From: Anaerolinea sp.
Lineage (GTDB): Bacteria; Chloroflexota; Anaerolineae; Anaerolineales; Anaerolineaceae
Length of the DNA stretch: 64,000 nt
Direction: 5' to 3'
Assembly (NCBI GenBank): GCA_020725865.1
Contig: DYEC01000004.1
Location: forward strand, 1-64,000
The notes beneath the pieces are model-generated. The model was not told where the DNA came from. It saw only the letters and a list, made by a program, of their open reading frames with translations, and ran no database searches. The translations under genes and the position numbers were made by a program. Positions 1 to 64,000 of the stretch are shown piece by piece (positions within the stretch are counted from its first letter, which is position 1; every line of letters starts with the position of its first letter).

Positions 1-1
1 C

Positions 2-280
2 ACGCGGTTCTCGGCGCAGGTGTACGTGCTGAAGAAGGAAGAAGGCGGGCGGCACAAGCCGTTCTTTCCTGGGTATCGGCCGCAGTTTTACATTCGGACG
101 ATGGATGTAACGGGGACGATCAAGCTGCCGGAAGGGGTAGAGATGGTAATGCCTGGGGACAACATCAACATGGAAGTAGAGTTGATAGTGCCGGTGGCGT
201 TGGAGCAGGGTTCGAAGTTTGCCATTCGGGAAGGCGGCTTGACGGTTGGAGCTGGTGTGATCACCCAAGTTTATGATTAG
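2..280 (+). CDS. tuf: Elongation factor Tu, C-terminal fragment
   Basis: This is the last ~92 codons of an EF-Tu gene that enters the window in frame at base 2; the start lies outside. The encoded domain III carries typical late EF-Tu motifs ([30 protein letters not shown]) and ends in TAG at 278-280. EF-Tu brings aminoacyl-tRNA to the ribosome as a GTP complex. It sits directly ahead of rpmG, tRNA-Trp, secE and nusG, a common bacterial arrangement. The fragment leans towards GGG, CGG and GCG codons more than its neighbours, as a highly expressed gene may. Confidence 0.95.
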
Positions 281-324
281 TGTAGGAGTACTGGACTATA
301 TAAAAATGGTCCGATAGGTGAAAT

Positions 325-495
325 ATGGCATCGAAAAAGAAAGATATTCGCCCGGTGATTACGCTTGCTTGCACAGAGTGCAAGGAGCGCAATTACACAA
401 CTGAGAAAAACCGACGCAACGATCCTGGGCGCCTGGAATTTAATAAATACTGTCCGCGCTGTCGCAAGCATACTTTGCACCGCGAGACGAAGTAA
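325..495 (+). CDS. rpmG: 50S ribosomal protein L33
   Basis: A 56-residue basic protein with the L33 zinc-ribbon pattern: CTEC near residue 16 and CPRC near residue 43, followed by [10 protein letters not shown]33 is a small late-assembling protein of the large subunit. Because both cysteine pairs are present, this is the zinc-binding (C+) form. It follows tuf by 44 bp and precedes tRNA-Trp. The ATG start is preceded by GATAGGTG, a moderate ribosome binding site. Confidence 0.95.
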
Positions 496-549
496 CGATG
501 AGTATCACGGGAGCCCATATTATGGTAAAATTGAATGGGTCTCCCATAC

Positions 550-623
550 AGGCCAGTAGCTCAATTTGGCAGAGCGCCTGTCTCCAAAACAGGAGGTTGT
601 GGGTTCGATTCCTGCCTGGCCTG
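550..623 (+). tRNA. trnW: tRNA-Trp (CCA)
   Basis: A 74-nt cloverleaf can be drawn by eye: acceptor AGGCCAG pairs with CTGGCCT and the discriminator base is G. The anticodon loop CTCCAAA has CCA at 584-586, and the T loop contains GGTTCGATT. The 3' CCA is not encoded. It lies between rpmG and secE, where many bacteria keep this tRNA. Confidence 0.95.
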
Positions 624-631
624 CTCTCAGG

Positions 632-660
632 ACAACGCCGTCTGTAGGGGCGGCGTTTTA
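632..660 (+). terminator. Hairpin with short T tract after tRNA-Trp
   Basis: AACGCCG (634-640) pairs with CGGCGTT (651-657) and is followed by TTTA. It probably ends or processes the tRNA transcript. The T tract is short, so readthrough into secE is likely. A second small stem, CCTGAC/GTCAGG (680-700), lies just ahead of the secE ribosome binding site. Confidence 0.55.
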
Positions 661-714
661 TGCGCATGAGAGAATTAAACCTGACCCTCTAGAAGTCAGG
701 ATAAGGAGTGAAGT

Positions 715-921
715 GTGACTGGAAAAAGCGAGAAAAAGCCCAATTTCTTAGTCCGCTGGTGGCGGGAAACCATTGGTGAACTTCGTAAGGTCACCTGGCC
801 CAGCTTGCCGGAAGCGCGCCGTTTGACCTACATTGTTTTGCTGGTCATGGCGATCATGAGCTTTTTGCTGGGATTGCTGGATTTTATCTTTTCCCGCGTA
901 ATCACTCTTATTCTGGCGTGA
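715..921 (+). CDS. secE: Preprotein translocase subunit SecE
   Basis: A 68-residue protein with the SecE layout: a charged N-terminus, the amphipathic motif WRETIGELRKVTWPS, and one C-terminal membrane span (about residues 38-65). SecE clamps SecY in the translocon. The start is GTG at 715, preceded by AAGGAG at 702-707. The gene is followed after 27 bp by nusG, the usual secE-nusG pair. Confidence 0.93.
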   Translation: MTGKSEKKPNFLVRWWRETIGELRKVTWPSLPEARRLTYIVLLVMAIMSFLLGLLDFIFSRVITLILA

Positions 922-948
922 TGGTGGGAAAATGGTGGCAGGCAGGTA

Positions 949-1683
949 ATGATGGTAATGGATGACAATTTTGACCAGGTTAACGATCAGGAGATGGCAA
1001 CACCCTCCCTGGAGAATAGGACCTCCGCTGATGTGGAAGGTGGCCTGGGCGCGTCGGACATTCCCGTAAAAGAGGGAGCCTCCATTCCTGCCGAACAACC
1101 TGCTGAAGAAACAGGAGAAAAAGTTCCTTCTGTAAAGGCATCTGGCGAAGAAACTGGCGATCAGCGCGCCTGGTACGTCATTCATTGTTATTCCGGCTAT
1201 GAGAACAAAGTGCGCCATAATCTGGAGCAACGCATTGAGACGATGGGGATGAAAGACAAAATCTTTGATGTGGTCATCCCCACACAGGAAGAAATAGAGG
1301 TCAAAGATGGCAAACGCCGCGTGGTAGAGCGCCATGTTTTTCCCGGCTATGTGCTGGTGAATATGATTTTGACAGAAGAATCATGGTATGTGGTGCGCAA
1401 TACACCGGGTGTGACCGGCTTTGTCGGCATGGGGACAACTCCGACACCTTTGCGTCCGGAAGAAGTGGCTCATATCCTGCGGCGCATGGAAGCCGAAGTG
1501 CCTCATATCAAGGTGACATTCAAAGTTGGTGAGCGTGTGCGCATCATTGATGGTCCGTTCAACGATTTTCGCGGCACGGTAGCTGAGATTGATATGGAGC
1601 GCACCAAGGTACGTGTAATGGTCAATTTCTTTGGGCGTGAAACACCTGTGGAATTGGATTTTTTGCAAGTTGAAAAGGCGTGA
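949..1683 (+). CDS. nusG: Transcription termination/antitermination factor NusG
   Basis: A 244-residue protein. The NGN domain starts near residue 74 (RAWYVIHCYSGYENKV) and the C-terminal KOW domain has VGERVRIIDGPFNDFRG. NusG binds RNA polymerase and links it to Rho or the ribosome. The first ~70 residues are an acidic, Glu/Pro-rich, apparently disordered extension absent from the ~180-residue E. coli protein. ATGs at 949, 952 and 958 are all possible starts; 949 is taken, but the exact start is uncertain. It lies in the secE-nusG-rplKAJL block. Confidence 0.92.
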   Translation: MMVMDDNFDQVNDQEMATPSLENRTSADVEGGLGASDIPVKEGASIPAEQPAEETGEKVPSVKASGEETGDQRAWYVIHCYSGYENKVRHNLEQRIETMGMKDKIFDVVIPTQEEIEVKDGKRRVVERHVFPGYVLVNMILTEESWYVVRNTPGVTGFVGMGTTPTPLRPEEVAHILRRMEAEVPHIKVTFKVGERVRIIDGPFNDFRGTVAEIDMERTKVRVMVNFFGRETPVELDFLQVEKA

Positions 1684-1709
1684 ACCGGGTCAGTTTGACC
1701 TGTGAGATC

Positions 1710-1746
1710 GTGGGAGGGTGCTCCCTAAACCACCCGCTAAAACCAC
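1710..1746 (+). promoter_or_regulatory. Structured element before rplK, likely L1 target
   Basis: An outer stem GTGG/CCAC (1710-1713 with 1743-1746) and an inner stem GGGTG/CACCC (1716-1720 with 1731-1735) are separated by an asymmetric loop: GA on the 5' side, GCTAAAA on the 3' side. The same layout recurs before rplA with a different inner stem. Ribosomal protein L1 is known to repress the L11-L1 operon by binding an mRNA mimic of its rRNA site; this element is a candidate (inference). Confidence 0.65.
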
Positions 1747-1762
1747 TCAGGAGTAGAAAACT

Positions 1763-2188
1763 GTGGCAAAAAAACTAAAAGCAATCGTCAAATTACAAAT
1801 TCCGGCTGGAAAAGCTAATCCAGCCCCGCCGATTGGTCCGGCGCTTGCCGGGCATGGCATCAATATTATGGCGTTCTGTAAGGAATATAACGCCCGCACA
1901 TCTAATCGTGTAGGTGAGATTGTTCCTGCAGAGATCACCATCTATACTGATGGTTCTTTTACCTTTGTCCTCAAGTCACCACCAGCTGCCGAACTGCTTA
2001 AGAAAGCTGCTGGAATCGAGAAGGGTTCTGGACAATCCAGTCGTGGCAAAGTTGGCAAGGTAACTCGTGCACAAATCCGTGAGATCGCTGAAATTAAGAT
2101 GAAAGACCTGAATGCGATTGATCTGGAGGGTGCCGTTCGCCAGATTGAAGGTACTGCCCGGAATATGGGTTTGGAAATAGTAGATTAA
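1763..2188 (+). CDS. rplK: 50S ribosomal protein L11
   Basis: A 141-residue protein with L11 hallmarks: [27 protein letters not shown] at the N-terminus, [11 protein letters not shown], and a C-terminal RNA-binding domain with [12 protein letters not shown] and EGTARNMG. It forms the base of the GTPase-associated stalk. The start is GTG at 1763, with AGGAG at 1749-1753 upstream. It is followed by rplA after 52 bp that hold a structured element. Confidence 0.96.
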
Positions 2189-2192
2189 GACT

Positions 2193-2228
2193 GTGGGAGG
2201 GCAGGCGAGCGCTGCCCGCTAACACCAC
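2193..2228 (+). promoter_or_regulatory. Second copy of the L1-type RNA element, before rplA
   Basis: The outer stem GTGG/CCAC (2193-2196 with 2225-2228), the 5' bulge GA and the 3' loop GCTAACA match the element at 1710-1746. The inner stem is GGGCAG/CTGCCC (2199-2204 with 2212-2217). The stem sequence changes while pairing is kept, which supports a real RNA structure. It ends a few bases before the AAGGAG of rplA, so ligand binding could block initiation. Confidence 0.65.
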
Positions 2229-2240
2229 AAAGGAGTACAA

Positions 2241-2960
2241 ATGCCGAAACACGGAAAGAAATACGAAGTTGCAAGACAAAAAATTGATCCAAGCAAGAAT
2301 TATTCCCCTCAAGAAGCTCTTTCGCTGGTCAAGGAAACCAGTTTCACCAACTTTGATGCTACGGTGGAAGTTCACCTGCGGACGGGATTAGACCCACGCC
2401 AGGCAGACCAGCAGGTGCGTGATGTGGTTGTCCTGCCGCATGGTCTGGGTAAGACAGTGCGTGTGCTGGTGTTTGCACAGGGAGAAGGCGTACAAAAAGC
2501 GGAGGAAGGCGGCGCTGACTACATCGCTGATAGTGATGAATGGATTACCAAAATCCAGAATGGCTGGACCGATTTCGATGTTGCTATTGCTACGCCGGAT
2601 ATGATGGGCAAAGTGGGACGACTCGGACGCATCCTTGGTCCGCGTGGACTGATGCCTAACCCCAAGGCCGGCACGGTGGTTCCGGCGGAAGACCTGCCGC
2701 GTGTCATTCGGGAAGCCAAAGCCGGGCGTGTAGAATTTCGTCTGGATAAAACCGCCAACCTGCACGTTCCCATTGGCAAAGTATCTTTTGATACACAAAA
2801 ACTTTATGAAAATATGGCAACCTTGATGGATGCAATCAAGAAAGCCAAACCAGCCGCCGCAAAGGGTGCGTATATCCGCCGCGTTACAGTAGCATCTACA
2901 ATGGGTCCTGGCGTTCGAGTAGATGTGAACCTTGCGCAAAACATGGAGGTTGGTGACTGA
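2241..2960 (+). CDS. rplA: 50S ribosomal protein L1
   Basis: A 239-residue protein with L1 motifs: the N-terminal [14 protein letters not shown], then [53 protein letters not shown] and a C-terminal TMGPGVRVD. It forms the mobile L1 stalk near the E site and, in many bacteria, represses its own operon. ATG at 2241 follows AAGGAG by 6 nt. Directly downstream lies the leader of rplJL. Confidence 0.96.
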
Positions 2961-2984
2961 GGTAACTTAGGCAACCTTGACTTC

Positions 2985-3115
2985 ACCATTGAAAGCCGGT
3001 GCCGAAAAGGCTTAATATCCTGCCGAGGTGAGGACTTTCTAGATTGTAATCAGCCGCTTTTGTGGCGGGGTGAAAGTCTTTGCCTGGCAGTTGAAAGGCA
3101 AAGACTTTTATTTTT
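2985..3115 (+). promoter_or_regulatory. L10 leader with terminator/antiterminator switch
   Basis: The 179-bp gap before rplJ contains CTGCCGAGGTGAGGAC, typical of the L10(L12)4-binding leader. A perfect 12-bp hairpin, AAAGTCTTTGCC/GGCAAAGACTTT (3073-3084 with 3097-3108), is followed by TATTTTT and looks like an intrinsic terminator. Its 5' arm can instead pair with an upstream GACTTTC (3033-3039 with GAAAGTC 3072-3078). L10-dependent attenuation of rplJL is known in Bacillus; the same logic is inferred here. Confidence 0.8.
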
Positions 3116-3139
3116 GAAAAGGAAGGAGGTGAACGTTCA

Positions 3140-3670
3140 TTGGCATTCACAAAGAAACAGAAGACTGAAATGCTGGCTCAGTATGAGCAATGGTTGCGCG
3201 AGAGCAAAGCTGCCTTCATGCTAGAGTATTCCCGATTAACAGTTGCAGAAGTGAGCGCTCTGCGCGCCAAAGTTCGCGAAGTTGGTGGTCAGGCGCATGT
3301 CATCAAAAACACGTTGTTAGAACTTGCACTGGATCGCGCTGGTTTTGAACATAAGGGTCTGGAAGGCACTACATTAATCGGATTCACGGGTGAGGATGTT
3401 GCTGCTCTGGCGAAGGTGTTTAATGAAGCAACCAGAACATCAGAGACCCTCAAACTGAAGGGCGGATTCCTTGACCAGCGTTACATTAGTGCAGATGAGG
3501 TCAAGATGCTCGCCGAGTTGCCGCCATTGCCGGTGATGCGTGCTCAATTGCTGGGTGTGATTTCTGCCCCAGCGACCAAGCTGGCCCGCACTCTGGCTGA
3601 ACCTGCCCGCATGGTAGCCGCGGTTATCAAAGCGAAGTCGGAACAAGCTGCTCCTGCCGTTGCTGGCTAG
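3140..3670 (+). CDS. rplJ: 50S ribosomal protein L10
   Basis: A 176-residue protein that opens with FTKKQKTEMLAQYEQWL and contains AFMLEYSRLTVAEVSALR, HVIKNTLLELAL and a C-terminal alpha-helical spine for L7/L12 dimers. L10 anchors the stalk to L11 and the rRNA. The start is TTG at 3140, chosen because GGAAGGAGGT lies at 3121-3130. It is transcribed with rplL, 65 bp downstream, behind the L10 leader. Confidence 0.95.
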   Translation: MAFTKKQKTEMLAQYEQWLRESKAAFMLEYSRLTVAEVSALRAKVREVGGQAHVIKNTLLELALDRAGFEHKGLEGTTLIGFTGEDVAALAKVFNEATRTSETLKLKGGFLDQRYISADEVKMLAELPPLPVMRAQLLGVISAPATKLARTLAEPARMVAAVIKAKSEQAAPAVAG

Positions 3671-3735
3671 GTATGAAATTTTCTGAAAGACAACAATAAA
3701 CATACTACAAGAAATCTATTGAGGAGTAATAAGAA

Positions 3736-4119
3736 ATGGCTGATCTACAAAAATTGGTTGAAGAACTGAGCACGTTGAGCGTGCTGGAAGCTGCGGAACT
3801 GGTTAAGATGCTTGAGGAAAAGTGGGGCGTTTCTGCTGCTGCCCCCGTAGCAGTTGCGGCTGTTGCAGGGCCTGCCGCCGGCGCTGCTGCTGAACCGGTT
3901 GAAGAAAAGACCGAATTCGATGTGGTGCTCAAAGATGCCGGTCCTCGCAAGATTGAAACCATTAAGGTCATTCGTCAGCTTACCAATCTGGGTCTGGTCG
4001 AAGCCAAGAATATGGCAGAGACAGCCGGCGCTAAGGTTTTGACTGCAGTCAGCAAGGAAGCGGCCGCGGACGCCAAAGCCAAGCTGGAAGCGGCTGGTGC
4101 CGTTGTTGAAGTTGTTTAA
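3736..4119 (+). CDS. rplL: 50S ribosomal protein L7/L12
   Basis: A 127-residue acidic protein: an N-terminal dimerisation helix ([25 protein letters not shown]), an Ala/Pro-rich hinge of about residues 35-55, then the globular domain with [25 protein letters not shown] and LVEAKNMAE. It recruits translation factors to the ribosome. GAGGAG at 3720-3725 serves the ATG. A strong terminator follows. Confidence 0.96.
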
Positions 4120-4137
4120 TCTCTGAGAAAAGACAAT

Positions 4138-4176
4138 GAAAAAATCAGGGTGAATTAAGCCACCCTGATTTTTTGT
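4138..4176 (+). terminator. Intrinsic terminator after rplL
   Basis: AAAATCAGGGTG and CACCCTGATTTT form a long stem around GAATTAAGC, followed by a T run. The A-rich left flank makes it usable in both directions, so it can also end lexA transcripts arriving from the other strand. Confidence 0.9.
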
Positions 4177-4188
4177 TTGACTTGCATT

Positions 4189-4908
4189 TCAGGCTGCGAC
4201 GCTTTTCACCTGACGGATGACCATGACAACCTTGCCCATAATCCGTAGGCGCGAAGGGTCGTCAATGTATATCGGTTTCATGGTTGGGTTAGCCGGCTCT
4301 AGACGTACACGCTTGTTTTTGTCATCACGATAGAAATATTTGAGCGTGGTTTCGTTAGTATCATCCAGCCAGACGGCAACCATTTCACCATTGTGGGCTT
4401 CTTCTGCGCGTTTCATGATGACGATGTCGCCGTCGTTAATCATGGCGTCAATCATTGAATCGCCTTCCACCTCTAGCGCAAACAGTTCGCCCGGTTTTTC
4501 ACGCGCGGGTAGCAGACTGCGGGCAATATCCACGGTGCTTTCAGCGTCAAAGTAACTCAAATCTGAGGGAGGTACCGGGATGGGTTGACCTGCACGAATG
4601 CGACCAACCAGTGGCAAAGAAATCAACTCACCGATAGCATTTTGTGCTACCTCAACCATTCTGCTCCCGATCGAGCGCATTGGTTTTAGTATCTGGATAC
4701 TGCGCGAGGTATTCTGGTCGCGCCTGATATACTCCATGTTTTCAAGTTGTCTCAGATAGTAATCTACCAGCGAGGTGGATTTGACGTTAATGCTCTCGCC
4801 GATTTCCCGGATGGAGGGAGAATATCCCTTTGTTTCCTGAAAGCTGGTCAGAAATTGCATGATCTTTCGATGCCGTTCGCCTAATCCAGTAGTTTTTCGA
4901 GCCATCAT
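4189..4908 (-). CDS. lexA: LexA SOS repressor
   Basis: A 239-residue protein with an N-terminal winged-helix DNA-binding domain (residues ~10-70, SPSIREIGESI) and a C-terminal S24 self-cleavage domain. The scissile bond is Ala106-Gly107 (GRIRAGQPI), the nucleophile Ser151 (VEGDSMIDAMI) and the general base Lys190 (TTLKYF). RecA filaments trigger self-cleavage after DNA damage and release the SOS genes. The start follows AAGGAGAG. The promoter contains a LexA box, so the gene is autoregulated. Confidence 0.95.
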   Translation of the reverse strand: MMARKTTGLGERHRKIMQFLTSFQETKGYSPSIREIGESINVKSTSLVDYYLRQLENMEYIRRDQNTSRSIQILKPMRSIGSRMVEVAQNAIGELISLPLVGRIRAGQPIPVPPSDLSYFDAESTVDIARSLLPAREKPGELFALEVEGDSMIDAMINDGDIVIMKRAEEAHNGEMVAVWLDDTNETTLKYFYRDDKNKRVRLEPANPTMKPIYIDDPSRLRIMGKVVMVIRQVKSVAA

Positions 4909-4955
4909 TTTGTGCTCTCCTTTTTGGCGAATATTATTCGTTCATTTGTACTATT

Positions 4956-4984
4956 ACTATAACAGAACATTAGTTCTGTGTCAA
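4956..4984 (-). promoter_or_regulatory. lexA promoter with LexA box in the spacer
   Basis: Read on the minus strand: -35 TTGACA (4984-4979), a 17-bp spacer, -10 TATAGT (4961-4956). The spacer contains the palindrome CAGAACTAATGTTCTG (4978-4963), a GAAC-N4-GTTC box of the Gram-positive LexA type. Bound LexA would block RNA polymerase, giving classic feedback control. Confidence 0.9.
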
Positions 4985-5083
4985 GCGGGTTTTTGGGAAA
5001 AACTCTATACAACTCTCATACCATACCTTGTATCTTGCTTGTCAATCCCTGATAATATCCTGTCGATGATAAGAGGTATGCCA

Positions 5084-6334
5084 ATGAAAAACTCACGTCT
5101 TTTAACGATTTTCATTATAGTTTTTGTGGATTTATTGGGTTTCAGTTTAATCTTACCTTTGTTACCCTACTATGCAGAAGCATATGGAGCGACACCTTTG
5201 CTCATTGGCTTACTGGTAGCTTCTTATGCTGCTGCGCAGCTTATTGGCGCGCCTTTGTTGGGCCGCCTTTCAGATCGGTATGGACGTCGGCCGGTATTGC
5301 TGTTCTCTGTTGCTGGCACATGGGTGGGCTTTCTACTGCTTGCTTTTGCCGCACCGCTTGGCAACTTACTTGCAACTGTAATTGCTCCTCAATTTACCAG
5401 CACATGGATACTTGGGATACTTTTCCTCAGTCGTGTTTTGGACGGATTGACAGGCGGGAATATTACTGTTGCGCAGGCTTACATTGCTGATGTGACTGAT
5501 GAGAAGAACCGTGCAAAAGGGTTAGGGTTGATTGGTGCAGCCTTTGGTTTGGGGTTTATTGCCGGTCCAGCCATCGGTGGATTTCTCAGTCAGTGGGGGT
5601 ATCATGTTCCGGCTCTGGCGGCATCTACGATCTCACTCTTAAATTTGATTGCGATCTTTTTCTTTTTGTCGGAGTCTTTAACACACGAACGTCGGCAGGC
5701 TGCTCTGTTGCGTAAGCGTCCACCCTTCACTCTGAAAGCACTGGCGCAAGCGCTGAATCGCCCGCTGGTGGGACCTTTGTTGCATGTGCGATTTTTCTAT
5801 GGAATGGCTTTTGCCATGTTCCAAACTATCTTCTCATTGTATTGTCAGGCGATTGGCTTGAGCTCGCAAACAACCGGTTATCTGCTGGCTTATGTTGGAT
5901 TGCTCTCAGTGATTGTGCAAGGCGGTTTGATTGGGGTTTTGACACGCCGTTTTCGTGAGAACTGGTTGATTATCAGTGGTTTATGGTTGATGGCTGCTTC
6001 ACTTGTTGCCTGGGCTTTCACATCCGAACTTTGGCAACTGATTGTTATCATGATTCCAGTCGCGCTTTCTGGGGGAGTGTTGAACACTGTATTGCAAAGT
6101 GCGATCAGCAAATCCGTCAAACACGAGGAAGTGGGCGGCGTTTTGGGCATCGCTGCCTCACTTGAATCGGCTACGCGGGTAATTGCCCCTTCGATGGGTA
6201 GTTTTCTGTTGCAGGCTTTGGGAATCTGGGCGCCGGGGATCTTTAGTGCCGTGTTGATGGCATGGGCGGTTACCTTTGCTTACCGCCGCATCATTTTGCC
6301 GGCTAAACGTCATAAGATATTATCTGAAACATAA
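5084..6334 (+). CDS. MFS transporter, TetA-like drug efflux family
   Basis: A 416-residue protein with about 12 membrane spans. Loop 2-3 has the MFS signature GRLSDRYGRRPVLL, and helix 5 has a GLIGAAFGLGFIAGPAIGG-type motif as in drug/proton antiporters. The start is ATG 5084, 7 nt after AAGAGG; the reading frame stays open upstream into the lexA promoter, but that extension looks non-coding. The substrate cannot be told from sequence. It is followed by two tRNA-Ser genes on the other strand. Confidence 0.85.
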   Translation: MKNSRLLTIFIIVFVDLLGFSLILPLLPYYAEAYGATPLLIGLLVASYAAAQLIGAPLLGRLSDRYGRRPVLLFSVAGTWVGFLLLAFAAPLGNLLATVIAPQFTSTWILGILFLSRVLDGLTGGNITVAQAYIADVTDEKNRAKGLGLIGAAFGLGFIAGPAIGGFLSQWGYHVPALAASTISLLNLIAIFFFLSESLTHERRQAALLRKRPPFTLKALAQALNRPLVGPLLHVRFFYGMAFAMFQTIFSLYCQAIGLSSQTTGYLLAYVGLLSVIVQGGLIGVLTRRFRENWLIISGLWLMAASLVAWAFTSELWQLIVIMIPVALSGGVLNTVLQSAISKSVKHEEVGGVLGIAASLESATRVIAPSMGSFLLQALGIWAPGIFSAVLMAWAVTFAYRRIILPAKRHKILSET

Positions 6335-6337
6335 TAG

Positions 6338-6428
6338 CGGGGAGGGCGGGATTCGAACCCGCGGTCGAGGTTATAGCCCCGACAACCACTTAGCAGGCGG
6401 CCCCATTCGACCACTCTGGCACCTCCCC
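6338..6428 (-). tRNA. tRNA-Ser (GCT)
   Basis: A 91-nt class II tRNA on the minus strand: acceptor GGGGAGG pairs with CCTCCCC, discriminator G, anticodon loop CTGCTAA (anticodon GCT), and a long variable arm, as expected for serine. The T loop reads GGTTCGAATCC. CCA is not encoded. Confidence 0.93.
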
Positions 6429-6435
6429 AGCTCAG

Positions 6436-6520
6436 CGGAGGAAGTGGGATTCGAACCCACGGTGGGTTGCCCCACACCTGTTTTCAAGACAGGCGCCTTC
6501 AACCACTCGGCCATCCCTCC
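6436..6520 (-). tRNA. tRNA-Ser (TGA)
   Basis: An 85-nt class II tRNA on the minus strand, 7 bp from the other tRNA-Ser. Acceptor GGAGGGA pairs with TTCCTCC (one G-T), discriminator G, anticodon loop CTTGAAA (anticodon TGA), with a long variable arm. CCA is not encoded. The two serine tRNAs are probably one transcript. Confidence 0.93.
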
Positions 6521-6682
6521 AGAGGGATTCGTTTCCCAACGCAGTCCGATTGTATCATATTTGTGGACACTTCACAAGAAAAATTGAACCTGATGGTCGC
6601 TTACTTTCGCTTGCACCCTGCGGATTGTTTTGTGTTATAGTGATGGTAGCGTGGCGGCAAAGCGCCGCAGAAGGGAGGCAGG

Positions 6683-9600
6683 ATGAGTGTGCTGATTGAT
6701 CTGGCACAGCGCTTTTTGTGCTGGCTGGCAGGTGTGCTTAGTCCTCTGTATCAATGGCTGAATAGTGGCTGGCGTGCAATTGTTGTCCACCTTGGATTGA
6801 TGGCTTTCACTATTCGTTTAGCTGATGCTTTTTTAAACAAAAGTGATCAGAGCTGGTTTACTTGGCAGATTGTGCTGGGGGTATTTGCCTTGACGCTGAT
6901 ATTTTGGTGGGCGCTGTTGATGCGTAAACGCGTGGTGATTGATCCGTTTGTGGTTTTCAATAACCCTTCTGATACAACACGTAGCGAAGCGCAGGCTAAC
7001 AATCTCAGTTCATTGCTTGCCATAGAGCTGTTGCGTTTGAGTGAATTGTATCAGGATGTGCAAGGACAGAGTGTCCAGATACTTGGTTCTGCTCTGCCGA
7101 GAAACGAAGCGGTTATTAAACCAGCGGCTTATGTGGAGGATGTGCGCGATTTTTTACAGAACGCTATTTCAAGTGATGCTGCTATTGGGCTAGGCGTTTT
7201 CAAAGTCCCGGTAGGGGCATTGATGGGAGTGATTGGACGTGTGTTGCAAGGTCCTCATATTACCGGTGTGTTGAGTTATCAGGACAATATGGCGATTCTT
7301 ACCGCCCGTGCTGGAATCCAGGGGAAGCCTTATGCCTGGCGGGTAGAGCGTAAGGTTCAGGATGGCGTGCCTGTCTGTCTGGACGAAATGGTCGCAGAGC
7401 TTGCCTGTCGAATGTTTACCGACCTTAATCTGGGCGGTTCGGTACGCTGGCGAGCCACACGCGCCTTTAACGAGGGACTGCGTGCTTATCGTGACAGTTT
7501 ATACACCCCGCATGCGCGCCGCGCCCGCCTGAAAGAAGCAGAGGCGCATTTCTTGCGCGCACTGGCTGAAGATGAGCAATTCACAGTGGTATATTACAAT
7601 CTGGGGCTGGTTTATCATGCTCTGGATCGCGCAGAGTCTGCAGAGCGGTGCTTTCAAGAAGCATTACGCCGGGATCCTTCGCGCTGGGAAATTTATTATG
7701 CATTGGCTTATCTGTATTACCTGCGCGCCGGCATGCCGGAGGCTCCCGTTTTGGGAGGTGGGCACCGCCGGGCGCGTACCCGCCTTCGCCCGGCAGGAAT
7801 GACTTCATCGCAATTGTTTGAAAAGGTGATTGCCCTGTGTAAGCAGGCGAACGTTCTCAAGCCGCGTCTGGCGCGTGCCTGTAACTTGATGGGGGTTGCC
7901 TACCGGGGATTGGAAAACCTGGCCCACGCAGTTCACAGCCGTGAGCAAGCAGTGCGTTTTGGGCGTTTTGATGTGTTATGTGAAACCCTACGTGCTGGTC
8001 GTCGTGAGGGGGAAATGAACATCATTCTGCGTCCTTGGCATGAAAGCTTACGGGATTATACTTGCAATCTGGCGGTTGCATACGCCTATCAGGCTGACAC
8101 CAGTAAGGGGATTAAACGCCATTTGGCATTTTGGAAGGCGATGTACTTTTTCCGGCAGGCTTTAAGGCTTGATCTATCCTTTGATCGTGCAGCGTTTGAA
8201 AGTGCTAAAACCGCTCATCTTTTTGGTAACTATCAGCATGCAATACGTGGTTATCAGAAGGCATTAAGTTTACAGCCTGATCAGATGGAGTATCGCGCTT
8301 ATCTGGCGCGCGCCTATGCCGACCATGCAGTTGCATGTGCGAAAAGAGGTAAACCAGATCAGGCACTGCGCTATGAGCAAAATGCACGCGCTGAAATTGC
8401 TCTGTTGTTAACCCATCCTTCTCAAATTAGAAACGAGTTGTATACGTTAGCGGATGCCTGTTTACTGATTCAGGAAAAAGCGCTTGCCAGCCGTTTGGAA
8501 GATATGGCGAAATTATTCGACAAATTGCAAGCATCCTTTCCGCCAGATGAAGCCTGGCTAATTGAAGAGTATCAGAACTATACAGCCAAAAAACGCAACT
8601 GGGAGGCAGCTCAGGTATTGCATGCGCTGGCTCGCGCTTATGAATTGGAGCGCAATCCGGGAAAAGCAGAGGAACAATTTCGTGAGGCTATTGATCTACT
8701 AAAACAGGATGGGCAGGAACCAGAAATTCGTCAGATGGCGTTGAATGCCTGGCTGGCGCTTGCAATGTCCCGGCAGGGGGGCGAGAAGTTAAATAATGCC
8801 TTGATTGAAGCACAAAATGCCTTGCGCGAGGAACCGCTTGCGCCGTTTGAGATGAAAACATTAAGCAATATTTATATGTCCTTGCAGGATTATCGGGCAG
8901 CGCGTGATTTGCTGGAAAAAGCATTATTGCTCTCGGCAGATGACCCCGAAGTATATGTGTTTTTAGGTAGCTGTTCGGTCAGCATGGCGCAAAATTTACG
9001 TAACCCTATTGAGCGGACGAAAGCATTGGATGAGGCTTTGGCTCATTTGAAGGGTGCAGTCGAAATGTATGATGACCTTTATCAGCGCGGGCGGTTATAT
9101 TACTGGATGGGCAAATTGTACCTTGAGCGCGGGTTTTACGCTCAGGCAATGGAAAATTTCCGTCTGGCGCGCGGGCTGGGTGTGGCGCCATTGCTTGCCT
9201 TGCACCAGATGGCTTGGACAGCGCTTCGGCAGCGAGATTATCAATCCTGCATCCAACATTGCTTGGTATTGATTCAAGAACTGGCAAACACTGAGGGGAA
9301 CCTTGAAGATCAGGTTGCACCGGGAAGCTGGGATGACACACGATTGGGGGAGTTGGAGGCGAGCGCCCGCCTTTTACTGGTGTACTGCGATGCCGAACGG
9401 GATGCTAATCTCCATGATGCATTGGCTTATGCCTATGAGGAAGTGGCACCTTACGTATCTAAAGTGCCGGTGGAATTTCAATTGCGTTATCGAGCTGCAT
9501 TGGCAGATTGTATTGGTTGGCTGCAGGTCAAGCGTGGTCAGCTGGAAGAAGCTATCAACTGGCTTGAATCATCACTGGCGATGTTCGGATCGGATGCCGG

Positions 9601-9778
9601 AGCGTATGTACACCTTGGTATAGCGCTGGCGCGAAAACTTCAACGCACTAAGAATCCAGAAGAAGCTGCTGCACTGCGTCTGCGGATTGCATCCTGCATT
9701 GAGCATACCCGCGAGCTGGATGTGCGCTCCGAGTATGAAGCGCGCGTAGCTCCACTGGAACAGATCCTTGTCGGCTAA
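6683..9778 (+). CDS. Large membrane-anchored TPR-repeat protein
   Basis: A 1031-residue protein. Two hydrophobic segments near the N-terminus (about residues 30-50 and 58-80) anchor it. A region of unknown fold (about 85-250) follows, then many tetratricopeptide repeats from about residue 290 to the end; the clearest reads VVYYNLGLVYHALDRAESAERCFQEALRRDP. TPR arrays are protein-binding scaffolds. ATG 6683 follows GGGAGGCAGG. It stands alone between tRNAs and a decayed gene, so no partner or pathway can be named. Confidence 0.75.
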   Translation: MSVLIDLAQRFLCWLAGVLSPLYQWLNSGWRAIVVHLGLMAFTIRLADAFLNKSDQSWFTWQIVLGVFALTLIFWWALLMRKRVVIDPFVVFNNPSDTTRSEAQANNLSSLLAIELLRLSELYQDVQGQSVQILGSALPRNEAVIKPAAYVEDVRDFLQNAISSDAAIGLGVFKVPVGALMGVIGRVLQGPHITGVLSYQDNMAILTARAGIQGKPYAWRVERKVQDGVPVCLDEMVAELACRMFTDLNLGGSVRWRATRAFNEGLRAYRDSLYTPHARRARLKEAEAHFLRALAEDEQFTVVYYNLGLVYHALDRAESAERCFQEALRRDPSRWEIYYALAYLYYLRAGMPEAPVLGGGHRRARTRLRPAGMTSSQLFEKVIALCKQANVLKPRLARACNLMGVAYRGLENLAHAVHSREQAVRFGRFDVLCETLRAGRREGEMNIILRPWHESLRDYTCNLAVAYAYQADTSKGIKRHLAFWKAMYFFRQALRLDLSFDRAAFESAKTAHLFGNYQHAIRGYQKALSLQPDQMEYRAYLARAYADHAVACAKRGKPDQALRYEQNARAEIALLLTHPSQIRNELYTLADACLLIQEKALASRLEDMAKLFDKLQASFPPDEAWLIEEYQNYTAKKRNWEAAQVLHALARAYELERNPGKAEEQFREAIDLLKQDGQEPEIRQMALNAWLALAMSRQGGEKLNNALIEAQNALREEPLAPFEMKTLSNIYMSLQDYRAARDLLEKALLLSADDPEVYVFLGSCSVSMAQNLRNPIERTKALDEALAHLKGAVEMYDDLYQRGRLYYWMGKLYLERGFYAQAMENFRLARGLGVAPLLALHQMAWTALRQRDYQSCIQHCLVLIQELANTEGNLEDQVAPGSWDDTRLGELEASARLLLVYCDAERDANLHDALAYAYEEVAPYVSKVPVEFQLRYRAALADCIGWLQVKRGQLEEAINWLESSLAMFGSDAGAYVHLGIALARKLQRTKNPEEAAALRLRIASCIEHTRELDVRSEYEARVAPLEQILVG

Positions 9779-9838
9779 CAGGTTAATGCGAAGTTAAAGG
9801 AAGAGATATGAGTGTACCAGCTGAATGTTATTGGAGGG

Positions 9839-10455
9839 TGAAGATTGAATTGAATATCGAACAAGGTTGGATTTGCTGGGGCAGTCCGAAGATGAGCTGC
9901 AGGTAGTGAAAGCCCGTCCAGGCTATGTTGGCAAATTCTCAAATACAGGTCTTGCTTGCCGGGCTTTCGGAATAGCTCGGTACGGTGATTTCCAGCCATA
10001 AAAGCGCAGGGCAGCCGTTTCATACAACTGAGTTTTGTTGCCGATCCGGGATTGAAAGCCGGGGATATACTGATCGACAAGAGAATAAAGCGCGTATTAG
10101 CGCATCAGTCGAATGAAGGACCATTTTGGTTGAAACTTTGCTCAGTTTATGGGATCAAAGCATCACCCGGCACCCATTTATGTTTTATATGGGAACAGGT
10201 TTCCGTAAACTCAAGGCTCCGTTTGTCTGGTATGACTTATTGCACGTGCTGGATGTACTTGTCCGCTTTCCATGGGTTCAAGAAGCCCCACGTTTTATTG
10301 AAATGTTGATGTTGTTAAAAAGCAAAGCCGATGGCAGGGAAAGTTTATGCTCGAATCCATTTGGATAGTCTGGAAAGATTGGGAATTTGGACAGAAGAAA
10401 ATGCCGTCCTGCTGGTCGACGTTGCTGGCCTGGCGGGTTATTAAGAGGGCAGAAA
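9839..10455 (+). pseudogene. Decayed gene in at least four frames (WYDLLHVLDVL family)
   Basis: No intact frame exists, but consecutive pieces read as one protein across frames: from 9849 (IEYRTRLDLLGQSEDELQVV), from 10025 (QLSFVADPGLKAGDI then RVLAHQSNEGPFW), from about 10192 (FVWYDLLHVLDVLVRFPWV), and from about 10338 (ESIWIVWKDWEFGQKKMPS). I recall intact proteins of ~250-320 residues with these motifs in order, usually annotated as hypothetical or, doubtfully, nitrogen fixation-related. Three frame changes and some lost sequence mark it as a pseudogene. Family function is unknown to me. Confidence 0.7.
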
Positions 10456-10533
10456 CTTCGTCATCACCCTGTGATGGAGGTAAGGCATTTGTCAGAAAAG
10501 AAGAACGTAATTGGGCAAAAAACTATAAAAATA

Positions 10534-10548
10534 GGTCGTAAAACGACC
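10534..10548. promoter_or_regulatory. Perfect inverted repeat upstream of the lysine operon promoter
   Basis: GGTCGT-AAA-ACGACC is a perfect 6-bp inverted repeat with a 3-bp centre. It ends 10 bp before the -35 box of the lysW promoter, a position suited to an activator or a roadblock repressor. No cognate regulator is encoded nearby. Confidence 0.5.
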
Positions 10549-10558
10549 AAAATATCAC

Positions 10559-10586
10559 TTGACAATGTTGTTAATATCTGTACAAT
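10559..10586 (+). promoter_or_regulatory. Promoter of the lysine operon
   Basis: -35 TTGACA (10559-10564), 16-bp spacer, -10 TACAAT (10581-10586). The predicted start of transcription is about 10592-10594, only a few bases before the ATG of the leader peptide at 10597. Confidence 0.8.
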
Positions 10587-10596
10587 AATTTTCAAT

Positions 10597-10692
10597 ATGA
10601 GTACGGTGACGTTAACCTATTTACCCAAGCGAAAGAGCCCGCTACATACCCACTCTTCGGGAGAGCGGGCGTTTGACGTTTCAAAAGCCTGA
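10597..10692 (+). CDS. Leader peptide of the lysW attenuator (31 aa)
   Basis: A 31-codon frame starting almost at the predicted transcription start, with no ribosome binding site, so it would be leaderless. Lys codons AAG stand at 10627-10629 and 10633-10635 (sequence LPKRKSP), immediately before the first stem of the attenuator, and it ends at TGA 10690-10692. The placement of Lys codons relative to the RNA stems fits ribosome-stalling control by lysyl-tRNA. That it is translated is an inference. Confidence 0.6.
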   Translation: MSTVTLTYLPKRKSPLHTHSSGERAFDVSKA

Positions 10693-10752
10693 TCCATACT
10701 AAACAAGCATTTTGTAATCAAATCCCTCTCCCGTAAGGAGAGGGATTTTTTA
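10637..10752 (+). terminator. Attenuator (terminator/antiterminator) before lysW
   Basis: Stem 1: GCCCGCT (10637-10643) with AGCGGGC (10664-10670). Terminator: ATCCCTCTCC (10722-10731) with GGAGAGGGAT (10737-10746), then a T run. Antiterminator: GGGAGAG (10659-10665), inside stem 1, is complementary to CTCTCCC (10726-10732), inside the terminator. The three pairings exclude each other as in classic amino-acid attenuators. Confidence 0.75.
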
Positions 10753-10786
10753 TATCCGGAAATTATTCTTTTTTGAGGAGGTAGCT

Positions 10787-10963
10787 ATGACAACACAATT
10801 AACCGGCCATTGCCCCGAATGTGACGCAGAACTGACCTTCAATGATGTAATTGAGGGCGAGATTGTGGTCTGCTCTGATTGCGGCGTGGACCTAGAGGTG
10901 ATCAGCTTGGAGCCGTTCGAGCTTGCACTGGCTCCGATGGAAGAAGAAGACTGGGGCGAGTAG
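10787..10963 (+). CDS. lysW: LysW amino-group carrier protein
   Basis: A 58-residue acidic protein with two zinc-binding pairs, CPEC (residue 9) and CSDC (residue 29), ending in the diagnostic EDWGE. The C-terminal glutamate gamma-carboxyl is where LysX attaches alpha-aminoadipate; LysW then carries the intermediate through LysZ, LysY, LysJ and LysK. ATG 10787 follows GAGGAGGT. It is first in the operon, 19 bp before lysX, behind a promoter and attenuator. Confidence 0.97.
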
Positions 10964-10982
10964 CCTAAAACGAGGCGGACGT

Positions 10983-11939
10983 ATGAAGATTGGGTTGTTA
11001 CTTTCACGGGTGCGTGTTGAGGAAAAGTGGTTGCTTGCCAGTTTGGAAAAGCGCGGGGTCAACTTTGAGCGCATTGATGATGGAGATATTCACTTGGAAC
11101 TTGCTGACCCGGGTTCATGGTCGCAGTATGATGTGGTTCTTGAACGCAGCCTTTCCTTTGCACGTGGGTTGTACATCACCTCGTTGCTGAATGCTTGGGG
11201 CATTCCCACCGTAAACATGGCGTATGTGGCGCAGGTGTGCGGTGATAAACTGGCGACCTCTGCCGCGCTGGCGCGGGCGGGCATTCCTCAGCCGCGCATC
11301 AAAGTAGCTTTTACTGCTGAGGCTGCTCTTCAGGCGATTGAGGAACTGGGCTATCCGGTGGTTTTAAAGCCAGTCGTGGGCTCATGGGGACGCTTACTTT
11401 CGAAAATTAATGACCGCGATGCCGCCGAAGCAATATTGGAACATAAAGAAACATTGGGTTCGTATCAGCATTCGGTGTTCTATATTCAAGAATACATTGA
11501 AAAGCCCGGGCGGGATATTCGTGCCATGGTGGTGGGAGATGAAACCATCTGTGCAATTTACCGCACATCCCCGCACTGGATTACTAACACTGCCCGCGGC
11601 GGACAGGGCGAGATTTGCCCGGTCACACCTGAATTGAATGAGTTGTGTGTTGCAGCTGCGAAAGCGGTAGGCGGTGGTGTACTTGCGGTAGATGTGCTCG
11701 AAGACCCGCAACGCGGTTATCTGGTCAATGAAGTCAATCATACGATGGAGTTCCACACGCTGGCACCCACAACTGGTGTGGATATTGCTGGCATTATCGT
11801 GGACTATGCAATTGCTGTGGCACGTGGCGATATCAAAACGGCTGTTCCATCCCAGTCTTTACCTTTCCCGATGATGTCTGTGCCGCAGGCGGTAAGCGTG
11901 TCTGTACATCCATTCCGTTTTCCGGCAGGTATGGCATGA
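10983..11939 (+). CDS. lysX: LysX, LysW-alpha-aminoadipate ligase
   Basis: A 318-residue ATP-grasp enzyme that ligates alpha-aminoadipate (or glutamate in ArgX forms) to the C-terminal Glu of LysW. Seen motifs: N-terminal [59 protein letters not shown], the substrate-loop NTARGG and the metal-binding [12 protein letters not shown]. The start is the first ATG of the frame. It overlaps lysY by 4 nt (ATGA). A close paralog ends the same operon at 20277. The ~25-residue C-terminal tail is not shared by that copy. Confidence 0.93.
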
Positions 11940-12967
11940 AAGTATCCATTGTTGGCGCTTCTGGTTATGCTGGTGGTGAGCTTTTACGCTTGTTGCTTGA
12001 TCATCCTCATGCTGAAGTGCACCAAGCGACTTCAGAAAGTCATCTGGGGGAGTATGTTTACCAGCAACATCCTAATTTGCGTAAACGAACGCAGTTGAAA
12101 TTTTCTTCGCGCCAGGTACTTGAGCCTTGTGACGTGCTGTTTCTTGCCCTGCCACATGGCGAAAGTCAGAAGAATATTGAATATTATGCCAGCCTTGCGC
12201 CGCGTCTGGTTGATCTAGCAGCAGATTTCCGTCTGCATGATCCAAAGCTTTATCGCCAATATTATGAACATGATCATACTGCTCCGGAATGGTTGGGCAA
12301 GTTTGTGTATGGATTACCGGAATTGCACAGGGAAGAAATGCGCAGTGCGCAATACATCAGTGGTGTGGGTTGCAATGCAACTGCTACGATTCTGGCGATT
12401 TACCCCTTACTGGCAAATGACTTTCTTGACCGTAGTCGTTCAATCATCGTGGAAATCAAGGTTGGTTCTTCAGAGGGCGGGGCAGCTCCTAACCCTGGCT
12501 CTCACCATCCTGAACGCAGCGGTATCATTCGCACTTTTTCTGCTTTTGGACATCGCCACACGGCTGAGGTAATACAAGAATTAGGCTTGCATGATGTTCA
12601 TTTGACAATGACTTCGGTGGATCTTGTTCGTGGTGCCTTGGCAACTGCACACGCGTTTGTTAAGCCCGGCGTCAGTGAGAAAGATTTATGGCGTGCTTAT
12701 CGAGCCTGGGCTGAAGCTGAGCCTTTTGTACGGCTGGTCAAAGACCGACGGGGTATCTACCGTGTTCCAGAGCCAAAGGTGTTGGCGGGTAGTAATTATG
12801 TGGATGTGGGTTTCGACCTTGATCCGGTAAGTGGGCATGTAGTCAGTATGGCTGCGATTGATAATCTGATGAAAGGTGCGGCAGGGTCTGCCGTACAGGC
12901 GATGAACCTGATGTGTGGTTTTGATGAAACCGCCGGACTGGAATTTGGTGGTTTACATCCGATTTAG
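11936..12967 (+). CDS. lysY: LysY, LysW-aminoadipyl phosphate reductase
   Basis: A 343-residue ArgC-type NADPH-dependent reductase. Rossmann start [18 protein letters not shown]; catalytic cysteine in [12 protein letters not shown]; a substrate-binding segment [18 protein letters not shown] typical of LysY/ArgC. It reduces LysW-aminoadipyl-6-phosphate to the semialdehyde, after LysZ. Its ATG overlaps the lysX stop and lysZ starts 11 bp later, so translation is probably coupled. Confidence 0.93.
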
Positions 12968-12978
12968 GAGGCACGGTG

Positions 12979-13782
12979 ATGTTGGTGGTTAAAATCGGTG
13001 GTTCGCAGGGTGTAGCACTAGGTCCCATTTGTGCAGACCTGGGTGCGCTTATCCAGCAGGGTCAAAAAGTGGTAGTGGTGCATGGCGGTTCGGCAGAGAC
13101 AAATGAAATATCTGCCAGATTGGGACACCCACCGCGTTTTGTCACCAGTGTTTCCGGTTTTACCAGCCGTTATACCAACCGTGCTACTCTGGAAATTTTT
13201 GCTATGGTAACCAATGGGCGTATTAATACGTTATTGGTTGAGCAATTGCAAAAATTCGGAGTAAATGCTTTTGGGCTTTCGGGTGTGGATGGCAGGCTGA
13301 TGATGGCTCAGCGCAAAGAAGCCATCCGTATTGTGGAGAACGGCAGACAACGGATGCTGCGTGATGACTATACTGGCAAAATTGAGCAGGTCAATGCGGC
13401 TTTATTACGTCTGTTGCTGGAAGCAGGTCTAACACCTGTGATCGCTCCACTGGCAATTTCTCCGGCAGGCGAGGTGGTCAATGTAGATGCTGACCGCGCA
13501 GCGGCGATGGTGGCTGGTGCTGTGCAAGCAGAGCAGTTGGTTATTCTGACGAATGTTCCAGGACTGATGCGTAACTACCCGGATGAAAATACGTTGATTC
13601 CGCACTTGCCGCGAATTGGTCTGGAGCAGGCGCTTTCCTTTGCAGAAGGACGGATGAAGAAAAAAGTGCTGGGCGCCAGCGAGGCACTTGACTTAGGTGT
13701 TTCCAAAGTGATCTTTGCCGATGGGCGTGTTGAACATCCTGTTCTGGACGCGCTGGCGGGCAAAGGTACAGTGATTTCTTAA
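12979..13782 (+). CDS. lysZ: LysZ, LysW-aminoadipate kinase
   Basis: A 267-residue amino-acid kinase (N-acetylglutamate kinase fold): VVKIGGSQG at the start, VVHGGSAETNEI, GLSGVDG, the nucleotide-site NVDADRAAAMVA and LTNVPGLM. It phosphorylates the delta-carboxyl of LysW-linked aminoadipate. ATG 12979 sits 7 nt after GGAGG; an in-frame GTG at 12976 is too close to it. The gene lies between lysY and lysJ. Confidence 0.93.
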   Translation: MLVVKIGGSQGVALGPICADLGALIQQGQKVVVVHGGSAETNEISARLGHPPRFVTSVSGFTSRYTNRATLEIFAMVTNGRINTLLVEQLQKFGVNAFGLSGVDGRLMMAQRKEAIRIVENGRQRMLRDDYTGKIEQVNAALLRLLLEAGLTPVIAPLAISPAGEVVNVDADRAAAMVAGAVQAEQLVILTNVPGLMRNYPDENTLIPHLPRIGLEQALSFAEGRMKKKVLGASEALDLGVSKVIFADGRVEHPVLDALAGKGTVIS

Positions 13783-13800
13783 AGGTTGGAGTCGGTTCAT

Positions 13801-15018
13801 ATGGTTCAAATGATTTCTACCACACAATCTGAGGTTGGGCTTTCAGAAGTCTTCCGTCAAGTTGAGCTTGTGCATAGCACGGGTGTCTATAGCAAACGCC
13901 CGGTCGTCATTGTGCGCGGTAAGGGAGCGCGTCTTTGGGATGCCGATGGGCGCGAGTACATTGACTGCGTTGGAGGGCATGGCGCGGCGAATGTTGGTCA
14001 TGCCAATCCTGCTGTGGCTCAGGCGATTGCTGAACAGGCACAGACACTTATCAGTTGCCCGGAATTATTCTTCAATGATCGGCGCGCTGCATTAGCAGAG
14101 CGCTTATGCAAGTTGACTGGCATGTCACGCCTTTTCTTGTGCAATTCTGGCACGGAAGCTGTCGAGGCGGCGATAAAATTTGCTCGTCTGCTCACCCGAA
14201 GAAGCGAAGTGGTTGCCTGTATGCGCGGCTTTCATGGGCGCACGATGGGCGCACTGTCGGCGACTTGGGATAAAAAATACCGCGCTCCGTTTGAACCGTT
14301 GGTTCCGGGTTTCCGGCATGTACCATACAATGATCTTTCGGCGCTGGATCAGGCAGTGAGTGACCAAACCGCGGCAGTAATTCTTGAAGTGGTGCAGGGT
14401 GAGGGCGGTGTCAACCTCGGCAAGGCTGAATTTCTCCAGGGCGCCCGACAGATATGCCATGAGCACGGCGCGGTGTTGATTCTTGACGAAGTACAAACCG
14501 GTTTTGGACGCACCGGCAAAATGTTTGCTTTTCAACATTATGGGCTGCAGCCGGATATTCTCTGTCTGGCGAAATCTATCGCTGGCGGGGTGCCGATGGG
14601 TGCGACACTGATGGTAGAACCGCTGGGCGAGCTTCCCTCACACGTCCACGGCTCAACTTTTGGAGGTAATCCGCTTGCCTGCGCCGCGGCCCTGGCAGCG
14701 CTCGATTATATTGAGGAAAATCAATTACCGCAACGTGCAGCTGAGCTGGGCGCGTGGTTTCGGGAACAACTTGCCCATATCGAATCGCCCTTGATGCGTG
14801 AAGTGCGTGGTTTGGGGCTGATGGTCGGTGTGGAGCTGAAACAAAAGGTAACCCCCTATTTGCAAGCGTTGATGCAGGAAGGCATCATGGCTTTGCCGGC
14901 TGGCTTGAACGTGATGCGCTTTTTGCCGCCGCTGGTGATTGAGCAGGAGGAGCTTGCTCAAGTGGTTGAAGCGGTTCGCAAAGTGTTGTCCAAGCCGCTG
15001 TCCGAAGGAGGCGAGTAA
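13801..15018 (+). CDS. lysJ: LysJ, LysW-aminoadipate semialdehyde aminotransferase
   Basis: A 405-residue class III PLP aminotransferase of the ArgD/LysJ type. Seen: [34 protein letters not shown], the PLP-phosphate and ring contacts [13 protein letters not shown], and the Schiff-base lysine in [12 protein letters not shown]. It converts the LysW-bound semialdehyde to LysW-lysine using glutamate. ATG 13801 is preferred (GGAG at 13788-13791); a TTG at 13786 would add five residues. Its stop overlaps the lysK start by one base. Confidence 0.93.
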
Positions 15019-16070
15019 TGAGAGATCCATTGGCTTTATTACCTGGTTTATTGGCATATTACAGCCCAACGGGTGAGGAAGAACAGGCAGTGAGCTTTCT
15101 CGCGGAGAGTATGGGCGCGATGGGCTTTGAAGTGTGGTGTGATGAGGCTGGCAATGTGATTGGCAGCCGCGGCAGCGGCAACCGTGAGATTTTGCTGTTG
15201 GGGCACATTGATACTGTGTCGGGAATGATCCCAGTGCGCTGGGAGGGTGATGTGATTTATGGACGCGGCGCAGTAGATGCCAAAGGTCCATTGGCTTGTT
15301 TTGTTTCTGCCGGCGCTGCGGCGCGGCTCACACCTGACTGGCGTATTACTGTAATCGGTGCAGTGGGTGAAGAAGGAGATTCTCGCGGAGCAAAACACGT
15401 CTGCCAAACTCACCCCGCTCCCAAAATGGTCGTTATCGGTGAACCGAGCGGCTGGGACCACCTGACCCTGGGATACAAAGGCAGCTATTGGTTTCGTTAT
15501 CGGCTCAGTCAGCCAATGGTTCATACTGCGGCAAATGGTGCAAGCGCTTGTGAAACCGCAGTTGACTTCTGGAATCGCCTCAGCCGTGTGGTAGCCCAAT
15601 GGAACGAGGGCAAAGAGCGTCTATTTGATCAGTTAACTCCCACGTTGCGTAGTATTCAGATGTTTCCTGATGACTACTCTGAGATAGTTGAGATGCGCGT
15701 TGGTATGCGTCTTCCACCAAAGTTAGATCAGCCTGCTTTAGAGGCTTTGCTAGACGGTGTTATGGAAACGGGTGAGCGCTTTGTAGAGGATTATCTTCCG
15801 GCTTATCGTGCTGAGAAAAACACCCCTTTGGTACGGGCTTTCCTTTCTGCCATTCGCAAAGCAGGCGGTCAGCCAGCTTTTTCATTGAAGACGGGGACTT
15901 CTGACATGAACTTGGTTGGACCGTTCTGGAATTGCCCGATTGTTGCCTATGGACCTGGCGATTCCAGTTTGGATCATACACCCTATGAACACCTGCGGAT
16001 CAGCGAATATTTAACGAGTGTGAGTGTGTTGACGCAGGCTCTGGAAATTATCATGAACACCAATGTCTGA
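15018..16070 (+). CDS. lysK: LysK, LysW-lysine hydrolase
   Basis: A 350-residue M20-family metallopeptidase that releases lysine from LysW. Metal ligands and catalytic residues are visible in order: LLGHIDTVSG (His, Asp), GRGAVDAKGPL (Asp), GAVGEEGDS (Glu-Glu), VVIGEPSGWD and a final His in SSLDHTPYEHL. The ATG overlaps the lysJ stop. In some organisms the same enzyme releases ornithine from LysW. An attenuator separates it from hcs. Confidence 0.92.
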   Translation: MRDPLALLPGLLAYYSPTGEEEQAVSFLAESMGAMGFEVWCDEAGNVIGSRGSGNREILLLGHIDTVSGMIPVRWEGDVIYGRGAVDAKGPLACFVSAGAAARLTPDWRITVIGAVGEEGDSRGAKHVCQTHPAPKMVVIGEPSGWDHLTLGYKGSYWFRYRLSQPMVHTAANGASACETAVDFWNRLSRVVAQWNEGKERLFDQLTPTLRSIQMFPDDYSEIVEMRVGMRLPPKLDQPALEALLDGVMETGERFVEDYLPAYRAEKNTPLVRAFLSAIRKAGGQPAFSLKTGTSDMNLVGPFWNCPIVAYGPGDSSLDHTPYEHLRISEYLTSVSVLTQALEIIMNTNV

Positions 16071-16091
16071 GATGAAAGTTGAGAGAAAAAG

Positions 16092-16166
16092 ATGAGTGTC
16101 TTGATGTCTTATAAGAAGTTTGGCAAGGAGAAGAAGCCGGATGTAAGTCTGGTAAGTTGCGCTTAA
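16092..16166 (+). CDS. Lys-rich leader peptide before hcs (24 aa)
   Basis: A 24-codon frame in the gap between lysK and hcs: MSVLMSYKKFGKEKKPDVSL then VSCA. Five of its 24 residues are Lys (AAG pairs at 16113-16118 and 16131-16136, a single at 16125-16127), far above chance. It ends at TAA 16164-16166, just before an intrinsic terminator whose competing stem lies inside its last codons. The purine-rich TTGAGAG upstream is a weak ribosome binding site. It is best read as the sensor of a lysine attenuator (inference). Confidence 0.75.
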   Translation: MSVLMSYKKFGKEKKPDVSLVSCA

Positions 16167-16228
16167 ACTTGTGATGAATCTAAGTGAGAGCGGGCTTACC
16201 AGAAATCTGGCAAGCCCGCTCGCTTTTT
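16137..16228 (+). terminator. Attenuator (terminator/antiterminator) before hcs
   Basis: Region 1/2: CCGGA (16137-16141) with TCTGG (16148-16152). Region 2/3 (antiterminator): TCTGGTAAG (16148-16156) with CTTACCAGA (16195-16203), nine perfect pairs. Region 3/4 (terminator): GAGCGGGCTT (16188-16197) with AAGCCCGCTC (16212-16221), extended by CCAG/CTGG and followed by GCTTTTT. This is the textbook three-way attenuator layout. Confidence 0.85.
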
Positions 16229-16279
16229 ATATCAAGTAGATTGGAAGATCGTTAGGTAAATAAATATTGACCAGAATAG

Positions 16280-17482
<1,203 letters not shown>

Positions 17483-17492
17483 GGAGGATGCG

Positions 17493-18725
17493 ATGGGACA
17501 GACATTGAGTGAACAAATTCTTTCTCACGCTGCAGGTCGAACAGTGCGCAGTGGGGATTTTGTGGTGATTGAGCCGGACGTAGTGATGAGTCATGATTCG
17601 CTGACGCCAGGGATTATCAAGATTCTGCGCCAGGAACTGGGAATTGAGAAAGTGAAGTACCCAGAACGGCTGGTGTTCTCAATGGATCATGTTGCGCCAG
17701 CTTCAACAGTTGGCACAGCGGACGCGCAAAATTTGGTACGGCGTTTCGCCCAAGAGCACAATATCCGTTTATTTGAGGTTGGGCGAGGTATCTGCCATCA
17801 GGTATTGGTGGAAGAAAAGATTGCCATGCCCGGCAAGGTAGTGATCGGTTCTGACTCACATTCGACCAGCTATGGCGCAGTGGGGGCTTTTGGAACTGGA
17901 ATGGGTTCGACGGATGTTGCTTTGGCATGGGCGACAGGAAAAACATGGTTGCGTGTACCTGAAACATTACGGGTTACCGTGAAAGGTCGTTTCCGTATCG
18001 GGGTGGATGCTAAAGACCTGGCGCTCAAGTTATGCCGGGAAATCACAATTGACGGGGCAAATTACATGACAGTCGAGTATCACGGATTGGATTGGTTGCC
18101 GTTGTCCAATCGTCAGACGCTGGCGAGTATGGCGGTCGAGATGGGTGCTAAAGCAGGTATTGTTCCGCCGACTGGGGTAATTGCAGATGATTTTCCTGCG
18201 CCGAGCTGGTTATCTATTGATCCTGAAGCAGTGTACGCTAGAACGGTGGTTGTTAACCTCAATGACCTGGAACCACAAGTCTCTGTGCCGCACGCGGTGG
18301 ATAATGTGGCTGACGTTTCAGATGTCGCAGGAACGAAAGTGAGTGTGATATTCATTGGTACTTGTACTAACGGACGTTATGAAGACTTACGTATTGCAGC
18401 AGATATTCTACGTGGGAAGCGGGTTGCGAGTGGCGTGCGTCTGATTATCACGCCTGCATCCAGCCGAGAACTTAATCGTGCGGCAATAGATGGTACATTG
18501 TCTGTTTTGCTAGAAGCAGGGGCTACGCTGACTACTCCCGGTTGCGGGATGTGTATGGGGCGGCATCAGGGAACGCTGGGCGAAGAGGACGTTTGTCTTT
18601 CAACTGCCAATCGTAATTTCAAGGGGCGCATGGGATCGCCCAAAGCCAGGATTTATTTAGCGTCGCCGGCTGTGGCAGCTGCAACAGCTCTGAAAGGCGT
18701 TATTGCTGATCCACGTGAATTATAA
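17493..18725 (+). CDS. lysT: Homoaconitase large subunit
   Basis: A 410-residue aconitase-superfamily protein. The [4Fe-4S] ligands appear as GTCTNGR (about residue 290) and PGCGMCMGRHQG (about 353-361); the active-site segment SDSHSTSYGAVGAFGTGMG is intact. With LysU it isomerises homocitrate to homoisocitrate. Its length fits the LeuC/LysT two-subunit type. ATG follows AAGGAGG; lysU starts 14 bp downstream. Isopropylmalate isomerase (LeuC) is the main alternative, but the homocitrate synthase and LysW context favours LysT. Confidence 0.9.
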   Translation: MGQTLSEQILSHAAGRTVRSGDFVVIEPDVVMSHDSLTPGIIKILRQELGIEKVKYPERLVFSMDHVAPASTVGTADAQNLVRRFAQEHNIRLFEVGRGICHQVLVEEKIAMPGKVVIGSDSHSTSYGAVGAFGTGMGSTDVALAWATGKTWLRVPETLRVTVKGRFRIGVDAKDLALKLCREITIDGANYMTVEYHGLDWLPLSNRQTLASMAVEMGAKAGIVPPTGVIADDFPAPSWLSIDPEAVYARTVVVNLNDLEPQVSVPHAVDNVADVSDVAGTKVSVIFIGTCTNGRYEDLRIAADILRGKRVASGVRLIITPASSRELNRAAIDGTLSVLLEAGATLTTPGCGMCMGRHQGTLGEEDVCLSTANRNFKGRMGSPKARIYLASPAVAAATALKGVIADPREL

Positions 18726-18739
18726 GCGAGGAGGATAAC

Positions 18740-19234
18740 ATGGCTAGAGTATGGAAATTTGGTGCAGATATTGATACCGATCAGATTGTACCCGGTCGTT
18801 ATGCCCCTTATATGCGTCCGGATGCGGATGTGGGTGAAGCTGCATTTATTGAAGCACGACCAGAGTTCGCGAAAACTGCCCAACCGGGGGATGTGATTGT
18901 AGCGTTGGAGAATTTTGGATGTGGCTCCTCGCGCGAGTATGCTGTAGAAGCTTTGCGGCGGCGAAAAGTAGGAGCAATTTTTGCGCTGAGTTTTGCGCGA
19001 ATTTTTTACCGAAATGCGCTCAATCTAGGCATTCCGCTTTTTCAAGCACCAGAGATCGTTGAGGCACTTCAGGATGGTGACGAGATTACGCTGGATATTC
19101 CCAATGGGCGGTTGATACGGGGGGAGCAAGTCTTTCAGTTGCCGGAACTACCGAAATTTGCCCGAGATATTCTCTCGGCTGGCGGCATTATTCCCTATGT
19201 CCGTAAGTATGGGCGGTTTCCAGGAGAGGCGTGA
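18740..19234 (+). CDS. lysU: Homoaconitase small subunit
   Basis: A 164-residue swivel-domain protein of the LeuD/LysU type: FGADIDTDQIVPGRY at the N-terminus and GCGSSREYAVEALR, which closes over the active site of the large subunit. It pairs with LysT. GAGGAGG lies before the ATG and only 3 bp separate it from the next gene. Confidence 0.91.
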   Translation: MARVWKFGADIDTDQIVPGRYAPYMRPDADVGEAAFIEARPEFAKTAQPGDVIVALENFGCGSSREYAVEALRRRKVGAIFALSFARIFYRNALNLGIPLFQAPEIVEALQDGDEITLDIPNGRLIRGEQVFQLPELPKFARDILSAGGIIPYVRKYGRFPGEA

Positions 19235-19237
19235 GAA

Positions 19238-20257
19238 ATGTTTTCATTATGTGTGATTGAAGGGGATGGCATTGGGAAAGAGGTGATCCCAGCGGCGGTT
19301 GAGGTGTTGAAAGCTGTTATTCCAGATTTGTACATTCACGCGGCGCAGGCAGGATGGCAGACTTTTCAAGAGCACGGAACTTCCGTGCCGACTGAAACTC
19401 TCACCGCAGTGCGAAAATGCGGTGCAGCACTGTTTGGGGCAGTTTCTTCGCCTTCTGGCAAAGTAGAGGGCTATCGCAGTGCTATTTTGACCCTGCGCCA
19501 AGAGCTGGATTTATATGCAAATGTCCGTCCGGTGCGTAGCCTGCCGCGCCTTTCGCCCCGGCAGGATGTAAATCTGGTCATCATGCGCGAGAATACCGAA
19601 GACTTATATGTCGGACGCGAGCGCATGGAAGAGGATAGTGCTGTGGCTGAGCGAGTGATCACGAGACGTGCGTCTCAGCGTATTGGAAGACGTGCAGTGG
19701 AAGTACTTCGTATAGAGAACTTTCAGCGGCTGACCATCGTTCACAAAGCCAACATTCTACCACTTACTGATGGGCTGTTTCGTGACACGGTGTGTGCTAC
19801 TGTGCAGGAAATGCGTCATCCGGGGGAGAATTGGGCTGTAGATGAGCTGCTGGTGGATACGGCAGCTTATCAACTGGTCAGCCATCCGCACACTTTTGGG
19901 GTACTGGTGACTACAAATCTGTTTGGCGATATTCTTTCAGACGAAGCGGCTTTCTGGTGTGGAGGGATGGGGTTGGCTCCCTCGCTTAATTGGGGGGATG
20001 AGATTGCTATTGCTGAGCCTGTGCATGGTTCGGCGCCGGATATTGCTGGCAGAGGCATTGCCAACCCAATCGCGGCGATCTTAAGCGCCGCTCTACTGGT
20101 GCGCTATTATTGGAATCTTCCCCAAGTTGCCTGGCAAATTGAGAATGCAGTTCGGCGGGCGCTGGAGTTTGATATACAAGTCTCGGGTAGCCAGTTAAAA
20201 CCAGATATACCAACCGAGGCGGTTCTCAAGGCAATTCTTACGCGGTTGAACGATTGA
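19238..20257 (+). CDS. Homoisocitrate dehydrogenase
   Basis: A 339-residue beta-decarboxylating dehydrogenase: CVIEGDGIGKEVIPAAV, the substrate-specificity region GAVSSPSGKVEGYRSAILTLRQ, LYANVRPVRS, VHKANILPLTDGLF, TTNLFGDILSDEA and EPVHGSAPDIAG. It oxidises homoisocitrate to 2-oxoadipate, the keto acid that a LysN-type aminotransferase then converts to aminoadipate. The region at residues ~67-85 resembles Thermus homoisocitrate dehydrogenase more than LeuB. Some of these enzymes also accept isocitrate. Confidence 0.9.
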   Translation: MFSLCVIEGDGIGKEVIPAAVEVLKAVIPDLYIHAAQAGWQTFQEHGTSVPTETLTAVRKCGAALFGAVSSPSGKVEGYRSAILTLRQELDLYANVRPVRSLPRLSPRQDVNLVIMRENTEDLYVGRERMEEDSAVAERVITRRASQRIGRRAVEVLRIENFQRLTIVHKANILPLTDGLFRDTVCATVQEMRHPGENWAVDELLVDTAAYQLVSHPHTFGVLVTTNLFGDILSDEAAFWCGGMGLAPSLNWGDEIAIAEPVHGSAPDIAGRGIANPIAAILSAALLVRYYWNLPQVAWQIENAVRRALEFDIQVSGSQLKPDIPTEAVLKAILTRLND

Positions 20258-20276
20258 ACCGATTTGGAGGTAGATG

Positions 20277-21131
20277 ATGAAAATCGCTGTATTATATTCA
20301 CGAGTGCGTGTTGAGGAAAAATGGCTGTTTGAGGCACTGGAAAAACGCGCAATACCTTATGATCGCCTTGATGACCGGGAGGTGGCATTGCGGTTATCTG
20401 ATTCTTCAGTATGGACGCAGTACGATGTAGTGATTGAACGCAGCCTTTCCTTCAAGAACGGTTTGTACATCTCACAGGTTTTGAATGCTTGGGGGATTCC
20501 CACGGTTAACATGGCGCACGTTGCTGCTACCTGTGGCGATAAGCTGGCGACTTCGGTAGCGCTTCAACGCGCTGGTGTGCCGCAGCCGGAAGTTTGGGTG
20601 GCTTTTACTCCTGAGGCTGCGCTGGAAACAATGGAACGCATCGGATATCCGGTGGTTCTTAAGCCGGTCATTGGTTCCTGGGGTCGGCTGTTGGCAAAAA
20701 TCAACGACCGCGAGGCTGCCGAAGCGATCCTTGAGCACAAGGACGTGTTGGGGTCGTTTCAGCATTCGGTGTTTTATATTCAGGAATATATTAAAAAGCC
20801 TGGGCGGGATATTCGTTCTTTCGTTATCGGTGACCGCACGGTGTGTGCGATTTATCGCAGTTCGCCTCATTGGATCACCAACACTGCTCGCGGCGGTAGA
20901 GCAGAAATTTGCCCGGTGACACCAGAGCTAGATCGCATCAGCGTTGCAGCGGCACAAGCTGTGGGTGGGGGAGTGATTGCGATAGATATCCTTGAAGACC
21001 CGATACGCGGTTATCTTGTGAATGAAGTCAATCACACAATGGAGTATCACTCAACCGTTCCACTAACCGGTGTGGATATTCCCGGTATGATTGTAGACTA
21101 TGCACTGTCGCTAGTACCGCAAAGGGTGTAA
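20277..21131 (+). CDS. Second LysX/ArgX-type LysW ligase
   Basis: A 284-residue ATP-grasp paralog of LysX at 10983. The two share most residues by eye, including [81 protein letters not shown] and [12 protein letters not shown]. It lacks the C-terminal tail of the first copy. ATG 20277 (6 nt after GGAGG) is preferred over 20274. One copy may act on aminoadipate and the other on glutamate (ArgX role), as in archaea that use LysW for both pathways; which does which cannot be told here. Last gene of the operon. Confidence 0.88.
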
Positions 21132-21137
21132 ATAAAG

Positions 21138-22034
21138 CTAATTGTTTTGTTGATTGGATTCCCATTGCACAAACCCCACGCCGATAACCACGATGAGCAT
21201 ACCGATAATTTTCGTGAGGCTTAACCTTTCCTCCAGTATCCACCAAGCCAGCACAGCCGTGACAAGCGGCGAAAGATTGAGCAGCATGTTCATCTCAAGC
21301 GCGGTGAGGTTTTGCAGAGAGTGGTTATAGAGGATGTAAGCCAGCGCAGTGTTAACAACTGCCAACCAGAACATTACCCCAAGCGATTGAGCGGTTAAGA
21401 TGGGTATTCCTTCAAGGGGAAGCGCTACGATGAAAAGGAGGCCCCCGCCAATACCTAACGGGACGGCGGTTAAAGTGAGTGTGTCCAATTGCCTGACACG
21501 GGTGATTTCACGTCCCAAAATGCCGAAGAACATAAAAGCGATCAAAGCGAGAAACACAATCAGGATGCCGGTTGGCTCTCCTAACTGTAATCCTGATGAA
21601 AAAAACAGCACACTACCGGCTATAGATATCAGTACCCCAGCAACTTGCCATTTTGTTGGTAATTCTCTTAGCCAGAAGATACTAGCGAATAAAATGGTCA
21701 GCGGAGATAGACTCATTAGGAAAGAAACGGTGGTGGCGGGTAGAAATTTCAACCCCCAGAAGAGTGCGCCATTCCCAATTGTGTAGGCACTGACGCCAAT
21801 AAGGAACAATCGTCCCCAAAGCTTTTTGGTTATTGTTGGTCTAGGCGTGTTCGGTCGGAAAAGAAAGGGTGTCAGAACTAGAAAAGCCAGAAAATAACGA
21901 AATCCCGCAATGGTGAGTGGGCCTACATCCTGTAATCCGGTTTTTACCAACACAAATGAAGAAGCCCAAATCGCTGCTGTCAACACCGCTTCGCCAATGG
22001 CAATAATTCTTTGGGCTTCGGCGGAGTTTTTCAT
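21138..22034 (-). CDS. EamA/DMT-family transporter
   Basis: A 298-residue protein with about ten hydrophobic spans in two five-helix halves, the EamA (drug/metabolite transporter) pattern. Seen: EAVLTAAIWASSFVLVKTGL at the start and ALEMNMLLNLSPLVTAVLAWWILEERL near the end. Many members export amino acids or metabolites; convergence with the lysine operon (6 bp apart) is suggestive but not evidence of substrate. No clear ribosome binding site precedes the ATG; TATAAC lies 4 nt upstream. Confidence 0.87.
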   Translation of the reverse strand: MKNSAEAQRIIAIGEAVLTAAIWASSFVLVKTGLQDVGPLTIAGFRYFLAFLVLTPFLFRPNTPRPTITKKLWGRLFLIGVSAYTIGNGALFWGLKFLPATTVSFLMSLSPLTILFASIFWLRELPTKWQVAGVLISIAGSVLFFSSGLQLGEPTGILIVFLALIAFMFFGILGREITRVRQLDTLTLTAVPLGIGGGLLFIVALPLEGIPILTAQSLGVMFWLAVVNTALAYILYNHSLQNLTALEMNMLLNLSPLVTAVLAWWILEERLSLTKIIGMLIVVIGVGFVQWESNQQNN

Positions 22035-22064
22035 TGCTGTTATAGTGAAGAGCAGTGGTTTACC

Positions 22065-22616
22065 TCATGGCGTAACTGCTCGGCTTGCCAGCATGCCTAG
22101 CAGAGGCAGTAGAAGGACAATGAGAAACAAGATAGAAAGTCCCCAGTTGAGCCAGCGTATGTTGGGATGTCGAACCCAGTAAAACACCAGTGCAGAAAGC
22201 AAAAATGATTGCGTAAGAACTTCTGATAGGCCGGCAAGTTGACCCTTCAGGGGAATGATGGTGTAGACGAAACCTTCTATTGAGCCTGGTGTCGGTCCGA
22301 AAGTGGAGAAAATTCCCACGAAAACTAACATCACCCAGGCGGTTAGCCAGCCTCTTTTGCTTGAAAACAAACTGTTGCGAAGCAAATAGAAGACAATTCC
22401 AAAAAGTAAACCTCGCAACGGCTGGAAGAGAACACCAAGGGCTACAATTGGATCATCGGTTGGACGCATAAAGGCGTTCATGGGTGGTTCGGCAAACCGA
22501 GCGCTGTAATTGAATAGTGAGAAAGCAACCAACCCAATAATAAAGTAAGTGATCGTGTGGACAATGATGGTGCGAAGGGTTATTCCCCAGAAGGTCATTT
22601 GAGAAGTGGTATTCAT
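22065..22616 (-). CDS. Membrane protein of unknown function
   Basis: A 183-residue hydrophobic protein with about five to six predicted spans (for example IVHTITYFIIGLVAFSLF and LNWGLSILFLIVLLLPLLG). I do not recognise the family. The start MNTTSQM at 22616 is chosen because a -10 box TATAGT (22628-22623) lies 6 nt ahead, implying a leaderless message; the frame is open for 15 more codons upstream. It precedes the EamA gene in the same direction. Confidence 0.6.
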   Translation of the reverse strand: MNTTSQMTFWGITLRTIIVHTITYFIIGLVAFSLFNYSARFAEPPMNAFMRPTDDPIVALGVLFQPLRGLLFGIVFYLLRNSLFSSKRGWLTAWVMLVFVGIFSTFGPTPGSIEGFVYTIIPLKGQLAGLSEVLTQSFLLSALVFYWVRHPNIRWLNWGLSILFLIVLLLPLLGMLASRAVTP

Positions 22617-22711
22617 GTATATACTATAATACCACAGGATTTTAGAGGAAAAATCAGACAATCGGGACCTTTCGGATGTAAGCCTAAAAATTCTCTATTG
22701 CCTGGAAGATT

Positions 22712-23830
22712 TCAGGAATCAAGGATACGATATGTTGGTTGGGGGAATTTTGGATGGAAAGCATCGCTTTGTTCGATATGCATAGAACCACCGAATTTTC
22801 TTGCTGCCTGTTCAAAACAGTTATTGATTAATATTCGCAGAGCTTGGGCTTCCATTTCAACGCGCGCATTGACCATCAGGTGAATTTCCCCGCTGTGGAG
22901 TGAAGGCAGGTTTTCATCCCACTTTGGTGTTTCTACTGTGGTGAAACTTAGCTTGATGTCTGGGCCAGCATTAGAACTGACCAGAAACTTGAGATGACCG
23001 ATGGTTATCTTGTGAGCCGTTAGGTTAGCCAAAATATCGTTAATTGACTCAATAAGCGTGGCTCTAGCGTGTTCAGCAGGTACTGAGATTATGAGCGTTT
23101 CATCTAGCCATGCCAGTTGTGCTTCACCTGCTCCGTATCGCTGATAGTCTATAGATAGGGGAACAATAGGATACATGGAGTTCCTGTTCTCAATTCTATT
23201 CAACCATGCGGTGATACCGTCTGGGGCAAGTGAATTTTGGCCGATGATTTCCTTGGTGGGATAACGTTGTCTCGCTGACTCAATAAGCTCCTGCTGAATT
23301 GGAGGCGAAACCAAATCAATTTTGTTAATGATCAGCAAGTCTGCCTCTTCAATTTGCTGATCAAAAATGTAGATCACATTATCACTAAAGGGTAACGGCA
23401 AGTCCTTCAGGCGCAATCGCAACAAACGGGCATCAGTAAATACGGATAGGCTGGCAGGGATGTATGCTGTCTGGCGCAATTGCAACAGCGGCTTAATAAC
23501 CGTGGCAACTAAGTCAGCGCATGAACCTACTGATTCAGCAAAGATGATATCCGGTTTAACCTGTTGTTCAAGTGTATGGATTTGTTTCTCCAGGTCATTG
23601 TAATTGCAGCAAAAACATCCGCCATTTACTTCTACGGTTGGTAAGTCTGACAGCTTGAAGAAGGCTGTATCTACCAGATACTTGCCCTGATCATTAGTGA
23701 CTACACCAACTCTGACTCCGCGTTTCATTAAGGCTTTAGCGGCAGCGATAATCGCTGTGGTTTTACCGCTGCCCAGAAAGCCGCCTACTAGATGCAAGCG
23801 GTAGGTATTATCCGCGCTCAACCTTGTCAA
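22712..23830 (-). CDS. CobW/G3E-family GTPase of the methyltransferase cluster
   Basis: A 372-residue P-loop protein: Walker A GGFLGSGKTT (residues 16-25), the metal-binding motif GGCFCC (70-75), and the guanine motif NKID. G3E proteins such as CobW, HypB and UreG insert or traffic metals into enzymes. The C-terminal part lacks an obvious CobW_C signature. The start is TTG 23830 inside the end of the preceding gene (23-nt overlap), so it is cotranslated with the UroD-like gene. A role in loading or reactivating the corrinoid cofactor is an inference from context. Confidence 0.8.
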   Translation of the reverse strand: MTRLSADNTYRLHLVGGFLGSGKTTAIIAAAKALMKRGVRVGVVTNDQGKYLVDTAFFKLSDLPTVEVNGGCFCCNYNDLEKQIHTLEQQVKPDIIFAESVGSCADLVATVIKPLLQLRQTAYIPASLSVFTDARLLRLRLKDLPLPFSDNVIYIFDQQIEEADLLIINKIDLVSPPIQQELIESARQRYPTKEIIGQNSLAPDGITAWLNRIENRNSMYPIVPLSIDYQRYGAGEAQLAWLDETLIISVPAEHARATLIESINDILANLTAHKITIGHLKFLVSSNAGPDIKLSFTTVETPKWDENLPSLHSGEIHLMVNARVEMEAQALRILINNCFEQAARKFGGSMHIEQSDAFHPKFPQPTYRILDS

Positions 23831-25178
23831 TTTCCTCCAGTAGTTCGCGCGTGCTTGGGATAATAGAAGAAAACTTCAGCTCGCCATTAATTAAGATACA
23901 TGGCAAATGGGTAATACCCAATTTCTTAACCCGAGCCACATTTTCTGGCTGGGTAATCTTGTATTCGATGACATCAATGGCACCGTTCAGTTCTTGAGCG
24001 GCACGCTTGGCAGCACTGTACATATACGAACAAGCAGCACATGTGTCCGAGTCAATTGTAAAAACCTCGACCAGCGGGCGTTTGAGATTGGTATAGTTTG
24101 GCAACGTCACTTCGATAGCAGACTCAACGCTTTGGTAGTTTTCTAGGATTTTTCGTGTTTGCTCAGGTTCGCGAACTGCACGCATGACCCCAATAACATT
24201 TTCCACTGGTACATCGTAAGGCATATCACAACCTGGTGCTATGACGAGGTTGTGATGATCAAGTTTATCCAGCAAATCAATGACGTATGCCATGTTATCC
24301 TGCTGTGTTCCGAGCAACATGCGCGTGGTCAGTGGAATGTTGCCCCCCAATGTGATGTTGTAGCGGTCGGTGATCTGTTTGGCGGCAACCATGTCAATAT
24401 TTTCATCAATAAAAATTGAGTCTGGGCTGGTCTGGCACATGACTTCAATATTTTTGGTTGCATCGCCGCAGACAAAGAACGAAGAGAGTGCATCTTTTGT
24501 TCGTAAATAGTCGAAAATCGCACTGAATGGTTCGCTCATAAAACGTTTGAAGTGGCGTGGTGAGATTTGTGAGACCAGTGGGTCAACAACGGCGATAACA
24601 TCCATACCAGCTTCAAGATAATAGTCTGCAATGCGAAAGGCAACCTGCGTGGTATAGGAAAGTAAGTCGGTGAGGAAATCTGGATGGTCAACGCTGTCAA
24701 TGAAAATGTCTGTGCCTCGTAAGTGCGAAGCAAGTGTGAATGGCCCGGTGACCAACCCGAAAAGGGCGGTTTTTTCTCCAACCACTTGCTTCATGCGTCG
24801 CATCACATCCAGAATTATCGGCAGGCGTCCATCGTCTGGCTGTGGCAGATGGGTGGGAATGGTCATATCTTGTGCCAATGGATGTGAGGCAACTGAAGGC
24901 GGTGCAGTTTCTGACCAGAGTAACTGGCAACCTAGAATCTCGGCTTCGACCTGCAGATCAAATACAACCGGTTGCCCGTCCGGTTGATACACCTCGTTGA
25001 CCATAATCAGTGCCTCAAAAAGTTTACCACCATCAGTAAGGATTTCTCGTCCGCTATATCCTTTCAACTTGCCAGCATGAACGCCTGCAAAAGGTACCCA
25101 AGGCACCTGATCAGTTTTTTCATGTCGCAATACAGCTAGAAGTAGTTGCCTGCCATCAAGTGGTGATAGTTTAGCCAT
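23808..25178 (-). CDS. UroD/MtaA-like methyltransferase fused to a thioredoxin-like domain
   Basis: A 456-residue protein. Residues ~1-350 form a uroporphyrinogen decarboxylase-type barrel as in MtaA/CmuA methyltransferases, which move methyl groups between a corrinoid protein and a thiol or folate. MtaA-type zinc sites use His-x-Cys plus a distant Cys; here the equivalents are Phe235-Val-Cys237 and Cys317, so the His is missing. Residues ~370-456 are a thioredoxin/glutaredoxin-like domain with CAAC at 380-383 and the cis-Pro motif HLPC. ATG follows AAGGAA. It overlaps the CobW-like gene. Confidence 0.82.
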   Translation of the reverse strand: MAKLSPLDGRQLLLAVLRHEKTDQVPWVPFAGVHAGKLKGYSGREILTDGGKLFEALIMVNEVYQPDGQPVVFDLQVEAEILGCQLLWSETAPPSVASHPLAQDMTIPTHLPQPDDGRLPIILDVMRRMKQVVGEKTALFGLVTGPFTLASHLRGTDIFIDSVDHPDFLTDLLSYTTQVAFRIADYYLEAGMDVIAVVDPLVSQISPRHFKRFMSEPFSAIFDYLRTKDALSSFFVCGDATKNIEVMCQTSPDSIFIDENIDMVAAKQITDRYNITLGGNIPLTTRMLLGTQQDNMAYVIDLLDKLDHHNLVIAPGCDMPYDVPVENVIGVMRAVREPEQTRKILENYQSVESAIEVTLPNYTNLKRPLVEVFTIDSDTCAACSYMYSAAKRAAQELNGAIDVIEYKITQPENVARVKKLGITHLPCILINGELKFSSIIPSTRELLEEIDKVERG

Positions 25179-25226
25179 AGAACTATTCCTTGCACTTTGT
25201 AAATCTAATCTTCAGATAGCTAATTT

Positions 25227-25865
25227 TCAGGCACCTATCAGCGACTTTGCCAGTGTGACTGCTTGGCTAGCATCTGGAGCGGTGCCATCGGCACCAATTT
25301 CTCGAGCAAATTCAGGAGTTACCGGGGCACCACCAACCATCACCTTTACCTTATCACGTAATCCCGCTGCTTTTAAAGCATCAATGGTAACTTTCATGTT
25401 GGGCATAGTGGTAGTGAGCAGTGCAGACATAGCCACGATATCCGCCTGATATGCTTGCACTGCTTCAACGAATCTTTCTGGACTAACATCTGATCCAAGG
25501 TCAATAATTTCAAAGGAAGCGCCTTCCAACATCATGCATACCAGATTTTTGCCAATGTCATGAAGGTCGCCCTTAACGGTGCCAGCAACAACCTTGCCAG
25601 CAGCTTTTACATCCGCTTGCACCAATTTGGGTTTCAGGAGTGCTAAACCGGCTTGCATAGCACGTGCGGCAACCAACATCTCTGGAACAAAGTATTCCCC
25701 TTCTTCAAATAACCTTCCCACTTCAGCCATAGCGGCTACCATGCCCTGATTCAAAATTGTCTCTGGTGGCAAGCCATTATCCAGAGCTTCTTGAACTTTG
25801 GCGGTTACCTGATCTTTGTTTCCGTCAATAATGCCATCATAAATTGCTTGTAACAATGCTTCCAT
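25227..25865 (-). CDS. Corrinoid (cobalamin-binding) methyltransferase protein, MtaC-like
   Basis: A 212-residue B12-binding protein: an N-terminal helical cap (residues 1-85, ETILNQGMVAAMAEVGRLFEEGEYFVPEML in part), then the Rossmann-like B12 domain with DLHDIGKN at 100-107 (His102 as lower axial ligand) and VGGAPVT. It accepts the methyl group from the MtaB-type enzyme next door. AGGAGG precedes the ATG and the gene follows mtaB by 22 bp. Related proteins serve methylamine or methoxy-aromatic systems; the MtaB neighbour points to methanol. Confidence 0.92.
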   Translation of the reverse strand: MEALLQAIYDGIIDGNKDQVTAKVQEALDNGLPPETILNQGMVAAMAEVGRLFEEGEYFVPEMLVAARAMQAGLALLKPKLVQADVKAAGKVVAGTVKGDLHDIGKNLVCMMLEGASFEIIDLGSDVSPERFVEAVQAYQADIVAMSALLTTTMPNMKVTIDALKAAGLRDKVKVMVGGAPVTPEFAREIGADGTAPDASQAVTLAKSLIGA

Positions 25866-25887
25866 TATGTCCTCCTAAAAGAAATTT

Positions 25888-27258
25888 TTATATCCATAAC
25901 TCGTATTCGGCTGGTATGAATAATGAATTATATTCTGTCTTTAGACGGTGGCGCAACTCATCGGGAGTTTCCGGTAAGGATTGTATTGCGTTGCTCAAAT
26001 GGTTCAGCCAGCGGGTTTCACTGCGGGAAAATTCTGTCACGTTATTCTGTTGGGCCTGAAGTAGGACCTCTAGCGCCCATCGAGTTGCAGCAAGCGTGCG
26101 TGCATAAGAGTCTGTACCAGCTTCTTTTATGCGGCGAGCCGTTTCAAAGCAGACATCTAAATCCATGACCAGTGATTGGATATCCGTCCTGTGGTCGGAT
26201 TGTACCAGCAGATCCCGAAGCATTTGACCTGCATTCTGTCTCAAAGCCGTATTCATCAGCCGGCAGTCGTAGATCAGCATCTCGGTAAAAACTTCAGGAG
26301 TGTAACCGCTTAACAGTTTGACATCTTGTACTGATTCATTGCTCCACAAGTCGCATACAGCCGCCGTCAGGTTGCCATAGGGCGAAGAGTGTGCACAAGC
26401 ACTGGTCTTTCCCTCCATGCTGATTGGTACTCCGGTGATGGCTTTTAGAATAGGATTCTCGTAAGCGCAATCTTTAAGCGGACCAGTTGCGCCGCGCTCA
26501 ATTGCCACCAGGGAGCGCGGTGCTGCCATCAGGCGTACAATTGCTGCTAGGACTTTTGGTAACATGCGCTGATGCGCCAGTTGCATGGCGGTATTGGCAA
26601 AGCCACAGGCAGTGTCACCTCCGGCAATGACGCCATGTTTTCGAGCAATTGCTACGATGTGGTCCCATAAATAAACCATATCGTTAGGTGCAAGCACCCC
26701 CAACCCATAAACCAATCCTTCAATGTCGCCATCTAGTAAGGCTCGGTCTGTTAGTTCTTTGCCACCAGTGCTTTCTATAGACAAAATGTCTGCGCCAGCA
26801 GCTGCACACTGATCAAATGCTTTCAACATGGTTTGCATCGGCTCACCGCTGCGCATTCGCGGTGGACGTTCTTTGTCACGAATGTCAGCAATCGTTACTC
26901 GCAAGGCTGATTTCACACCATAGGTGCGGGTGAACTCCTCCATAACTTCCTTGATGTCACTGGTCACATAAGCCCCCCAATGAGGGTATTGAGTTAGTTC
27001 GTAGAGTTGTTCGAATTCCAATATCAGTACTTCTTGTCTCAGCTCCACAGCCCGCTGGAGAATGCGCCTGGTCATCTCTCGATAGCGCAAACGAACTTCC
27101 GGTAGTGTTGTTTCATTGATTACCATTGGGGGTAGTGTGTAATTCACTTCTGGGATGACTGCTCCACCACCAATCACAATTCCGCTTGGAGTGGTAACCG
27201 GATGTAGAGCATTGCCAAATACCATCTCTTGCGCTGTTTTATACGCTATCCCAATCAT
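25888..27258 (-). CDS. mtaB: Methanol:corrinoid methyltransferase, MtaB-like
   Basis: A 456-residue protein that matches the methanogen MtaB family through its length: ADILSIESTGGKEL, GGDTACGFANTAM, LKDCAYENPILKAI and MEGKTSACAHS. The three zinc ligands known for Methanosarcina MtaB (Glu, Cys, Cys) fall at Glu162, Cys218 and Cys264. It would demethylate methanol onto the corrinoid protein. The start follows GGGAGAA. First gene of a four-gene minus-strand operon behind a strong promoter. Expected in methanogens and acetogens, less so in Chloroflexota. Confidence 0.92.
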   Translation of the reverse strand: MIGIAYKTAQEMVFGNALHPVTTPSGIVIGGGAVIPEVNYTLPPMVINETTLPEVRLRYREMTRRILQRAVELRQEVLILEFEQLYELTQYPHWGAYVTSDIKEVMEEFTRTYGVKSALRVTIADIRDKERPPRMRSGEPMQTMLKAFDQCAAAGADILSIESTGGKELTDRALLDGDIEGLVYGLGVLAPNDMVYLWDHIVAIARKHGVIAGGDTACGFANTAMQLAHQRMLPKVLAAIVRLMAAPRSLVAIERGATGPLKDCAYENPILKAITGVPISMEGKTSACAHSSPYGNLTAAVCDLWSNESVQDVKLLSGYTPEVFTEMLIYDCRLMNTALRQNAGQMLRDLLVQSDHRTDIQSLVMDLDVCFETARRIKEAGTDSYARTLAATRWALEVLLQAQQNNVTEFSRSETRWLNHLSNAIQSLPETPDELRHRLKTEYNSLFIPAEYELWI

Positions 27259-27312
27259 TTCGGTTCTCCCTTAAGGATTTACAAGTGAAAAAAGTGCTTA
27301 TATGTGTAAATC

Positions 27313-27334
27313 AGTATGTACGTTTGTACGTACT
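27313..27334. promoter_or_regulatory. Inverted repeat in the mtaB leader
   Basis: AGTATGTAC (27313-27321) and GTACGTACT (27326-27334) form a 9-bp inverted repeat with one mismatch around GTTT, within the 5' untranslated region of mtaB. It resembles a TetR-type operator. It lies about 50-70 nt downstream of the predicted transcription start, so it would act as a roadblock or serve a second promoter. Confidence 0.45.
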
Positions 27335-27368
27335 TATAATGGTAACAAAATTCACTCAAAGTTCGTTT

Positions 27369-27384
27369 TGTGATAGTGTTCACC
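27369..27384. promoter_or_regulatory. CRP/FNR-type site over the mtaB transcription start
   Basis: TGTGA-TAGTGT-TCACC matches the CRP-type consensus TGTGA-N6-TCACA except at the last base. Its centre (27376.5) lies a few bases downstream of the predicted start (~27382), a position expected for repression. No cognate regulator is in the window. Confidence 0.4.
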
Positions 27385-27388
27385 AATT

Positions 27389-27417
27389 AGTATAAGAAAG
27401 AGTAAACGCTTTGTCAA
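27389..27417 (-). promoter_or_regulatory. mtaB operon promoter
   Basis: On the minus strand: -35 TTGACA (27417-27412), 17-bp spacer, -10 TATACT (27394-27389). It is near consensus and gives a ~125-nt 5' leader before the mtaB ATG. Its -35 box starts within a few bases of the end of the transposase remnant. Confidence 0.85.
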
Positions 27418-27654
27418 GCACATAGGTTTGTCCTCGCCGCACATCTCTGCCAGAACGATCAGGAGCAACGGCGCCGCAAAGGGATGGCGCCCCCTGCGCT
27501 TTCTGCGCAGATCAACCATCGCTTGAAAATATTCATACAGGCTCTTGGCTTCTGTCGCGGAAAATTTTCTGGCAGACTCCATGTTGACCTTCCTCGACTC
27601 GGATTTGTGGTTAACGATCCAAAGCTGCCGAAGAAGGTCTTTTGGGACTGCCCT
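27418..27654 (-). mobile_element. Truncated ISAs1-type insertion sequence
   Basis: A frame on the minus strand from 27582 encodes FSATEAKSLYEYFQAMVDL, then RRKRRGRHPFAAPLL and AEMCGEDKP, which fits the N-terminal region of ISAs1-family transposases (DDE_Tnp_1-associated domain). After about 53 codons the similarity stops. Some 70 bp upstream of the ATG, AGGGCAGTCCCAAAAG (27654-27639) resembles a terminal inverted repeat of this family. The rest of the element is missing. The 76 bp between it and the next gene show nothing else. Confidence 0.6.
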
Positions 27655-27730
27655 ATCACGACTTTAAGAAAGCCCTGTGTGTAACCTAAGAATTGTTTGC
27701 AACCCGTTGAAATTCTTTCAAAGAATCCCA

Positions 27731-28384
27731 TCAGGGAAGTATCTCGACCGAAACAACCAATAGAGTATTACAACCTGTGTCGTACCAGCTTCCCAACCAT
27801 GTTCCGTTCGCGTCGAAGTGTTCAATGGACAGAATTTCTTTGCCCTGAATACGCACGGTTTGGCCGATTTTGATGTGGCTGAGCGATTGATATATTTCCG
27901 CATTCAACGGTACAGTGTGCAGCAGGTTGATTTTTCCTTTCGGGTTGGTCATGCGTGGACTGTACCAGAAAAACCGATGATCGGATACTGTTGCTACAAC
28001 CTTGTCGCCATCTGAGAAATCACCACTGGTGACCAGGATGTCATGACTCAGCAACGGGTAGTCCCCCTCACGGATTTCGGTGATATGCCTTACCAGACCT
28101 TCGAAAGTAGAGTTTTGATTGAACTCATAAGCAATTTTCCATGCTTCGCCTTCAGGTACTTTAACAGAAGTAAAAGATCGGTTTATCTGCCAGTGTTCGA
28201 AGTCTGGTTCTACAGGGCTCAGCCAATTCGATCCGCTGCTGATGAGTGACCAGATCAAATATCCTGCCAGTATAACAAACAGAAAAATAAGCGGGGAACG
28301 GATCATGCAGCCCAATGGCAGTAGCAAAAATTCGGATGACCGCGGATGCTTGGATGGATGGAAAAATGGACCTGCCTTGGACAT
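27731..28384 (-). CDS. Membrane-anchored protein of unknown function
   Basis: A 217-residue protein with one clear membrane span near the N-terminus (SPLIFLFVILAGYLIWSLI) and an outer domain with repeated beta-type motifs (GLVRHITEIREGDYPLLSHD, KIGQTVRIQGKEI). I do not recognise the family. The start at 28384 is chosen because a TATAAT (28397-28392) lies 7 nt ahead, implying a leaderless message; the frame is open further upstream, and a later Met at 28306 directly before the span is an alternative. It is divergent from the gyrase gene. Confidence 0.6.
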   Translation of the reverse strand: MSKAGPFFHPSKHPRSSEFLLLPLGCMIRSPLIFLFVILAGYLIWSLISSGSNWLSPVEPDFEHWQINRSFTSVKVPEGEAWKIAYEFNQNSTFEGLVRHITEIREGDYPLLSHDILVTSGDFSDGDKVVATVSDHRFFWYSPRMTNPKGKINLLHTVPLNAEIYQSLSHIKIGQTVRIQGKEILSIEHFDANGTWLGSWYDTGCNTLLVVSVEILP

Positions 28385-28475
28385 GTGTCGAATTATAACA
28401 AAAGCTTTTTCGTAGTCTTCTCTGTTTGTTGCAAGAAAAATATGACTGGGGGAGGTAATATTTACTCGGGTTGAA

Positions 28476-28504
28476 TTGACGGAATGACTAATTACACGTA
28501 AGAT
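28476..28504 (+). promoter_or_regulatory. Promoter of the gyrase A-type gene
   Basis: -35 TTGACG (28476-28481), 17-bp spacer, -10 TAAGAT (28499-28504). Predicted start near 28511, giving a ~25-nt leader that includes GAGAGGAGA. Confidence 0.6.
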
Positions 28505-28535
28505 AGGTCTTGAACCATTGAGAGAGGAGAAACTA

Positions 28536-31274
28536 ATGGAACTTGGTCTGGTGCGCAAAGTGGATATTGATGATGAAATGCAGCAATCCTATCTGGATTA
28601 TGCGATGAGCGTCATTGTGGCGCGTGCGTTGCCAGATGCCCGCGATGGTTTGAAACCCGTTCAGCGACGAATCTTGTATGCTATGTATGACATGGGCTTG
28701 CGCCCGGATTCACCTTATAAAAAATCTGCCAGAATTGTGGGTGAGGTGCTGGGTAAGTACCATCCACATGGCGACATGGCAGTTTATGAAGCCATGGCGC
28801 GCCTGGCACAGGATTTCACCATCCGCTATCCTTTGGTGGAAGGGCAGGGCAATTTTGGCAGTGTGGATGGCGATCCACCAGCTGCCATGCGTTATACTGA
28901 AGCTCGTCTGACCAGCTTTGCACTGGAATTGTTGAAGCAGATTGATCAGGATACGGTTGCTTTTCTGCCAAATTTTGATGCAACGCTTGTAGAACCACTG
29001 GTCTTGCCTGCAGCCGTCCCGAATTTGCTGGTTAATGGTTCAAGTGGTATTGCTGTAGGTATGGCTACAAACATCCCACCCCATAATTTGGGTGAGGTAA
29101 TAGATGCACTGACTTTCATGTTGCGCCAATGGGAGCATCTGGACGATCTTTCGGTTCAAGACCTGATGAAATATATCAAAGGTCCAGATTTTCCAACGGG
29201 TGGCATTATCCTGCAAGAGGACGAGCAGAACGAATTACTGACTGCCTACGCAACCGGACGCGGCCGCATCACGGTGCGCGGGCGTGTGGTTCTAGAGGAG
29301 ATGGCTCGCGGGCGCAGTCGCGTGATCATCACACAGCTCCCTTATCTGACCAATAAATCCGGTCTGATTGAAAAGATTGCAGAGATGGCGCGCGAGGGTC
29401 AACTGGAAGAAGTCGCCGATTTGAGGGATGAATCAGACCGTCAGGGATTACGGGTGGTGATTGAACTCAAACAAGGTGCAGAGGTTGATCAGGTGTTGCG
29501 ATCGCTATATCAACACACACCGTTACAGACCACTTTTGGCATCATTATGTTGGCGCTGGTGGATGGCGAGCCCAGGTTGTTGACCCTCAAGCAGGCGTTG
29601 CGGGTCTATTTGGAGCATCGTTTGGAAGTCGTGCGACGGCGCAGTGAGTTTGAGCTTGCACATGCCAGAAGGCGGGCACATATTCTTGAAGGTTTGCGCG
29701 TTGCGATTAGCCATCTGGATGAAATTATCGCCTTAATTCGCGCTGCTCCGGATGCTGATACAGCTCGTGAAAGATTACGGAAGCGTTTCAAGTTGAGTGA
29801 GGAACAGGCGCAGGCAATTCTGGATATGCCGCTCAAACGACTGGCTGCGTTGGAACGGAAGAAGATTGAGCAGGAATATAAGGAGTTGCTTGCCAGGATC
29901 AAGGAACTGGAGGCTTTGCTACGCTCGCCTAAAAAACTACGCGCCCAAGTGGAAAATGAATTGCTGGAGGTGAAACAGCGATATGCAGATGCGCGCCGTA
30001 CCGAGATTCGCATCCTGAAAGCCGGCGAGTCGGCTAAAACGTTACTTACTGCTGCAGCATTAACCGCTGCCCGCGAAGTCTGGATCGGTGTGACAGAGGA
30101 TGGCTTGATTGCTCGTGTTGCCGGGGATAAACCACAGCGTCCTGCCGGTCAACAGGCTGCCCGCTGGATGTTGAAGGCCACCACACACCACACACTTTAT
30201 CTGGTTTGTGAAAGCGGGAAAGCCGCGGCTGTATCGGTTGAAACCTTGCCGGAGGCTGAAAAGTTTTCAGAAGGTGTAAACCTTCATAAGATTGCTCCAC
30301 TGGGTGAAGATGAACGACTGGCTGGTATTTTTGCGTTGTCGTTGCGCGATGAAGGGAGTGATGCGCGGTATGTGATGACTGTGAGCCAGGCTGGAATGGT
30401 TAAAAAATCTGCTGTCTCCGAATTGCCAGGGGCTTCGGCTCACCCGTTCACATTGGCGAAGGTCAACGCTGGAGATGCCTTACAGAGTATTTTGTTGACC
30501 AATGGTGAGGATGATGTGGTTTTGGCAACGGCATCTGGAATGGCAATCCATTTTTCCGAAGAGGAAGTGAGACCGATGGGTCTCATCGCAGCGGGGGTTA
30601 ATGGCATTAAGCTTAAAGAGAGTGACCGGGTTATTGGTGCAGAAGCGTTTCATCACAAAGGGCAGATTTTATTGCTGGCTTCGGATGGACGTGCCTGGCG
30701 GTTTGAACTTTCTGAAATTCCTCTGCAAGGGCGGTATGGACAGGGAGTGATAACCTGCAAGCTGGGACGCGGTGCCAGATTGATTGGTAGTTTGGGGAGT
30801 AACCAAGCACAGATGGGGGTGGTACATTTTGAAAAAGCTGCAGCACGTCTGCTGAAAATGGAAGAGGTCATGATATCCAAACGACAGCGAAGCGGACAGC
30901 TTGTTGTCGAGGTAAAAGCTGGTGATTCAGTAATTGCATTGACACCTATATTGGATAACGTCTACCCTGTTGTCAAAAAACCTCGAAAGGCTGTCCGACA
31001 GACAGCACGAAAGCAAACAACCGTTACAAAAAAAGGTGCCGCTGTTTCACGAACGCGTGGTAATAAAGAGAAAAAGACTGTGTCCCAACCTGCAAAACCA
31101 GCAAAAAAGTCCCCATCCCCTACCGGACGCAGTAGCTCATCCAGTCCAAAGGAAAAACCCGAAATGCCGAAGAAGGTATCTAGGCAAAACAAAAGTGAAG
31201 CTCAACTCAGCATTTTGCCCGAAATACCGGCGAAAAGAAAACGAAAGTCCGGCTCAGGAATTCAATCAGGTTGA
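28536..31274 (+). CDS. gyrA: DNA gyrase/topoisomerase IV subunit A
   Basis: A 912-residue type IIA topoisomerase A subunit. Seen: [33 protein letters not shown], the catalytic Tyr120 in AMRYTEARL, and a C-terminal beta-pinwheel with a degenerate GyrA box (QGRYGQG instead of QRRGGKG). A Lys/Pro/Ser-rich tail of roughly 100 residues follows ([25 protein letters not shown]). The weak GyrA box leaves ParC as an alternative; no gyrB/parE is in the window. ATG 28536 follows AGAGAGGAGA. Its stop overlaps the convergent next gene by 9 nt. Confidence 0.85.
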
Positions 31275-32369
31275 GACGGTGAAGAATTTGTAATGGTAGC
31301 CGATCTTTCCGTTGATCAAGCCAATTGTGTCATTTCCGTTGAGGACTTTACCAACGGATGAATTGGCTTGCCAGGTAAAATGACGGGAATTGCCACTACC
31401 GGAGACGCCGGTTAAAGTGAAGGTTGCATTGGGCAGAGTCTGGGTTAAGAATGTCGTATACCAGTTTCGGATGGCATCGGTGCCCTGCACGGTTTGTGCA
31501 GCTGTAATGTGAACCCCATTCGAGTCATACAAAGCAGCCACGTTTGTTGCATTGCGCGTGTTAAGGGCAGCAATGTATTTTTGTGGCATGTCCTGAGCAG
31601 GTGGCTGGGTAGGTGACCATGCATAGCTGGCAATAGTGTTCCACAGTGATTGCAGGATGGTGCGACCGTAATACCACTCGAAAAAGCTCGCTGCCGCCAG
31701 ATTTAAGGCTCGTGCTGTATCGAGGAATTCAATAATGTCAGCGGGGGTGGCGGTCCAATCACCAGCTTTGTAAACAGGGCCGATCGGGATGATTGGTCGG
31801 ACAGGGGTAATGGCTTGGAACTCGCTTACACAACGGCGAAGTTGCGCGCCGGCGTTATGGGCTGCCTGCCAATATACCTGAGGCATGTTCAAATCGCATT
31901 TTTCGAGGAACTCTTTCCAGGGCAGTTGTGGGTGATAGGTGGGGAAACGGTAGGAGCAAAGTGCAATAGGGGTGCTGGGCAAACCGGCTCGTAGATCAGC
32001 CATGAAACGACGTGCGGCGACATCTCGACCTGGTTGTTTATATTCTGCTTCGGCATCTATAATATAACCCTCCATGCCAAGCTCTTTAACTCGTTTAATG
32101 GCAATTTGCGCTTCCCCGGCTGGGTTATAGCCATATACATAGTGCCAGCCCCATACCTGAATATTTTTGGCTCTCAGTGCCTGGACGACAGGAGGGACTA
32201 GGTCTTTCCCGGTGGTCTTGTCAATGTTATATGCTACTGTCCCATCTGCAATCTTGATCGACACATGGGTCAAACCAGCTGCCTGCGCCGCATTAGCGAT
32301 GGCTTGGGCATTGCCACCTTCACAGCGGGCAATTTGCCAGATCATAAAACCTTTTCCTTGCAGTCCCAT
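31266..32369 (-). CDS. TIM-barrel glycosidase-like protein with SnoaL/NTF2 domain
   Basis: A 367-residue protein. Residues ~1-240 look like a GH25/DUF4015-type TIM barrel ([60 protein letters not shown]). Residues ~258-367 look like a SnoaL/NTF2-like domain ([44 protein letters not shown]). There is no signal peptide, which is odd for a wall-directed hydrolase. AGGAGGT precedes the ATG. Catalysis is not shown by sequence alone. Confidence 0.6.
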
Positions 32370-32420
32370 TTCTTAACCTCCTGTCTGAATTGACACAGTG
32401 GATTTGAGTTGCACGGTCAG

Positions 32421-32996
32421 CTAGCTATTCGACTGAATGTTTCCTTCCAAACCTAATTGGGGAGCAATGCGGCGCATGGCAAGGATAACATTTTCCACGT
32501 GCTCCCATAAGTCCATACCAAATTCTGCCACGGCTTGTTCGATCTCCTGACGATTTGCACCTGCGGCAAAGGCGCGGTCTTTCCATTTTTTCTTGACTGA
32601 AGAGGCGGTTAAGTCATATAGCGAACGAGACGGCCGCACCAGCGCAACAGCAGTGATCAGACCAGTGATTTCGTCGCAGGCATAGAGTGCTTTTTCCATC
32701 CGACTTAGGCGGGGTACTCCCGTATGATCTGCATGACTTAATATGGCGCGAACGATTTCTTCCGGCACACCGCGTTCCCTTAAGATGGGTGCGCCCTCCT
32801 GGGGATGAGATTCGAGGGTGGGGTGAATTTCCCAGTCGAAATCATGTAACAGTCCGGTCAGCGCCCAAGTATGTACATCCTCGCCGAGTTTCTCAGCATA
32901 AAACACCATGGCTGCCTCAACGCTCAGCATGTGGTTTATTAAGTTTTGGTTCTTGACAAATTCTTGGACAATGGCAAGAGCTTCAGTGCGATCCAT
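32421..32996 (-). CDS. HD-domain phosphohydrolase-like protein
   Basis: A 191-residue protein with HD-superfamily metal ligands: the first His near residue 22 (LINHMLSVEAAM), the paired HD in LLHDFDWEIHP, and SHADHTG. It resembles small HD hydrolases annotated as predicted phosphohydrolases; the substrate is unknown. Start MDRTEAL at 32996 is chosen for AGGAG 8-9 nt upstream; the frame extends 13 codons further. Confidence 0.75.
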   Translation of the reverse strand: MDRTEALAIVQEFVKNQNLINHMLSVEAAMVFYAEKLGEDVHTWALTGLLHDFDWEIHPTLESHPQEGAPILRERGVPEEIVRAILSHADHTGVPRLSRMEKALYACDEITGLITAVALVRPSRSLYDLTASSVKKKWKDRAFAAGANRQEIEQAVAEFGMDLWEHVENVILAMRRIAPQLGLEGNIQSNS

Positions 32997-33079
32997 GTAG
33001 CACTCCTGAAACTGATAAATTGTGATAACTATCAACTAAATGCCATTATACATGCAATGCGTGCAAGTTTTGAACCACA

Positions 33080-33772
33080 TCAGGGAATATCTTGTTGCCA
33101 GTTTGTTAAGGGTTCGTTTTCCGGGAAGATCGGTTCAGGTTGTCCAAGGACTGGCTGCGGTTTTCGGAGCAAAACGTCCCAGAGAGCGACAAAAGTGGCT
33201 GGAAGCTCGCGCATGACCCAAATGGCATATGCCCTGCGCTGGTAGGCGCGCCGGTCAGCGACAACACCGGATGCTCGTATGCCCAGTGCATTACAAGTAA
33301 AAAGTGCGCGCGGCAGATGAAAATTCTGAGTAACCAGGATTGCTTGTTTTATTCCGAAAATTGTTTTTGCCCGATAACAGGTGTCGTATGTCCGGCGTCC
33401 GGCATAGTCCAGTACGATATCCTGTTCAGGTACGCCAAGGTCAAGGGCATATTGTCTCATTGAGGCGGGCTCATTGTAGTTTATAAAACGATTGTCGCCA
33501 CTCATGAGCAGTTTTTTGACTTTGCCTGCCCGATATAATTCCACTGCGGTCGCTACCCGGTCGCGCAGGACTGCAGTTGGGGAGCCATCGCGGTTCAAGC
33601 CTGCTCCAAAGACGATGGCAACCGGTGCAGGGGATATAGATTCAGGAGTATTATACGCGCGTGGTTTTGCATATAGCCAAACAAACAAGCGAGACAACAC
33701 CAACACCACTCCCGCAAGCAGAGCAAGGGACACCACGATGCGTACAAGCATATGAAAAACTTTTCTTAGCAT
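33080..33772 (-). CDS. SanA/YdcF-like DUF218 membrane protein
   Basis: A 230-residue protein with one N-terminal span (residues ~8-30) and a DUF218 domain: APVAIVFGAGLNRDGSPTAVLRDRV, LLMSGDNRFINYNEP, RRTYDTCYRAK and VTQNFHLPRALF. SanA-type proteins affect envelope permeability in enterobacteria; the biochemical role is unclear. A -10 box TAAAAT (33784-33779) lies 6 nt before the ATG and no ribosome binding site is seen, so the message looks leaderless. Confidence 0.85.
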   Translation of the reverse strand: MLRKVFHMLVRIVVSLALLAGVVLVLSRLFVWLYAKPRAYNTPESISPAPVAIVFGAGLNRDGSPTAVLRDRVATAVELYRAGKVKKLLMSGDNRFINYNEPASMRQYALDLGVPEQDIVLDYAGRRTYDTCYRAKTIFGIKQAILVTQNFHLPRALFTCNALGIRASGVVADRRAYQRRAYAIWVMRELPATFVALWDVLLRKPQPVLGQPEPIFPENEPLTNWQQDIP

Positions 33773-33825
33773 GAGCCGATTTTACCACGCCCGCTTGTGG
33801 GTTTTGGCGTGGTCAAGATCTGCAG

Positions 33826-34875
33826 TCATTCCTGGAAAAGCGTGTCTAAATTGATTTGAGCAGCCTCAATTAGTCTTTTCAGTGGCTCATAGGTTTCGTC
33901 ATCAATTGCTTTGAGTTCTTGAACATCATAATTGAGTGATTCGCTTAGTAATTGTCGTCCTTCTGGTCTGGAAGCCAGATCAACCAGCGAAGCAATTAGC
34001 TTCTGGCGCATTTCTTCTGGTAATTCCGGGAGTGTTGAAAAGTTCATGTTGGGAATGATGGCATCGCTGCGCCAGATGACAATGATGCGGTTCATGACAT
34101 CCGGCAGGTCTTGTAATGCGGGGGAAGTGCGTGGGTCGCCGGAGAGAGCGAAGGTAGCGCCAAAATCGCAGATACCGTGTACATACAATGCTCTCACGAC
34201 CGCGGCATGATCACGAATAATTGCACCCGGCTGCACAGAAATACCGTTTTCAGCAAGCAATCCGGCTGGTACAACGTACCCGGAAAGGGAATCTGGCGCT
34301 ACCCAACAGGGGCGCTGATCGGCAAATTGCGATAGGGCTGTGGACGCGTCAGCCAGGTTTTCGCTGGTTACAGGGTTGTAGTAAGTGATGAAACCGCTAT
34401 CTGCACTTGCCAGAAATTGAGAGCCATATTCATATACGCCGAAATGATTAATCAGAAGTGCTACACGCGCAAAATCATTATTACTTGCCCGGATATATGG
34501 GAGAGGCATCAGCCAGGCTGCATGTACAAAACCGGCTTCCATATCACTCAGTAACTCTCCAGGGGTGGCAAACTCCTTGCTGACAATTGTGTAACCTGTT
34601 GATATTGATAAGGTTTCCATCAAATCTTTCAGGGCTGATAAGTCGGTAAACTCCAGATTTTCCACAATAATCCCAATAACCAGAGGATTTTCGTCGCTAC
34701 CGAGTGGACTCGCCAGCGGAGTTAAATTTGGGGAAAAAGTCTCTGTTGGTGTAACAAGGATTGTCGGCTGGGGCGTAACATTTTGCCGAGGAGGCTGGCA
34801 ATTCGTGAGCACCAGAATAGAGACAAGAAACAAAACAGCAAAACTGGAACAGCGTTTTATGAACGCGGCTTTCAA
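33826..34875 (-). CDS. PhnD-like substrate-binding lipoprotein
   Basis: A 349-residue protein with a lipoprotein signal (hydrophobic run then LTNC near residue 26), a Thr/Pro-rich linker, and a periplasmic binding fold of the phosphate/phosphonate (PhnD) type: LVIGIIVENLEF, AGFVHAAWLMPLPYI, ADQRPCWVAPDSLSGYVVPAG and HDAAVVRALYVHG-like text. The start is TTG at 34875, without a well-spaced ribosome binding site. No ABC permease or ATPase is adjacent, so it may serve a distant transporter or act as a sensor. Confidence 0.75.
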   Translation of the reverse strand: MKAAFIKRCSSFAVLFLVSILVLTNCQPPRQNVTPQPTILVTPTETFSPNLTPLASPLGSDENPLVIGIIVENLEFTDLSALKDLMETLSISTGYTIVSKEFATPGELLSDMEAGFVHAAWLMPLPYIRASNNDFARVALLINHFGVYEYGSQFLASADSGFITYYNPVTSENLADASTALSQFADQRPCWVAPDSLSGYVVPAGLLAENGISVQPGAIIRDHAAVVRALYVHGICDFGATFALSGDPRTSPALQDLPDVMNRIIVIWRSDAIIPNMNFSTLPELPEEMRQKLIASLVDLASRPEGRQLLSESLNYDVQELKAIDDETYEPLKRLIEAAQINLDTLFQE

Positions 34876-34943
34876 AATTGCTAATACTCCCTTGATTTAC
34901 TTGTGTTATTATGAATTATAACAAAGGCAACAAAGGAGGCATA

Positions 34944-35621
34944 ATGGGTAAGAAAATTCAATGGGTATTGGTGATTGGCGGAATCGTTGCCATTTTATTG
35001 ATTATGCTAGTTGTATTGCCGTACATCCTAATGCAAATTATCGATTCTGCAACTGCTCGCGCGATTGCGCCATTTGAACGGGCTGACCAGGAACTGCGCA
35101 CTCAGGTTGCCCAGATATTAAACCCAACCCCGACGATTATCCCCGATCCAGTCACAATTATTCATGAAGTGCGTTCGTTGGCGCGGTTGGAGACTATTCA
35201 ATATTCTGTGGAAAAAGTTATTACGGCAGAGAGTGGGCAGAATCAATTTGCCTTTTTGTTTGGAGATCGGTTATTGTTTATCGCGCATGGGTATGTGATC
35301 GCCGGGGTTGATCTTGGAAAATTGACCTCGGATGACCTGACATTAAAAGGGCAGGTGCTTTATGTCCGTCTACCGCAGCCAGAGATATTTGTAGCCACGC
35401 TGGATAATGAAAAGTCTTATGTGTATGACCGCGAAACTGGTTTGCTGACAAAAGGTAATGTAGATCTGGAAACAGAAGCCCGCAAAGTGGCCGAGAATGA
35501 AATCTATAAGGCAGCGTTGGATGATGGGATTTTGGAACAGGCGCGCGTTAATGCCGAAAATTATCTGGTGCGCTTGTTTAGAACTCTTGGATATAACGAG
35601 GTAGTCTTCGTACAACCCTGA
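34944..35621 (+). CDS. DUF4230-type membrane-anchored protein
   Basis: A 225-residue protein with one N-terminal span (WVLVIGGIVAILLIMLVVLPY) and an outer domain with RSLARLETIQYSVEKVITAE, FGDRLLFIAHGYVIAGVDL and LPQPEIFVATLDNEKSYVYD, as in DUF4230 proteins. Its function is unknown. ATG 34944 follows AAAGGAGG; the frame is open 11 codons upstream. It is divergent from the PhnD-like gene. Confidence 0.75.
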   Translation: MGKKIQWVLVIGGIVAILLIMLVVLPYILMQIIDSATARAIAPFERADQELRTQVAQILNPTPTIIPDPVTIIHEVRSLARLETIQYSVEKVITAESGQNQFAFLFGDRLLFIAHGYVIAGVDLGKLTSDDLTLKGQVLYVRLPQPEIFVATLDNEKSYVYDRETGLLTKGNVDLETEARKVAENEIYKAALDDGILEQARVNAENYLVRLFRTLGYNEVVFVQP

Positions 35622-35693
35622 CCAAACAAAGCATTATGTGAACAGAGTGGTAAAATAAGCTGGCTTGTAGTGAAGTGTTCAAGCGAGGTTGAT

Positions 35694-37415
35694 ATGTCCA
35701 AAGCCCTGAAAAAGCCACTCATTCGTTTTGTAAAACCCCGCGAAACCGTAGAGGTGCATCTTCCCGATGGACGCGTACTTTCCGGTCCGCGTGGCACTTC
35801 TCTCGAACACTTCTTAATGAAATTACCCGAAGCTCGCAATCCCCTAATCGTTGGCGGAATTGTTAATACGCAATTGAGAGAACTGACCTACCCGATTGAG
35901 TTAGATGTCCGTGTTCAACCTGTGACGATGAAAGATTCGGATGGAGCAAGAATTTACCGCCGTTCGCTCACGTTTCTTTTAGAGGCGGCTTTTGAAGCAT
36001 TGTTTCCGGACGTTGTTTTGTCGGTGGATCATTCAGTCTCTTCGGGGGGGTATTTTTGCAAAGTGCGCGGACGCCCGCCATTGAACCGCGAGGAACTTAA
36101 GCTACTGGAAAGGGCAATGCGTAATCTGGTTGCACAAGATTTGCCTTTCCAGAAAGATATTGTTCCGCTGGAAGAGGCAATGCAATATTTTGAGAAACGG
36201 GGTTATCAAGATAAAGTGCTACTGTTAAAGTACCGCCAAAAACCAACATTGGTTCTCTATAAATTGGGTGAACACCGGGATTATCATCATGGGTACATGG
36301 TACCTTCAACAGGTTATTTGCGCTGGTTTGATTTGAAACTTGCCGATGATGGGTTTATTGTCCGTTTTCCGCGGCGTCAGTTTGCTGACCAATTGTTGCC
36401 CCTGCCAGAATCAAAAACACTGTTCAGGACCTTTCGGCAGTATGGCGATTGGCTGGAGAAACTTGGCATTGATAATGTGGGTGCTTTGAATGAAGCCATT
36501 CACCAGAGTCGCATCCGCCAGATTATTCTAGTCTCTGAGGCTTTGCACGAGCAAAAAATTGCTGAGATTGCCCGTTCCATTGTTGCGCGTGCCAGTGAAG
36601 CGCGAGTCGTTCTCATTGCAGGTCCCTCTTCTTCCGGAAAGACTACATTTTCCCGAAGACTAACCATGCAATTGCTGGCACTAGGCGTATCGCCATTTGC
36701 GCTGGAGATGGATAACTATTTTATTGATCGGGATAAGACACCCCTTGATGAGGATGGCAAACCGGATTTTGAGGCTTTAGAGGCATTGGATACTGCTCTA
36801 TTGAGCGAACACATCCGGCGTTTAATCGCTGGTGAGGTGGTGAAATTACCGTTCTATAATTTCAAAACTGGCAAGCGGGAGCCGGGTGATACAGTTAAAC
36901 TGGAGAAAGGTCAGATTATTATTGCTGAGGGGATCCATGGCTTAAACCCTCACCTGTTGCCCGATATTCCGCGAGAAACGACTTTTCGGATATATATTTC
37001 TGCATTGACACAATTGAACCTGGATCGGCACAATCGTATCTCGACAACTGATACACGCCTAATCCGGCGTATTGTCCGCGATATGCGCGAGCGTGGATAT
37101 ACTGCCCAACAGACAATTTCCCGTTGGGAATCGGTAAGGCGGGGTGAGAGAAGGCATATTTTTCCTTATCAGGATAATGCTGATGAAATGTTCAACTCAG
37201 CGCTGGTGTATGAGCTATCCGCCTTAAGACCGCTAGCTGAGCCTTTGCTAAGACAGGTGCCGTATGGTTCTCCGGAGTATATCGAAGCCAAGAGATTGCT
37301 GGCTTTTCTGGAATGGTTTTTACCCCTTGAAAATGTTGATTTTATTCCGAACAACTCCATCTTGCGCGAGTTTATTGGTGGTTCCATCCTGGCAGATTTT
37401 AAGATTTGGAAGTAG
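35694..37415 (+). CDS. TGS-domain uridine kinase-like protein
   Basis: A 573-residue protein of the uridine kinase/phosphoribulokinase type with an N-terminal threonyl-tRNA synthetase-like TGS region (VEVHLPDGRVLSGPRGTSLEHFL) and a ThrRS second-domain-like part (DHSVSSGGYFCKV, GEHRDYHHGYMVP). The kinase half has Walker A GPSSSGKTTFSRR (about 306-318), the Asp in LEMDNYFIDRD and AEGIHGLNP. The combination is widespread but its substrate is unproven. ATG 35694 follows GCGAGG; a GTG at 35670 is an alternative. A terminator follows directly. Confidence 0.82.
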   Translation: MSKALKKPLIRFVKPRETVEVHLPDGRVLSGPRGTSLEHFLMKLPEARNPLIVGGIVNTQLRELTYPIELDVRVQPVTMKDSDGARIYRRSLTFLLEAAFEALFPDVVLSVDHSVSSGGYFCKVRGRPPLNREELKLLERAMRNLVAQDLPFQKDIVPLEEAMQYFEKRGYQDKVLLLKYRQKPTLVLYKLGEHRDYHHGYMVPSTGYLRWFDLKLADDGFIVRFPRRQFADQLLPLPESKTLFRTFRQYGDWLEKLGIDNVGALNEAIHQSRIRQIILVSEALHEQKIAEIARSIVARASEARVVLIAGPSSSGKTTFSRRLTMQLLALGVSPFALEMDNYFIDRDKTPLDEDGKPDFEALEALDTALLSEHIRRLIAGEVVKLPFYNFKTGKREPGDTVKLEKGQIIIAEGIHGLNPHLLPDIPRETTFRIYISALTQLNLDRHNRISTTDTRLIRRIVRDMRERGYTAQQTISRWESVRRGERRHIFPYQDNADEMFNSALVYELSALRPLAEPLLRQVPYGSPEYIEAKRLLAFLEWFLPLENVDFIPNNSILREFIGGSILADFKIWK

Positions 37416-37422
37416 GTGTAAT

Positions 37423-37464
37423 AAAAAAGCCCCACCGACTTTCAGGACGGTGGGGCTTTTTGTT
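37423..37464 (+). terminator. Bidirectional terminator
   Basis: AAAAAGCCCCACCG and CGGTGGGGCTTTTT form a perfect stem around ACTTTCAGGA. A and T runs on both flanks let it serve the kinase gene on the plus strand and the LysN-like gene on the minus strand. Confidence 0.95.
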
Positions 37465-37469
37465 TAAAA

Positions 37470-38723
37470 TTACATATACTGCTTTATTACCTGGCTAAGG
37501 CGCGCAATTCCTTCATTGATCTTCTCTGGTTTTGCATTAGAAAAGTTCAAGCGCATTGTATTTTCGCCACCGCCGCAAGGAAAGAATGACTCTCCCGGAA
37601 CGAAGGCGACTTTTTGCCTTACAGCCTCTTCAAGGATTTTGGTTGTATTTAGACCCTCAGGCAAAGTTACCCAAAGGAACAATCCGCCTTGAGGATGTGT
37701 CCAGTGAACACCTTGCGGCATGTGCTCTTCCAGTGTTTCAATCATAACATCCCTGCGCTGACGATAGCATTCACGGATTACTTTTACATGGCGGTCGAGG
37801 AATCCTCCTTTACCAACTTCATAGGCGACCATTTGATTAAATGTCGCTGTATGCAGGTCCACCCCTTGTTTAGCCTGAACCAGTTTAGAAATCACCTGCG
37901 TGGGAGCGACTACCCATGCCAGCCGAACGCCGGGTGCCAGAATTTTGGAGAAGGTGCTTAAGTAGATTACGTTTCCCGAGTAGGCACCCGGGTCTTTGCG
38001 ATACTGACTGTCCAGTACAACAACAGACGGAATATGTTTTCCTTCAAAACGGAGCTGTCCATACGGATCATCTTCAATGATGGGAACACCAAAACGATCC
38101 GCTAGTTTTACTAGTTGTTTGCGGCGTTCAAGAGTCAGTGTTGTTCCGGTGGGATTTTGGAAGTTTGGCAGTACATAAATAAACTTGGGACCCAAACGAA
38201 GTGATTCCTCCAGCGCTGAGGTAATCATTCCATGATCATCAGAGGGCACTGCGACATACTCTGCCCCGTAAGCATTCCAGGCTTGCAATGCACCCAGATA
38301 GGTGGGTGATTCAACGAGGATGCGGTCGCCCCGATTGATGAAAATCTTACCCAGAAGGTCCAACGCCTGTTGAGAACCCGAGGTGATCAGGATATTATCG
38401 GCGCTTACATGCATGCCATAAGCAGCATTATGACGTGCGATCATTTCTCGCAATGGCAGGTACCCTTCTGTTGCGCCGTACTGCAGTGCTTCAGCTCCGC
38501 GCTCTTGCAAGACCCGATTGCAGGCTGCCCGGAATTCTTCAATTGGAAAAACTTCTGGCGCAGGCATCCCTCCTGCAAAGGAAATTACATCTGGTTGTTG
38601 GGTGAGCTTTAGCAGTTCGCGTATGGCTGAACTTTTCATACGTAGGGTGCGCTGTGCATAACGGTGTTCCCAAGGTGTTTGCATTCTGGCTCCTGTACAT
38701 ACAGTATGGTTTTTATCGGACAT
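37470..38723 (-). CDS. lysN: LysN-like 2-aminoadipate aminotransferase
   Basis: A 417-residue fold-type I PLP aminotransferase: SSAIRELLKLTQQPDVISFAGG, ALQYGATEGYLPLRE, ITSGSQQALDLLGKIF, LPNFQNPTG, the PLP lysine in STFSKILAPGVRLAW, and QAKQGVDLHT. These match the Thermus LysN type, which converts 2-oxoadipate to aminoadipate, the step not encoded in the lys operon. Relatives also use branched-chain or aromatic substrates, so specificity is inferred. ATG 38723 follows AGAGGGAAG; the frame runs on upstream into a hairpin. It lies downstream of glyA-gcvT. Confidence 0.8.
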   Translation of the reverse strand: MSDKNHTVCTGARMQTPWEHRYAQRTLRMKSSAIRELLKLTQQPDVISFAGGMPAPEVFPIEEFRAACNRVLQERGAEALQYGATEGYLPLREMIARHNAAYGMHVSADNILITSGSQQALDLLGKIFINRGDRILVESPTYLGALQAWNAYGAEYVAVPSDDHGMITSALEESLRLGPKFIYVLPNFQNPTGTTLTLERRKQLVKLADRFGVPIIEDDPYGQLRFEGKHIPSVVVLDSQYRKDPGAYSGNVIYLSTFSKILAPGVRLAWVVAPTQVISKLVQAKQGVDLHTATFNQMVAYEVGKGGFLDRHVKVIRECYRQRRDVMIETLEEHMPQGVHWTHPQGGLFLWVTLPEGLNTTKILEEAVRQKVAFVPGESFFPCGGGENTMRLNFSNAKPEKINEGIARLSQVIKQYM

Positions 38724-38747
38724 CTTACTTCCCTCTGGTTTAAGATA

Positions 38748-38777
38748 CGACTGTGGGTGCATTTACACCCACAGTCG
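38748..38777 (-). other. Perfect 12-bp hairpin between glyA-gcvT and lysN
   Basis: CGACTGTGGGTG (38748-38759) and CACCCACAGTCG (38766-38777) pair perfectly around a 6-nt loop. There is no T tract on either side, so it is a poor intrinsic terminator; a processing site, RNA stabiliser or protein-binding site is as likely. It lies 6 bp after the glyA-gcvT stop. Confidence 0.7.
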
Positions 38778-38782
38778 CTGGT

Positions 38783-41700
38783 TTAACCTGCTTTGGGAAA
38801 ACGGCTGATAATTATCGCCGGTGTGGGAAGCGTAACGCGGTCTCCTATTTGAAGTTCAGCTGGCATTTTTCCTGTGGCTTTGGGCGCACCTTGATAGATG
38901 AAGATGGGGGTACCCTCCTCAGACGATTTGATTTCGACAAAAGCCTGTCCAGTCAGGTAACCTTCAGCGTCAATGGCACAACTGGTCACCACACCGATCA
39001 CGCGCCCTTTGTGGTCTAAGACGGGATCGCCAAGGTGTGCCATGCGGACACCTTTTTCAGTGAAGCGGAAGCGCACTAAGATTCCCTGACGGGATGCCTC
39101 GCGTTTCAGGTAGGCATCGCGTCCGATAAACCATGGTTTATAGGTTTTGACATATGAGCCAAAACCAGCTTCGGCGACACCCAGGTTGAGCTGACCACCC
39201 ATCTCGTGACCATAGAGAGGTAAACCGGCTTCTGTACGCAGAGAATCGCGTGCGCCGAGACCGCAGGGCTTCAACCCCATCGGATCGCCCGCAGCCATTA
39301 ATGCCTTCCACAGCTCGGCTGCTTTATTCGGGTGGACAAACAGCTCGAAAGCCATTTTCTCACCAGTATAACCCGTGCGTGCCACAACTAGGTCAAACCC
39401 GCCAACGATTGCCTCGCAAAGCTCGGTGCGTTTTAGCTTCATAATTTTCTTGCGGTTGGCGGTGTCCACGCCAAGCGCCAGCAGAATATCACGGGATTTG
39501 GGACCTTGCAGTGCAATATCCACCCGCATATCCTCTTCCTCTTTCGGATCGCGCAAATTGCGTAAGGTTGCCTGTAGTCCATACGCACGCACCCAAGGAC
39601 GGTTGTTATCCACCAGCACTTTTCCCTGCAAAACGGCATTTAACCATGCCCAGTCTTTGTCGTCATTGGCAGCATTGACAACCACCAGATATTTATCCTT
39701 GCTGCGCCGATAGACCATTGTGTCATCAATCACGTTTGCGTCCGGATCCAGGAAGTGGGTATAACAGGATTCACCCACCTCCAGCGCTGCGATATCATTA
39801 CCGCACACACTGTCCAGAAATACCGCTGCATCAGCTCCTTCAATCTGGTAAACACCCATATGAGAAACGTCAAACAAGCCGGCTGCCTGACGTGTTGCTA
39901 AGTGTTCTTCCATGACAGAGCTATACCAGACCGGCATTTCCCAGCCGGCAAAGGGAATAATCTTGGCGCCTAGTTGTTTGTGGACGTCATAGAGCGGCGT
40001 ACGTTTCAGTTCACCTTCTTTTTCTTCCCAAGTAAATTTAGGCAAAGCCTCACCTAGGCCTTCTTCCGCCATTCCGATAAAGAAAGGTTTATATTTATCA
40101 ACAGGTTCGGTTGAAGCCATTTTACCTGCTTTAGGTTCACACTCAATAACGGTGATTGGGCCAGGAAGGCGGCGGGTGATGTCTTTATCAAAGGCAACAT
40201 ATCCATCAGAAAGATCAGAAAGCCATGCGAGCGTCAAAGCAGCATGTTCGCTTGGCACGGTGACCTGATATACATGGTCCTCTACACAAGTCAAAGTCGC
40301 GTTGATTGCACCTTTGGGTGTGTAAAGGCGGGTAGCTTGGCTTTCTCCAGGTTTCAGAATGCCAGCATTGCTACTGAAGACATAATTGACAAAATGACGA
40401 GTTCCTTTCCCGTTCAGTTCAAAGGTGACCGTCCCATTCTTTTGTCCGATTTGGTCATCAATGTAAAAGAAATGTGGATAACCGCTGCGCCTTACTTCAA
40501 AGTCAAAGCCGGCTTTCTCAGCAATTTCGCGTACTCGCAGTTTGGCATTTTCCAGCACATCAAAGTCAATCTTGGCACGTACAACTTCACCCTGGCGAGA
40601 GATGATAGAGTAGGGTTTGATGGCATACAAGACATCGGCGATGATGTCGGCAACTTTCACCATGTCCTCTTCTTTCAAACCGCGCTGGGTCACCCAGGGC
40701 GTGCCATAACGAATACCAGATGCAAAGAGCGCCGTCTTATCACCGGGAATGGTATTGCGATTAAGGACAATTCCGGCAATATCTAAAATGCGCGCAGCGA
40801 GGTCGCCAGAGAGTTTGGTCCCGTCCGGTCCGACGATGGTCTTACAATCCACATTGCCCAAATGGGTGTTTGTGCCACCATAGGGGATTCGTAATCCTCG
40901 TTTTTGCAATTGATCGGTGAGCACCTGACAATTTTTGATAATCTGATGTTGTAATTGTCTAAAAATTTCAGTCTTTGCCAGCTTGAAAGTGGTCGCCAGC
41001 GCAGCAAACACGTGAACATGTGGACCGCCTTGCTCGCCCGGGAAGACAGCGCGGTCTATCTTTTTCGCCAAATTTGCGTCTGTAGTGATGATACAGGCGG
41101 CACGCGGACCGCATAATGTTTTGTGAGTGGTGAAGGTGATTACATGGGCATGTCCAATTGGTGATGGAATGGCGCCTCCGGCGATCAGACCGGCAATATG
41201 CGAAACATCCGCCAGTAAAATTGCACCAACCGCGTCCGCAATGGCTCGGAAGCGTTCCCAATCAGGTGCCCAGGGATATGAAGAATAACCGGCAATGATC
41301 ATCTTGGGCTGGTGCTCTTTTGCCAGTGCTTCTACCGTATCATAATTAATTTGTTCGTTAGCCGGGTCAACGTTGTAATGCACAACTTTGTAGAGTTTCC
41401 CGGAGCGGTTGACGGAAGATCCATGGGTAAGATGCCCACCGTGTAGCAGATTCATGCCAAGAACTGTATCACCCGGATTGATAAGCTGATATACTGCGTT
41501 GTTAGCTGGCGCACCTGACAGAGGTTGAACATTTACATAGAGTTGGTCGGGTGATACCGCTGGGGTGGAAAATGCCTCTGCGCAGCGGCGACGTGCCAGC
41601 GCCTCCACAATGTCGGCATATTCCACGCCTTTGTAGTAGCGCGGATCAGAGTAGCGCCGATAATAAGCAAGCCGTGCTGGATAATCCAGAATTTCCTCTT

Positions 41701-41911
41701 CGGTCATCCAGCGGGTTTCTTCATCAGGGTATCCTTCCGCATACAGGTTCTGGAAGGCTGAAGCGAGTGATTCGCGCACTGCCAGTGGAGCGGTGCTTTC
41801 ACTGGGAATCAAAATAAGCTTTCGGTACTGGCGTTCCAGCTCGAGCTGTGAAAGCCGGTAAACCTCCGGGTCAATATCAGATAGAGAGCCGCGGACAAGA
41901 TAGTCGGACAT
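38783..41911 (-). CDS. Serine hydroxymethyltransferase-aminomethyltransferase fusion (GlyA-GcvT)
   Basis: A 1042-residue fusion. Residues ~1-470 are a PLP serine hydroxymethyltransferase (LILIPSESTAPLAVRE, LSGAPANNAVY, PLP Lys264 in TTHKTLCGPR). Residues ~475-595 form an unfamiliar beta-rich insert. Residues ~635-1042 are the glycine cleavage T protein (PFAGWEMPVWYSS, LFDVSHMG, ARTGYTGE, GLGARDSLRTEAGLPLYGHE). Both use tetrahydrofolate one-carbon units, so the fusion couples serine-glycine exchange with glycine cleavage. There is also an insertion near residues 64-90 of the GlyA part. ATG 41911 follows AAGGAG; no gcvH or gcvP is nearby. Confidence 0.92.
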   Translation of the reverse strand: MSDYLVRGSLSDIDPEVYRLSQLELERQYRKLILIPSESTAPLAVRESLASAFQNLYAEGYPDEETRWMTEEEILDYPARLAYYRRYSDPRYYKGVEYADIVEALARRRCAEAFSTPAVSPDQLYVNVQPLSGAPANNAVYQLINPGDTVLGMNLLHGGHLTHGSSVNRSGKLYKVVHYNVDPANEQINYDTVEALAKEHQPKMIIAGYSSYPWAPDWERFRAIADAVGAILLADVSHIAGLIAGGAIPSPIGHAHVITFTTHKTLCGPRAACIITTDANLAKKIDRAVFPGEQGGPHVHVFAALATTFKLAKTEIFRQLQHQIIKNCQVLTDQLQKRGLRIPYGGTNTHLGNVDCKTIVGPDGTKLSGDLAARILDIAGIVLNRNTIPGDKTALFASGIRYGTPWVTQRGLKEEDMVKVADIIADVLYAIKPYSIISRQGEVVRAKIDFDVLENAKLRVREIAEKAGFDFEVRRSGYPHFFYIDDQIGQKNGTVTFELNGKGTRHFVNYVFSSNAGILKPGESQATRLYTPKGAINATLTCVEDHVYQVTVPSEHAALTLAWLSDLSDGYVAFDKDITRRLPGPITVIECEPKAGKMASTEPVDKYKPFFIGMAEEGLGEALPKFTWEEKEGELKRTPLYDVHKQLGAKIIPFAGWEMPVWYSSVMEEHLATRQAAGLFDVSHMGVYQIEGADAAVFLDSVCGNDIAALEVGESCYTHFLDPDANVIDDTMVYRRSKDKYLVVVNAANDDKDWAWLNAVLQGKVLVDNNRPWVRAYGLQATLRNLRDPKEEEDMRVDIALQGPKSRDILLALGVDTANRKKIMKLKRTELCEAIVGGFDLVVARTGYTGEKMAFELFVHPNKAAELWKALMAAGDPMGLKPCGLGARDSLRTEAGLPLYGHEMGGQLNLGVAEAGFGSYVKTYKPWFIGRDAYLKREASRQGILVRFRFTEKGVRMAHLGDPVLDHKGRVIGVVTSCAIDAEGYLTGQAFVEIKSSEEGTPIFIYQGAPKATGKMPAELQIGDRVTLPTPAIIISRFPKAG

Positions 41912-41956
41912 ATTTTGCTCCTTGGTAAACAAAATCGGGCTGTAAAATAAAAATAA

Positions 41957-42013
41957 CCATGCAAGCCTTACTGAAAAGGCGGAACATTGAAGTACTGTCA
42001 TCCAATTGCATGG
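41957..42013 (-). ncRNA. Three-way-junction leader RNA of glyA-gcvT
   Basis: Read on the minus strand from the predicted start (~42014): P1 CCATGCAA (42013-42006) with TTGCATGG (41964-41957); P2 TTGGA/TTCAA (starting 42005); P3 GCCTT/AAGGC (41980-41965). P1-P2 and P3-P1 abut without linkers. A U-rich stretch (TTATTTTTATTTT) follows P1. It does not look like the glycine or THF riboswitches I know. Confidence 0.5.
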
Positions 42014-42020
42014 CATTTAT

Positions 42021-42049
42021 ATTGTAGCCCTGTAAAGGGTTAAGGTCAA
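42021..42049 (-). promoter_or_regulatory. glyA-gcvT promoter
   Basis: On the minus strand: -35 TTGACC (42049-42044), 17-bp spacer, -10 TACAAT (42026-42021). The predicted start falls at the base of the P1 stem of the leader RNA, ~100 nt before the coding region. Confidence 0.8.
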
Positions 42050-42140
42050 GATTTTTTGGTTAGGGGTGGACTCCAATTGATATGAGATGCCTGTGTTGAA
42101 GTGAGAGACAAATCATAATTGCCCAACTGTTTTACTTTGA

Positions 42141-42168
42141 TTTGCGGTGAAACTTTGTAAGCTATAAT
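42141..42168 (+). promoter_or_regulatory. Promoter of the M29 aminopeptidase gene
   Basis: -35 TTTGCG (42141-42146), 16-bp spacer, -10 TATAAT (42163-42168), with an ~75-nt leader to the ATG at 42250. The rest of the 338-bp gap between the divergent genes (41912-42249) holds the glyA-gcvT leader and promoter; I see nothing else in it. Confidence 0.6.
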
Positions 42169-42249
42169 TACTTTGCCTGAAGAAAAATATATTTTGACAG
42201 GGTAGAGCAACAAAAACAAAACTATCCCCTTTACTGCTGAAAGGAAAAA

Positions 42250-43362
42250 ATGGACATACGAATTGAGAAACTGGCTGATTTACTGGTTAATTATTCGGTT
42301 GAGGTAAGACCCGAACAGAAAGTCTTGATTCGGGGAGAGAGTCTGGCAGAGCCCCTGATCAAAGCGGTTTATCGCGAGGTTCTTCAAGCTGGCGGTTATC
42401 CGTTTGTGTTGGTTGAATTGCCTGGGATGGAGGAACTGTTTTACCGTCATGCTTCTGATCAGCAACTTCAATTTGTACCACCTCCGGTGAAGCTTTTGTA
42501 TGAAACGTACGATGTTCAGATTTCCATAATGGGTGTCTCGAACACAAAAGCTCTCAGCCGAGTTGACCCGCGTAAAACCGTGTTGCGCCAACAGGCGTAT
42601 CGGGATCTCATGAAAACAATTTTATCGAGAGCGGCGAAAAAAGAACTGCACTGGACGGTGACCCTATTCCCCAACAACGCGGCAGCTCAAGATGCAGAAA
42701 TGGGTCTGATGGAGTATGAAGATTTTGTTTACAATGCGTGCATGCCGGATTTTGATGACCCTGTTGGTTACTGGCGAGGGGTCTCAAAAAAACAGCGGAA
42801 GATCATTGAATGGTTGAAGGATAAACACGAGGTTCGGGTGATTGCTCCGGAAACTGATTTACGTTTGAGTATTGCCGGACGCACTTTTATTAATTGTGAC
42901 TGTCACGAGAATGTGCCGGATGGTGAGATATTTACTGGTCCTGTTGAGGATAGTGTTGAAGGACAGGTGTATTTTTCATATCCAGCGATTTATGGCGGTC
43001 GGGAAGTTACGGGTGTGCGTTTGTGGTTTGAAAAGGGGCGCGTGGTCAAGGCAACTGCAGAAAAGAATGAGGAATTTTTGCTTGCAACTCTAGATACTGA
43101 TGAGGGATCGCGTTATGTTGGGGAGTTTGCAATTGGAACGAATGCTGGTATCACCCAGTTCACGCGCGAGATTCTCTTTGATGAAAAGATTGCCGGCAGT
43201 TTTCACATAGCTTTGGGCGCAGGTTATCCTGAAAGTGGAAGCAAGAATGAATCTTCTGTTCATTGGGATATGATTTGTGACTTGCGGCAAGGCGGAGAGA
43301 TTTGGGTAGATGATGTGCTGTTATATAAAAATGGTGGGTTTGTATTAGACTTTGGAGATTGA
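42250..43362 (+). CDS. M29-family (AmpS-like) aminopeptidase
   Basis: A 370-residue metallopeptidase of the thermophilic aminopeptidase (M29) family. Seen: VRPEQKVLIRGE at the N-terminus, FINCDCHENVPDGEIFTGP (metal-ligand Glu), YVGEFAIGTN (Glu), and SSVHWDMICDL (His, Asp). It removes N-terminal residues from peptides in the cytoplasm using two metal ions. AAAGGAAAAA precedes the ATG. The membrane subtilase follows after 9 bp, so the two peptidases are probably cotranscribed. Confidence 0.9.
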   Translation: MDIRIEKLADLLVNYSVEVRPEQKVLIRGESLAEPLIKAVYREVLQAGGYPFVLVELPGMEELFYRHASDQQLQFVPPPVKLLYETYDVQISIMGVSNTKALSRVDPRKTVLRQQAYRDLMKTILSRAAKKELHWTVTLFPNNAAAQDAEMGLMEYEDFVYNACMPDFDDPVGYWRGVSKKQRKIIEWLKDKHEVRVIAPETDLRLSIAGRTFINCDCHENVPDGEIFTGPVEDSVEGQVYFSYPAIYGGREVTGVRLWFEKGRVVKATAEKNEEFLLATLDTDEGSRYVGEFAIGTNAGITQFTREILFDEKIAGSFHIALGAGYPESGSKNESSVHWDMICDLRQGGEIWVDDVLLYKNGGFVLDFGD

Positions 43363-43371
43363 GCAAGCCTG

Positions 43372-45801
43372 ATGAGTGAAACAGGAACGGAAACATTTGG
43401 GGAAACAGCCCCCATTGCCAATGGCAAAGGGTGTGTGTCGTTGGTGCTGATGGTGCTGACTACCATGTGGGTTGTCGGCAATACACTGATTTTTCAATCT
43501 GGCGCCTGGGTGCTGGAGCAGACAATCTTCGAAGGCAGTTTGAACGTTAAGGATTTGCGCTGGTTGATTGCGCTTGGCTATGCTCTTGCTCTGGTAGTGC
43601 CGTTTTTTGTTGCATTTTTATTGATCAGGAACCCTTACCAAAAAGCTCTTTATCGCTTATTGTTTCTTGCCAGTTTGCTTGCCTTACTTTTAGTCCCCTC
43701 ACGTTTGCTTTCAATTATAGATATGCAAAGCGTAATGGCATACCAAATTCTTGTTCTGATGTTATTCTTTCTGGGATTGCAGGTCTGGTCACGCCGACTT
43801 TTGAATAGCTCATCTGACTGGCATTCCAGGCCGCTTGCGGGTTTTAGCTGGGGGCTGGTAAGTGGGGGAATGGTGGTTTTCCCTTGGGTACTCTGGGGAG
43901 CACTTGGCTCACCTTTGGATACTATTCTGGGGCTGGTGGTTGGAGTGTCGTTTGGCGCCTGTGTCGGGTTTTTGCTGAAAACGAGCTTTTTCTCAGTTGT
44001 CCATGCCCAAAAACCTTATCGCGGGTTGAGTGTGTTCCGGGATGGGGTTGTTGTTTTTCTGGTTTTACTGATCATGGTGGGCGGTCTGGCACAAAATGGC
44101 AACCAGGCTTTGCTGTTTTTATCGGTGCCGCCACTTTCCTGGACTCTGGCTGTGCTGAGCCGCTATAAGGCAGATGTAAAACGAAGTGGAAACTGGGGCA
44201 CGCTGGCGATTTGTCTTGGACTTGTTACTGCGTGGCCTCTGATTTTTGTTGACCCAGATGAATTAATGCTGGTCATTAATGGCTCATCGGGGGAGCTTAT
44301 TCAATGGGTGAATAAGGCTATTCTGGTAACTGTTGTGATTATCATCCTCTTGACAATATTCTGGTTCATTTTGCGTCGCTCTGTTGAAAATGGTATGCAA
44401 CTACTCCGGATGGGAAAAGTGGTATTAGCGGTTGGTTGGCTGGCGAGTTTTGTGGTGGTTTACTTCGTTTATGGTCGCCCCGGTTTTTATGGTGAACGGC
44501 TTTTTGTTATTTTGAAGGATCAGGTGGATGTTTCCAAAGCAGCGAGTATTGTGGATGACCAGCTGAGGCGGGAATTTGTTTATCAAACCCTTGTTACAAA
44601 AGCGGATGAGTCCCAGCGTGAACTGCGCAGGGCGCTGAATCGCTGGCGTATTCCCTACACACCTTATTATCTGGTTAATGCGCTTGAGGTGCGAGGTGGT
44701 CCGCTGATTCGCTGGTGGTTACAAACTCGCCCAGAGGTGGACCGGATATTGGATAGCCCTGTTTTACGACCACTACCGAAAGCTGCAACACCTGTACGGG
44801 GGGCTGAGACAAAACCGCAGAGTCCGGATTGGAATCTGAAGCTTATCGGTGCTGATCGGGTGTGGGAGTTGGGGATAAGAGGAGCGGGTATTGTGATCGG
44901 TCAATCGGACTCTGGAGTGCAGGGTAATCATCCAGAGTTAGTGGATAGTTATCGCGGCAGAGATGGCAACCATAACTATAACTGGTTTGACCCATGGAAT
45001 GGGACAAGTTCCCCAACTGATATTGGAGGACATGGTACACATACATTAGGGACGATTGTGGGAAATTCTGTTGGTGTAGCGCCGGATGCGAGCTGGATTG
45101 GCTGCGTCAATCTGGCACGCAATCTTGGTAATCCTGCGTTGTATCTGGATTGCTGGCAATTCATGCTATCGCCTTTTCCGCAAAACGGCGATCCGTTCAA
45201 GGATGGAAAACCCGCTATGGGTGCCCATATCCTCAACAACTCTTGGGGATGTCCATGGGTTGAAGGATGCGATGCGGAGGTCTATCTCTCGGCGGTTAAA
45301 GCTCTACGTTCAGCTGGGGTTTTTGTGGTTGTTTCAGCTGGGAATGCTGGCTATTCGGGTTGTGGGAGTGTGAAAGATCCCCCTGCTATATATGATGAGG
45401 TATATTCTATAGGTGCAGTGAATCGTGATGGTCAACTGGCGGAATTCAGTAGTCTCGGCCCCGTTGAAGTGGATGGCAGTTATCGGGTCAAGCCGGATAT
45501 TATTGCTCCGGGGGCGGGCGTGCTATCTGCTTATCCAAACAGCAGTTACGAGATTGCCAGTGGAACCTCAATGGCTGGTCCTCATGTTGCCGGTGTGGTG
45601 GCTTTAATGTGGTCGGCGAATCCAGACTTGATTGGGGAGATTGATCTAACGGAGCAAATTCTGAATGAGACAGCAAAGCCCTATGAGGGAGTCCTCCCGG
45701 AGTGCGTTGAAGCGAGTGGCGAGAAACGAAACGCAGCAGGATTTGGATTAGTAGATGCTTACGCTGCGGTTCAGAGAGCGTTAGAATTTAGAAGGAAATG
45801 A
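43372..45801 (+). CDS. Membrane-embedded S8 subtilisin-like protease
   Basis: An 809-residue protein. About ten hydrophobic spans fill the first ~380 residues; an I9-propeptide-like stretch follows (VILKDQVDVSKAASIVDDQL, about 385-440); then an S8 domain with the full triad Asp513 (GQSDSGVQ), His554 (GGHGTHTLG) and Ser733 (ASGTSMAGPH). Most subtilases are secreted or carry one anchor, so a polytopic N-terminus is unusual. The active domain should face outward if the last span is oriented so; that is not resolved here. It follows the M29 gene by 9 bp. Confidence 0.87.
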   Translation: MSETGTETFGETAPIANGKGCVSLVLMVLTTMWVVGNTLIFQSGAWVLEQTIFEGSLNVKDLRWLIALGYALALVVPFFVAFLLIRNPYQKALYRLLFLASLLALLLVPSRLLSIIDMQSVMAYQILVLMLFFLGLQVWSRRLLNSSSDWHSRPLAGFSWGLVSGGMVVFPWVLWGALGSPLDTILGLVVGVSFGACVGFLLKTSFFSVVHAQKPYRGLSVFRDGVVVFLVLLIMVGGLAQNGNQALLFLSVPPLSWTLAVLSRYKADVKRSGNWGTLAICLGLVTAWPLIFVDPDELMLVINGSSGELIQWVNKAILVTVVIIILLTIFWFILRRSVENGMQLLRMGKVVLAVGWLASFVVVYFVYGRPGFYGERLFVILKDQVDVSKAASIVDDQLRREFVYQTLVTKADESQRELRRALNRWRIPYTPYYLVNALEVRGGPLIRWWLQTRPEVDRILDSPVLRPLPKAATPVRGAETKPQSPDWNLKLIGADRVWELGIRGAGIVIGQSDSGVQGNHPELVDSYRGRDGNHNYNWFDPWNGTSSPTDIGGHGTHTLGTIVGNSVGVAPDASWIGCVNLARNLGNPALYLDCWQFMLSPFPQNGDPFKDGKPAMGAHILNNSWGCPWVEGCDAEVYLSAVKALRSAGVFVVVSAGNAGYSGCGSVKDPPAIYDEVYSIGAVNRDGQLAEFSSLGPVEVDGSYRVKPDIIAPGAGVLSAYPNSSYEIASGTSMAGPHVAGVVALMWSANPDLIGEIDLTEQILNETAKPYEGVLPECVEASGEKRNAAGFGLVDAYAAVQRALEFRRK

Positions 45802-45879
45802 AGATTTATTCTTGGAATAAGAAACGATTAAGCCCGAACAGGGTTATTCATTACGAACGCAATAGACAGAGGCGCAACA

Positions 45880-46437
45880 GTGACTGATCTCAGCGATGAT
45901 TCTGCTCTGGAGCGAGCTGTCAAAGGCGACGCTGAAGCATTTAGCGTTCTGTATGAACGGTACGTTGGGCGCATTTACAACTATGTTTTTTACCGCACGG
46001 GAAGTGCTGTTGATGCTGAAGATCTGACCGCAAAGGTATTTTATCGGGCTTTTGGTCACATCAGCTCGTATCGCAATACGGGAATTCCCTTTTCAGCCTG
46101 GCTATACCGGATTGCCCACAATTTGGTAGCCAACTGGTATAGGGACAACAGCAGACGGCGTGAGGTTCCACTGGATGATCATCCGCAAATACCAAAATCG
46201 GAGCATCCAGAATCCTCACTTGTGGAAGTACAGGAAAAAGAGCGTCTGCTAAGAGCCATTCGCACCCTTCCTGATGATCGTCAGCAATTGTTAATATTAA
46301 AATTTGTGGATGATTTGTCAAATGCAGAAATTGCGGTTATCATGCGTAGAAGTGAAGGAGCAATTAAGAGCCTGTACCATCGGACGTTACTGGCACTGCG
46401 AGATGCTCTTGAGCGATTAGATAAACAAAAGGAGTGA
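45880..46437 (+). CDS. ECF-type RNA polymerase sigma factor
   Basis: A 185-residue sigma-70 family protein with region 2 (AFSVLYERYVGRIYNYVFYRTG, DAEDLTAKVFYRAF) and region 4 (LPDDRQQLLILKFVDDLSNAEIAVIMRRSEGAIKSLYHRTL). ECF sigma factors respond to envelope or stress signals and are usually held by an anti-sigma factor encoded next door. The start is GTG 45880 after AGAGG. It overlaps the region of the degV start, and a small membrane protein two genes on could be its partner. Confidence 0.9.
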   Translation: MTDLSDDSALERAVKGDAEAFSVLYERYVGRIYNYVFYRTGSAVDAEDLTAKVFYRAFGHISSYRNTGIPFSAWLYRIAHNLVANWYRDNSRRREVPLDDHPQIPKSEHPESSLVEVQEKERLLRAIRTLPDDRQQLLILKFVDDLSNAEIAVIMRRSEGAIKSLYHRTLLALRDALERLDKQKE

Positions 46438-46439
46438 GA

Positions 46440-47294
46440 ATGTTAAGAATTGTGACAGATGGGTCAGTGGACATGCCCGATGGGTGGGCTGCTGAGTATC
46501 AGATTGATGTTTTGCCTCTATACGTTCGTTTTGGTGAACGCAACTTTATCCCAGGTGTCAATATGACCAGCGCAGAGTTTTATGATATGGTGCGAAAGAC
46601 GGGAAAAATTCCCAATACCTCTTTGCCATCCCCTGGGGATGTAGCAAGGTTCTATCGTAAGATTGCCCGGAAAGGGGACGAGATACTTTCTATTCATTTG
46701 GGCAGTAAGCTATCAGGCACTTATTCGATTGTCCAGATGGCTGCTAAAGAGATGCAGCAAGAATTCGACATTTCAACTTTTGATTCGGGTGCCGGTTCTG
46801 CTGCGCTGGCTTACATGTGCCGCGAGGCGCGTTTGCTTAGTCGAGAAGGTTTTTCGATGCAGGCGATCCTTGCGCGATTGGAAGAGATTCGTCAGAGGCT
46901 GATTGTGGTACTGACGGTTGATAACCTAGAGTTTGCACGCTTGAGTGGGCGTGTTAATGCACTGCAAACTGCTCTTTCTTCCATACTGAAGATTAAACCA
47001 ATTATTGTTCTGCAGAATGGTTTGCTTCAGATGTCAGAGAAAGTACGTACTCGACAAGCGGCTATTGAACGGGTAATAGAATATGCGCGCGAGCATTTTG
47101 ATGCGCAAGCGATTTACTTATCGGTAGTACATGCGGTTGATCCGGGCGCGGCTCAGGCGATTATTGACAGGGCAAAGAAGGTGCTCAATTTTAAAGAATT
47201 GATTGTGATGGAATTGTCTATTCCGGTAGCTGCTCATTTAGGTCCCGGAACGGTGGGCCTCGTAGCTTATCCTGTGGAGAGGAGCATTGTTTAG
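46440..47294 (+). CDS. DegV-family fatty acid-binding protein
   Basis: A 284-residue DegV protein: IVTDGSVDMPDGWAAEYQIDVLPL, IPNTSLPSPGDVARFYRKI, ILSIHLGSKLSGTYSIVQMA, FDSGAGSAALAYM and LEFARLSGRVN. In Firmicutes, FakB-type DegV proteins bind fatty acids for FakA kinase; no FakA-like gene is in the window. ATG 46440 sits 5 nt after AAAGGAG, which overlaps the end of the sigma factor gene. It overlaps the next small gene by 8 nt. Confidence 0.87.
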   Translation: MLRIVTDGSVDMPDGWAAEYQIDVLPLYVRFGERNFIPGVNMTSAEFYDMVRKTGKIPNTSLPSPGDVARFYRKIARKGDEILSIHLGSKLSGTYSIVQMAAKEMQQEFDISTFDSGAGSAALAYMCREARLLSREGFSMQAILARLEEIRQRLIVVLTVDNLEFARLSGRVNALQTALSSILKIKPIIVLQNGLLQMSEKVRTRQAAIERVIEYAREHFDAQAIYLSVVHAVDPGAAQAIIDRAKKVLNFKELIVMELSIPVAAHLGPGTVGLVAYPVERSIV

Positions 47295-47541
47295 AGAAAT
47301 GGGGCGATTGTCTGCTCAGAATCACACGGAAGAACTACTGAACAGACTAGAACGGAGCTTGGATGCCTCGCTACATCCGGTTAATCCCGATCCGTTTTTT
47401 ACCAGTCAGTTGCGTTATCGTCTGGTGAACTCGCCGGCTGTGGTGCTGGAGAATGCGTCCAGCGGTATGGCATTGCTCATTATGGCTGCCGGTCTGTTTC
47501 TGGGCGTTTTGCTGGTCTGGATGTTGCATCGGTTACGCTGA
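47287..47541 (+). CDS. Small single-span membrane protein in the ECF sigma operon
   Basis: An 84-residue protein: a hydrophilic N-terminal half with an amphipathic helix (HTEELLNRLERSLDASL) and PDPFFTSQLRYRLV, then one C-terminal span (MALLIMAAGLFLGVLLVWML). TTG 47287 follows GAGGAG; ATG 47299 is an alternative. It overlaps degV. Its place in an ECF sigma operon and its cytoplasm-plus-span layout would suit an anti-sigma factor, but it has no zinc-finger anti-sigma motif; unproven. Confidence 0.55.
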   Translation: MFREMGRLSAQNHTEELLNRLERSLDASLHPVNPDPFFTSQLRYRLVNSPAVVLENASSGMALLIMAAGLFLGVLLVWMLHRLR

Positions 47542-47558
47542 AAAATTCTTGAGGGTTT

Positions 47559-47807
47559 TCAGATGCCGAGCTTTCTGGCGAGCTCGGCATTACTGGGTTC
47601 AACAAGAATACTACCATCCGGAAATACAATTGTGGGGACGCTACGGAAGCCGTGATTAGTCTCTTCAACAAACTTTCGCGCTACAGCATCTGTATCAATG
47701 TCTATCCAGCGATAAGCAATATTATGCTCATCTAAAAACCGTCTTGCTCGGCGGCTGTCTCCACACCAGTTTGTCCCGTATACAATGATTTTCTGGGATT
47801 CTTCCAT
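47559..47807 (-). CDS. Monothiol-type glutaredoxin-like protein
   Basis: An 82-residue thioredoxin-fold protein: IIVYGTNWCGDSRRARRFLDEHNI gives a CGDS active site (one cysteine kept), and RSVPTIVFPDG carries the cis-Pro. This type, sometimes annotated mycoredoxin or NrdH-like, reduces mixed disulfides. It converges with the ECF sigma operon and lies 18 bp from it. Confidence 0.87.
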   Translation of the reverse strand: MEESQKIIVYGTNWCGDSRRARRFLDEHNIAYRWIDIDTDAVARKFVEETNHGFRSVPTIVFPDGSILVEPSNAELARKLGI

Positions 47808-47911
47808 AAAGTGTTTATGCCCATTTCTTTAAGAGTTTTTGCTCTTCCCGTGCATCGGTATATATTTTACCCCAAAGTCGGGCATGGCAGGACCAGCAGG
47901 TAAAGAGTTGA

Positions 47912-48352
47912 TCAACCTGTATAGGTGCTTCGCACCCAATCGCCAACCAGCCAGTAACGGAAGTCTTCGCCTTGTGAACATTTGATACCGGCAACAACGC
48001 CATAGACCAATGCCGCCAGGGGAAGCAGGCTGATGATTGCTGCTATAGGGATCAAGCAGATACCGACAATGACAGCGGAGAGGACACCGACTATAGCCCA
48101 GCTGACTCCGACGATAACGCCAGCACCCACCCATGCAATCAACTGAAAGATCAAAGATTGAAGGGATTGATAAGCGACGTAGCGGGATCGGTCTTTGTAA
48201 ACTAGGTAAATGATTAAGGCTGCGACAGGTCCAAGGATGCCAGAAACGAGGTTTATTAGGATAGAGAGATGTGCCAGCATTGCCCATGTGCGTTCATCAG
48301 ACGGGTTGAGCGGCATACTCGATGGGGTCGGTGCAGAATACTGTTCAGACAT
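47912..48352 (-). CDS. DUF4870 membrane protein (146 aa)
   Basis: A 146-residue protein with a short hydrophilic head (NPSDERTWAMLAHLSILINL) and four or so spans, including YVAYQSLQSLIFQLIAWVG, as in DUF4870/TIC20-like proteins of unknown function. AGGGAGC precedes the ATG. A shorter paralog is encoded just upstream in the same direction, separated by a terminator. Confidence 0.8.
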   Translation of the reverse strand: MSEQYSAPTPSSMPLNPSDERTWAMLAHLSILINLVSGILGPVAALIIYLVYKDRSRYVAYQSLQSLIFQLIAWVGAGVIVGVSWAIVGVLSAVIVGICLIPIAAIISLLPLAALVYGVVAGIKCSQGEDFRYWLVGDWVRSTYTG

Positions 48353-48412
48353 TGTGTTTGCTCCCTGAAAGAGTTATTCATTCTATATTACGTGTGTGGC
48401 CAGTAAAAGTTG

Positions 48413-48442
48413 CAAAAAAGCCTGCCAGTTCTGGCAGGCTTA
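48413..48442 (-). terminator. Terminator after the upstream DUF4870 gene
   Basis: On the minus strand AAGCCTGCCAG pairs with CTGGCAGGCTT around AA, followed by TTTTGC: an 11-bp stem and T run. It isolates the two DUF4870 genes from each other. Confidence 0.9.
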
Positions 48443-48467
48443 ATCGTACTACAAATTACCAATCCAA

Positions 48468-48803
48468 TCAGACCCAGCCCTGATTTTTGACGAAATTAGT
48501 TACGACTGGGATTTCAATATATTCACCCTGGTAGGCTTTGATGCCATAGTAAATCAGCAACACAAGGGTCAGTACGGAAGTACATAGACCGATGATAACA
48601 AAGCTGAGGATGATATTGACGATCCATAAAACAATACCGAGAACCAGTGCCTGCATAGCGTGAACTTTTATGAACGGTCTGTTCTTCTTTTCCTCGAGTA
48701 GGAGAACAATAATTGGCACGATAGGAGTCAGGATATATGATAAAAGAGCCCAGAGCTTGTCGTCGCTGGTGATTTCGGATGTTGGGTTTACCTGTTCTGA
48801 CAT
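48468..48803 (-). CDS. DUF4870 membrane protein (111 aa)
   Basis: A 111-residue paralog of the gene at 47912: DDKLWALLSYILTPIVPIIVLLLEEKK, then FIKVHAMQALVLGIVLW and YYGIKAYQGEYIEIP. Three or four spans; function unknown. Start 48803 (MSEQVN) is chosen for GGAGG 9 nt upstream, inside an alternative ATG at 48818. Both DUF4870 proteins begin MSEQ. Confidence 0.78.
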   Translation of the reverse strand: MSEQVNPTSEITSDDKLWALLSYILTPIVPIIVLLLEEKKNRPFIKVHAMQALVLGIVLWIVNIILSFVIIGLCTSVLTLVLLIYYGIKAYQGEYIEIPVVTNFVKNQGWV

Positions 48804-48992
48804 AATTTTTTCCTCCATTGGCGATTAGATTTTGGGATACAGATAAATTCATTTTACAACAGATTTGCGAAATATCAACACTAAAACGATTGCCAGATTT
48901 GATAATTTCCAGGTTTTTTAAGAAGCGTTGTATTGATGGGCGATAAGAAGTATGATCGTTTTTCGTCTTGATATCATGTTAAAATTCTTCTT

Positions 48993-49907
48993 ATGGAAAA
49001 GCCACGCATTGTATTTATGGGGTCACCTGATTTCGCTGTTCCCGCTTTGGGAGAACTGACAAAACATTATCCGGTAGTTGGTGTCGTCACACAGCCGGAT
49101 AGACCCGCCGGACGTGGGCGGGCGATGACACCTCCGCCGGTTAAGGCTCTGGCTGAGGATTTAGGTATTCCTGTCATTCAACCTGAACGCTTGAAGGAAC
49201 CGGGCGCCTTTGCGCAACTGCAGGCATGGCACCCCGATTTGATCGTTGTGGTTGCATTTGGACAGATTTTGCGTCAGAATGTGCTTGATTTGCCCCCTTA
49301 TGGTTGTATCAATGTTCACGCTTCCTTACTGCCACGTTGGCGCGGTGCTGCTCCGGTACAGGCTGCAATCTTGCATGGCGATACAATCAGCGGGGTAACG
49401 ATCATGAAAATGGATGCTGGCGTGGATACTGGTCCGATTCTGGCGCAACGTGCGGTTGAAATTTTGCCGGAGGATACCAGCGGCACACTGACAGAACGGC
49501 TTGCATTAGAGGGAGCTTCCTTACTAATCGAAACATTGCCTTCTTATCTTTCAGGCGAATTACTTCCTCAACCACAAGATGACAATCGGGCTACCTACGC
49601 AAAGATGTTGAAGAAGGAAGACGGATTGTTAGATTTCAACAAAGATGCAGTCACACTTGCCCGTCAGGTGAGGGCATTTAATCCCTGGCCTTCAGCTTTT
49701 TTCTTCTGGCAGGGTGTCCCTCTGAAAGTGATACGGGCACATCCGTTACCATCTACTAATCAGGTTGGAGTGGGTGAACATAAGGTAATCAACGGTTTCC
49801 CTGCGATCGGCACCGGCGAGGGGTATCTGGTATTGGATGAAGTTCAGCCGGCTGGGAAGCGTCCGATGGCAGGTGACGTCTTTTTGCGCGGCGCGCGGCA
49901 GTGGTAG
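48993..49907 (+). CDS. fmt: Methionyl-tRNA formyltransferase
   Basis: A 304-residue protein: VFMGSPDFAVPALGEL, VVTQPDRPAGRGR, the formyl-folate site NVHASLLPRWRGAAPVQAAILHGD and MDAGVDTGPIL, then the C-terminal tRNA-binding OB-like domain (ARQVRAFNPWPSAF). It formylates initiator Met-tRNA using 10-formyl-THF. No ribosome binding site is seen; a TAAAAT lies 7 nt before the ATG (48980-48985), so the message looks leaderless. No def gene is adjacent. Confidence 0.94.
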   Translation: MEKPRIVFMGSPDFAVPALGELTKHYPVVGVVTQPDRPAGRGRAMTPPPVKALAEDLGIPVIQPERLKEPGAFAQLQAWHPDLIVVVAFGQILRQNVLDLPPYGCINVHASLLPRWRGAAPVQAAILHGDTISGVTIMKMDAGVDTGPILAQRAVEILPEDTSGTLTERLALEGASLLIETLPSYLSGELLPQPQDDNRATYAKMLKKEDGLLDFNKDAVTLARQVRAFNPWPSAFFFWQGVPLKVIRAHPLPSTNQVGVGEHKVINGFPAIGTGEGYLVLDEVQPAGKRPMAGDVFLRGARQW

Positions 49908-49959
49908 CCGTGTAGTTGCCTTCAGATCAAAATTTTTTGAATAGAAAGTAAAAGAAGTC

Positions 49960-51015
49960 TTGGCAGATAAATTAAAGTTTCTGTGTGTTGGAACGGGGGC
50001 AATTGGCACTTACATCGGCGGCAGTCTGGTTCTTGCAGGGCATAGCGTAGTGTTTTTAGAACGGGCGGGTATTGCGGATGAAGTTCGCCAGCGCGGTTTA
50101 CGCCTGAAATTGGGTGACTCTGAACACCAAGTATATAACCCGATTGTGGTTGAGACTATTGGTGAGGCTCTTGAAACGGGCGCGTATGATGTTGCACTTT
50201 TGGCAGTGAAATCGTTTGATACTGCAGAATTTATTAAATCAATGGAGCCTTACATTTCTACGTTTCCTCCGGTGCTGTGTTTACAAAATGGTGTTGAAAA
50301 CGAGTCACTGCTGGCAGATGTGTTGGGTCATGATCGAGTCATTGCTGCGACAGTGACCAGCGCCGTTGGGCGACGGGCGGCAGGAGATATTGTTTTAGAG
50401 CGGCTACGCGGAGTGGGTATTGCCTATGGACATCCTTTGTCTCAAAAGCTGGCAGAAGCAATGGCGGAGGCAGGACTGCGCGCACGTCTGTATGAGCGGG
50501 CAGATTCCATGAAATGGTCTAAGATGTTGACCAATCTGATGGGCAACGCCACTGCGGCTATTCTGGATATGACGCCAGCCGAAGTGTTTGCAGATCGGTT
50601 TGGGGGCTGGATGGAGCTAGTTCAACTGCGCGAGGCGCTGGCGGTTATGAGGGCAATGAATATTCCGGTGACAGATTTGCCGGCTACACCAGTGCGCACT
50701 ATGAGTTGGGCGGTGCGCTTATCACCTGCGTTTGTCAGCCGGCGCTTATTGCAACGGGGTGTGGGCAAAGGACGTGGGGCAAAGATGCCCTCATTACATA
50801 TTGACTTGCACAATGGACGCGGAAAGAGCGAGGTGGTTTATCTAAACGGTGCTGTGGCACGTTTCGGTGAACGGGTGAAAGTGGCTACGCCAATCAACCG
50901 GATATTGACGGATGTGTTGATAAGCATGACGGAAAAGCGAATTCCCTTAGGGCAATTTGCCCGCCGTCCCGATCGTCTTTGGAAATACATCACTGATCAA
51001 ATGGGCAAGATGTAG
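49960..51015 (+). CDS. Ketopantoate reductase-like protein (ApbA/PanE family)
   Basis: A 351-residue NADP-dependent reductase: Rossmann start FLCVGTGAIGTYIGGSLVLAGH, LLAVKSFDT, LCLQNGVENE, and the catalytic-region SMKWSKMLTNLMGN. The family includes PanE (pantoate for CoA) but also many paralogs, and the extended C-terminus here (LHNGRGKSEVVYLNGAVARFGE is typical) does not settle specificity. TTG start at 49960, weak ribosome binding site. It follows fmt in the same direction. Confidence 0.82.
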   Translation: MADKLKFLCVGTGAIGTYIGGSLVLAGHSVVFLERAGIADEVRQRGLRLKLGDSEHQVYNPIVVETIGEALETGAYDVALLAVKSFDTAEFIKSMEPYISTFPPVLCLQNGVENESLLADVLGHDRVIAATVTSAVGRRAAGDIVLERLRGVGIAYGHPLSQKLAEAMAEAGLRARLYERADSMKWSKMLTNLMGNATAAILDMTPAEVFADRFGGWMELVQLREALAVMRAMNIPVTDLPATPVRTMSWAVRLSPAFVSRRLLQRGVGKGRGAKMPSLHIDLHNGRGKSEVVYLNGAVARFGERVKVATPINRILTDVLISMTEKRIPLGQFARRPDRLWKYITDQMGKM

Positions 51016-51019
51016 GGAC

Positions 51020-51370
51020 CTATCCCTGTCTGGCTTCGTAAAGGTCATTTGTTTTAGAAGCCATGATAAAATCGTTTTGATGCAATCCACGAATGGCATG
51101 AGTCCACCAGACTACGGTTACTTTGCCCCACTCTGTGATCAGCATGGGGTGATGCCTTTCCGCCTCAGCAATTTCACCGACTTTGTTTGTAAAAGTCAGG
51201 GCTTCGACAAAATTCTTGAACTTGAATGAACGTTGCAGGCGGGGAATATTTTCTTCAATGATGATTTCCCAGCCGGGTATTTCAGCGAGAAACCTGCGGG
51301 CTTGCTCCAGTTCCATGGGCGGGAGATCACCTCGGCAAGGTACACACTTCAAATCGCGAAAGCTGTTCAC
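51020..51370 (-). CDS. Pterin-4a-carbinolamine dehydratase
   Basis: A 116-residue PCD/PhhB protein: GWEIIIEENIPRLQRSFKFKNF in part, the active-site ERHHPMLITEWGKVTVVWWTH and GLHQNDFIMA. It dehydrates 4a-hydroxytetrahydropterin, either for aromatic hydroxylases or in pterin-cofactor metabolism (molybdopterin genes lie at 58 kb). GTG start after GGAGGAACA. Downstream of mutS? No: it lies between mutS (transcribed towards it, same strand) and the panE-like gene, so it may be cotranscribed upstream to downstream after mutS. Confidence 0.9.
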   Translation of the reverse strand: MNSFRDLKCVPCRGDLPPMELEQARRFLAEIPGWEIIIEENIPRLQRSFKFKNFVEALTFTNKVGEIAEAERHHPMLITEWGKVTVVWWTHAIRGLHQNDFIMASKTNDLYEARQG

Positions 51371-51391
51371 TGTTCCTCCATACCTTTAAAC

Positions 51392-53965
51392 CTACGTTTT
51401 GCCATCCAGGAAGCGTTTTTTCCACTCGTAAAGCTTATTGAGGGCTTCGATTGGAGAAAGGGTATTAATATCCAGTCCTTTTAGCTCCTCCAAAAGGGGG
51501 TTGGTTTCCGGGAAGAGTGCCATCTGCCGGGCGCTATCTGGCTGAATTTGTACCGCTTTACCTGAAGATGCTTCCAGTTGTTTTAGGATTGAGGCAGCGC
51601 GCTGAATCACAGGGCGCGGCAAACCAGCCAGTTGTGCAACGTGGATTCCATACGAACGATCTGCTCCCCCAGGCACAATCTTATGTAGAAAGACAACATG
51701 ACCCTCCGATTCAGTCACGGCAACATTGTAATTGCGTACACCGGGGAGTAGCTCGCTGAGCTGGGTAAGTTCATGATAATGAGTGGCAAACAATGTGCGG
51801 GCGCGCAGGCTAGGATGGTTATGGATAAACTCAACCGTTGCCCAGGCAATCGAAACCCCGTCATAGGTGCTTGTGCCGCGCCCGATTTCATCCAGAATAA
51901 GCAGACTGCGTTCTGTTGCATGATTCAGGATATTGGCAGTCTCGATCATTTCGACCATAAAAGTGGACTGTCCGGCGTGGATTTCGTCCTGAGCGCCAAT
52001 CCGGGTAAAAATGCGGTCCACCAGTCCGATATGTGCAGAAGAAGCAGGGACGTAACTTCCCATTTGCGCCATAAGTACGATCAGTGCCACCTGGCGCAGG
52101 AAAGTACTTTTGCCGCTCATGTTTGGTCCGGTGATAATACGGATAATCTCACCGGGTTCAAAGATGGCATCGTTGGGAACAAAACGTTCGCCGGTCAACA
52201 TTTTCTCGACCACCGGGTGTCGTCCGTCGCGAATATCCAGACGGGTATCGGTGCTGAGTTCTGGACAGATATAACCATTGAGTGCAGCTGCTTCTGCCAA
52301 TGAGGCAAGGGCGTCCAGTTCAGCGATGCTACGGGCGGTCTCCAGTAACTGTTGCCCGGAACGGGCAAGCTGCTGGCACAATTCGCGAAACAGACGCGTT
52401 TCCACTTCCCGAATACGTTCTTCCGCGTTTAGAACCAGCGTTTCATATTCTTTCATTTCTGGGGTTATGTATCGTTCGGCATTAACCAACGTCTGCTTAC
52501 GGATATACTCTGGCGGCACCAGACTGGTATTGCTATTTGTAATCTCAATGTAGTATCCAAAAACCTTGTTATAACCTACTTTGAGCGACTTGATTCCGGT
52601 GCGTTCCCGCTCCACATTTTCTAGATTAGCGATCCATTCGCGGGCGTGCTGCGAAGCTTGGACGATCTGATCTAGTTCTGCCGAGTAACCCCGCCGGATT
52701 ACGCCACTGTTTTGCAATGTTGCGGGCGGGTCTTCTGTAATTGCGGTTTGTAACAGTACCAGTTCTTCGGAGCAAAGATGTAATTTACCCAGGATGTATT
52801 CGAGAGGTATTCCCTCATCGCTGAACAGACCGCGAATGGTGGGCAAGGCAGCCAAAGTGGCGCGCAGAGCAACAAGGTCGCGCGGAGTGGCATGATTGGC
52901 AATCACGCGGTTTGTTAGTCTTTCTAAATCTGCTAGCAGTTTAAGAGCCTGGCGCAGTTCGGCTCGTAACAAGCCATTTTCAACCAAATACTTCGCTCCC
53001 TGCTGGCGGCGCAGAATGGCGGTTAAATCCAGCAAGGGCATATTGACCCACTGGCGTATTAGGCGCTTGCCCATTGGCGTCACTGTATGATCCAATACGC
53101 CCAGCAACGATCCTTGCACTTCTCCGCTGCGGATGGTTTCGGTCAGCTCCAGATTCCGCCGCGTGGCGGCATCCAGAACCATAAACTCGCTTAGTGAGTA
53201 TGTTGAGAGACTAGTCAACAAAGAAAGAGCGGCAGGCTGGGTTTCTTGGAGGTATTGGAGGATGCTTCCGGCGGCGCGGATTGATAATACTTTACCCCGC
53301 AAGCCAAAGCCATCCAAAGCTGCAACCTGAAAATGCCTCAACAGGATTTCTTGGCAGCGACTTGGCTCAAAGCGCCAGACGGGCCATTTTGTTATAGAGC
53401 CTGGAATCTCCTCAGGTAAAGAAGTTCCTTCAGGAATTAGGATTTCTGCTGGTTTCAGGCGCACTAGTTCTGCACGCAATACAGCGTAGATGTCTTCACC
53501 AGTCAATTCGCTGGTAGAAAACTCCCCCGTTGTAATATCCACATAAGCCAATCCCACCAAGTTTTCCTGTATCACGACACTGACCAGATAGTTGTTGCGA
53601 TCGCTGTGCAGCATGCCGGGTTCTACAACTGTTCCTGGGGTAACCACACGGACAACTTGGCGTGGGAACAACCCGCGTGTGGGCTGGTCGCCAACCTGCT
53701 CACAAATGGCAACGTGATAGCCTTTCTCGATCAATCGCGCCAGATAATTTTCTACCGCGTGATAGGGAATCCCTGCCATTGGGACGCGTACCCCTTTAGC
53801 AACGTTTCGCGATGTAAGGACGATATCCAATTCGCGAGAGGTGATGTGAGCATCCTCGTCAAAAGTTTCGTAAAAATCACCCAGCCGAAAGAAGAGAATA
53901 GCGTTCGGATATTGCCGTTTGATTTTTAGGTATTGTTGCCGGATAGGAGTGACGTCTTCGGACAT
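51392..53965 (-). CDS. mutS: DNA mismatch repair protein MutS
   Basis: An 857-residue MutS1: mismatch-sensing domain I with the Phe-x-Glu motif (FRLGDFYETFDEDA), connector and lever domains, and the ABC ATPase domain with Walker A GPNMSGKSTFLRQ, the Walker B LLILDEIGRGTSTYDG and ATHYHELTQL. It recognises mispairs and recruits MutL (not in the window). ATG 53965 is chosen over 54001: a promoter TTGCTG-N17-TAGAAT (54001-53973) lies 7 nt ahead, which implies a leaderless message. Confidence 0.95.
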   Translation of the reverse strand: MSEDVTPIRQQYLKIKRQYPNAILFFRLGDFYETFDEDAHITSRELDIVLTSRNVAKGVRVPMAGIPYHAVENYLARLIEKGYHVAICEQVGDQPTRGLFPRQVVRVVTPGTVVEPGMLHSDRNNYLVSVVIQENLVGLAYVDITTGEFSTSELTGEDIYAVLRAELVRLKPAEILIPEGTSLPEEIPGSITKWPVWRFEPSRCQEILLRHFQVAALDGFGLRGKVLSIRAAGSILQYLQETQPAALSLLTSLSTYSLSEFMVLDAATRRNLELTETIRSGEVQGSLLGVLDHTVTPMGKRLIRQWVNMPLLDLTAILRRQQGAKYLVENGLLRAELRQALKLLADLERLTNRVIANHATPRDLVALRATLAALPTIRGLFSDEGIPLEYILGKLHLCSEELVLLQTAITEDPPATLQNSGVIRRGYSAELDQIVQASQHAREWIANLENVERERTGIKSLKVGYNKVFGYYIEITNSNTSLVPPEYIRKQTLVNAERYITPEMKEYETLVLNAEERIREVETRLFRELCQQLARSGQQLLETARSIAELDALASLAEAAALNGYICPELSTDTRLDIRDGRHPVVEKMLTGERFVPNDAIFEPGEIIRIITGPNMSGKSTFLRQVALIVLMAQMGSYVPASSAHIGLVDRIFTRIGAQDEIHAGQSTFMVEMIETANILNHATERSLLILDEIGRGTSTYDGVSIAWATVEFIHNHPSLRARTLFATHYHELTQLSELLPGVRNYNVAVTESEGHVVFLHKIVPGGADRSYGIHVAQLAGLPRPVIQRAASILKQLEASSGKAVQIQPDSARQMALFPETNPLLEELKGLDINTLSPIEALNKLYEWKKRFLDGKT

Positions 53966-54055
53966 ACATAACATTCTAAATTGGCACAGCCATTTCAGCA
54001 AGGGGGAATTGATGTAAAATAGAATACGGCTTCAGACTATCACGAAAAAAAGATA

Positions 54056-54736
54056 ATGAACATTGGTACTGAAAAGATATTGGCTTTGATTCCTGCCTAC
54101 AACGAGGAAAAGCATATTGCTCGAGTTGTTGAGCAGGCGTGTGCTTACCTGCCGGTTGTGGTGGTAGATGATGGCTCGCGGGATCGTACTGCTGAGTACG
54201 CTGAAGCAGCCGGCGCATACGTAATCCGCCAGCAGCCCAACCAGGGTAAAGGGGAGGCTTTACGGACCGGCTTTCATTATGCCTTGGGGGTTGGTGCGCA
54301 AGCAGTGGTGATGCTGGATGCTGATGGTCAGCATGACCCGCAAGAGATCCCGCTTTTTTTGCAAGTCTATCATCAAAAATGGGCAGATCTGGTCATTGGT
54401 TTACGTGATTTTTCCAAGATGCCGCTCGTTCGCAGAACAACCAATACAATCGGGCGTTATCTCTTTTCATGGGCGGCCGGAAAATACATTCCGGATAACC
54501 AATCTGGCTATCGGTTGGTTAGTAACCGCTTAATGGAAGCCATGTTGGACAGCCGAGAAGGGGGATTTGAGTTCGAGGTGGATATGATTGTAGTTTGCTT
54601 GCAACGCGGTTATCAGTTGGATTGGGTTCCAATTCGGACGATTTATGCCGACGAGAAATCACACATTCGACCGCTGCGTCATGTATATCATTACTTTCGT
54701 TTGGTCTGGCAAACAAGAAGGCGCTTAAAACACTGA
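54056..54736 (+). CDS. Family 2 glycosyltransferase (DPM1/DPG synthase-like)
   Basis: A 226-residue GT2 enzyme: ILALIPAYNEEKHIARVV, the nucleotide site VVVDDGSRDRT, NQGKGEALRTGF, the metal site MLDADGQHDPQEI, and FEFEVDMIV. This form usually moves mannose or glucose from a nucleotide sugar to a polyprenyl phosphate; no membrane span is present. It precedes a GH100-like gene by 15 bp and an aldo-keto reductase, likely one carbohydrate operon. Confidence 0.88.
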   Translation: MNIGTEKILALIPAYNEEKHIARVVEQACAYLPVVVVDDGSRDRTAEYAEAAGAYVIRQQPNQGKGEALRTGFHYALGVGAQAVVMLDADGQHDPQEIPLFLQVYHQKWADLVIGLRDFSKMPLVRRTTNTIGRYLFSWAAGKYIPDNQSGYRLVSNRLMEAMLDSREGGFEFEVDMIVVCLQRGYQLDWVPIRTIYADEKSHIRPLRHVYHYFRLVWQTRRRLKH

Positions 54737-54751
54737 TACTTGAGGTGAACA

Positions 54752-56095
54752 TTGAAGAAGTTACAGCAACAACTGGTTTCGGAGGCACGCGAGCGCGCTT
54801 TGGATGTGCTGTTTGGCTGCGTTACACCTGCCGGTTTTCGCGCTTCGGCGTTGGCAGCGGGATACCCCCAGGTGTGGGGCAGGGATAGCATGGTATCGTT
54901 TCTGGGAGCAGTTGCCAGTGGCGAGGCGGAATTAATCAAAGCTGGGAGAGCATCTCTGGAAACGTTAGGACGCCATCAGTCTTCATTTGGTTTGATCCCG
55001 TTGAATGTCAACCCGGACACCGGCTATATCAGCACTGAAAACGCCGGGGCAATGGATTCGAACCTGTGGTTTATTTTGGGACACTACTTATACAATAAGT
55101 TAAGCGGTGATGATGATTTTCTGGCAGAAAATTGGGAGATCATCCAGAAAGCCATGCTCTGGTTAGATTATCAGGATTCGAATGGCTGTGGTTTGTTGGA
55201 AATTCCTGAGGCGGGCAACTGGATGGATTTGCTTGCAGTTCGTTACAATACCCTGTATGATAACGCGCTGTATTATGCCGCCTCGCTGGCATATCAGGAA
55301 ATGAGCAAGAAGATGCCGACTCGGATTGAGCGACCAGCCTGTCAGGTGGACGCTGCCTGCATTCATGAACGCATCAACCTGCTGTTTTGGATTGATCGCT
55401 GCTGGGTGGCGGCACATTTTGCCGAGCATCTGGAAAAACTCAAAGCCATCCGCTTAGAATGGTTCATGTTGTATCACAATGTTGGTACGATTTCCAGCCG
55501 ACCGTTTTACTTGCCCTGGCTGGCTTTTCGCGAATATGGGGATTGGTGCGATAGTCTGGCAAATTTGCTGGCAATCTTGTGCGGCATTGCTGATGGACAT
55601 CGTTCATGGCATATTTTGCGCTATATGGAGCAGGTGGGGATGGCAGAGCCGTTTCCAACAAAGGCAATCCACCCACCCATTTATCCAGGCGAAGCGAACT
55701 GGCGTGAGTATTATCGCAGCCGTAATCTCAATCTGCCTCATCAGTATCATAATGGCGGTATTTGGCCCATGATTGGTGGTTTTCACGTGGCAGCTCTTGT
55801 GCAACGAAAATGGCATGCGGAAGCTGAACGCTTGGTGATTTTGCTAGCGGAAGCTAATCGGCAAAACCATTGGGAATTTAATGAGTGGCTCCATGGTGAA
55901 ACCGGACACCCAATGGGTTATCCCAAACAGGCGTGGTCTGCTTCTTCTTTTCTCTTTGCAGAGGCAGCGGTTCGAACCGGCAAACTGCCACTTTTTGATG
56001 ATCTGATTTCTGCAAAACCAGCATCAGCGGTAGCCTCTGAGCAAAATGAAGTCTTTATTCATCCGGGGGGCGGGCCGGTGGAAACAGGAGGATGA
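54752..56095 (+). CDS. GH100-like (alpha/alpha)6-barrel glycosidase
   Basis: A 447-residue protein with an (alpha/alpha)6 pattern: GYPQVWGRDSMVSFLGAV, GAMDSNLWFILGHYLY, GNWMDLLAVRYNTLYDNALYY, HQYHNGGIWPMIGGFHVAAL, and EWLHGETGHPMGYPKQAWSASSFL. These resemble neutral/alkaline invertases (GH100) and amylo-alpha-1,6-glucosidase domains; the choice between sucrose hydrolysis and glucan debranching is open. TTG start after GAGGTG. It overlaps the aldo-keto reductase region (its TGA at 56093-56095 is 1 bp before that ATG). Confidence 0.72.
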   Translation: MKKLQQQLVSEARERALDVLFGCVTPAGFRASALAAGYPQVWGRDSMVSFLGAVASGEAELIKAGRASLETLGRHQSSFGLIPLNVNPDTGYISTENAGAMDSNLWFILGHYLYNKLSGDDDFLAENWEIIQKAMLWLDYQDSNGCGLLEIPEAGNWMDLLAVRYNTLYDNALYYAASLAYQEMSKKMPTRIERPACQVDAACIHERINLLFWIDRCWVAAHFAEHLEKLKAIRLEWFMLYHNVGTISSRPFYLPWLAFREYGDWCDSLANLLAILCGIADGHRSWHILRYMEQVGMAEPFPTKAIHPPIYPGEANWREYYRSRNLNLPHQYHNGGIWPMIGGFHVAALVQRKWHAEAERLVILLAEANRQNHWEFNEWLHGETGHPMGYPKQAWSASSFLFAEAAVRTGKLPLFDDLISAKPASAVASEQNEVFIHPGGGPVETGG

Positions 56096-56096
56096 G

Positions 56097-57041
56097 ATGG
56101 ATCAGCCATTCTCAAAGAGAAATCCGGTATTTGAAGGGGTTGAGTTTGGCATTGGGTGTTGGGCATGGGGGGATCGGATGGTTTGGGGGTATGGACGTGG
56201 TTATTCTGAGGACGACTTACGAGCCGCATTTGCGCATGCTTTGGAGTTGGGCATTACATTTTTTGATACTGCTGAGGTGTACGGATTAGGTCTATCCGAA
56301 AAGTTATTGGGGAAATTTATATGCGAAAGCGGTGCCTCTGTCAAAGTGGCGACCAAATTCATGCCCTTTCCATGGCGGCTGAGTCGCTCTAGCCTGATGC
56401 GAGCTTTGCGTAATAGCTTGAAACGTCTGGGTTTAAGCCGGGTTGATCTTTATCAAATTCACTTTCCTTTGCCACCATTAACGGTGGAAACCTGGATGGC
56501 TGCCATGCTGGATGCCCATCAGGCAGGGTTGACTGCGGCGATTGGCGTTTCAAATTTTAATCGCCAGCAGACACAAAGAGCTTATGAAATGTTGGCGCGT
56601 CATGGGGTTACCCTGGCTTCCAATCAGGTGGAATACCATCTCTTGAACCGGGAAATCGAAAAAAACGGGTTGCTCAAACTGTGTCAGGAATTGGGTGTTA
56701 CGGTAATTGCCTACAGCCCTCTGGCAATGGGATTGTTGACCGGAAAGTATACGGCAGAAAACCCGCCGCACGGCACGCGAGGTGGCCGTTACTCGCGTAA
56801 ATACCTGGAACGAATTCAGCCGTTGATTCTCCAACTTCGCAGAATCGGGGCAAATCATGATGATAAAACCCCTGCTCAGGTTGCATTGAACTGGGTCTTG
56901 TGCAAGGGCGCCTTGCCCATTCCGGGAGCTAAGACCTTTGAACAGGTTGAGCAGAACGCCGGCGCGTTGGGTTGGCGTTTGAGTGATGAAGAAGTACAAA
57001 CCCTGGATGAAATTAGCGAGCAAGTAAGCCGGGAGAGTTAA
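56097..57041 (+). CDS. Aldo/keto reductase
   Basis: A 314-residue AKR-family TIM barrel: the Asp-Tyr pair in FFDTAEVYGLGLSEKLLG, the Lys in KVATKFMPFPW, the His in YQIHFP, GVSNFNRQQ, and the NADP-binding segment PIPGAKTFEQVEQN. It reduces carbonyls with NADPH; the substrate is unknown. AGGAGG lies 5-10 nt before ATG 56097. Its start almost touches the GH100-like stop, so translation is coupled. Confidence 0.88.
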   Translation: MDQPFSKRNPVFEGVEFGIGCWAWGDRMVWGYGRGYSEDDLRAAFAHALELGITFFDTAEVYGLGLSEKLLGKFICESGASVKVATKFMPFPWRLSRSSLMRALRNSLKRLGLSRVDLYQIHFPLPPLTVETWMAAMLDAHQAGLTAAIGVSNFNRQQTQRAYEMLARHGVTLASNQVEYHLLNREIEKNGLLKLCQELGVTVIAYSPLAMGLLTGKYTAENPPHGTRGGRYSRKYLERIQPLILQLRRIGANHDDKTPAQVALNWVLCKGALPIPGAKTFEQVEQNAGALGWRLSDEEVQTLDEISEQVSRES

Positions 57042-57111
57042 GCGCGACCAGAACCGCTCTTTCTTCGTATATTGGGGTGAAACGCGAATTAGCGAGAGAA
57101 AGGGCATACAC

Positions 57112-57306
57112 ATGAACACCACACAACATGTTCTCCGGCGATCACGCCATAACCGGGTCATTGCGGGAGTTTGCGGTGGGCTAGCAGAGTTCTTTGGAAT
57201 CAGTGCTTTCTGGTTTCGCCTGGCATTTCTAATTGCACTACTGCCCGGAGGTGTACCGGGACTATTGCCCTATATTCTTTTGTGGTTGATTATTCCAGCT
57301 GAATAG
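57112..57306 (+). CDS. PspC-domain small membrane protein
   Basis: A 64-residue protein: LRRSRHNRVIAGVCGGLAEFFGI, then two hydrophobic stretches ending LLWLIIPAE, the compact PspC fold. In enterobacteria PspC senses membrane stress with PspB; stand-alone PspC domains are common in other phyla with no known role. A weak GAAAGGG precedes the ATG. A terminator follows. Confidence 0.85.
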   Translation: MNTTQHVLRRSRHNRVIAGVCGGLAEFFGISAFWFRLAFLIALLPGGVPGLLPYILLWLIIPAE

Positions 57307-57382
57307 GGTGGCATAATATTGTTATTATGCTACCAATGAGGTTGGCTTTATTCGCCGAATTCGGATGTGCCAACCTCTTTTT
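57307..57382 (+). terminator. Terminator after pspC, overlapping the scpA end
   Basis: GAGGTTGGC (57338-57346) pairs with GCCAACCTC (57369-57377), followed by TTTTTC. The 3' arm lies inside the scpA coding end on the other strand. A separate AT-rich hairpin, GCATAAT/ATTATGC flanked by GGT/ACC (57307-57334), precedes it. Confidence 0.7.
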
Positions 57383-58133
57383 CATTCAATTCTCCTGTGG
57401 GTTGAAGCTGGATGTCACCAAACAGGATGGATTGCTGCGCTTCAATAACGCGCTGTTTGATCAGTTCCAGCATTGCAAGAAAAGTGATAACAACTTCCAT
57501 CCGGTTGCGGGATAACAGCATGGAGCGAAAGCTGGCTATCTTTTGATGTTTTAGAACTTGCAGAATAGTGTGAATGCGTTCCCGGATGGTAATGCGCGGC
57601 ATTGCCACCACCTTACTGAGATTGGTAAGGCCGTTTTTGTGTTCCAGTACTTCGCGGGCAACCTTTACCAAATCCTCTAATGTCCAGTCGCTCATGTCCA
57701 GCTTTGCTGAGACCTTTACCGGTGGAGGCGCCACACGCAAATAGGTGCGCAGACCGCGCGCTTCGCGATCTGCCAGCCAGCCAGCCAGCTGCTTGAAGCG
57801 TCTGTATTGGATGAGCTGACGAGCCAGTGCCTCACCCGGATCTTCTTCATCGGAAGGCTGTGGCGCAACTGCGGATTTGGGTAGCAATACAGAGGACTTA
57901 ATTTGTAACAAACGAGCAGCAATGACCAGAAAAGCCGAAACCTCATCCGGATTGCGTTCCTGTATGTTTTGCAGATGAGCCAGATACTGGTCAGTAACTT
58001 GCGCTAGCGCTAGAGTGGTGATATCCAGCTCGGCGCGTTCGATCAGGCTCAGCAACAGATCCAGTGGCCCTTCATAGATGTCTGTGCTGACCTGATACCC
58101 TTCTATATGTTGAGCAGCAATATGAAAACTCAC
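57348..58133 (-). CDS. scpA: Segregation and condensation protein ScpA
   Basis: A 261-residue kleisin: DIYEGPLDLLLSLIERAELDI at the N-terminus, then FLVIAARLLQIKSSVLLPK, and a winged-helix C-terminus (VVITFLAMLELIKQRVIEAQQ). It bridges the SMC heads; smc lies at the end of this window and scpB is not seen. GTG start 58133; a TATAAT (58146-58141) lies 7 nt upstream and no ribosome binding site is visible, so it appears leaderless. Confidence 0.93.
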   Translation of the reverse strand: MSFHIAAQHIEGYQVSTDIYEGPLDLLLSLIERAELDITTLALAQVTDQYLAHLQNIQERNPDEVSAFLVIAARLLQIKSSVLLPKSAVAPQPSDEEDPGEALARQLIQYRRFKQLAGWLADREARGLRTYLRVAPPPVKVSAKLDMSDWTLEDLVKVAREVLEHKNGLTNLSKVVAMPRITIRERIHTILQVLKHQKIASFRSMLLSRNRMEVVITFLAMLELIKQRVIEAQQSILFGDIQLQPTGELNEKEVGTSEFGE

Positions 58134-58140
58134 ACAGGGG

Positions 58141-58185
58141 ATTATATCAGGGTCTTGGCTTTGTGAGGGTTAGACAGGGTATAAT
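58141..58185. promoter_or_regulatory. Divergent leaderless promoters for scpA and moaC
   Basis: Minus-strand -10 TATAAT (58146-58141) stands 7 nt before the scpA GTG; plus-strand -10 TATAAT (58180-58185) stands 6 nt before the moaC ATG. The two divergent genes share a 58-bp gap, so the promoters' -35 regions overlap face to face. Confidence 0.65.
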
Positions 58186-58191
58186 TTGGGC

Positions 58192-58677
58192 ATGAAAGAA
58201 GAAAGCAGGCTTACTCATATTGACGAAAGCGGCACCGCGCGTATGGTGGATGTTGGTGATAAAGCTGACACCATTCGGATTGCCATTGCCAGAGGCGAGG
58301 TGCACCTGAAACCTGAGACAGTTAATCTTATCCGTCAAGGGCTGATGAAAAAGGGCGACGTGCTTAGTGTGGCACAAATTGCCGGCGTAATGGCTGCCAA
58401 ACGTACACATGAGCTGATACCACTCTGTCATCCTTTGCCGATCCACCAGGTAGATGTGCAATTAGTGTTGGATGATGCCCTTCCGGGCGTGCAGATTATG
58501 GCGAAGGTGCGTACGTTTGGCAAGACCGGGGTCGAAATGGAAGCCCTGACTGCGGTCTCTGTGGCGGCTTTAACTGTATATGACATGGTCAAGGCGGTGG
58601 AAAAGACTGGACGTATTCAAAACATCCGCCTGGTAGAAAAACATGGCGGGCGTAGTGGTGATGTGATTAACGAGTAG
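58192..58677 (+). CDS. moaC: Cyclic pyranopterin monophosphate synthase MoaC
   Basis: A 161-residue Moa[65 protein letters not shown] and [12 protein letters not shown]. It closes the cyclic phosphate in molybdenum cofactor synthesis after MoaA (not in the window). ATG 58192 is 6 nt after TATAAT. The moaD-moaE fusion follows after 7 bp. Confidence 0.95.
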
Positions 58678-58684
58678 GTGCTAC

Positions 58685-59386
58685 ATGAAAATACAGGTAC
58701 TGTTTTTTGCAACTTTGAGAGATAAAGTGGGGCACAAGAGCGTGACGATTGAATTGGATAAGCACAGGCGGGTGAGTGATTTGAAACAGAACCTGGCAGA
58801 GCTATATCCGGTATTGGTCCCTCATCTTCCAATTGCTCTAGTGGCAATAAATCATGCTTTTGCCGCAGACGATGACATTATTCCGGAGGGTGCTGAGGTT
58901 GCCTTTTTCCCACCGGTCAGCGGGGGGGGTGCTTACCCGGAGATTTTTAAAATCACATCCGAGAATCTTGAGTTAGATGATCTGATAGCCAAGATTGTTT
59001 CTTCGGAGACTGGCGCGGTATGTGTATTTACTGGATTTGTGCGCGGCGTCACGACGCGCGCTAAACCTTATGAAACAACTTTGTTGGAATATGAGGCATA
59101 CAACCAGATGGCAGAGATGAAGATGGCGCAGATTGCCGCGGAAATTCGTCAGCGTTGGCCTGAGGTCCAGGGGATTGCAATGGTACAACGGATTGGTTTG
59201 TTAAAGCCTGGTACGCCGACGGTTATTATTGCCTGTTCTGCAGCACATCGTGATAGTGGTGTGTTCGAAGCAGCCCGTTATGGTATTGATCGTCTGAAGG
59301 AAATCGTGCCGGTTTGGAAGAAAGAAATCGGACCTCATGGTGAGGTGTGGGTAGAAGGTCACTATATTCCAGGCAAAGATGATTGA
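58685..59386 (+). CDS. MoaD-MoaE fusion, molybdopterin synthase
   Basis: A 233-residue fusion: an N-terminal MoaD ubiquitin-like domain (residues 1-82, VLFFATLRDKVGHKSVTIEL) whose Gly-Gly (PPVSGGG, ~79-82) is followed directly by a MoaE domain (GAVCVFTGFVRG, LEYEAYNQMAEMKM, HRDSGVFEAARYGIDRLKEIVPVWKKE). MoaD normally carries sulfur on a free C-terminal Gly-Gly, so the fused form must be cleaved to work; such cleavage is known for mycobacterial MoaX. It makes molybdopterin from the MoaC product. The ATG follows GTAGGTG. Confidence 0.92.
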   Translation: MKIQVLFFATLRDKVGHKSVTIELDKHRRVSDLKQNLAELYPVLVPHLPIALVAINHAFAADDDIIPEGAEVAFFPPVSGGGAYPEIFKITSENLELDDLIAKIVSSETGAVCVFTGFVRGVTTRAKPYETTLLEYEAYNQMAEMKMAQIAAEIRQRWPEVQGIAMVQRIGLLKPGTPTVIIACSAAHRDSGVFEAARYGIDRLKEIVPVWKKEIGPHGEVWVEGHYIPGKDD

Positions 59387-59499
59387 AGACGAAATTTTGG
59401 GTTAAAATAAGCCCGTGATTATTCAGCGAACTGATGGACCGCCAGCTACTTCAATTTTGGGTGGGGTGGCTGGCGTTCCCTGAGTTCGGGGAGGAACTC

Positions 59500-60222
59500 A
59501 TGGATCAGCAAATGTATTCCATTGCAACAGAGCAGCCTGAAGAGCTGGCTCAACGCTTGGGTTTACAATTCAGTGATTGGTTGTTACTCAGCCGGGCGTT
59601 AACGCATCGCTCCTATCTCAATGAGCATCCAGAGGCTCTTGAGGATAATGAACGCCTGGAGTTTCTTGGGGATGCGGTTTTGGATTTCGTAGTTGGCGCC
59701 TGGTTGTATCATCTGTATCCCGAAATGCCTGAAGGCGATTTGACGCGCATGCGATCGGCACTGGTACATACCGAACAACTGGCTTACTTTGCTCGTAAAC
59801 TTGATTTGGGACGGGCGATGCGGTTGGGGCGTGGCGAGATTCAGGCTGGAGGACGTGAGCGTACTGCCTTACTATGCGATACGTTTGAGGCGGTTATCGG
59901 TGCGCTATATCTTGATGCAGGTCTTGAGGCTGTTCAAAAATTCCTGTTTCCATTGTTGGAAGAAGCCGCAGAAGACATTTTGCTTCATCATAAAAACGAA
60001 GACCCAAAATCCAGTTTACAGGAATGGGCGCAAGGGCAGGGGTTGTCAACACCGCACTATGTTACGCGTGCAGCCAGTGGACCAGATCACTCTAAAACAT
60101 TCGATGTGGATGTGTTGATTGACGGGGTGGTTTATGGCAGCGGGAGCGGGTCGAGTAAACAACTGGCTACGAAGGCAGCAGCTCTGGACGCACTGAGGCG
60201 CCTTGGCTTACTGGATGAATAA
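59500..60222 (+). CDS. rnc: Ribonuclease III
   Basis: A 240-residue protein: the RNase III signature NERLEFLGDAVLDFVVGAW with the acidic catalytic residues, the second acidic site LLCDTFEAVIGALYLD, and a C-terminal dsRNA-binding domain (DPKSSLQEWAQGQG, GSGSSKQLATKAAALDAL). It cuts double-stranded rRNA precursors and mRNAs. ATG 59500 is chosen for GGGGAGGAA just upstream; the frame extends 22 codons earlier. It pairs with smc downstream, the common rnc-smc order. Confidence 0.95.
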   Translation: MDQQMYSIATEQPEELAQRLGLQFSDWLLLSRALTHRSYLNEHPEALEDNERLEFLGDAVLDFVVGAWLYHLYPEMPEGDLTRMRSALVHTEQLAYFARKLDLGRAMRLGRGEIQAGGRERTALLCDTFEAVIGALYLDAGLEAVQKFLFPLLEEAAEDILLHHKNEDPKSSLQEWAQGQGLSTPHYVTRAASGPDHSKTFDVDVLIDGVVYGSGSGSSKQLATKAAALDALRRLGLLDE

Positions 60223-60267
60223 TCAATCTGGGGATGCGAGAATTTCACAGCACAAAAAGGTATCTTC

Positions 60268-63200
60268 ATGAGCCCTCGTTTGAAAATGCTTGAATTGCAG
60301 GGGTATAAAACCTTTGCAGGTCGTACGGTGATGGAATATCCGGCAGACATCACTGCCATCGTTGGTCCAAACGGAGCTGGAAAGTCGAATGTTGCTGATG
60401 CGATCCGCTGGGTTTTGGGGGAACAATCTTATTCCCTATTAAGAGGTCGCAAGACAGAGGATATGATTTTCGCCGGGTCGGAACAACGACCACGCGCGAG
60501 CATGGCTTCGGTCACAATTACTTTTGATAACGAAGATGGCTGGTTACCGATTGATTATGCTGAAGTTTCGGTCACTCGACGGGCTTATCGAGATGGAACT
60601 AATGAATACCTCTTAAATGGTCAGCGTGTGCGCTTGAAGGAAATATCTGAATTGCTTGCTCAATCAGGACTGGCAGAACGCACCTACACCATTATTGGGC
60701 AGGGTTTAGTGGATATGGCGCTTTCACTTCGCCCAGATGAGCGGCGCCGTTTTTTTGAAGAGGCGGCGGGGATTGGTCTTTATCGCAGTCGCAGAGATGA
60801 AGCGCTCAACCGTCTGGAAGCTACACAACGCAATCTGGAGCGCGTGCAGGATATTTTAGGTGAACTTGAACCACGCCTGGCGAGTCTTGAGAGGCAAGCA
60901 CGCCGCGCTCAAGAATATGAACGTATCAAGTCGGATCTCCAGCTTTTACTGCGTGACTGGTATGGCTATCACTGGCATCGCTCCCAGCAAGAAATCATTC
61001 GTGCAAAAGAAGCACTGCGTGCCCAGGAAAACCGCTACGAGTCCACCCGTAAGCAGTTGGCACAGGTAGAGGAGAAACTTAATGGTGCTCGCGGTCGGCT
61101 TCAGGTGTTGCGGGAACAACTCAATTTGTGGCATGGACAGATGGCAGAGTTGCATCGCCGGCGCGAAAAGGTCAGCCGAGATTTAGCTATTATGGAGGAA
61201 CGTCAGCGCTCATTTAATGAGCAACGGCAAAACTTTCAGAGCGAATTGGTACGCCTGGAGGAAGAAATGGCGGCGCGCCAGGAAAGGGTGCAGCAAACAG
61301 AGGTGGAGTGTCAGCGGTTGCGTATTGAATTGGGAGAAGCACAAAGCCAGGTAGGACAAGCAACCCGGGCACTTGAGGAACGCCAGTGTCAACGCAAACG
61401 GGTTGAAACCGAACTTGAGGAAATCCGTTCTGAACGCCTGAGGAATGAAAAACACCTTGCTGAGCTAAATGCCAGAAGGGGTGAATTGACAAATCGCCTG
61501 GACGGTCTCAAGAGTTCGCAAGTCTCACTGGAACGCTCCCTTGTGGAGGAAAAGCAGCTTTACCAAAAAGCACAAGACAGCATAAAAGCCGCAGAGCAAG
61601 AGCAAGAACAGCGAGAGGCAAATCTCGCGATAATTGAAGCTGATTTGAAAGTAGCCCGACAGGAACTTGATACACTTGAGAAGCAGCGCGCAAGTGTACA
61701 GGAACATATCTCGCAGTTGGAAACCCGCAGTAGCCGACTGACAGCTCAGTTGCAAGTTCTGGAACAAGCTGAAAAATCATTCAGCGGTCTGAATCAGGGT
61801 GCTAAGTTTGTTCTTGAAAATGCGCGACGGGGAAACTTGCCGGGTGCCTATCAGATATTAAGCAGCCAGTTAGAAGTTTCTGAGGAGATAGAAGTAGCAA
61901 TTACTGCTGCACTGGGTGAGTTTCTGGACGGTGTTTTATTGCAGGGGCAAACAGACCCGGAGCCTGTATTGCTTATGCTGGAATCAGGCGAGAAGGGTCG
62001 GGCCGTATTAGTTCCTGTACAATCAAATTTTTCACCCGTCCGGCTGGATGTTCCTTCTGAAGAGGGTATTTTGGGTTGCGCAGCGGAGCTCGTTAAGTCG
62101 CCGAACTGGCTACAGCCTGTTTTATGGCAATTGTTGGGTGAAGTGATCCTAGTTCGCAACCGAGCGGTTGCCCGCCGTCTGGCAAAGGAATTGCCCCCGA
62201 CCGCACGAGCAGTGACACTGCGAGGGGAAGTGTTTTGGGGAAATGGCGTTGTGATTGCTGGTCGTGAGGGGCGAGAGGGGTTGGTGGGGCGCCCGCGCCA
62301 GAAGCGCGAGCTACAAGAGGCGATTGCTGCTGTCACTCATGAGTTGGAGCAGGCTGGTGCTCAAAAGAGGGAGGTGGAGAAAAAAATCGCTGCTCAGCGA
62401 AATCGTGTTGCCATGCTGGTAGAAAAATTAACCAGTGCCCGTAAATTCCAACAAGAGGCGGTGCACATTATTCAAAAGAAAAGCCTAGAACTGGAACAGG
62501 CGCGTCAACGTCAGGACTGGCAACGTAGACAGTTGAATAGTATTGAGACACAGATACAACAGACCGATGACGAATTGAAACAAGTTACTGAAGGGCAACG
62601 AGGTCTTGAAGAGGAAATTGCGCGACTGGATGGAGAAATTCAGGAACGCCAACATGTTCTTTCGACATCGGCGCTGGATGAGTTGCAGACTGCCGTTGCA
62701 CACTGGCACACAAACGCAGCGGTGGCAGAACGTGCTTTGAAAGATGCTGAACATCGTTTATCGGAGTACCGACAAACTCTGGAAAGCGATCGTCAACTTC
62801 ATGCTAGTCTGCTACAACGTCTGGGCATGGTTGAGACTGGCTTGCAAACCTTAGAGGCAGAGAGACAAATGCTGCGCAATCTGGAAAAGGAATTGAACAA
62901 CGAGGTTGAAGAGCTGAGTCTTAAACTTGAACCTGCGGAAGATGAGCTGGAAAAACTGGAAAAGCAATATACTTTCTTTCAGCAGGAACAGGTAACCGCA
63001 CAACAGGCAGTAACTGTCGCGGAGCGCTATGTTGCTCAAGCTCAACTAGACCTGAATCGCCAACGGGAATTGCTGGATTCTCTACGCAGGCGGATTGAAG
63101 ACGATTTTGGGCTGGTATCCTTTGAGACTACGCCGGGCTCGCCAACACAAGCCCCCTTGCCGCTTGGTTCGATGGTGGAGCAGCTTCCTGCTTTGGTCGA

Positions 63201-63873
63201 GTTGCCTCCTGAGCTGGAGGATAATATCAATCGTCAACGTTCACTATTGCGCCGCATGGGAGCGATTAATCCAGAAGCCTTGAGTGAATACCAGTCTGTA
63301 CGTGAGCGGTATGATTTTCTAACAGGTCAGGTGGAAGACTTAAAGCGCGCTGATGCCGATCTGCGAAAAGTGATTGAAGAGCTTGATGAGCTAATGAAAA
63401 AAGAGTTTCGCAAGACATTTGATGCGGTGGCGGTTGAGTTTCGGCAGATGTTTACCCGTTTATTTGGCGGCGGCTCGGCGCGATTATTATTATCTGATGA
63501 AGATAATCCAACCGAGGCGGGGATTGATATTGAAGCCAGATTGCCGGGGCGACGCGAGCAGGGCCTGGCGCTCCTCTCTGGTGGGGAAAGGAGTCTTACC
63601 GCTGTGTCTTTGATCTTTGCCTTGTTGAAGGTATCCCCGACACCGTTTTGCGTTTTGGACGAAGTGGATGCCATGCTGGACGAAGCCAATGTAGGGCGGT
63701 TTTGCGAGTTGCTTCAGGAACTCAGTCATAAAACGCAGTTTATTGTCATCACACACAATCGCAACACAGTTCAAACTGCTGGTGTAATCTATGGTGTAAC
63801 AATGGGGCGCGATTCAGCCAGTCAGATCATTAGTCTGAAAATGGATGAAATTGGGGAAGATATGATGGGATAA
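60268..63873 (+). CDS. smc: Chromosome segregation protein SMC
   Basis: A 1201-residue SMC: head motif KMLELQGYKTFAGRT and Walker A VGPNGAGKSNVADAIRWVLGEQS, two long coiled coils (about 170-500 and 670-1000) around a hinge domain (about 510-660, ITAALGEFLDGVL), and a C-terminal head with the ABC signature LLSGGERSLTAVSLIFALL and Walker B PFCVLDEVDAMLDEANV. With ScpA (57348) and ScpB it forms condensin, which folds and separates the chromosome. ATG 60268 has only a weak AAAAGG upstream. Confidence 0.96.
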   Translation: MSPRLKMLELQGYKTFAGRTVMEYPADITAIVGPNGAGKSNVADAIRWVLGEQSYSLLRGRKTEDMIFAGSEQRPRASMASVTITFDNEDGWLPIDYAEVSVTRRAYRDGTNEYLLNGQRVRLKEISELLAQSGLAERTYTIIGQGLVDMALSLRPDERRRFFEEAAGIGLYRSRRDEALNRLEATQRNLERVQDILGELEPRLASLERQARRAQEYERIKSDLQLLLRDWYGYHWHRSQQEIIRAKEALRAQENRYESTRKQLAQVEEKLNGARGRLQVLREQLNLWHGQMAELHRRREKVSRDLAIMEERQRSFNEQRQNFQSELVRLEEEMAARQERVQQTEVECQRLRIELGEAQSQVGQATRALEERQCQRKRVETELEEIRSERLRNEKHLAELNARRGELTNRLDGLKSSQVSLERSLVEEKQLYQKAQDSIKAAEQEQEQREANLAIIEADLKVARQELDTLEKQRASVQEHISQLETRSSRLTAQLQVLEQAEKSFSGLNQGAKFVLENARRGNLPGAYQILSSQLEVSEEIEVAITAALGEFLDGVLLQGQTDPEPVLLMLESGEKGRAVLVPVQSNFSPVRLDVPSEEGILGCAAELVKSPNWLQPVLWQLLGEVILVRNRAVARRLAKELPPTARAVTLRGEVFWGNGVVIAGREGREGLVGRPRQKRELQEAIAAVTHELEQAGAQKREVEKKIAAQRNRVAMLVEKLTSARKFQQEAVHIIQKKSLELEQARQRQDWQRRQLNSIETQIQQTDDELKQVTEGQRGLEEEIARLDGEIQERQHVLSTSALDELQTAVAHWHTNAAVAERALKDAEHRLSEYRQTLESDRQLHASLLQRLGMVETGLQTLEAERQMLRNLEKELNNEVEELSLKLEPAEDELEKLEKQYTFFQQEQVTAQQAVTVAERYVAQAQLDLNRQRELLDSLRRRIEDDFGLVSFETTPGSPTQAPLPLGSMVEQLPALVELPPELEDNINRQRSLLRRMGAINPEALSEYQSVRERYDFLTGQVEDLKRADADLRKVIEELDELMKKEFRKTFDAVAVEFRQMFTRLFGGGSARLLLSDEDNPTEAGIDIEARLPGRREQGLALLSGGERSLTAVSLIFALLKVSPTPFCVLDEVDAMLDEANVGRFCELLQELSHKTQFIVITHNRNTVQTAGVIYGVTMGRDSASQIISLKMDEIGEDMMG

Positions 63874-63896
63874 GCCGTTTATCCTTGAAATAGAGC

Positions 63897-63938
63897 AACA
63901 GCATGGGTTGCCCCTGGCAGCCCATGCTGTTTTATTTT
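63897..63938 (+). terminator. Terminator after smc
   Basis: AACAGCATGGG and CCCATGCTGTT form a long stem closed by TGCC/GGCA, followed by TTATTTTT. The A-rich left flank makes it bidirectional. A short minus-strand frame ending at 63951 (TVIPTEPTFVPQF) may be the tail of a convergent gene, but it is too short to call. Confidence 0.9.
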
Positions 63939-64000
63939 TGTCTCGCATTGCTAGAATTGAGGCACGAAGGTTGGTTCGGTTGGGATGACTGTCTCCCACA

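Follow-up and report, generated by a model that had tools for sequence, protein, structure and literature searches.

A putative lysine-codon attenuator between lysK and hcs in an Anaerolinea lysine operon and its scaffold family in Chloroflexota

The gap between lysK and hcs in the lysine operon of the window (the whole 64,000-nucleotide stretch of Anaerolinea sp. DNA analysed here) carries an element that very probably, on the evidence of its sequence and of comparison with relatives, acts as a ribosome-mediated transcription attenuator sensing charged tRNA-Lys. Judged by sequence, it belongs to an RNA scaffold family found across the phylum, in which the sensor codons (Lys, Arg or Pro) match the downstream gene. 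Its features and those of the surrounding operon are the following.

10787 to 16070, + strand: front half of the operon, with lysW (10787-10963), lysX, lysY, lysZ, lysJ and lysK
16092 to 16166, + strand: leader ORF, MSVLMSYKKFGKEKKPDVSLVSCA and stop codon, 24 aa, with an alternative in-frame ATG at 16104
16113 to 16118, + strand: first tandem Lys pair, AAG AAG, read from the sequence
16123 to 16126, + strand: region 1', GCAA, 5' side of the outer 1:2 pairing, lying within the sensor codons
16131 to 16136, + strand: second tandem Lys pair, AAG AAG, directly 5' of region 1
16137 to 16142, + strand: region 1, CCGGAT, forming the codons Pro-Asp, with the 1:2 letters CCGGA at 16137-16141
16148 to 16156, + strand: region 2, TCTGGTAAG, with region 1 or region 3 as alternative partners
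16157 to 16160, + strand: region 2', TTGC, partner of region 1'
16188 to 16228, + strand: intrinsic terminator, arms GAGCGGGCTT (16188-16197) and AAGCCCGCTC (16212-16221), T5 at 16224-16228
16195 to 16203, + strand: region 3, CTTACCAGA, pairs with region 2 as antiterminator and shares bases with the 5' terminator arm
16298 to 17482, + strand: hcs, homocitrate synthase, the putatively controlled gene (TIGR02146, 481.7 bits, cut-off 413.55)
17493 to 21131, + strand: the downstream genes lysT, lysU, homoisocitrate dehydrogenase and lysX2

The 24-aa peptide with five Lys that a preliminary description had placed in the lysK-hcs gap is present letter for letter: five of the 24 codons encode Lys, all as AAG (16113, 16116, 16125, 16131 and 16134), and KEKKPD-x-x-LVSC is kept in the leader peptides of two near relatives (L005 and L006). 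The three pairings claimed there can likewise be read in the sequence, with CCGGA complementary to region 2 (1:2), nine perfect pairs between TCTGGTAAG and CTTACCAGA (2:3, antiterminator), and the arms GAGCGGGCTT and AAGCCCGCTC followed by the T5 run (3:4, terminator). Region 3 is common to the 9-bp 2:3 and the 10-bp 3:4 helices, so that antiterminator and terminator are mutually exclusive, and the 1:2 hairpin overlaps the sensor codons. The fold of the 201 nt from 16060 to 16260 had an energy of -61.7 kcal/mol compared to a shuffle mean of -44.1 (z = -4.7; 0/200 shuffles), its minimum-energy form containing the 2:3 pairing and its centroid 1:2 with 3:4. The terminator hairpin was absent from a simple terminator scan, which took loops of 3-8 bases; the outer stem encloses 14.

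The genes flanking the element are lysine genes of the AAA pathway based on NCBIfam annotations, among which lysJ, lysU and homoisocitrate dehydrogenase were named from best matches that stay under the equivalog cut-offs; lysW was identified by the EDWGE end of its sequence and the Pfam match of a homologue. The ribosome-binding site of the leader is weak (GAGAG before 16092) and the best promoter score nearby is 8/12, so the function of the element depends on read-through from lysK. The switch sits inside the operon, devoid of a strong promoter of its own, and is thus probably fed by transcription through lysK. Across the leaders collected, a promoter scoring at least 10/12 lay within 260 nt before the leader stop in 96 of 137 cases, compared to 14 of 137 on the reverse strand.

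In the proposed mechanism, RNA polymerase arriving from lysK would be followed through the leader by a ribosome translating its 24 codons. Under lysine shortage, this ribosome would wait at the Lys codons adjoining region 1 and mask it, leaving region 2 free to pair with region 3, so that no terminator would form and hcs-lysT-lysU-hicdh-lysX2 would be transcribed. When lysine is ample, the ribosome would reach the stop codon just past region 2, which starts eight bases beyond it, and cover region 2 (or leave, allowing 1:2 to form); 3:4 would then form and transcription would end before hcs. Taking the usual size of a ribosome, one with AAG 16134 in its A site would have its leading edge near 16146, so that region 1 would be masked and region 2, from 16148, would stay free, and one at the stop codon (16164) would cover about 16146-16176 and mask region 2. 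Region 1 would stay exposed with the ribosome waiting at the first Lys pair (16113-16118), which would count against the model. We infer leader translation, stalling, a lysine response and co-transcription across lysK-hcs, and, from the anatomy and the comparison, lysine feedback on hcs-lysT-lysU-hicdh-lysX2.

At E 1e-80, hcs was detected in 19 of the 147 genomes searched from the window's family and in 140 of the 298 from the class, 159 places together. Upstream regions were examined for 127 of them; L022 was dropped because its contig begins within hcs, and the remaining 31 places lie outside the set. A region counted as positive if a short ORF no more than 110 nt from a terminator had at least four Lys in 12 codons; on the forward strand 32 of the 127 regions qualified (95 negative), and on the reverse strand one. 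The same rule applied to other residues gave 22 (Arg), 14 (Ser) and 12 (Ala) of 127 on the forward strand, and 6, 5 and 4, respectively, on the reverse strand. By eye, Lys-rich leaders were picked in 53 of the 127 regions, and 52 of these were accompanied by a strong terminator, the exception (L005) having a spacer before the T run. As this set of 53 was selected for Lys, it was kept out of the codon-target statistics. These counts bear on the view that an ordinary intrinsic terminator merely ends lysW-lysK, with hcs transcribed from its own promoter and the K-rich ORF incidental. The strong hairpin with its T run agrees with such a view, which is nevertheless very unlikely considering the strand bias with which K-rich ORFs adjoin terminators, the segment upstream that is complementary, in a lineage-specific manner, to the 5' arm of the terminator, and sensor codons that follow the target amino acid (both below).

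Pairing was assessed on an alignment (A1) of 42 of the 53 Lys leaders, where CCGGAC, GTCTGG and CCAGAC formed nearly constant blocks. In the terminator stem (3:4), all 11 pairs showed changes on both sides, with 98 double-changed cells (0/500 shuffles, these shuffles leaving the relatedness among leaders in place). Standard pairs occupied 78.1% of the cells in the 1:2 helix and 77.5% in the 2:3 helix, and their both-side-changed pairs were reached by 268 and 344 of 500 shuffles, respectively, a weak classical covariation explained by the near invariance of the core letters. For 2:3, the region 2 of each leader was therefore also folded against its own region 3 and those of other leaders, in 39 clusters: the own-partner sum was -756.7 compared to a permutation mean of -603.8 (sd = 17.8; 0/20000 permutations), with the own partner leading in 6 of 39 rows, within the top five in 18, and as low as rank 33 in some. 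For the outer 1:2 hairpin, the sensor strand was paired with its own partner beyond region 2 at a mean of -18.96, compared to -13.98 with swapped partners (50 representatives; z = -10.3; 0/20000). This held within the Lys (z = -6.3; 0/20000), Arg (z = -4.6; 0/20000) and Pro types (z = -3.2; 15/20000); the reversed-strand control still reached z = -2.8 (65/20000), so part of the signal reflects composition. In the alignment check that the preliminary description had suggested, Lys-rich leaders with terminators thus recurred before hcs and region 2 favoured its own region 3. Its lysine-attenuator interpretation is supported, with the addition of a wider family with exchangeable codons and of a probable second attenuator before lysW.

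The extent of the family was searched with covariance models. R1 was trained on Lys leaders that precede hcs, in some cases with lysW in between. At E 0.01 it matched in 154 of the 298 class genomes, among them some in which hcs was not detected at 1e-80 (e.g. G178, G323 and G155). A second alignment (A2) of 36 leaders of three types, excluding the window, shared the core GCCGGACC-N-GGTCTGGATAG ... CCAGCTnTCCAGAC, and the model derived from it (R2) found the scaffold CCGGAC – GTCTGG – CCAGAC terminator in 159 of 298 class genomes at E 0.001. Over 301 phylum genomes and at E 1e-4, R2 matched in 40. Of these, 29 lie outside the class, and many of the 29 have a Lys leader directly before hcs (L416-L428, L432 and L433). 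In a search of the window's whole genome, R2, trained without the window, gave the window site 52.6 bits (E 1.1e-12), the second-best match reaching 14.9 bits; the R1 score of 65.6 bits comes from a model whose training included the window. Among 80 named hcs loci, 56 had an R1 match, and matches lay on the coding strand in 66 of 66 (R1) and 66 of 67 (R2) cases. In the 56 loci, the next lys gene downstream was hcs (46), lysX (4), lysX2 (3) or lysW (3), and the next upstream was lysK (7), lysZ (1) or none within the stretch covered (48). The order lysK-attenuator-hcs was thus found in seven loci, all from close kin (L132-L137 and L142, including Leptolinea tardivitalis and Leptolinea sp. HRD-7). 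Two tandem attenuators were observed before the same lysine genes in ten loci (L165, L171, L174, L175, L181, L188, L138, L145, L155 and L156).

From the R1 and R2 lists, 92 unread match regions were taken before their peptides were seen. Their downstream targets were lysW-lysX, argC, argG, proS, or a metallophosphoesterase gene followed by proS, the last arrangement being preceded by a Pro-codon leader in L258, L267, L278 and L332. Adding 19 loci from the phylum search gave a codon-target set of 111 loci, among which fall 27 of the 36 A2 training leaders; a target could be assigned for 101, among which a codon-neutral rule yielded a leader for 85 and none for 16. Each leader was scored by whichever of Lys, Arg or Pro was most frequent over the 14 codons preceding region 1, ties counting as misses. 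Lys codons were found before lysW, lysX or hcs, Arg codons before argC and argG, and Pro codons before proS, the sensor codon agreeing with the target in 73 of 85 leaders (Lys 40/44, Arg 23/30, Pro 10/11). After removal of duplicates the match was 71 of 83, for a permutation mean of 31.1 and a maximum of 50 in 20000 permutations. The misfits were L274, L288, L333, L338, L343, L345, L352, L354, L356, L357, L362 and L374; two of them (L343 and L374), which carry Arg-type leaders before lysW-lysX, possibly belong to Arg-type LysW clusters.

A metabolite-binding riboswitch sensing lysine directly, independently of translation, would also place a conserved structured leader before lysine genes. This is extremely improbable: no riboswitch was among the Rfam matches to the window stretch, even at E 10, and genes for Arg and Pro are preceded by the same scaffold carrying different sensor codons, a pattern that one binding pocket would leave unexplained. 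In a search against Rfam 15, no family matched the window element at gathering score, the lysine riboswitch (L box, RF00168) covariance model included, six related loci had no match at E 1, and the window stretch gave five weak matches, the best at E 0.056, far below gathering scores. The lysine riboswitch resembles the element as RNA-level feedback control of lysine genes, and differs from it by binding its ligand directly.

Over 83 leaders, the last sensor codon lies a median of 5 nt from region 1 (at most 6 nt in 62 of 83). In 74 of 85 leaders GTCTGG is followed by a single base and then the stop codon, under an ORF-picking rule that itself demanded a stop near region 2. Region 1 is read in the same frame in 75 of the 85 leaders, and Pro-Asp and Ser-Gly residues are conserved in many of them, as expected if these residues formed a nascent-peptide arrest motif that stalls the ribosome, with the sensed amino acid secondary. 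Such an arrest is highly improbable, as the region 1 letters are kept in another frame in the remaining 10 of 85 leaders (e.g. in peptides ending in PESQT), which speaks for conservation of the RNA over that of the peptide, and as the PD and SG codons are the pairing letters CCGGAC and TCTGG themselves.

Beyond attenuation in the window, we lean, if only slightly, towards a broader proposal, in which one homologous Chloroflexota attenuator RNA would have been copied between operons and retuned through its sensor codons and pairing strand only. Lysine, arginine (argC, argG and perhaps also carA and LysW-type clusters), prolyl-tRNA synthetase and perhaps export genes would all be served by this one standard switch, and the AAA operon of the window's family would carry two in series, one for Lys and Arg (shared LysW enzymes) and one for Lys only (AAA branch). 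Pro-codon control of a prolyl-tRNA synthetase would be of interest by itself. Further Pro-codon leaders were observed before proS or metallophosphoesterase-proS in L330, L340 and L377. Observations made by eye include the scaffold followed by a HicB-like ORF and a carA-like gene in L271, and before LysE-like exporter genes in L430, with Lys codons, and L431, with Gln-rich codons.

Upstream of lysW, the following additional features were found in the window.

10559 to 10586, + strand: promoter-like TTGACA-16-TACAAT, 11/12 matches, before the second leader
10597 to 10692, + strand: second, nearly leaderless leader ORF, MSTVTLTYLPKRKSPLHTHSSGERAFDVSKA, holding Lys-Arg-Lys
10635 to 10748, + strand: probable second attenuator, region 1 GAGCCCGCT (10635-10643), region 2 CGGGAGAG/AGCGGGC (10658-10670), region 3 CTCTCCCG (10726-10733), terminator 10720-10748

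Based on this sequence, a mixed Lys/Arg attenuator probably precedes lysW in the window, with modest own-versus-permuted support (p = 0.0115, n = 13). The second leader ORF (MSTVTLTYLPKRKSPL...) begins 10 nt after the -10 box. Among the 30 family lysW loci read, of 53 listed, eight besides the window had an in-frame start at the same 10-nt spacing (L386-L388, L390, L391, L394, L402 and L404) and L407 had one at 9 nt; L398 and others had no such start, and more than half of the 30 had no such leader. A leaderless start was rejected as a general rule, promoter-to-start distances being widely spread and constant only among lysW leaders of the window's family. These leaders mix Lys and Arg (KRK, KRAR, KKRS), and two genomes without hcs had RVRKDRR and MRRPL. 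The expectation of purely Arg lysW leaders in genomes without hcs held only in part, as several keep Lys.

In Sulfolobus and Thermococcus, LysW enzymes are shared between Lys and Arg (or ornithine) synthesis, according to the available part of PMC10433800. Each of 13 family genomes, including the window's, had one lysZ/argB homologue (E 1e-10) and argG over the cut-off. We infer that the front half of the operon serves Lys and Arg, and that the rear half works for Lys alone; with a front half serving both amino acids, placing a Lys-only switch ahead of the AAA branch would be reasonable. Such an internal switch would explain how AAA and lysine synthesis could be lowered without starving arginine synthesis where both use the same LysW enzymes. 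The two LysX copies of the window, compared for a LysX/ArgX signature that might tell whether the front LysX makes LysW-glutamate, are 72% identical and read NEVNHTMEF and NEVNHTMEY. In seven family loci (L392, L393, L395-L397, L400 and L401), a frame ending just before lysW resembled by eye the C-terminus of argininosuccinate lyase, which hints at an arginine role of the LysW cluster.

Attenuation by leader peptides is itself already known. Attenuators of the trp/his type combine a short leader ORF rich in codons for the end product with alternative RNA pairings and an intrinsic terminator. Those of Proteobacteria and Actinobacteria (trp, his, leu, thr, ilv, phe) share with the window element the product-codon leader ORF, the alternative 1:2, 2:3 and 3:4 pairings, the intrinsic terminator and the place before biosynthetic genes; unlike them, the Chloroflexota scaffold has one nearly constant core common to different amino acids. 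In lysine synthesis, Tsubouchi and colleagues reportedly described, about 2005, a Lys-codon leader peptide and transcription attenuation before the AAA-pathway genes of the Thermus thermophilus lysine cluster, an arrangement that the window element would resemble. Leader-peptide attenuators are usually viewed as separate inventions for each operon. One RNA core reused with different codons makes it possible to read from comparison alone that sensor codons set specificity, the Lys/Arg/Pro exchange amounting to a natural codon-swap experiment, and supplies Lys, Arg and Pro leader classes with no Rfam family match in the loci tested.

The attenuator motifs named in the available portion of PMC3766115 are His, Leu, Thr and Trp, plus Ile/Val and Phe, with none for Lys, Arg or Pro in that portion, and a word search of the accessible text of a 2012 review of Thermus lysine genes (PMC3356886) gave no mention of attenuation. 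The orf34-speF leader of Salmonella is alike in that arginine is sensed through ribosome pausing at a run of Arg codons within a short leader ORF; it differs in acting through Rho termination, RNase G and translation, and in its target, ornithine decarboxylase instead of arginine synthesis (both from the part of PMC6386406 available). No description of the scaffold family was found among the titles and abstract starts that searches of open-licence papers listed and, as far as that literature was searched, the Chloroflexota family, the Lys/Arg/Pro exchange on one scaffold and the internal placement are new.

Two minor observations concern other sequences. Genes for hcs 68-74% identical to that of the window occurred in MAG records named Blastocatellia, Planctomycetaceae and Phycisphaerales (L155, L172, L178 and L180), through either mis-binning or transfer, and L155 has both hcs and an attenuator. 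In the window itself, a ribosomal protein L10 leader (RF00557) was detected at 2968-3120, with 50.1 bits for a gathering score of 44.
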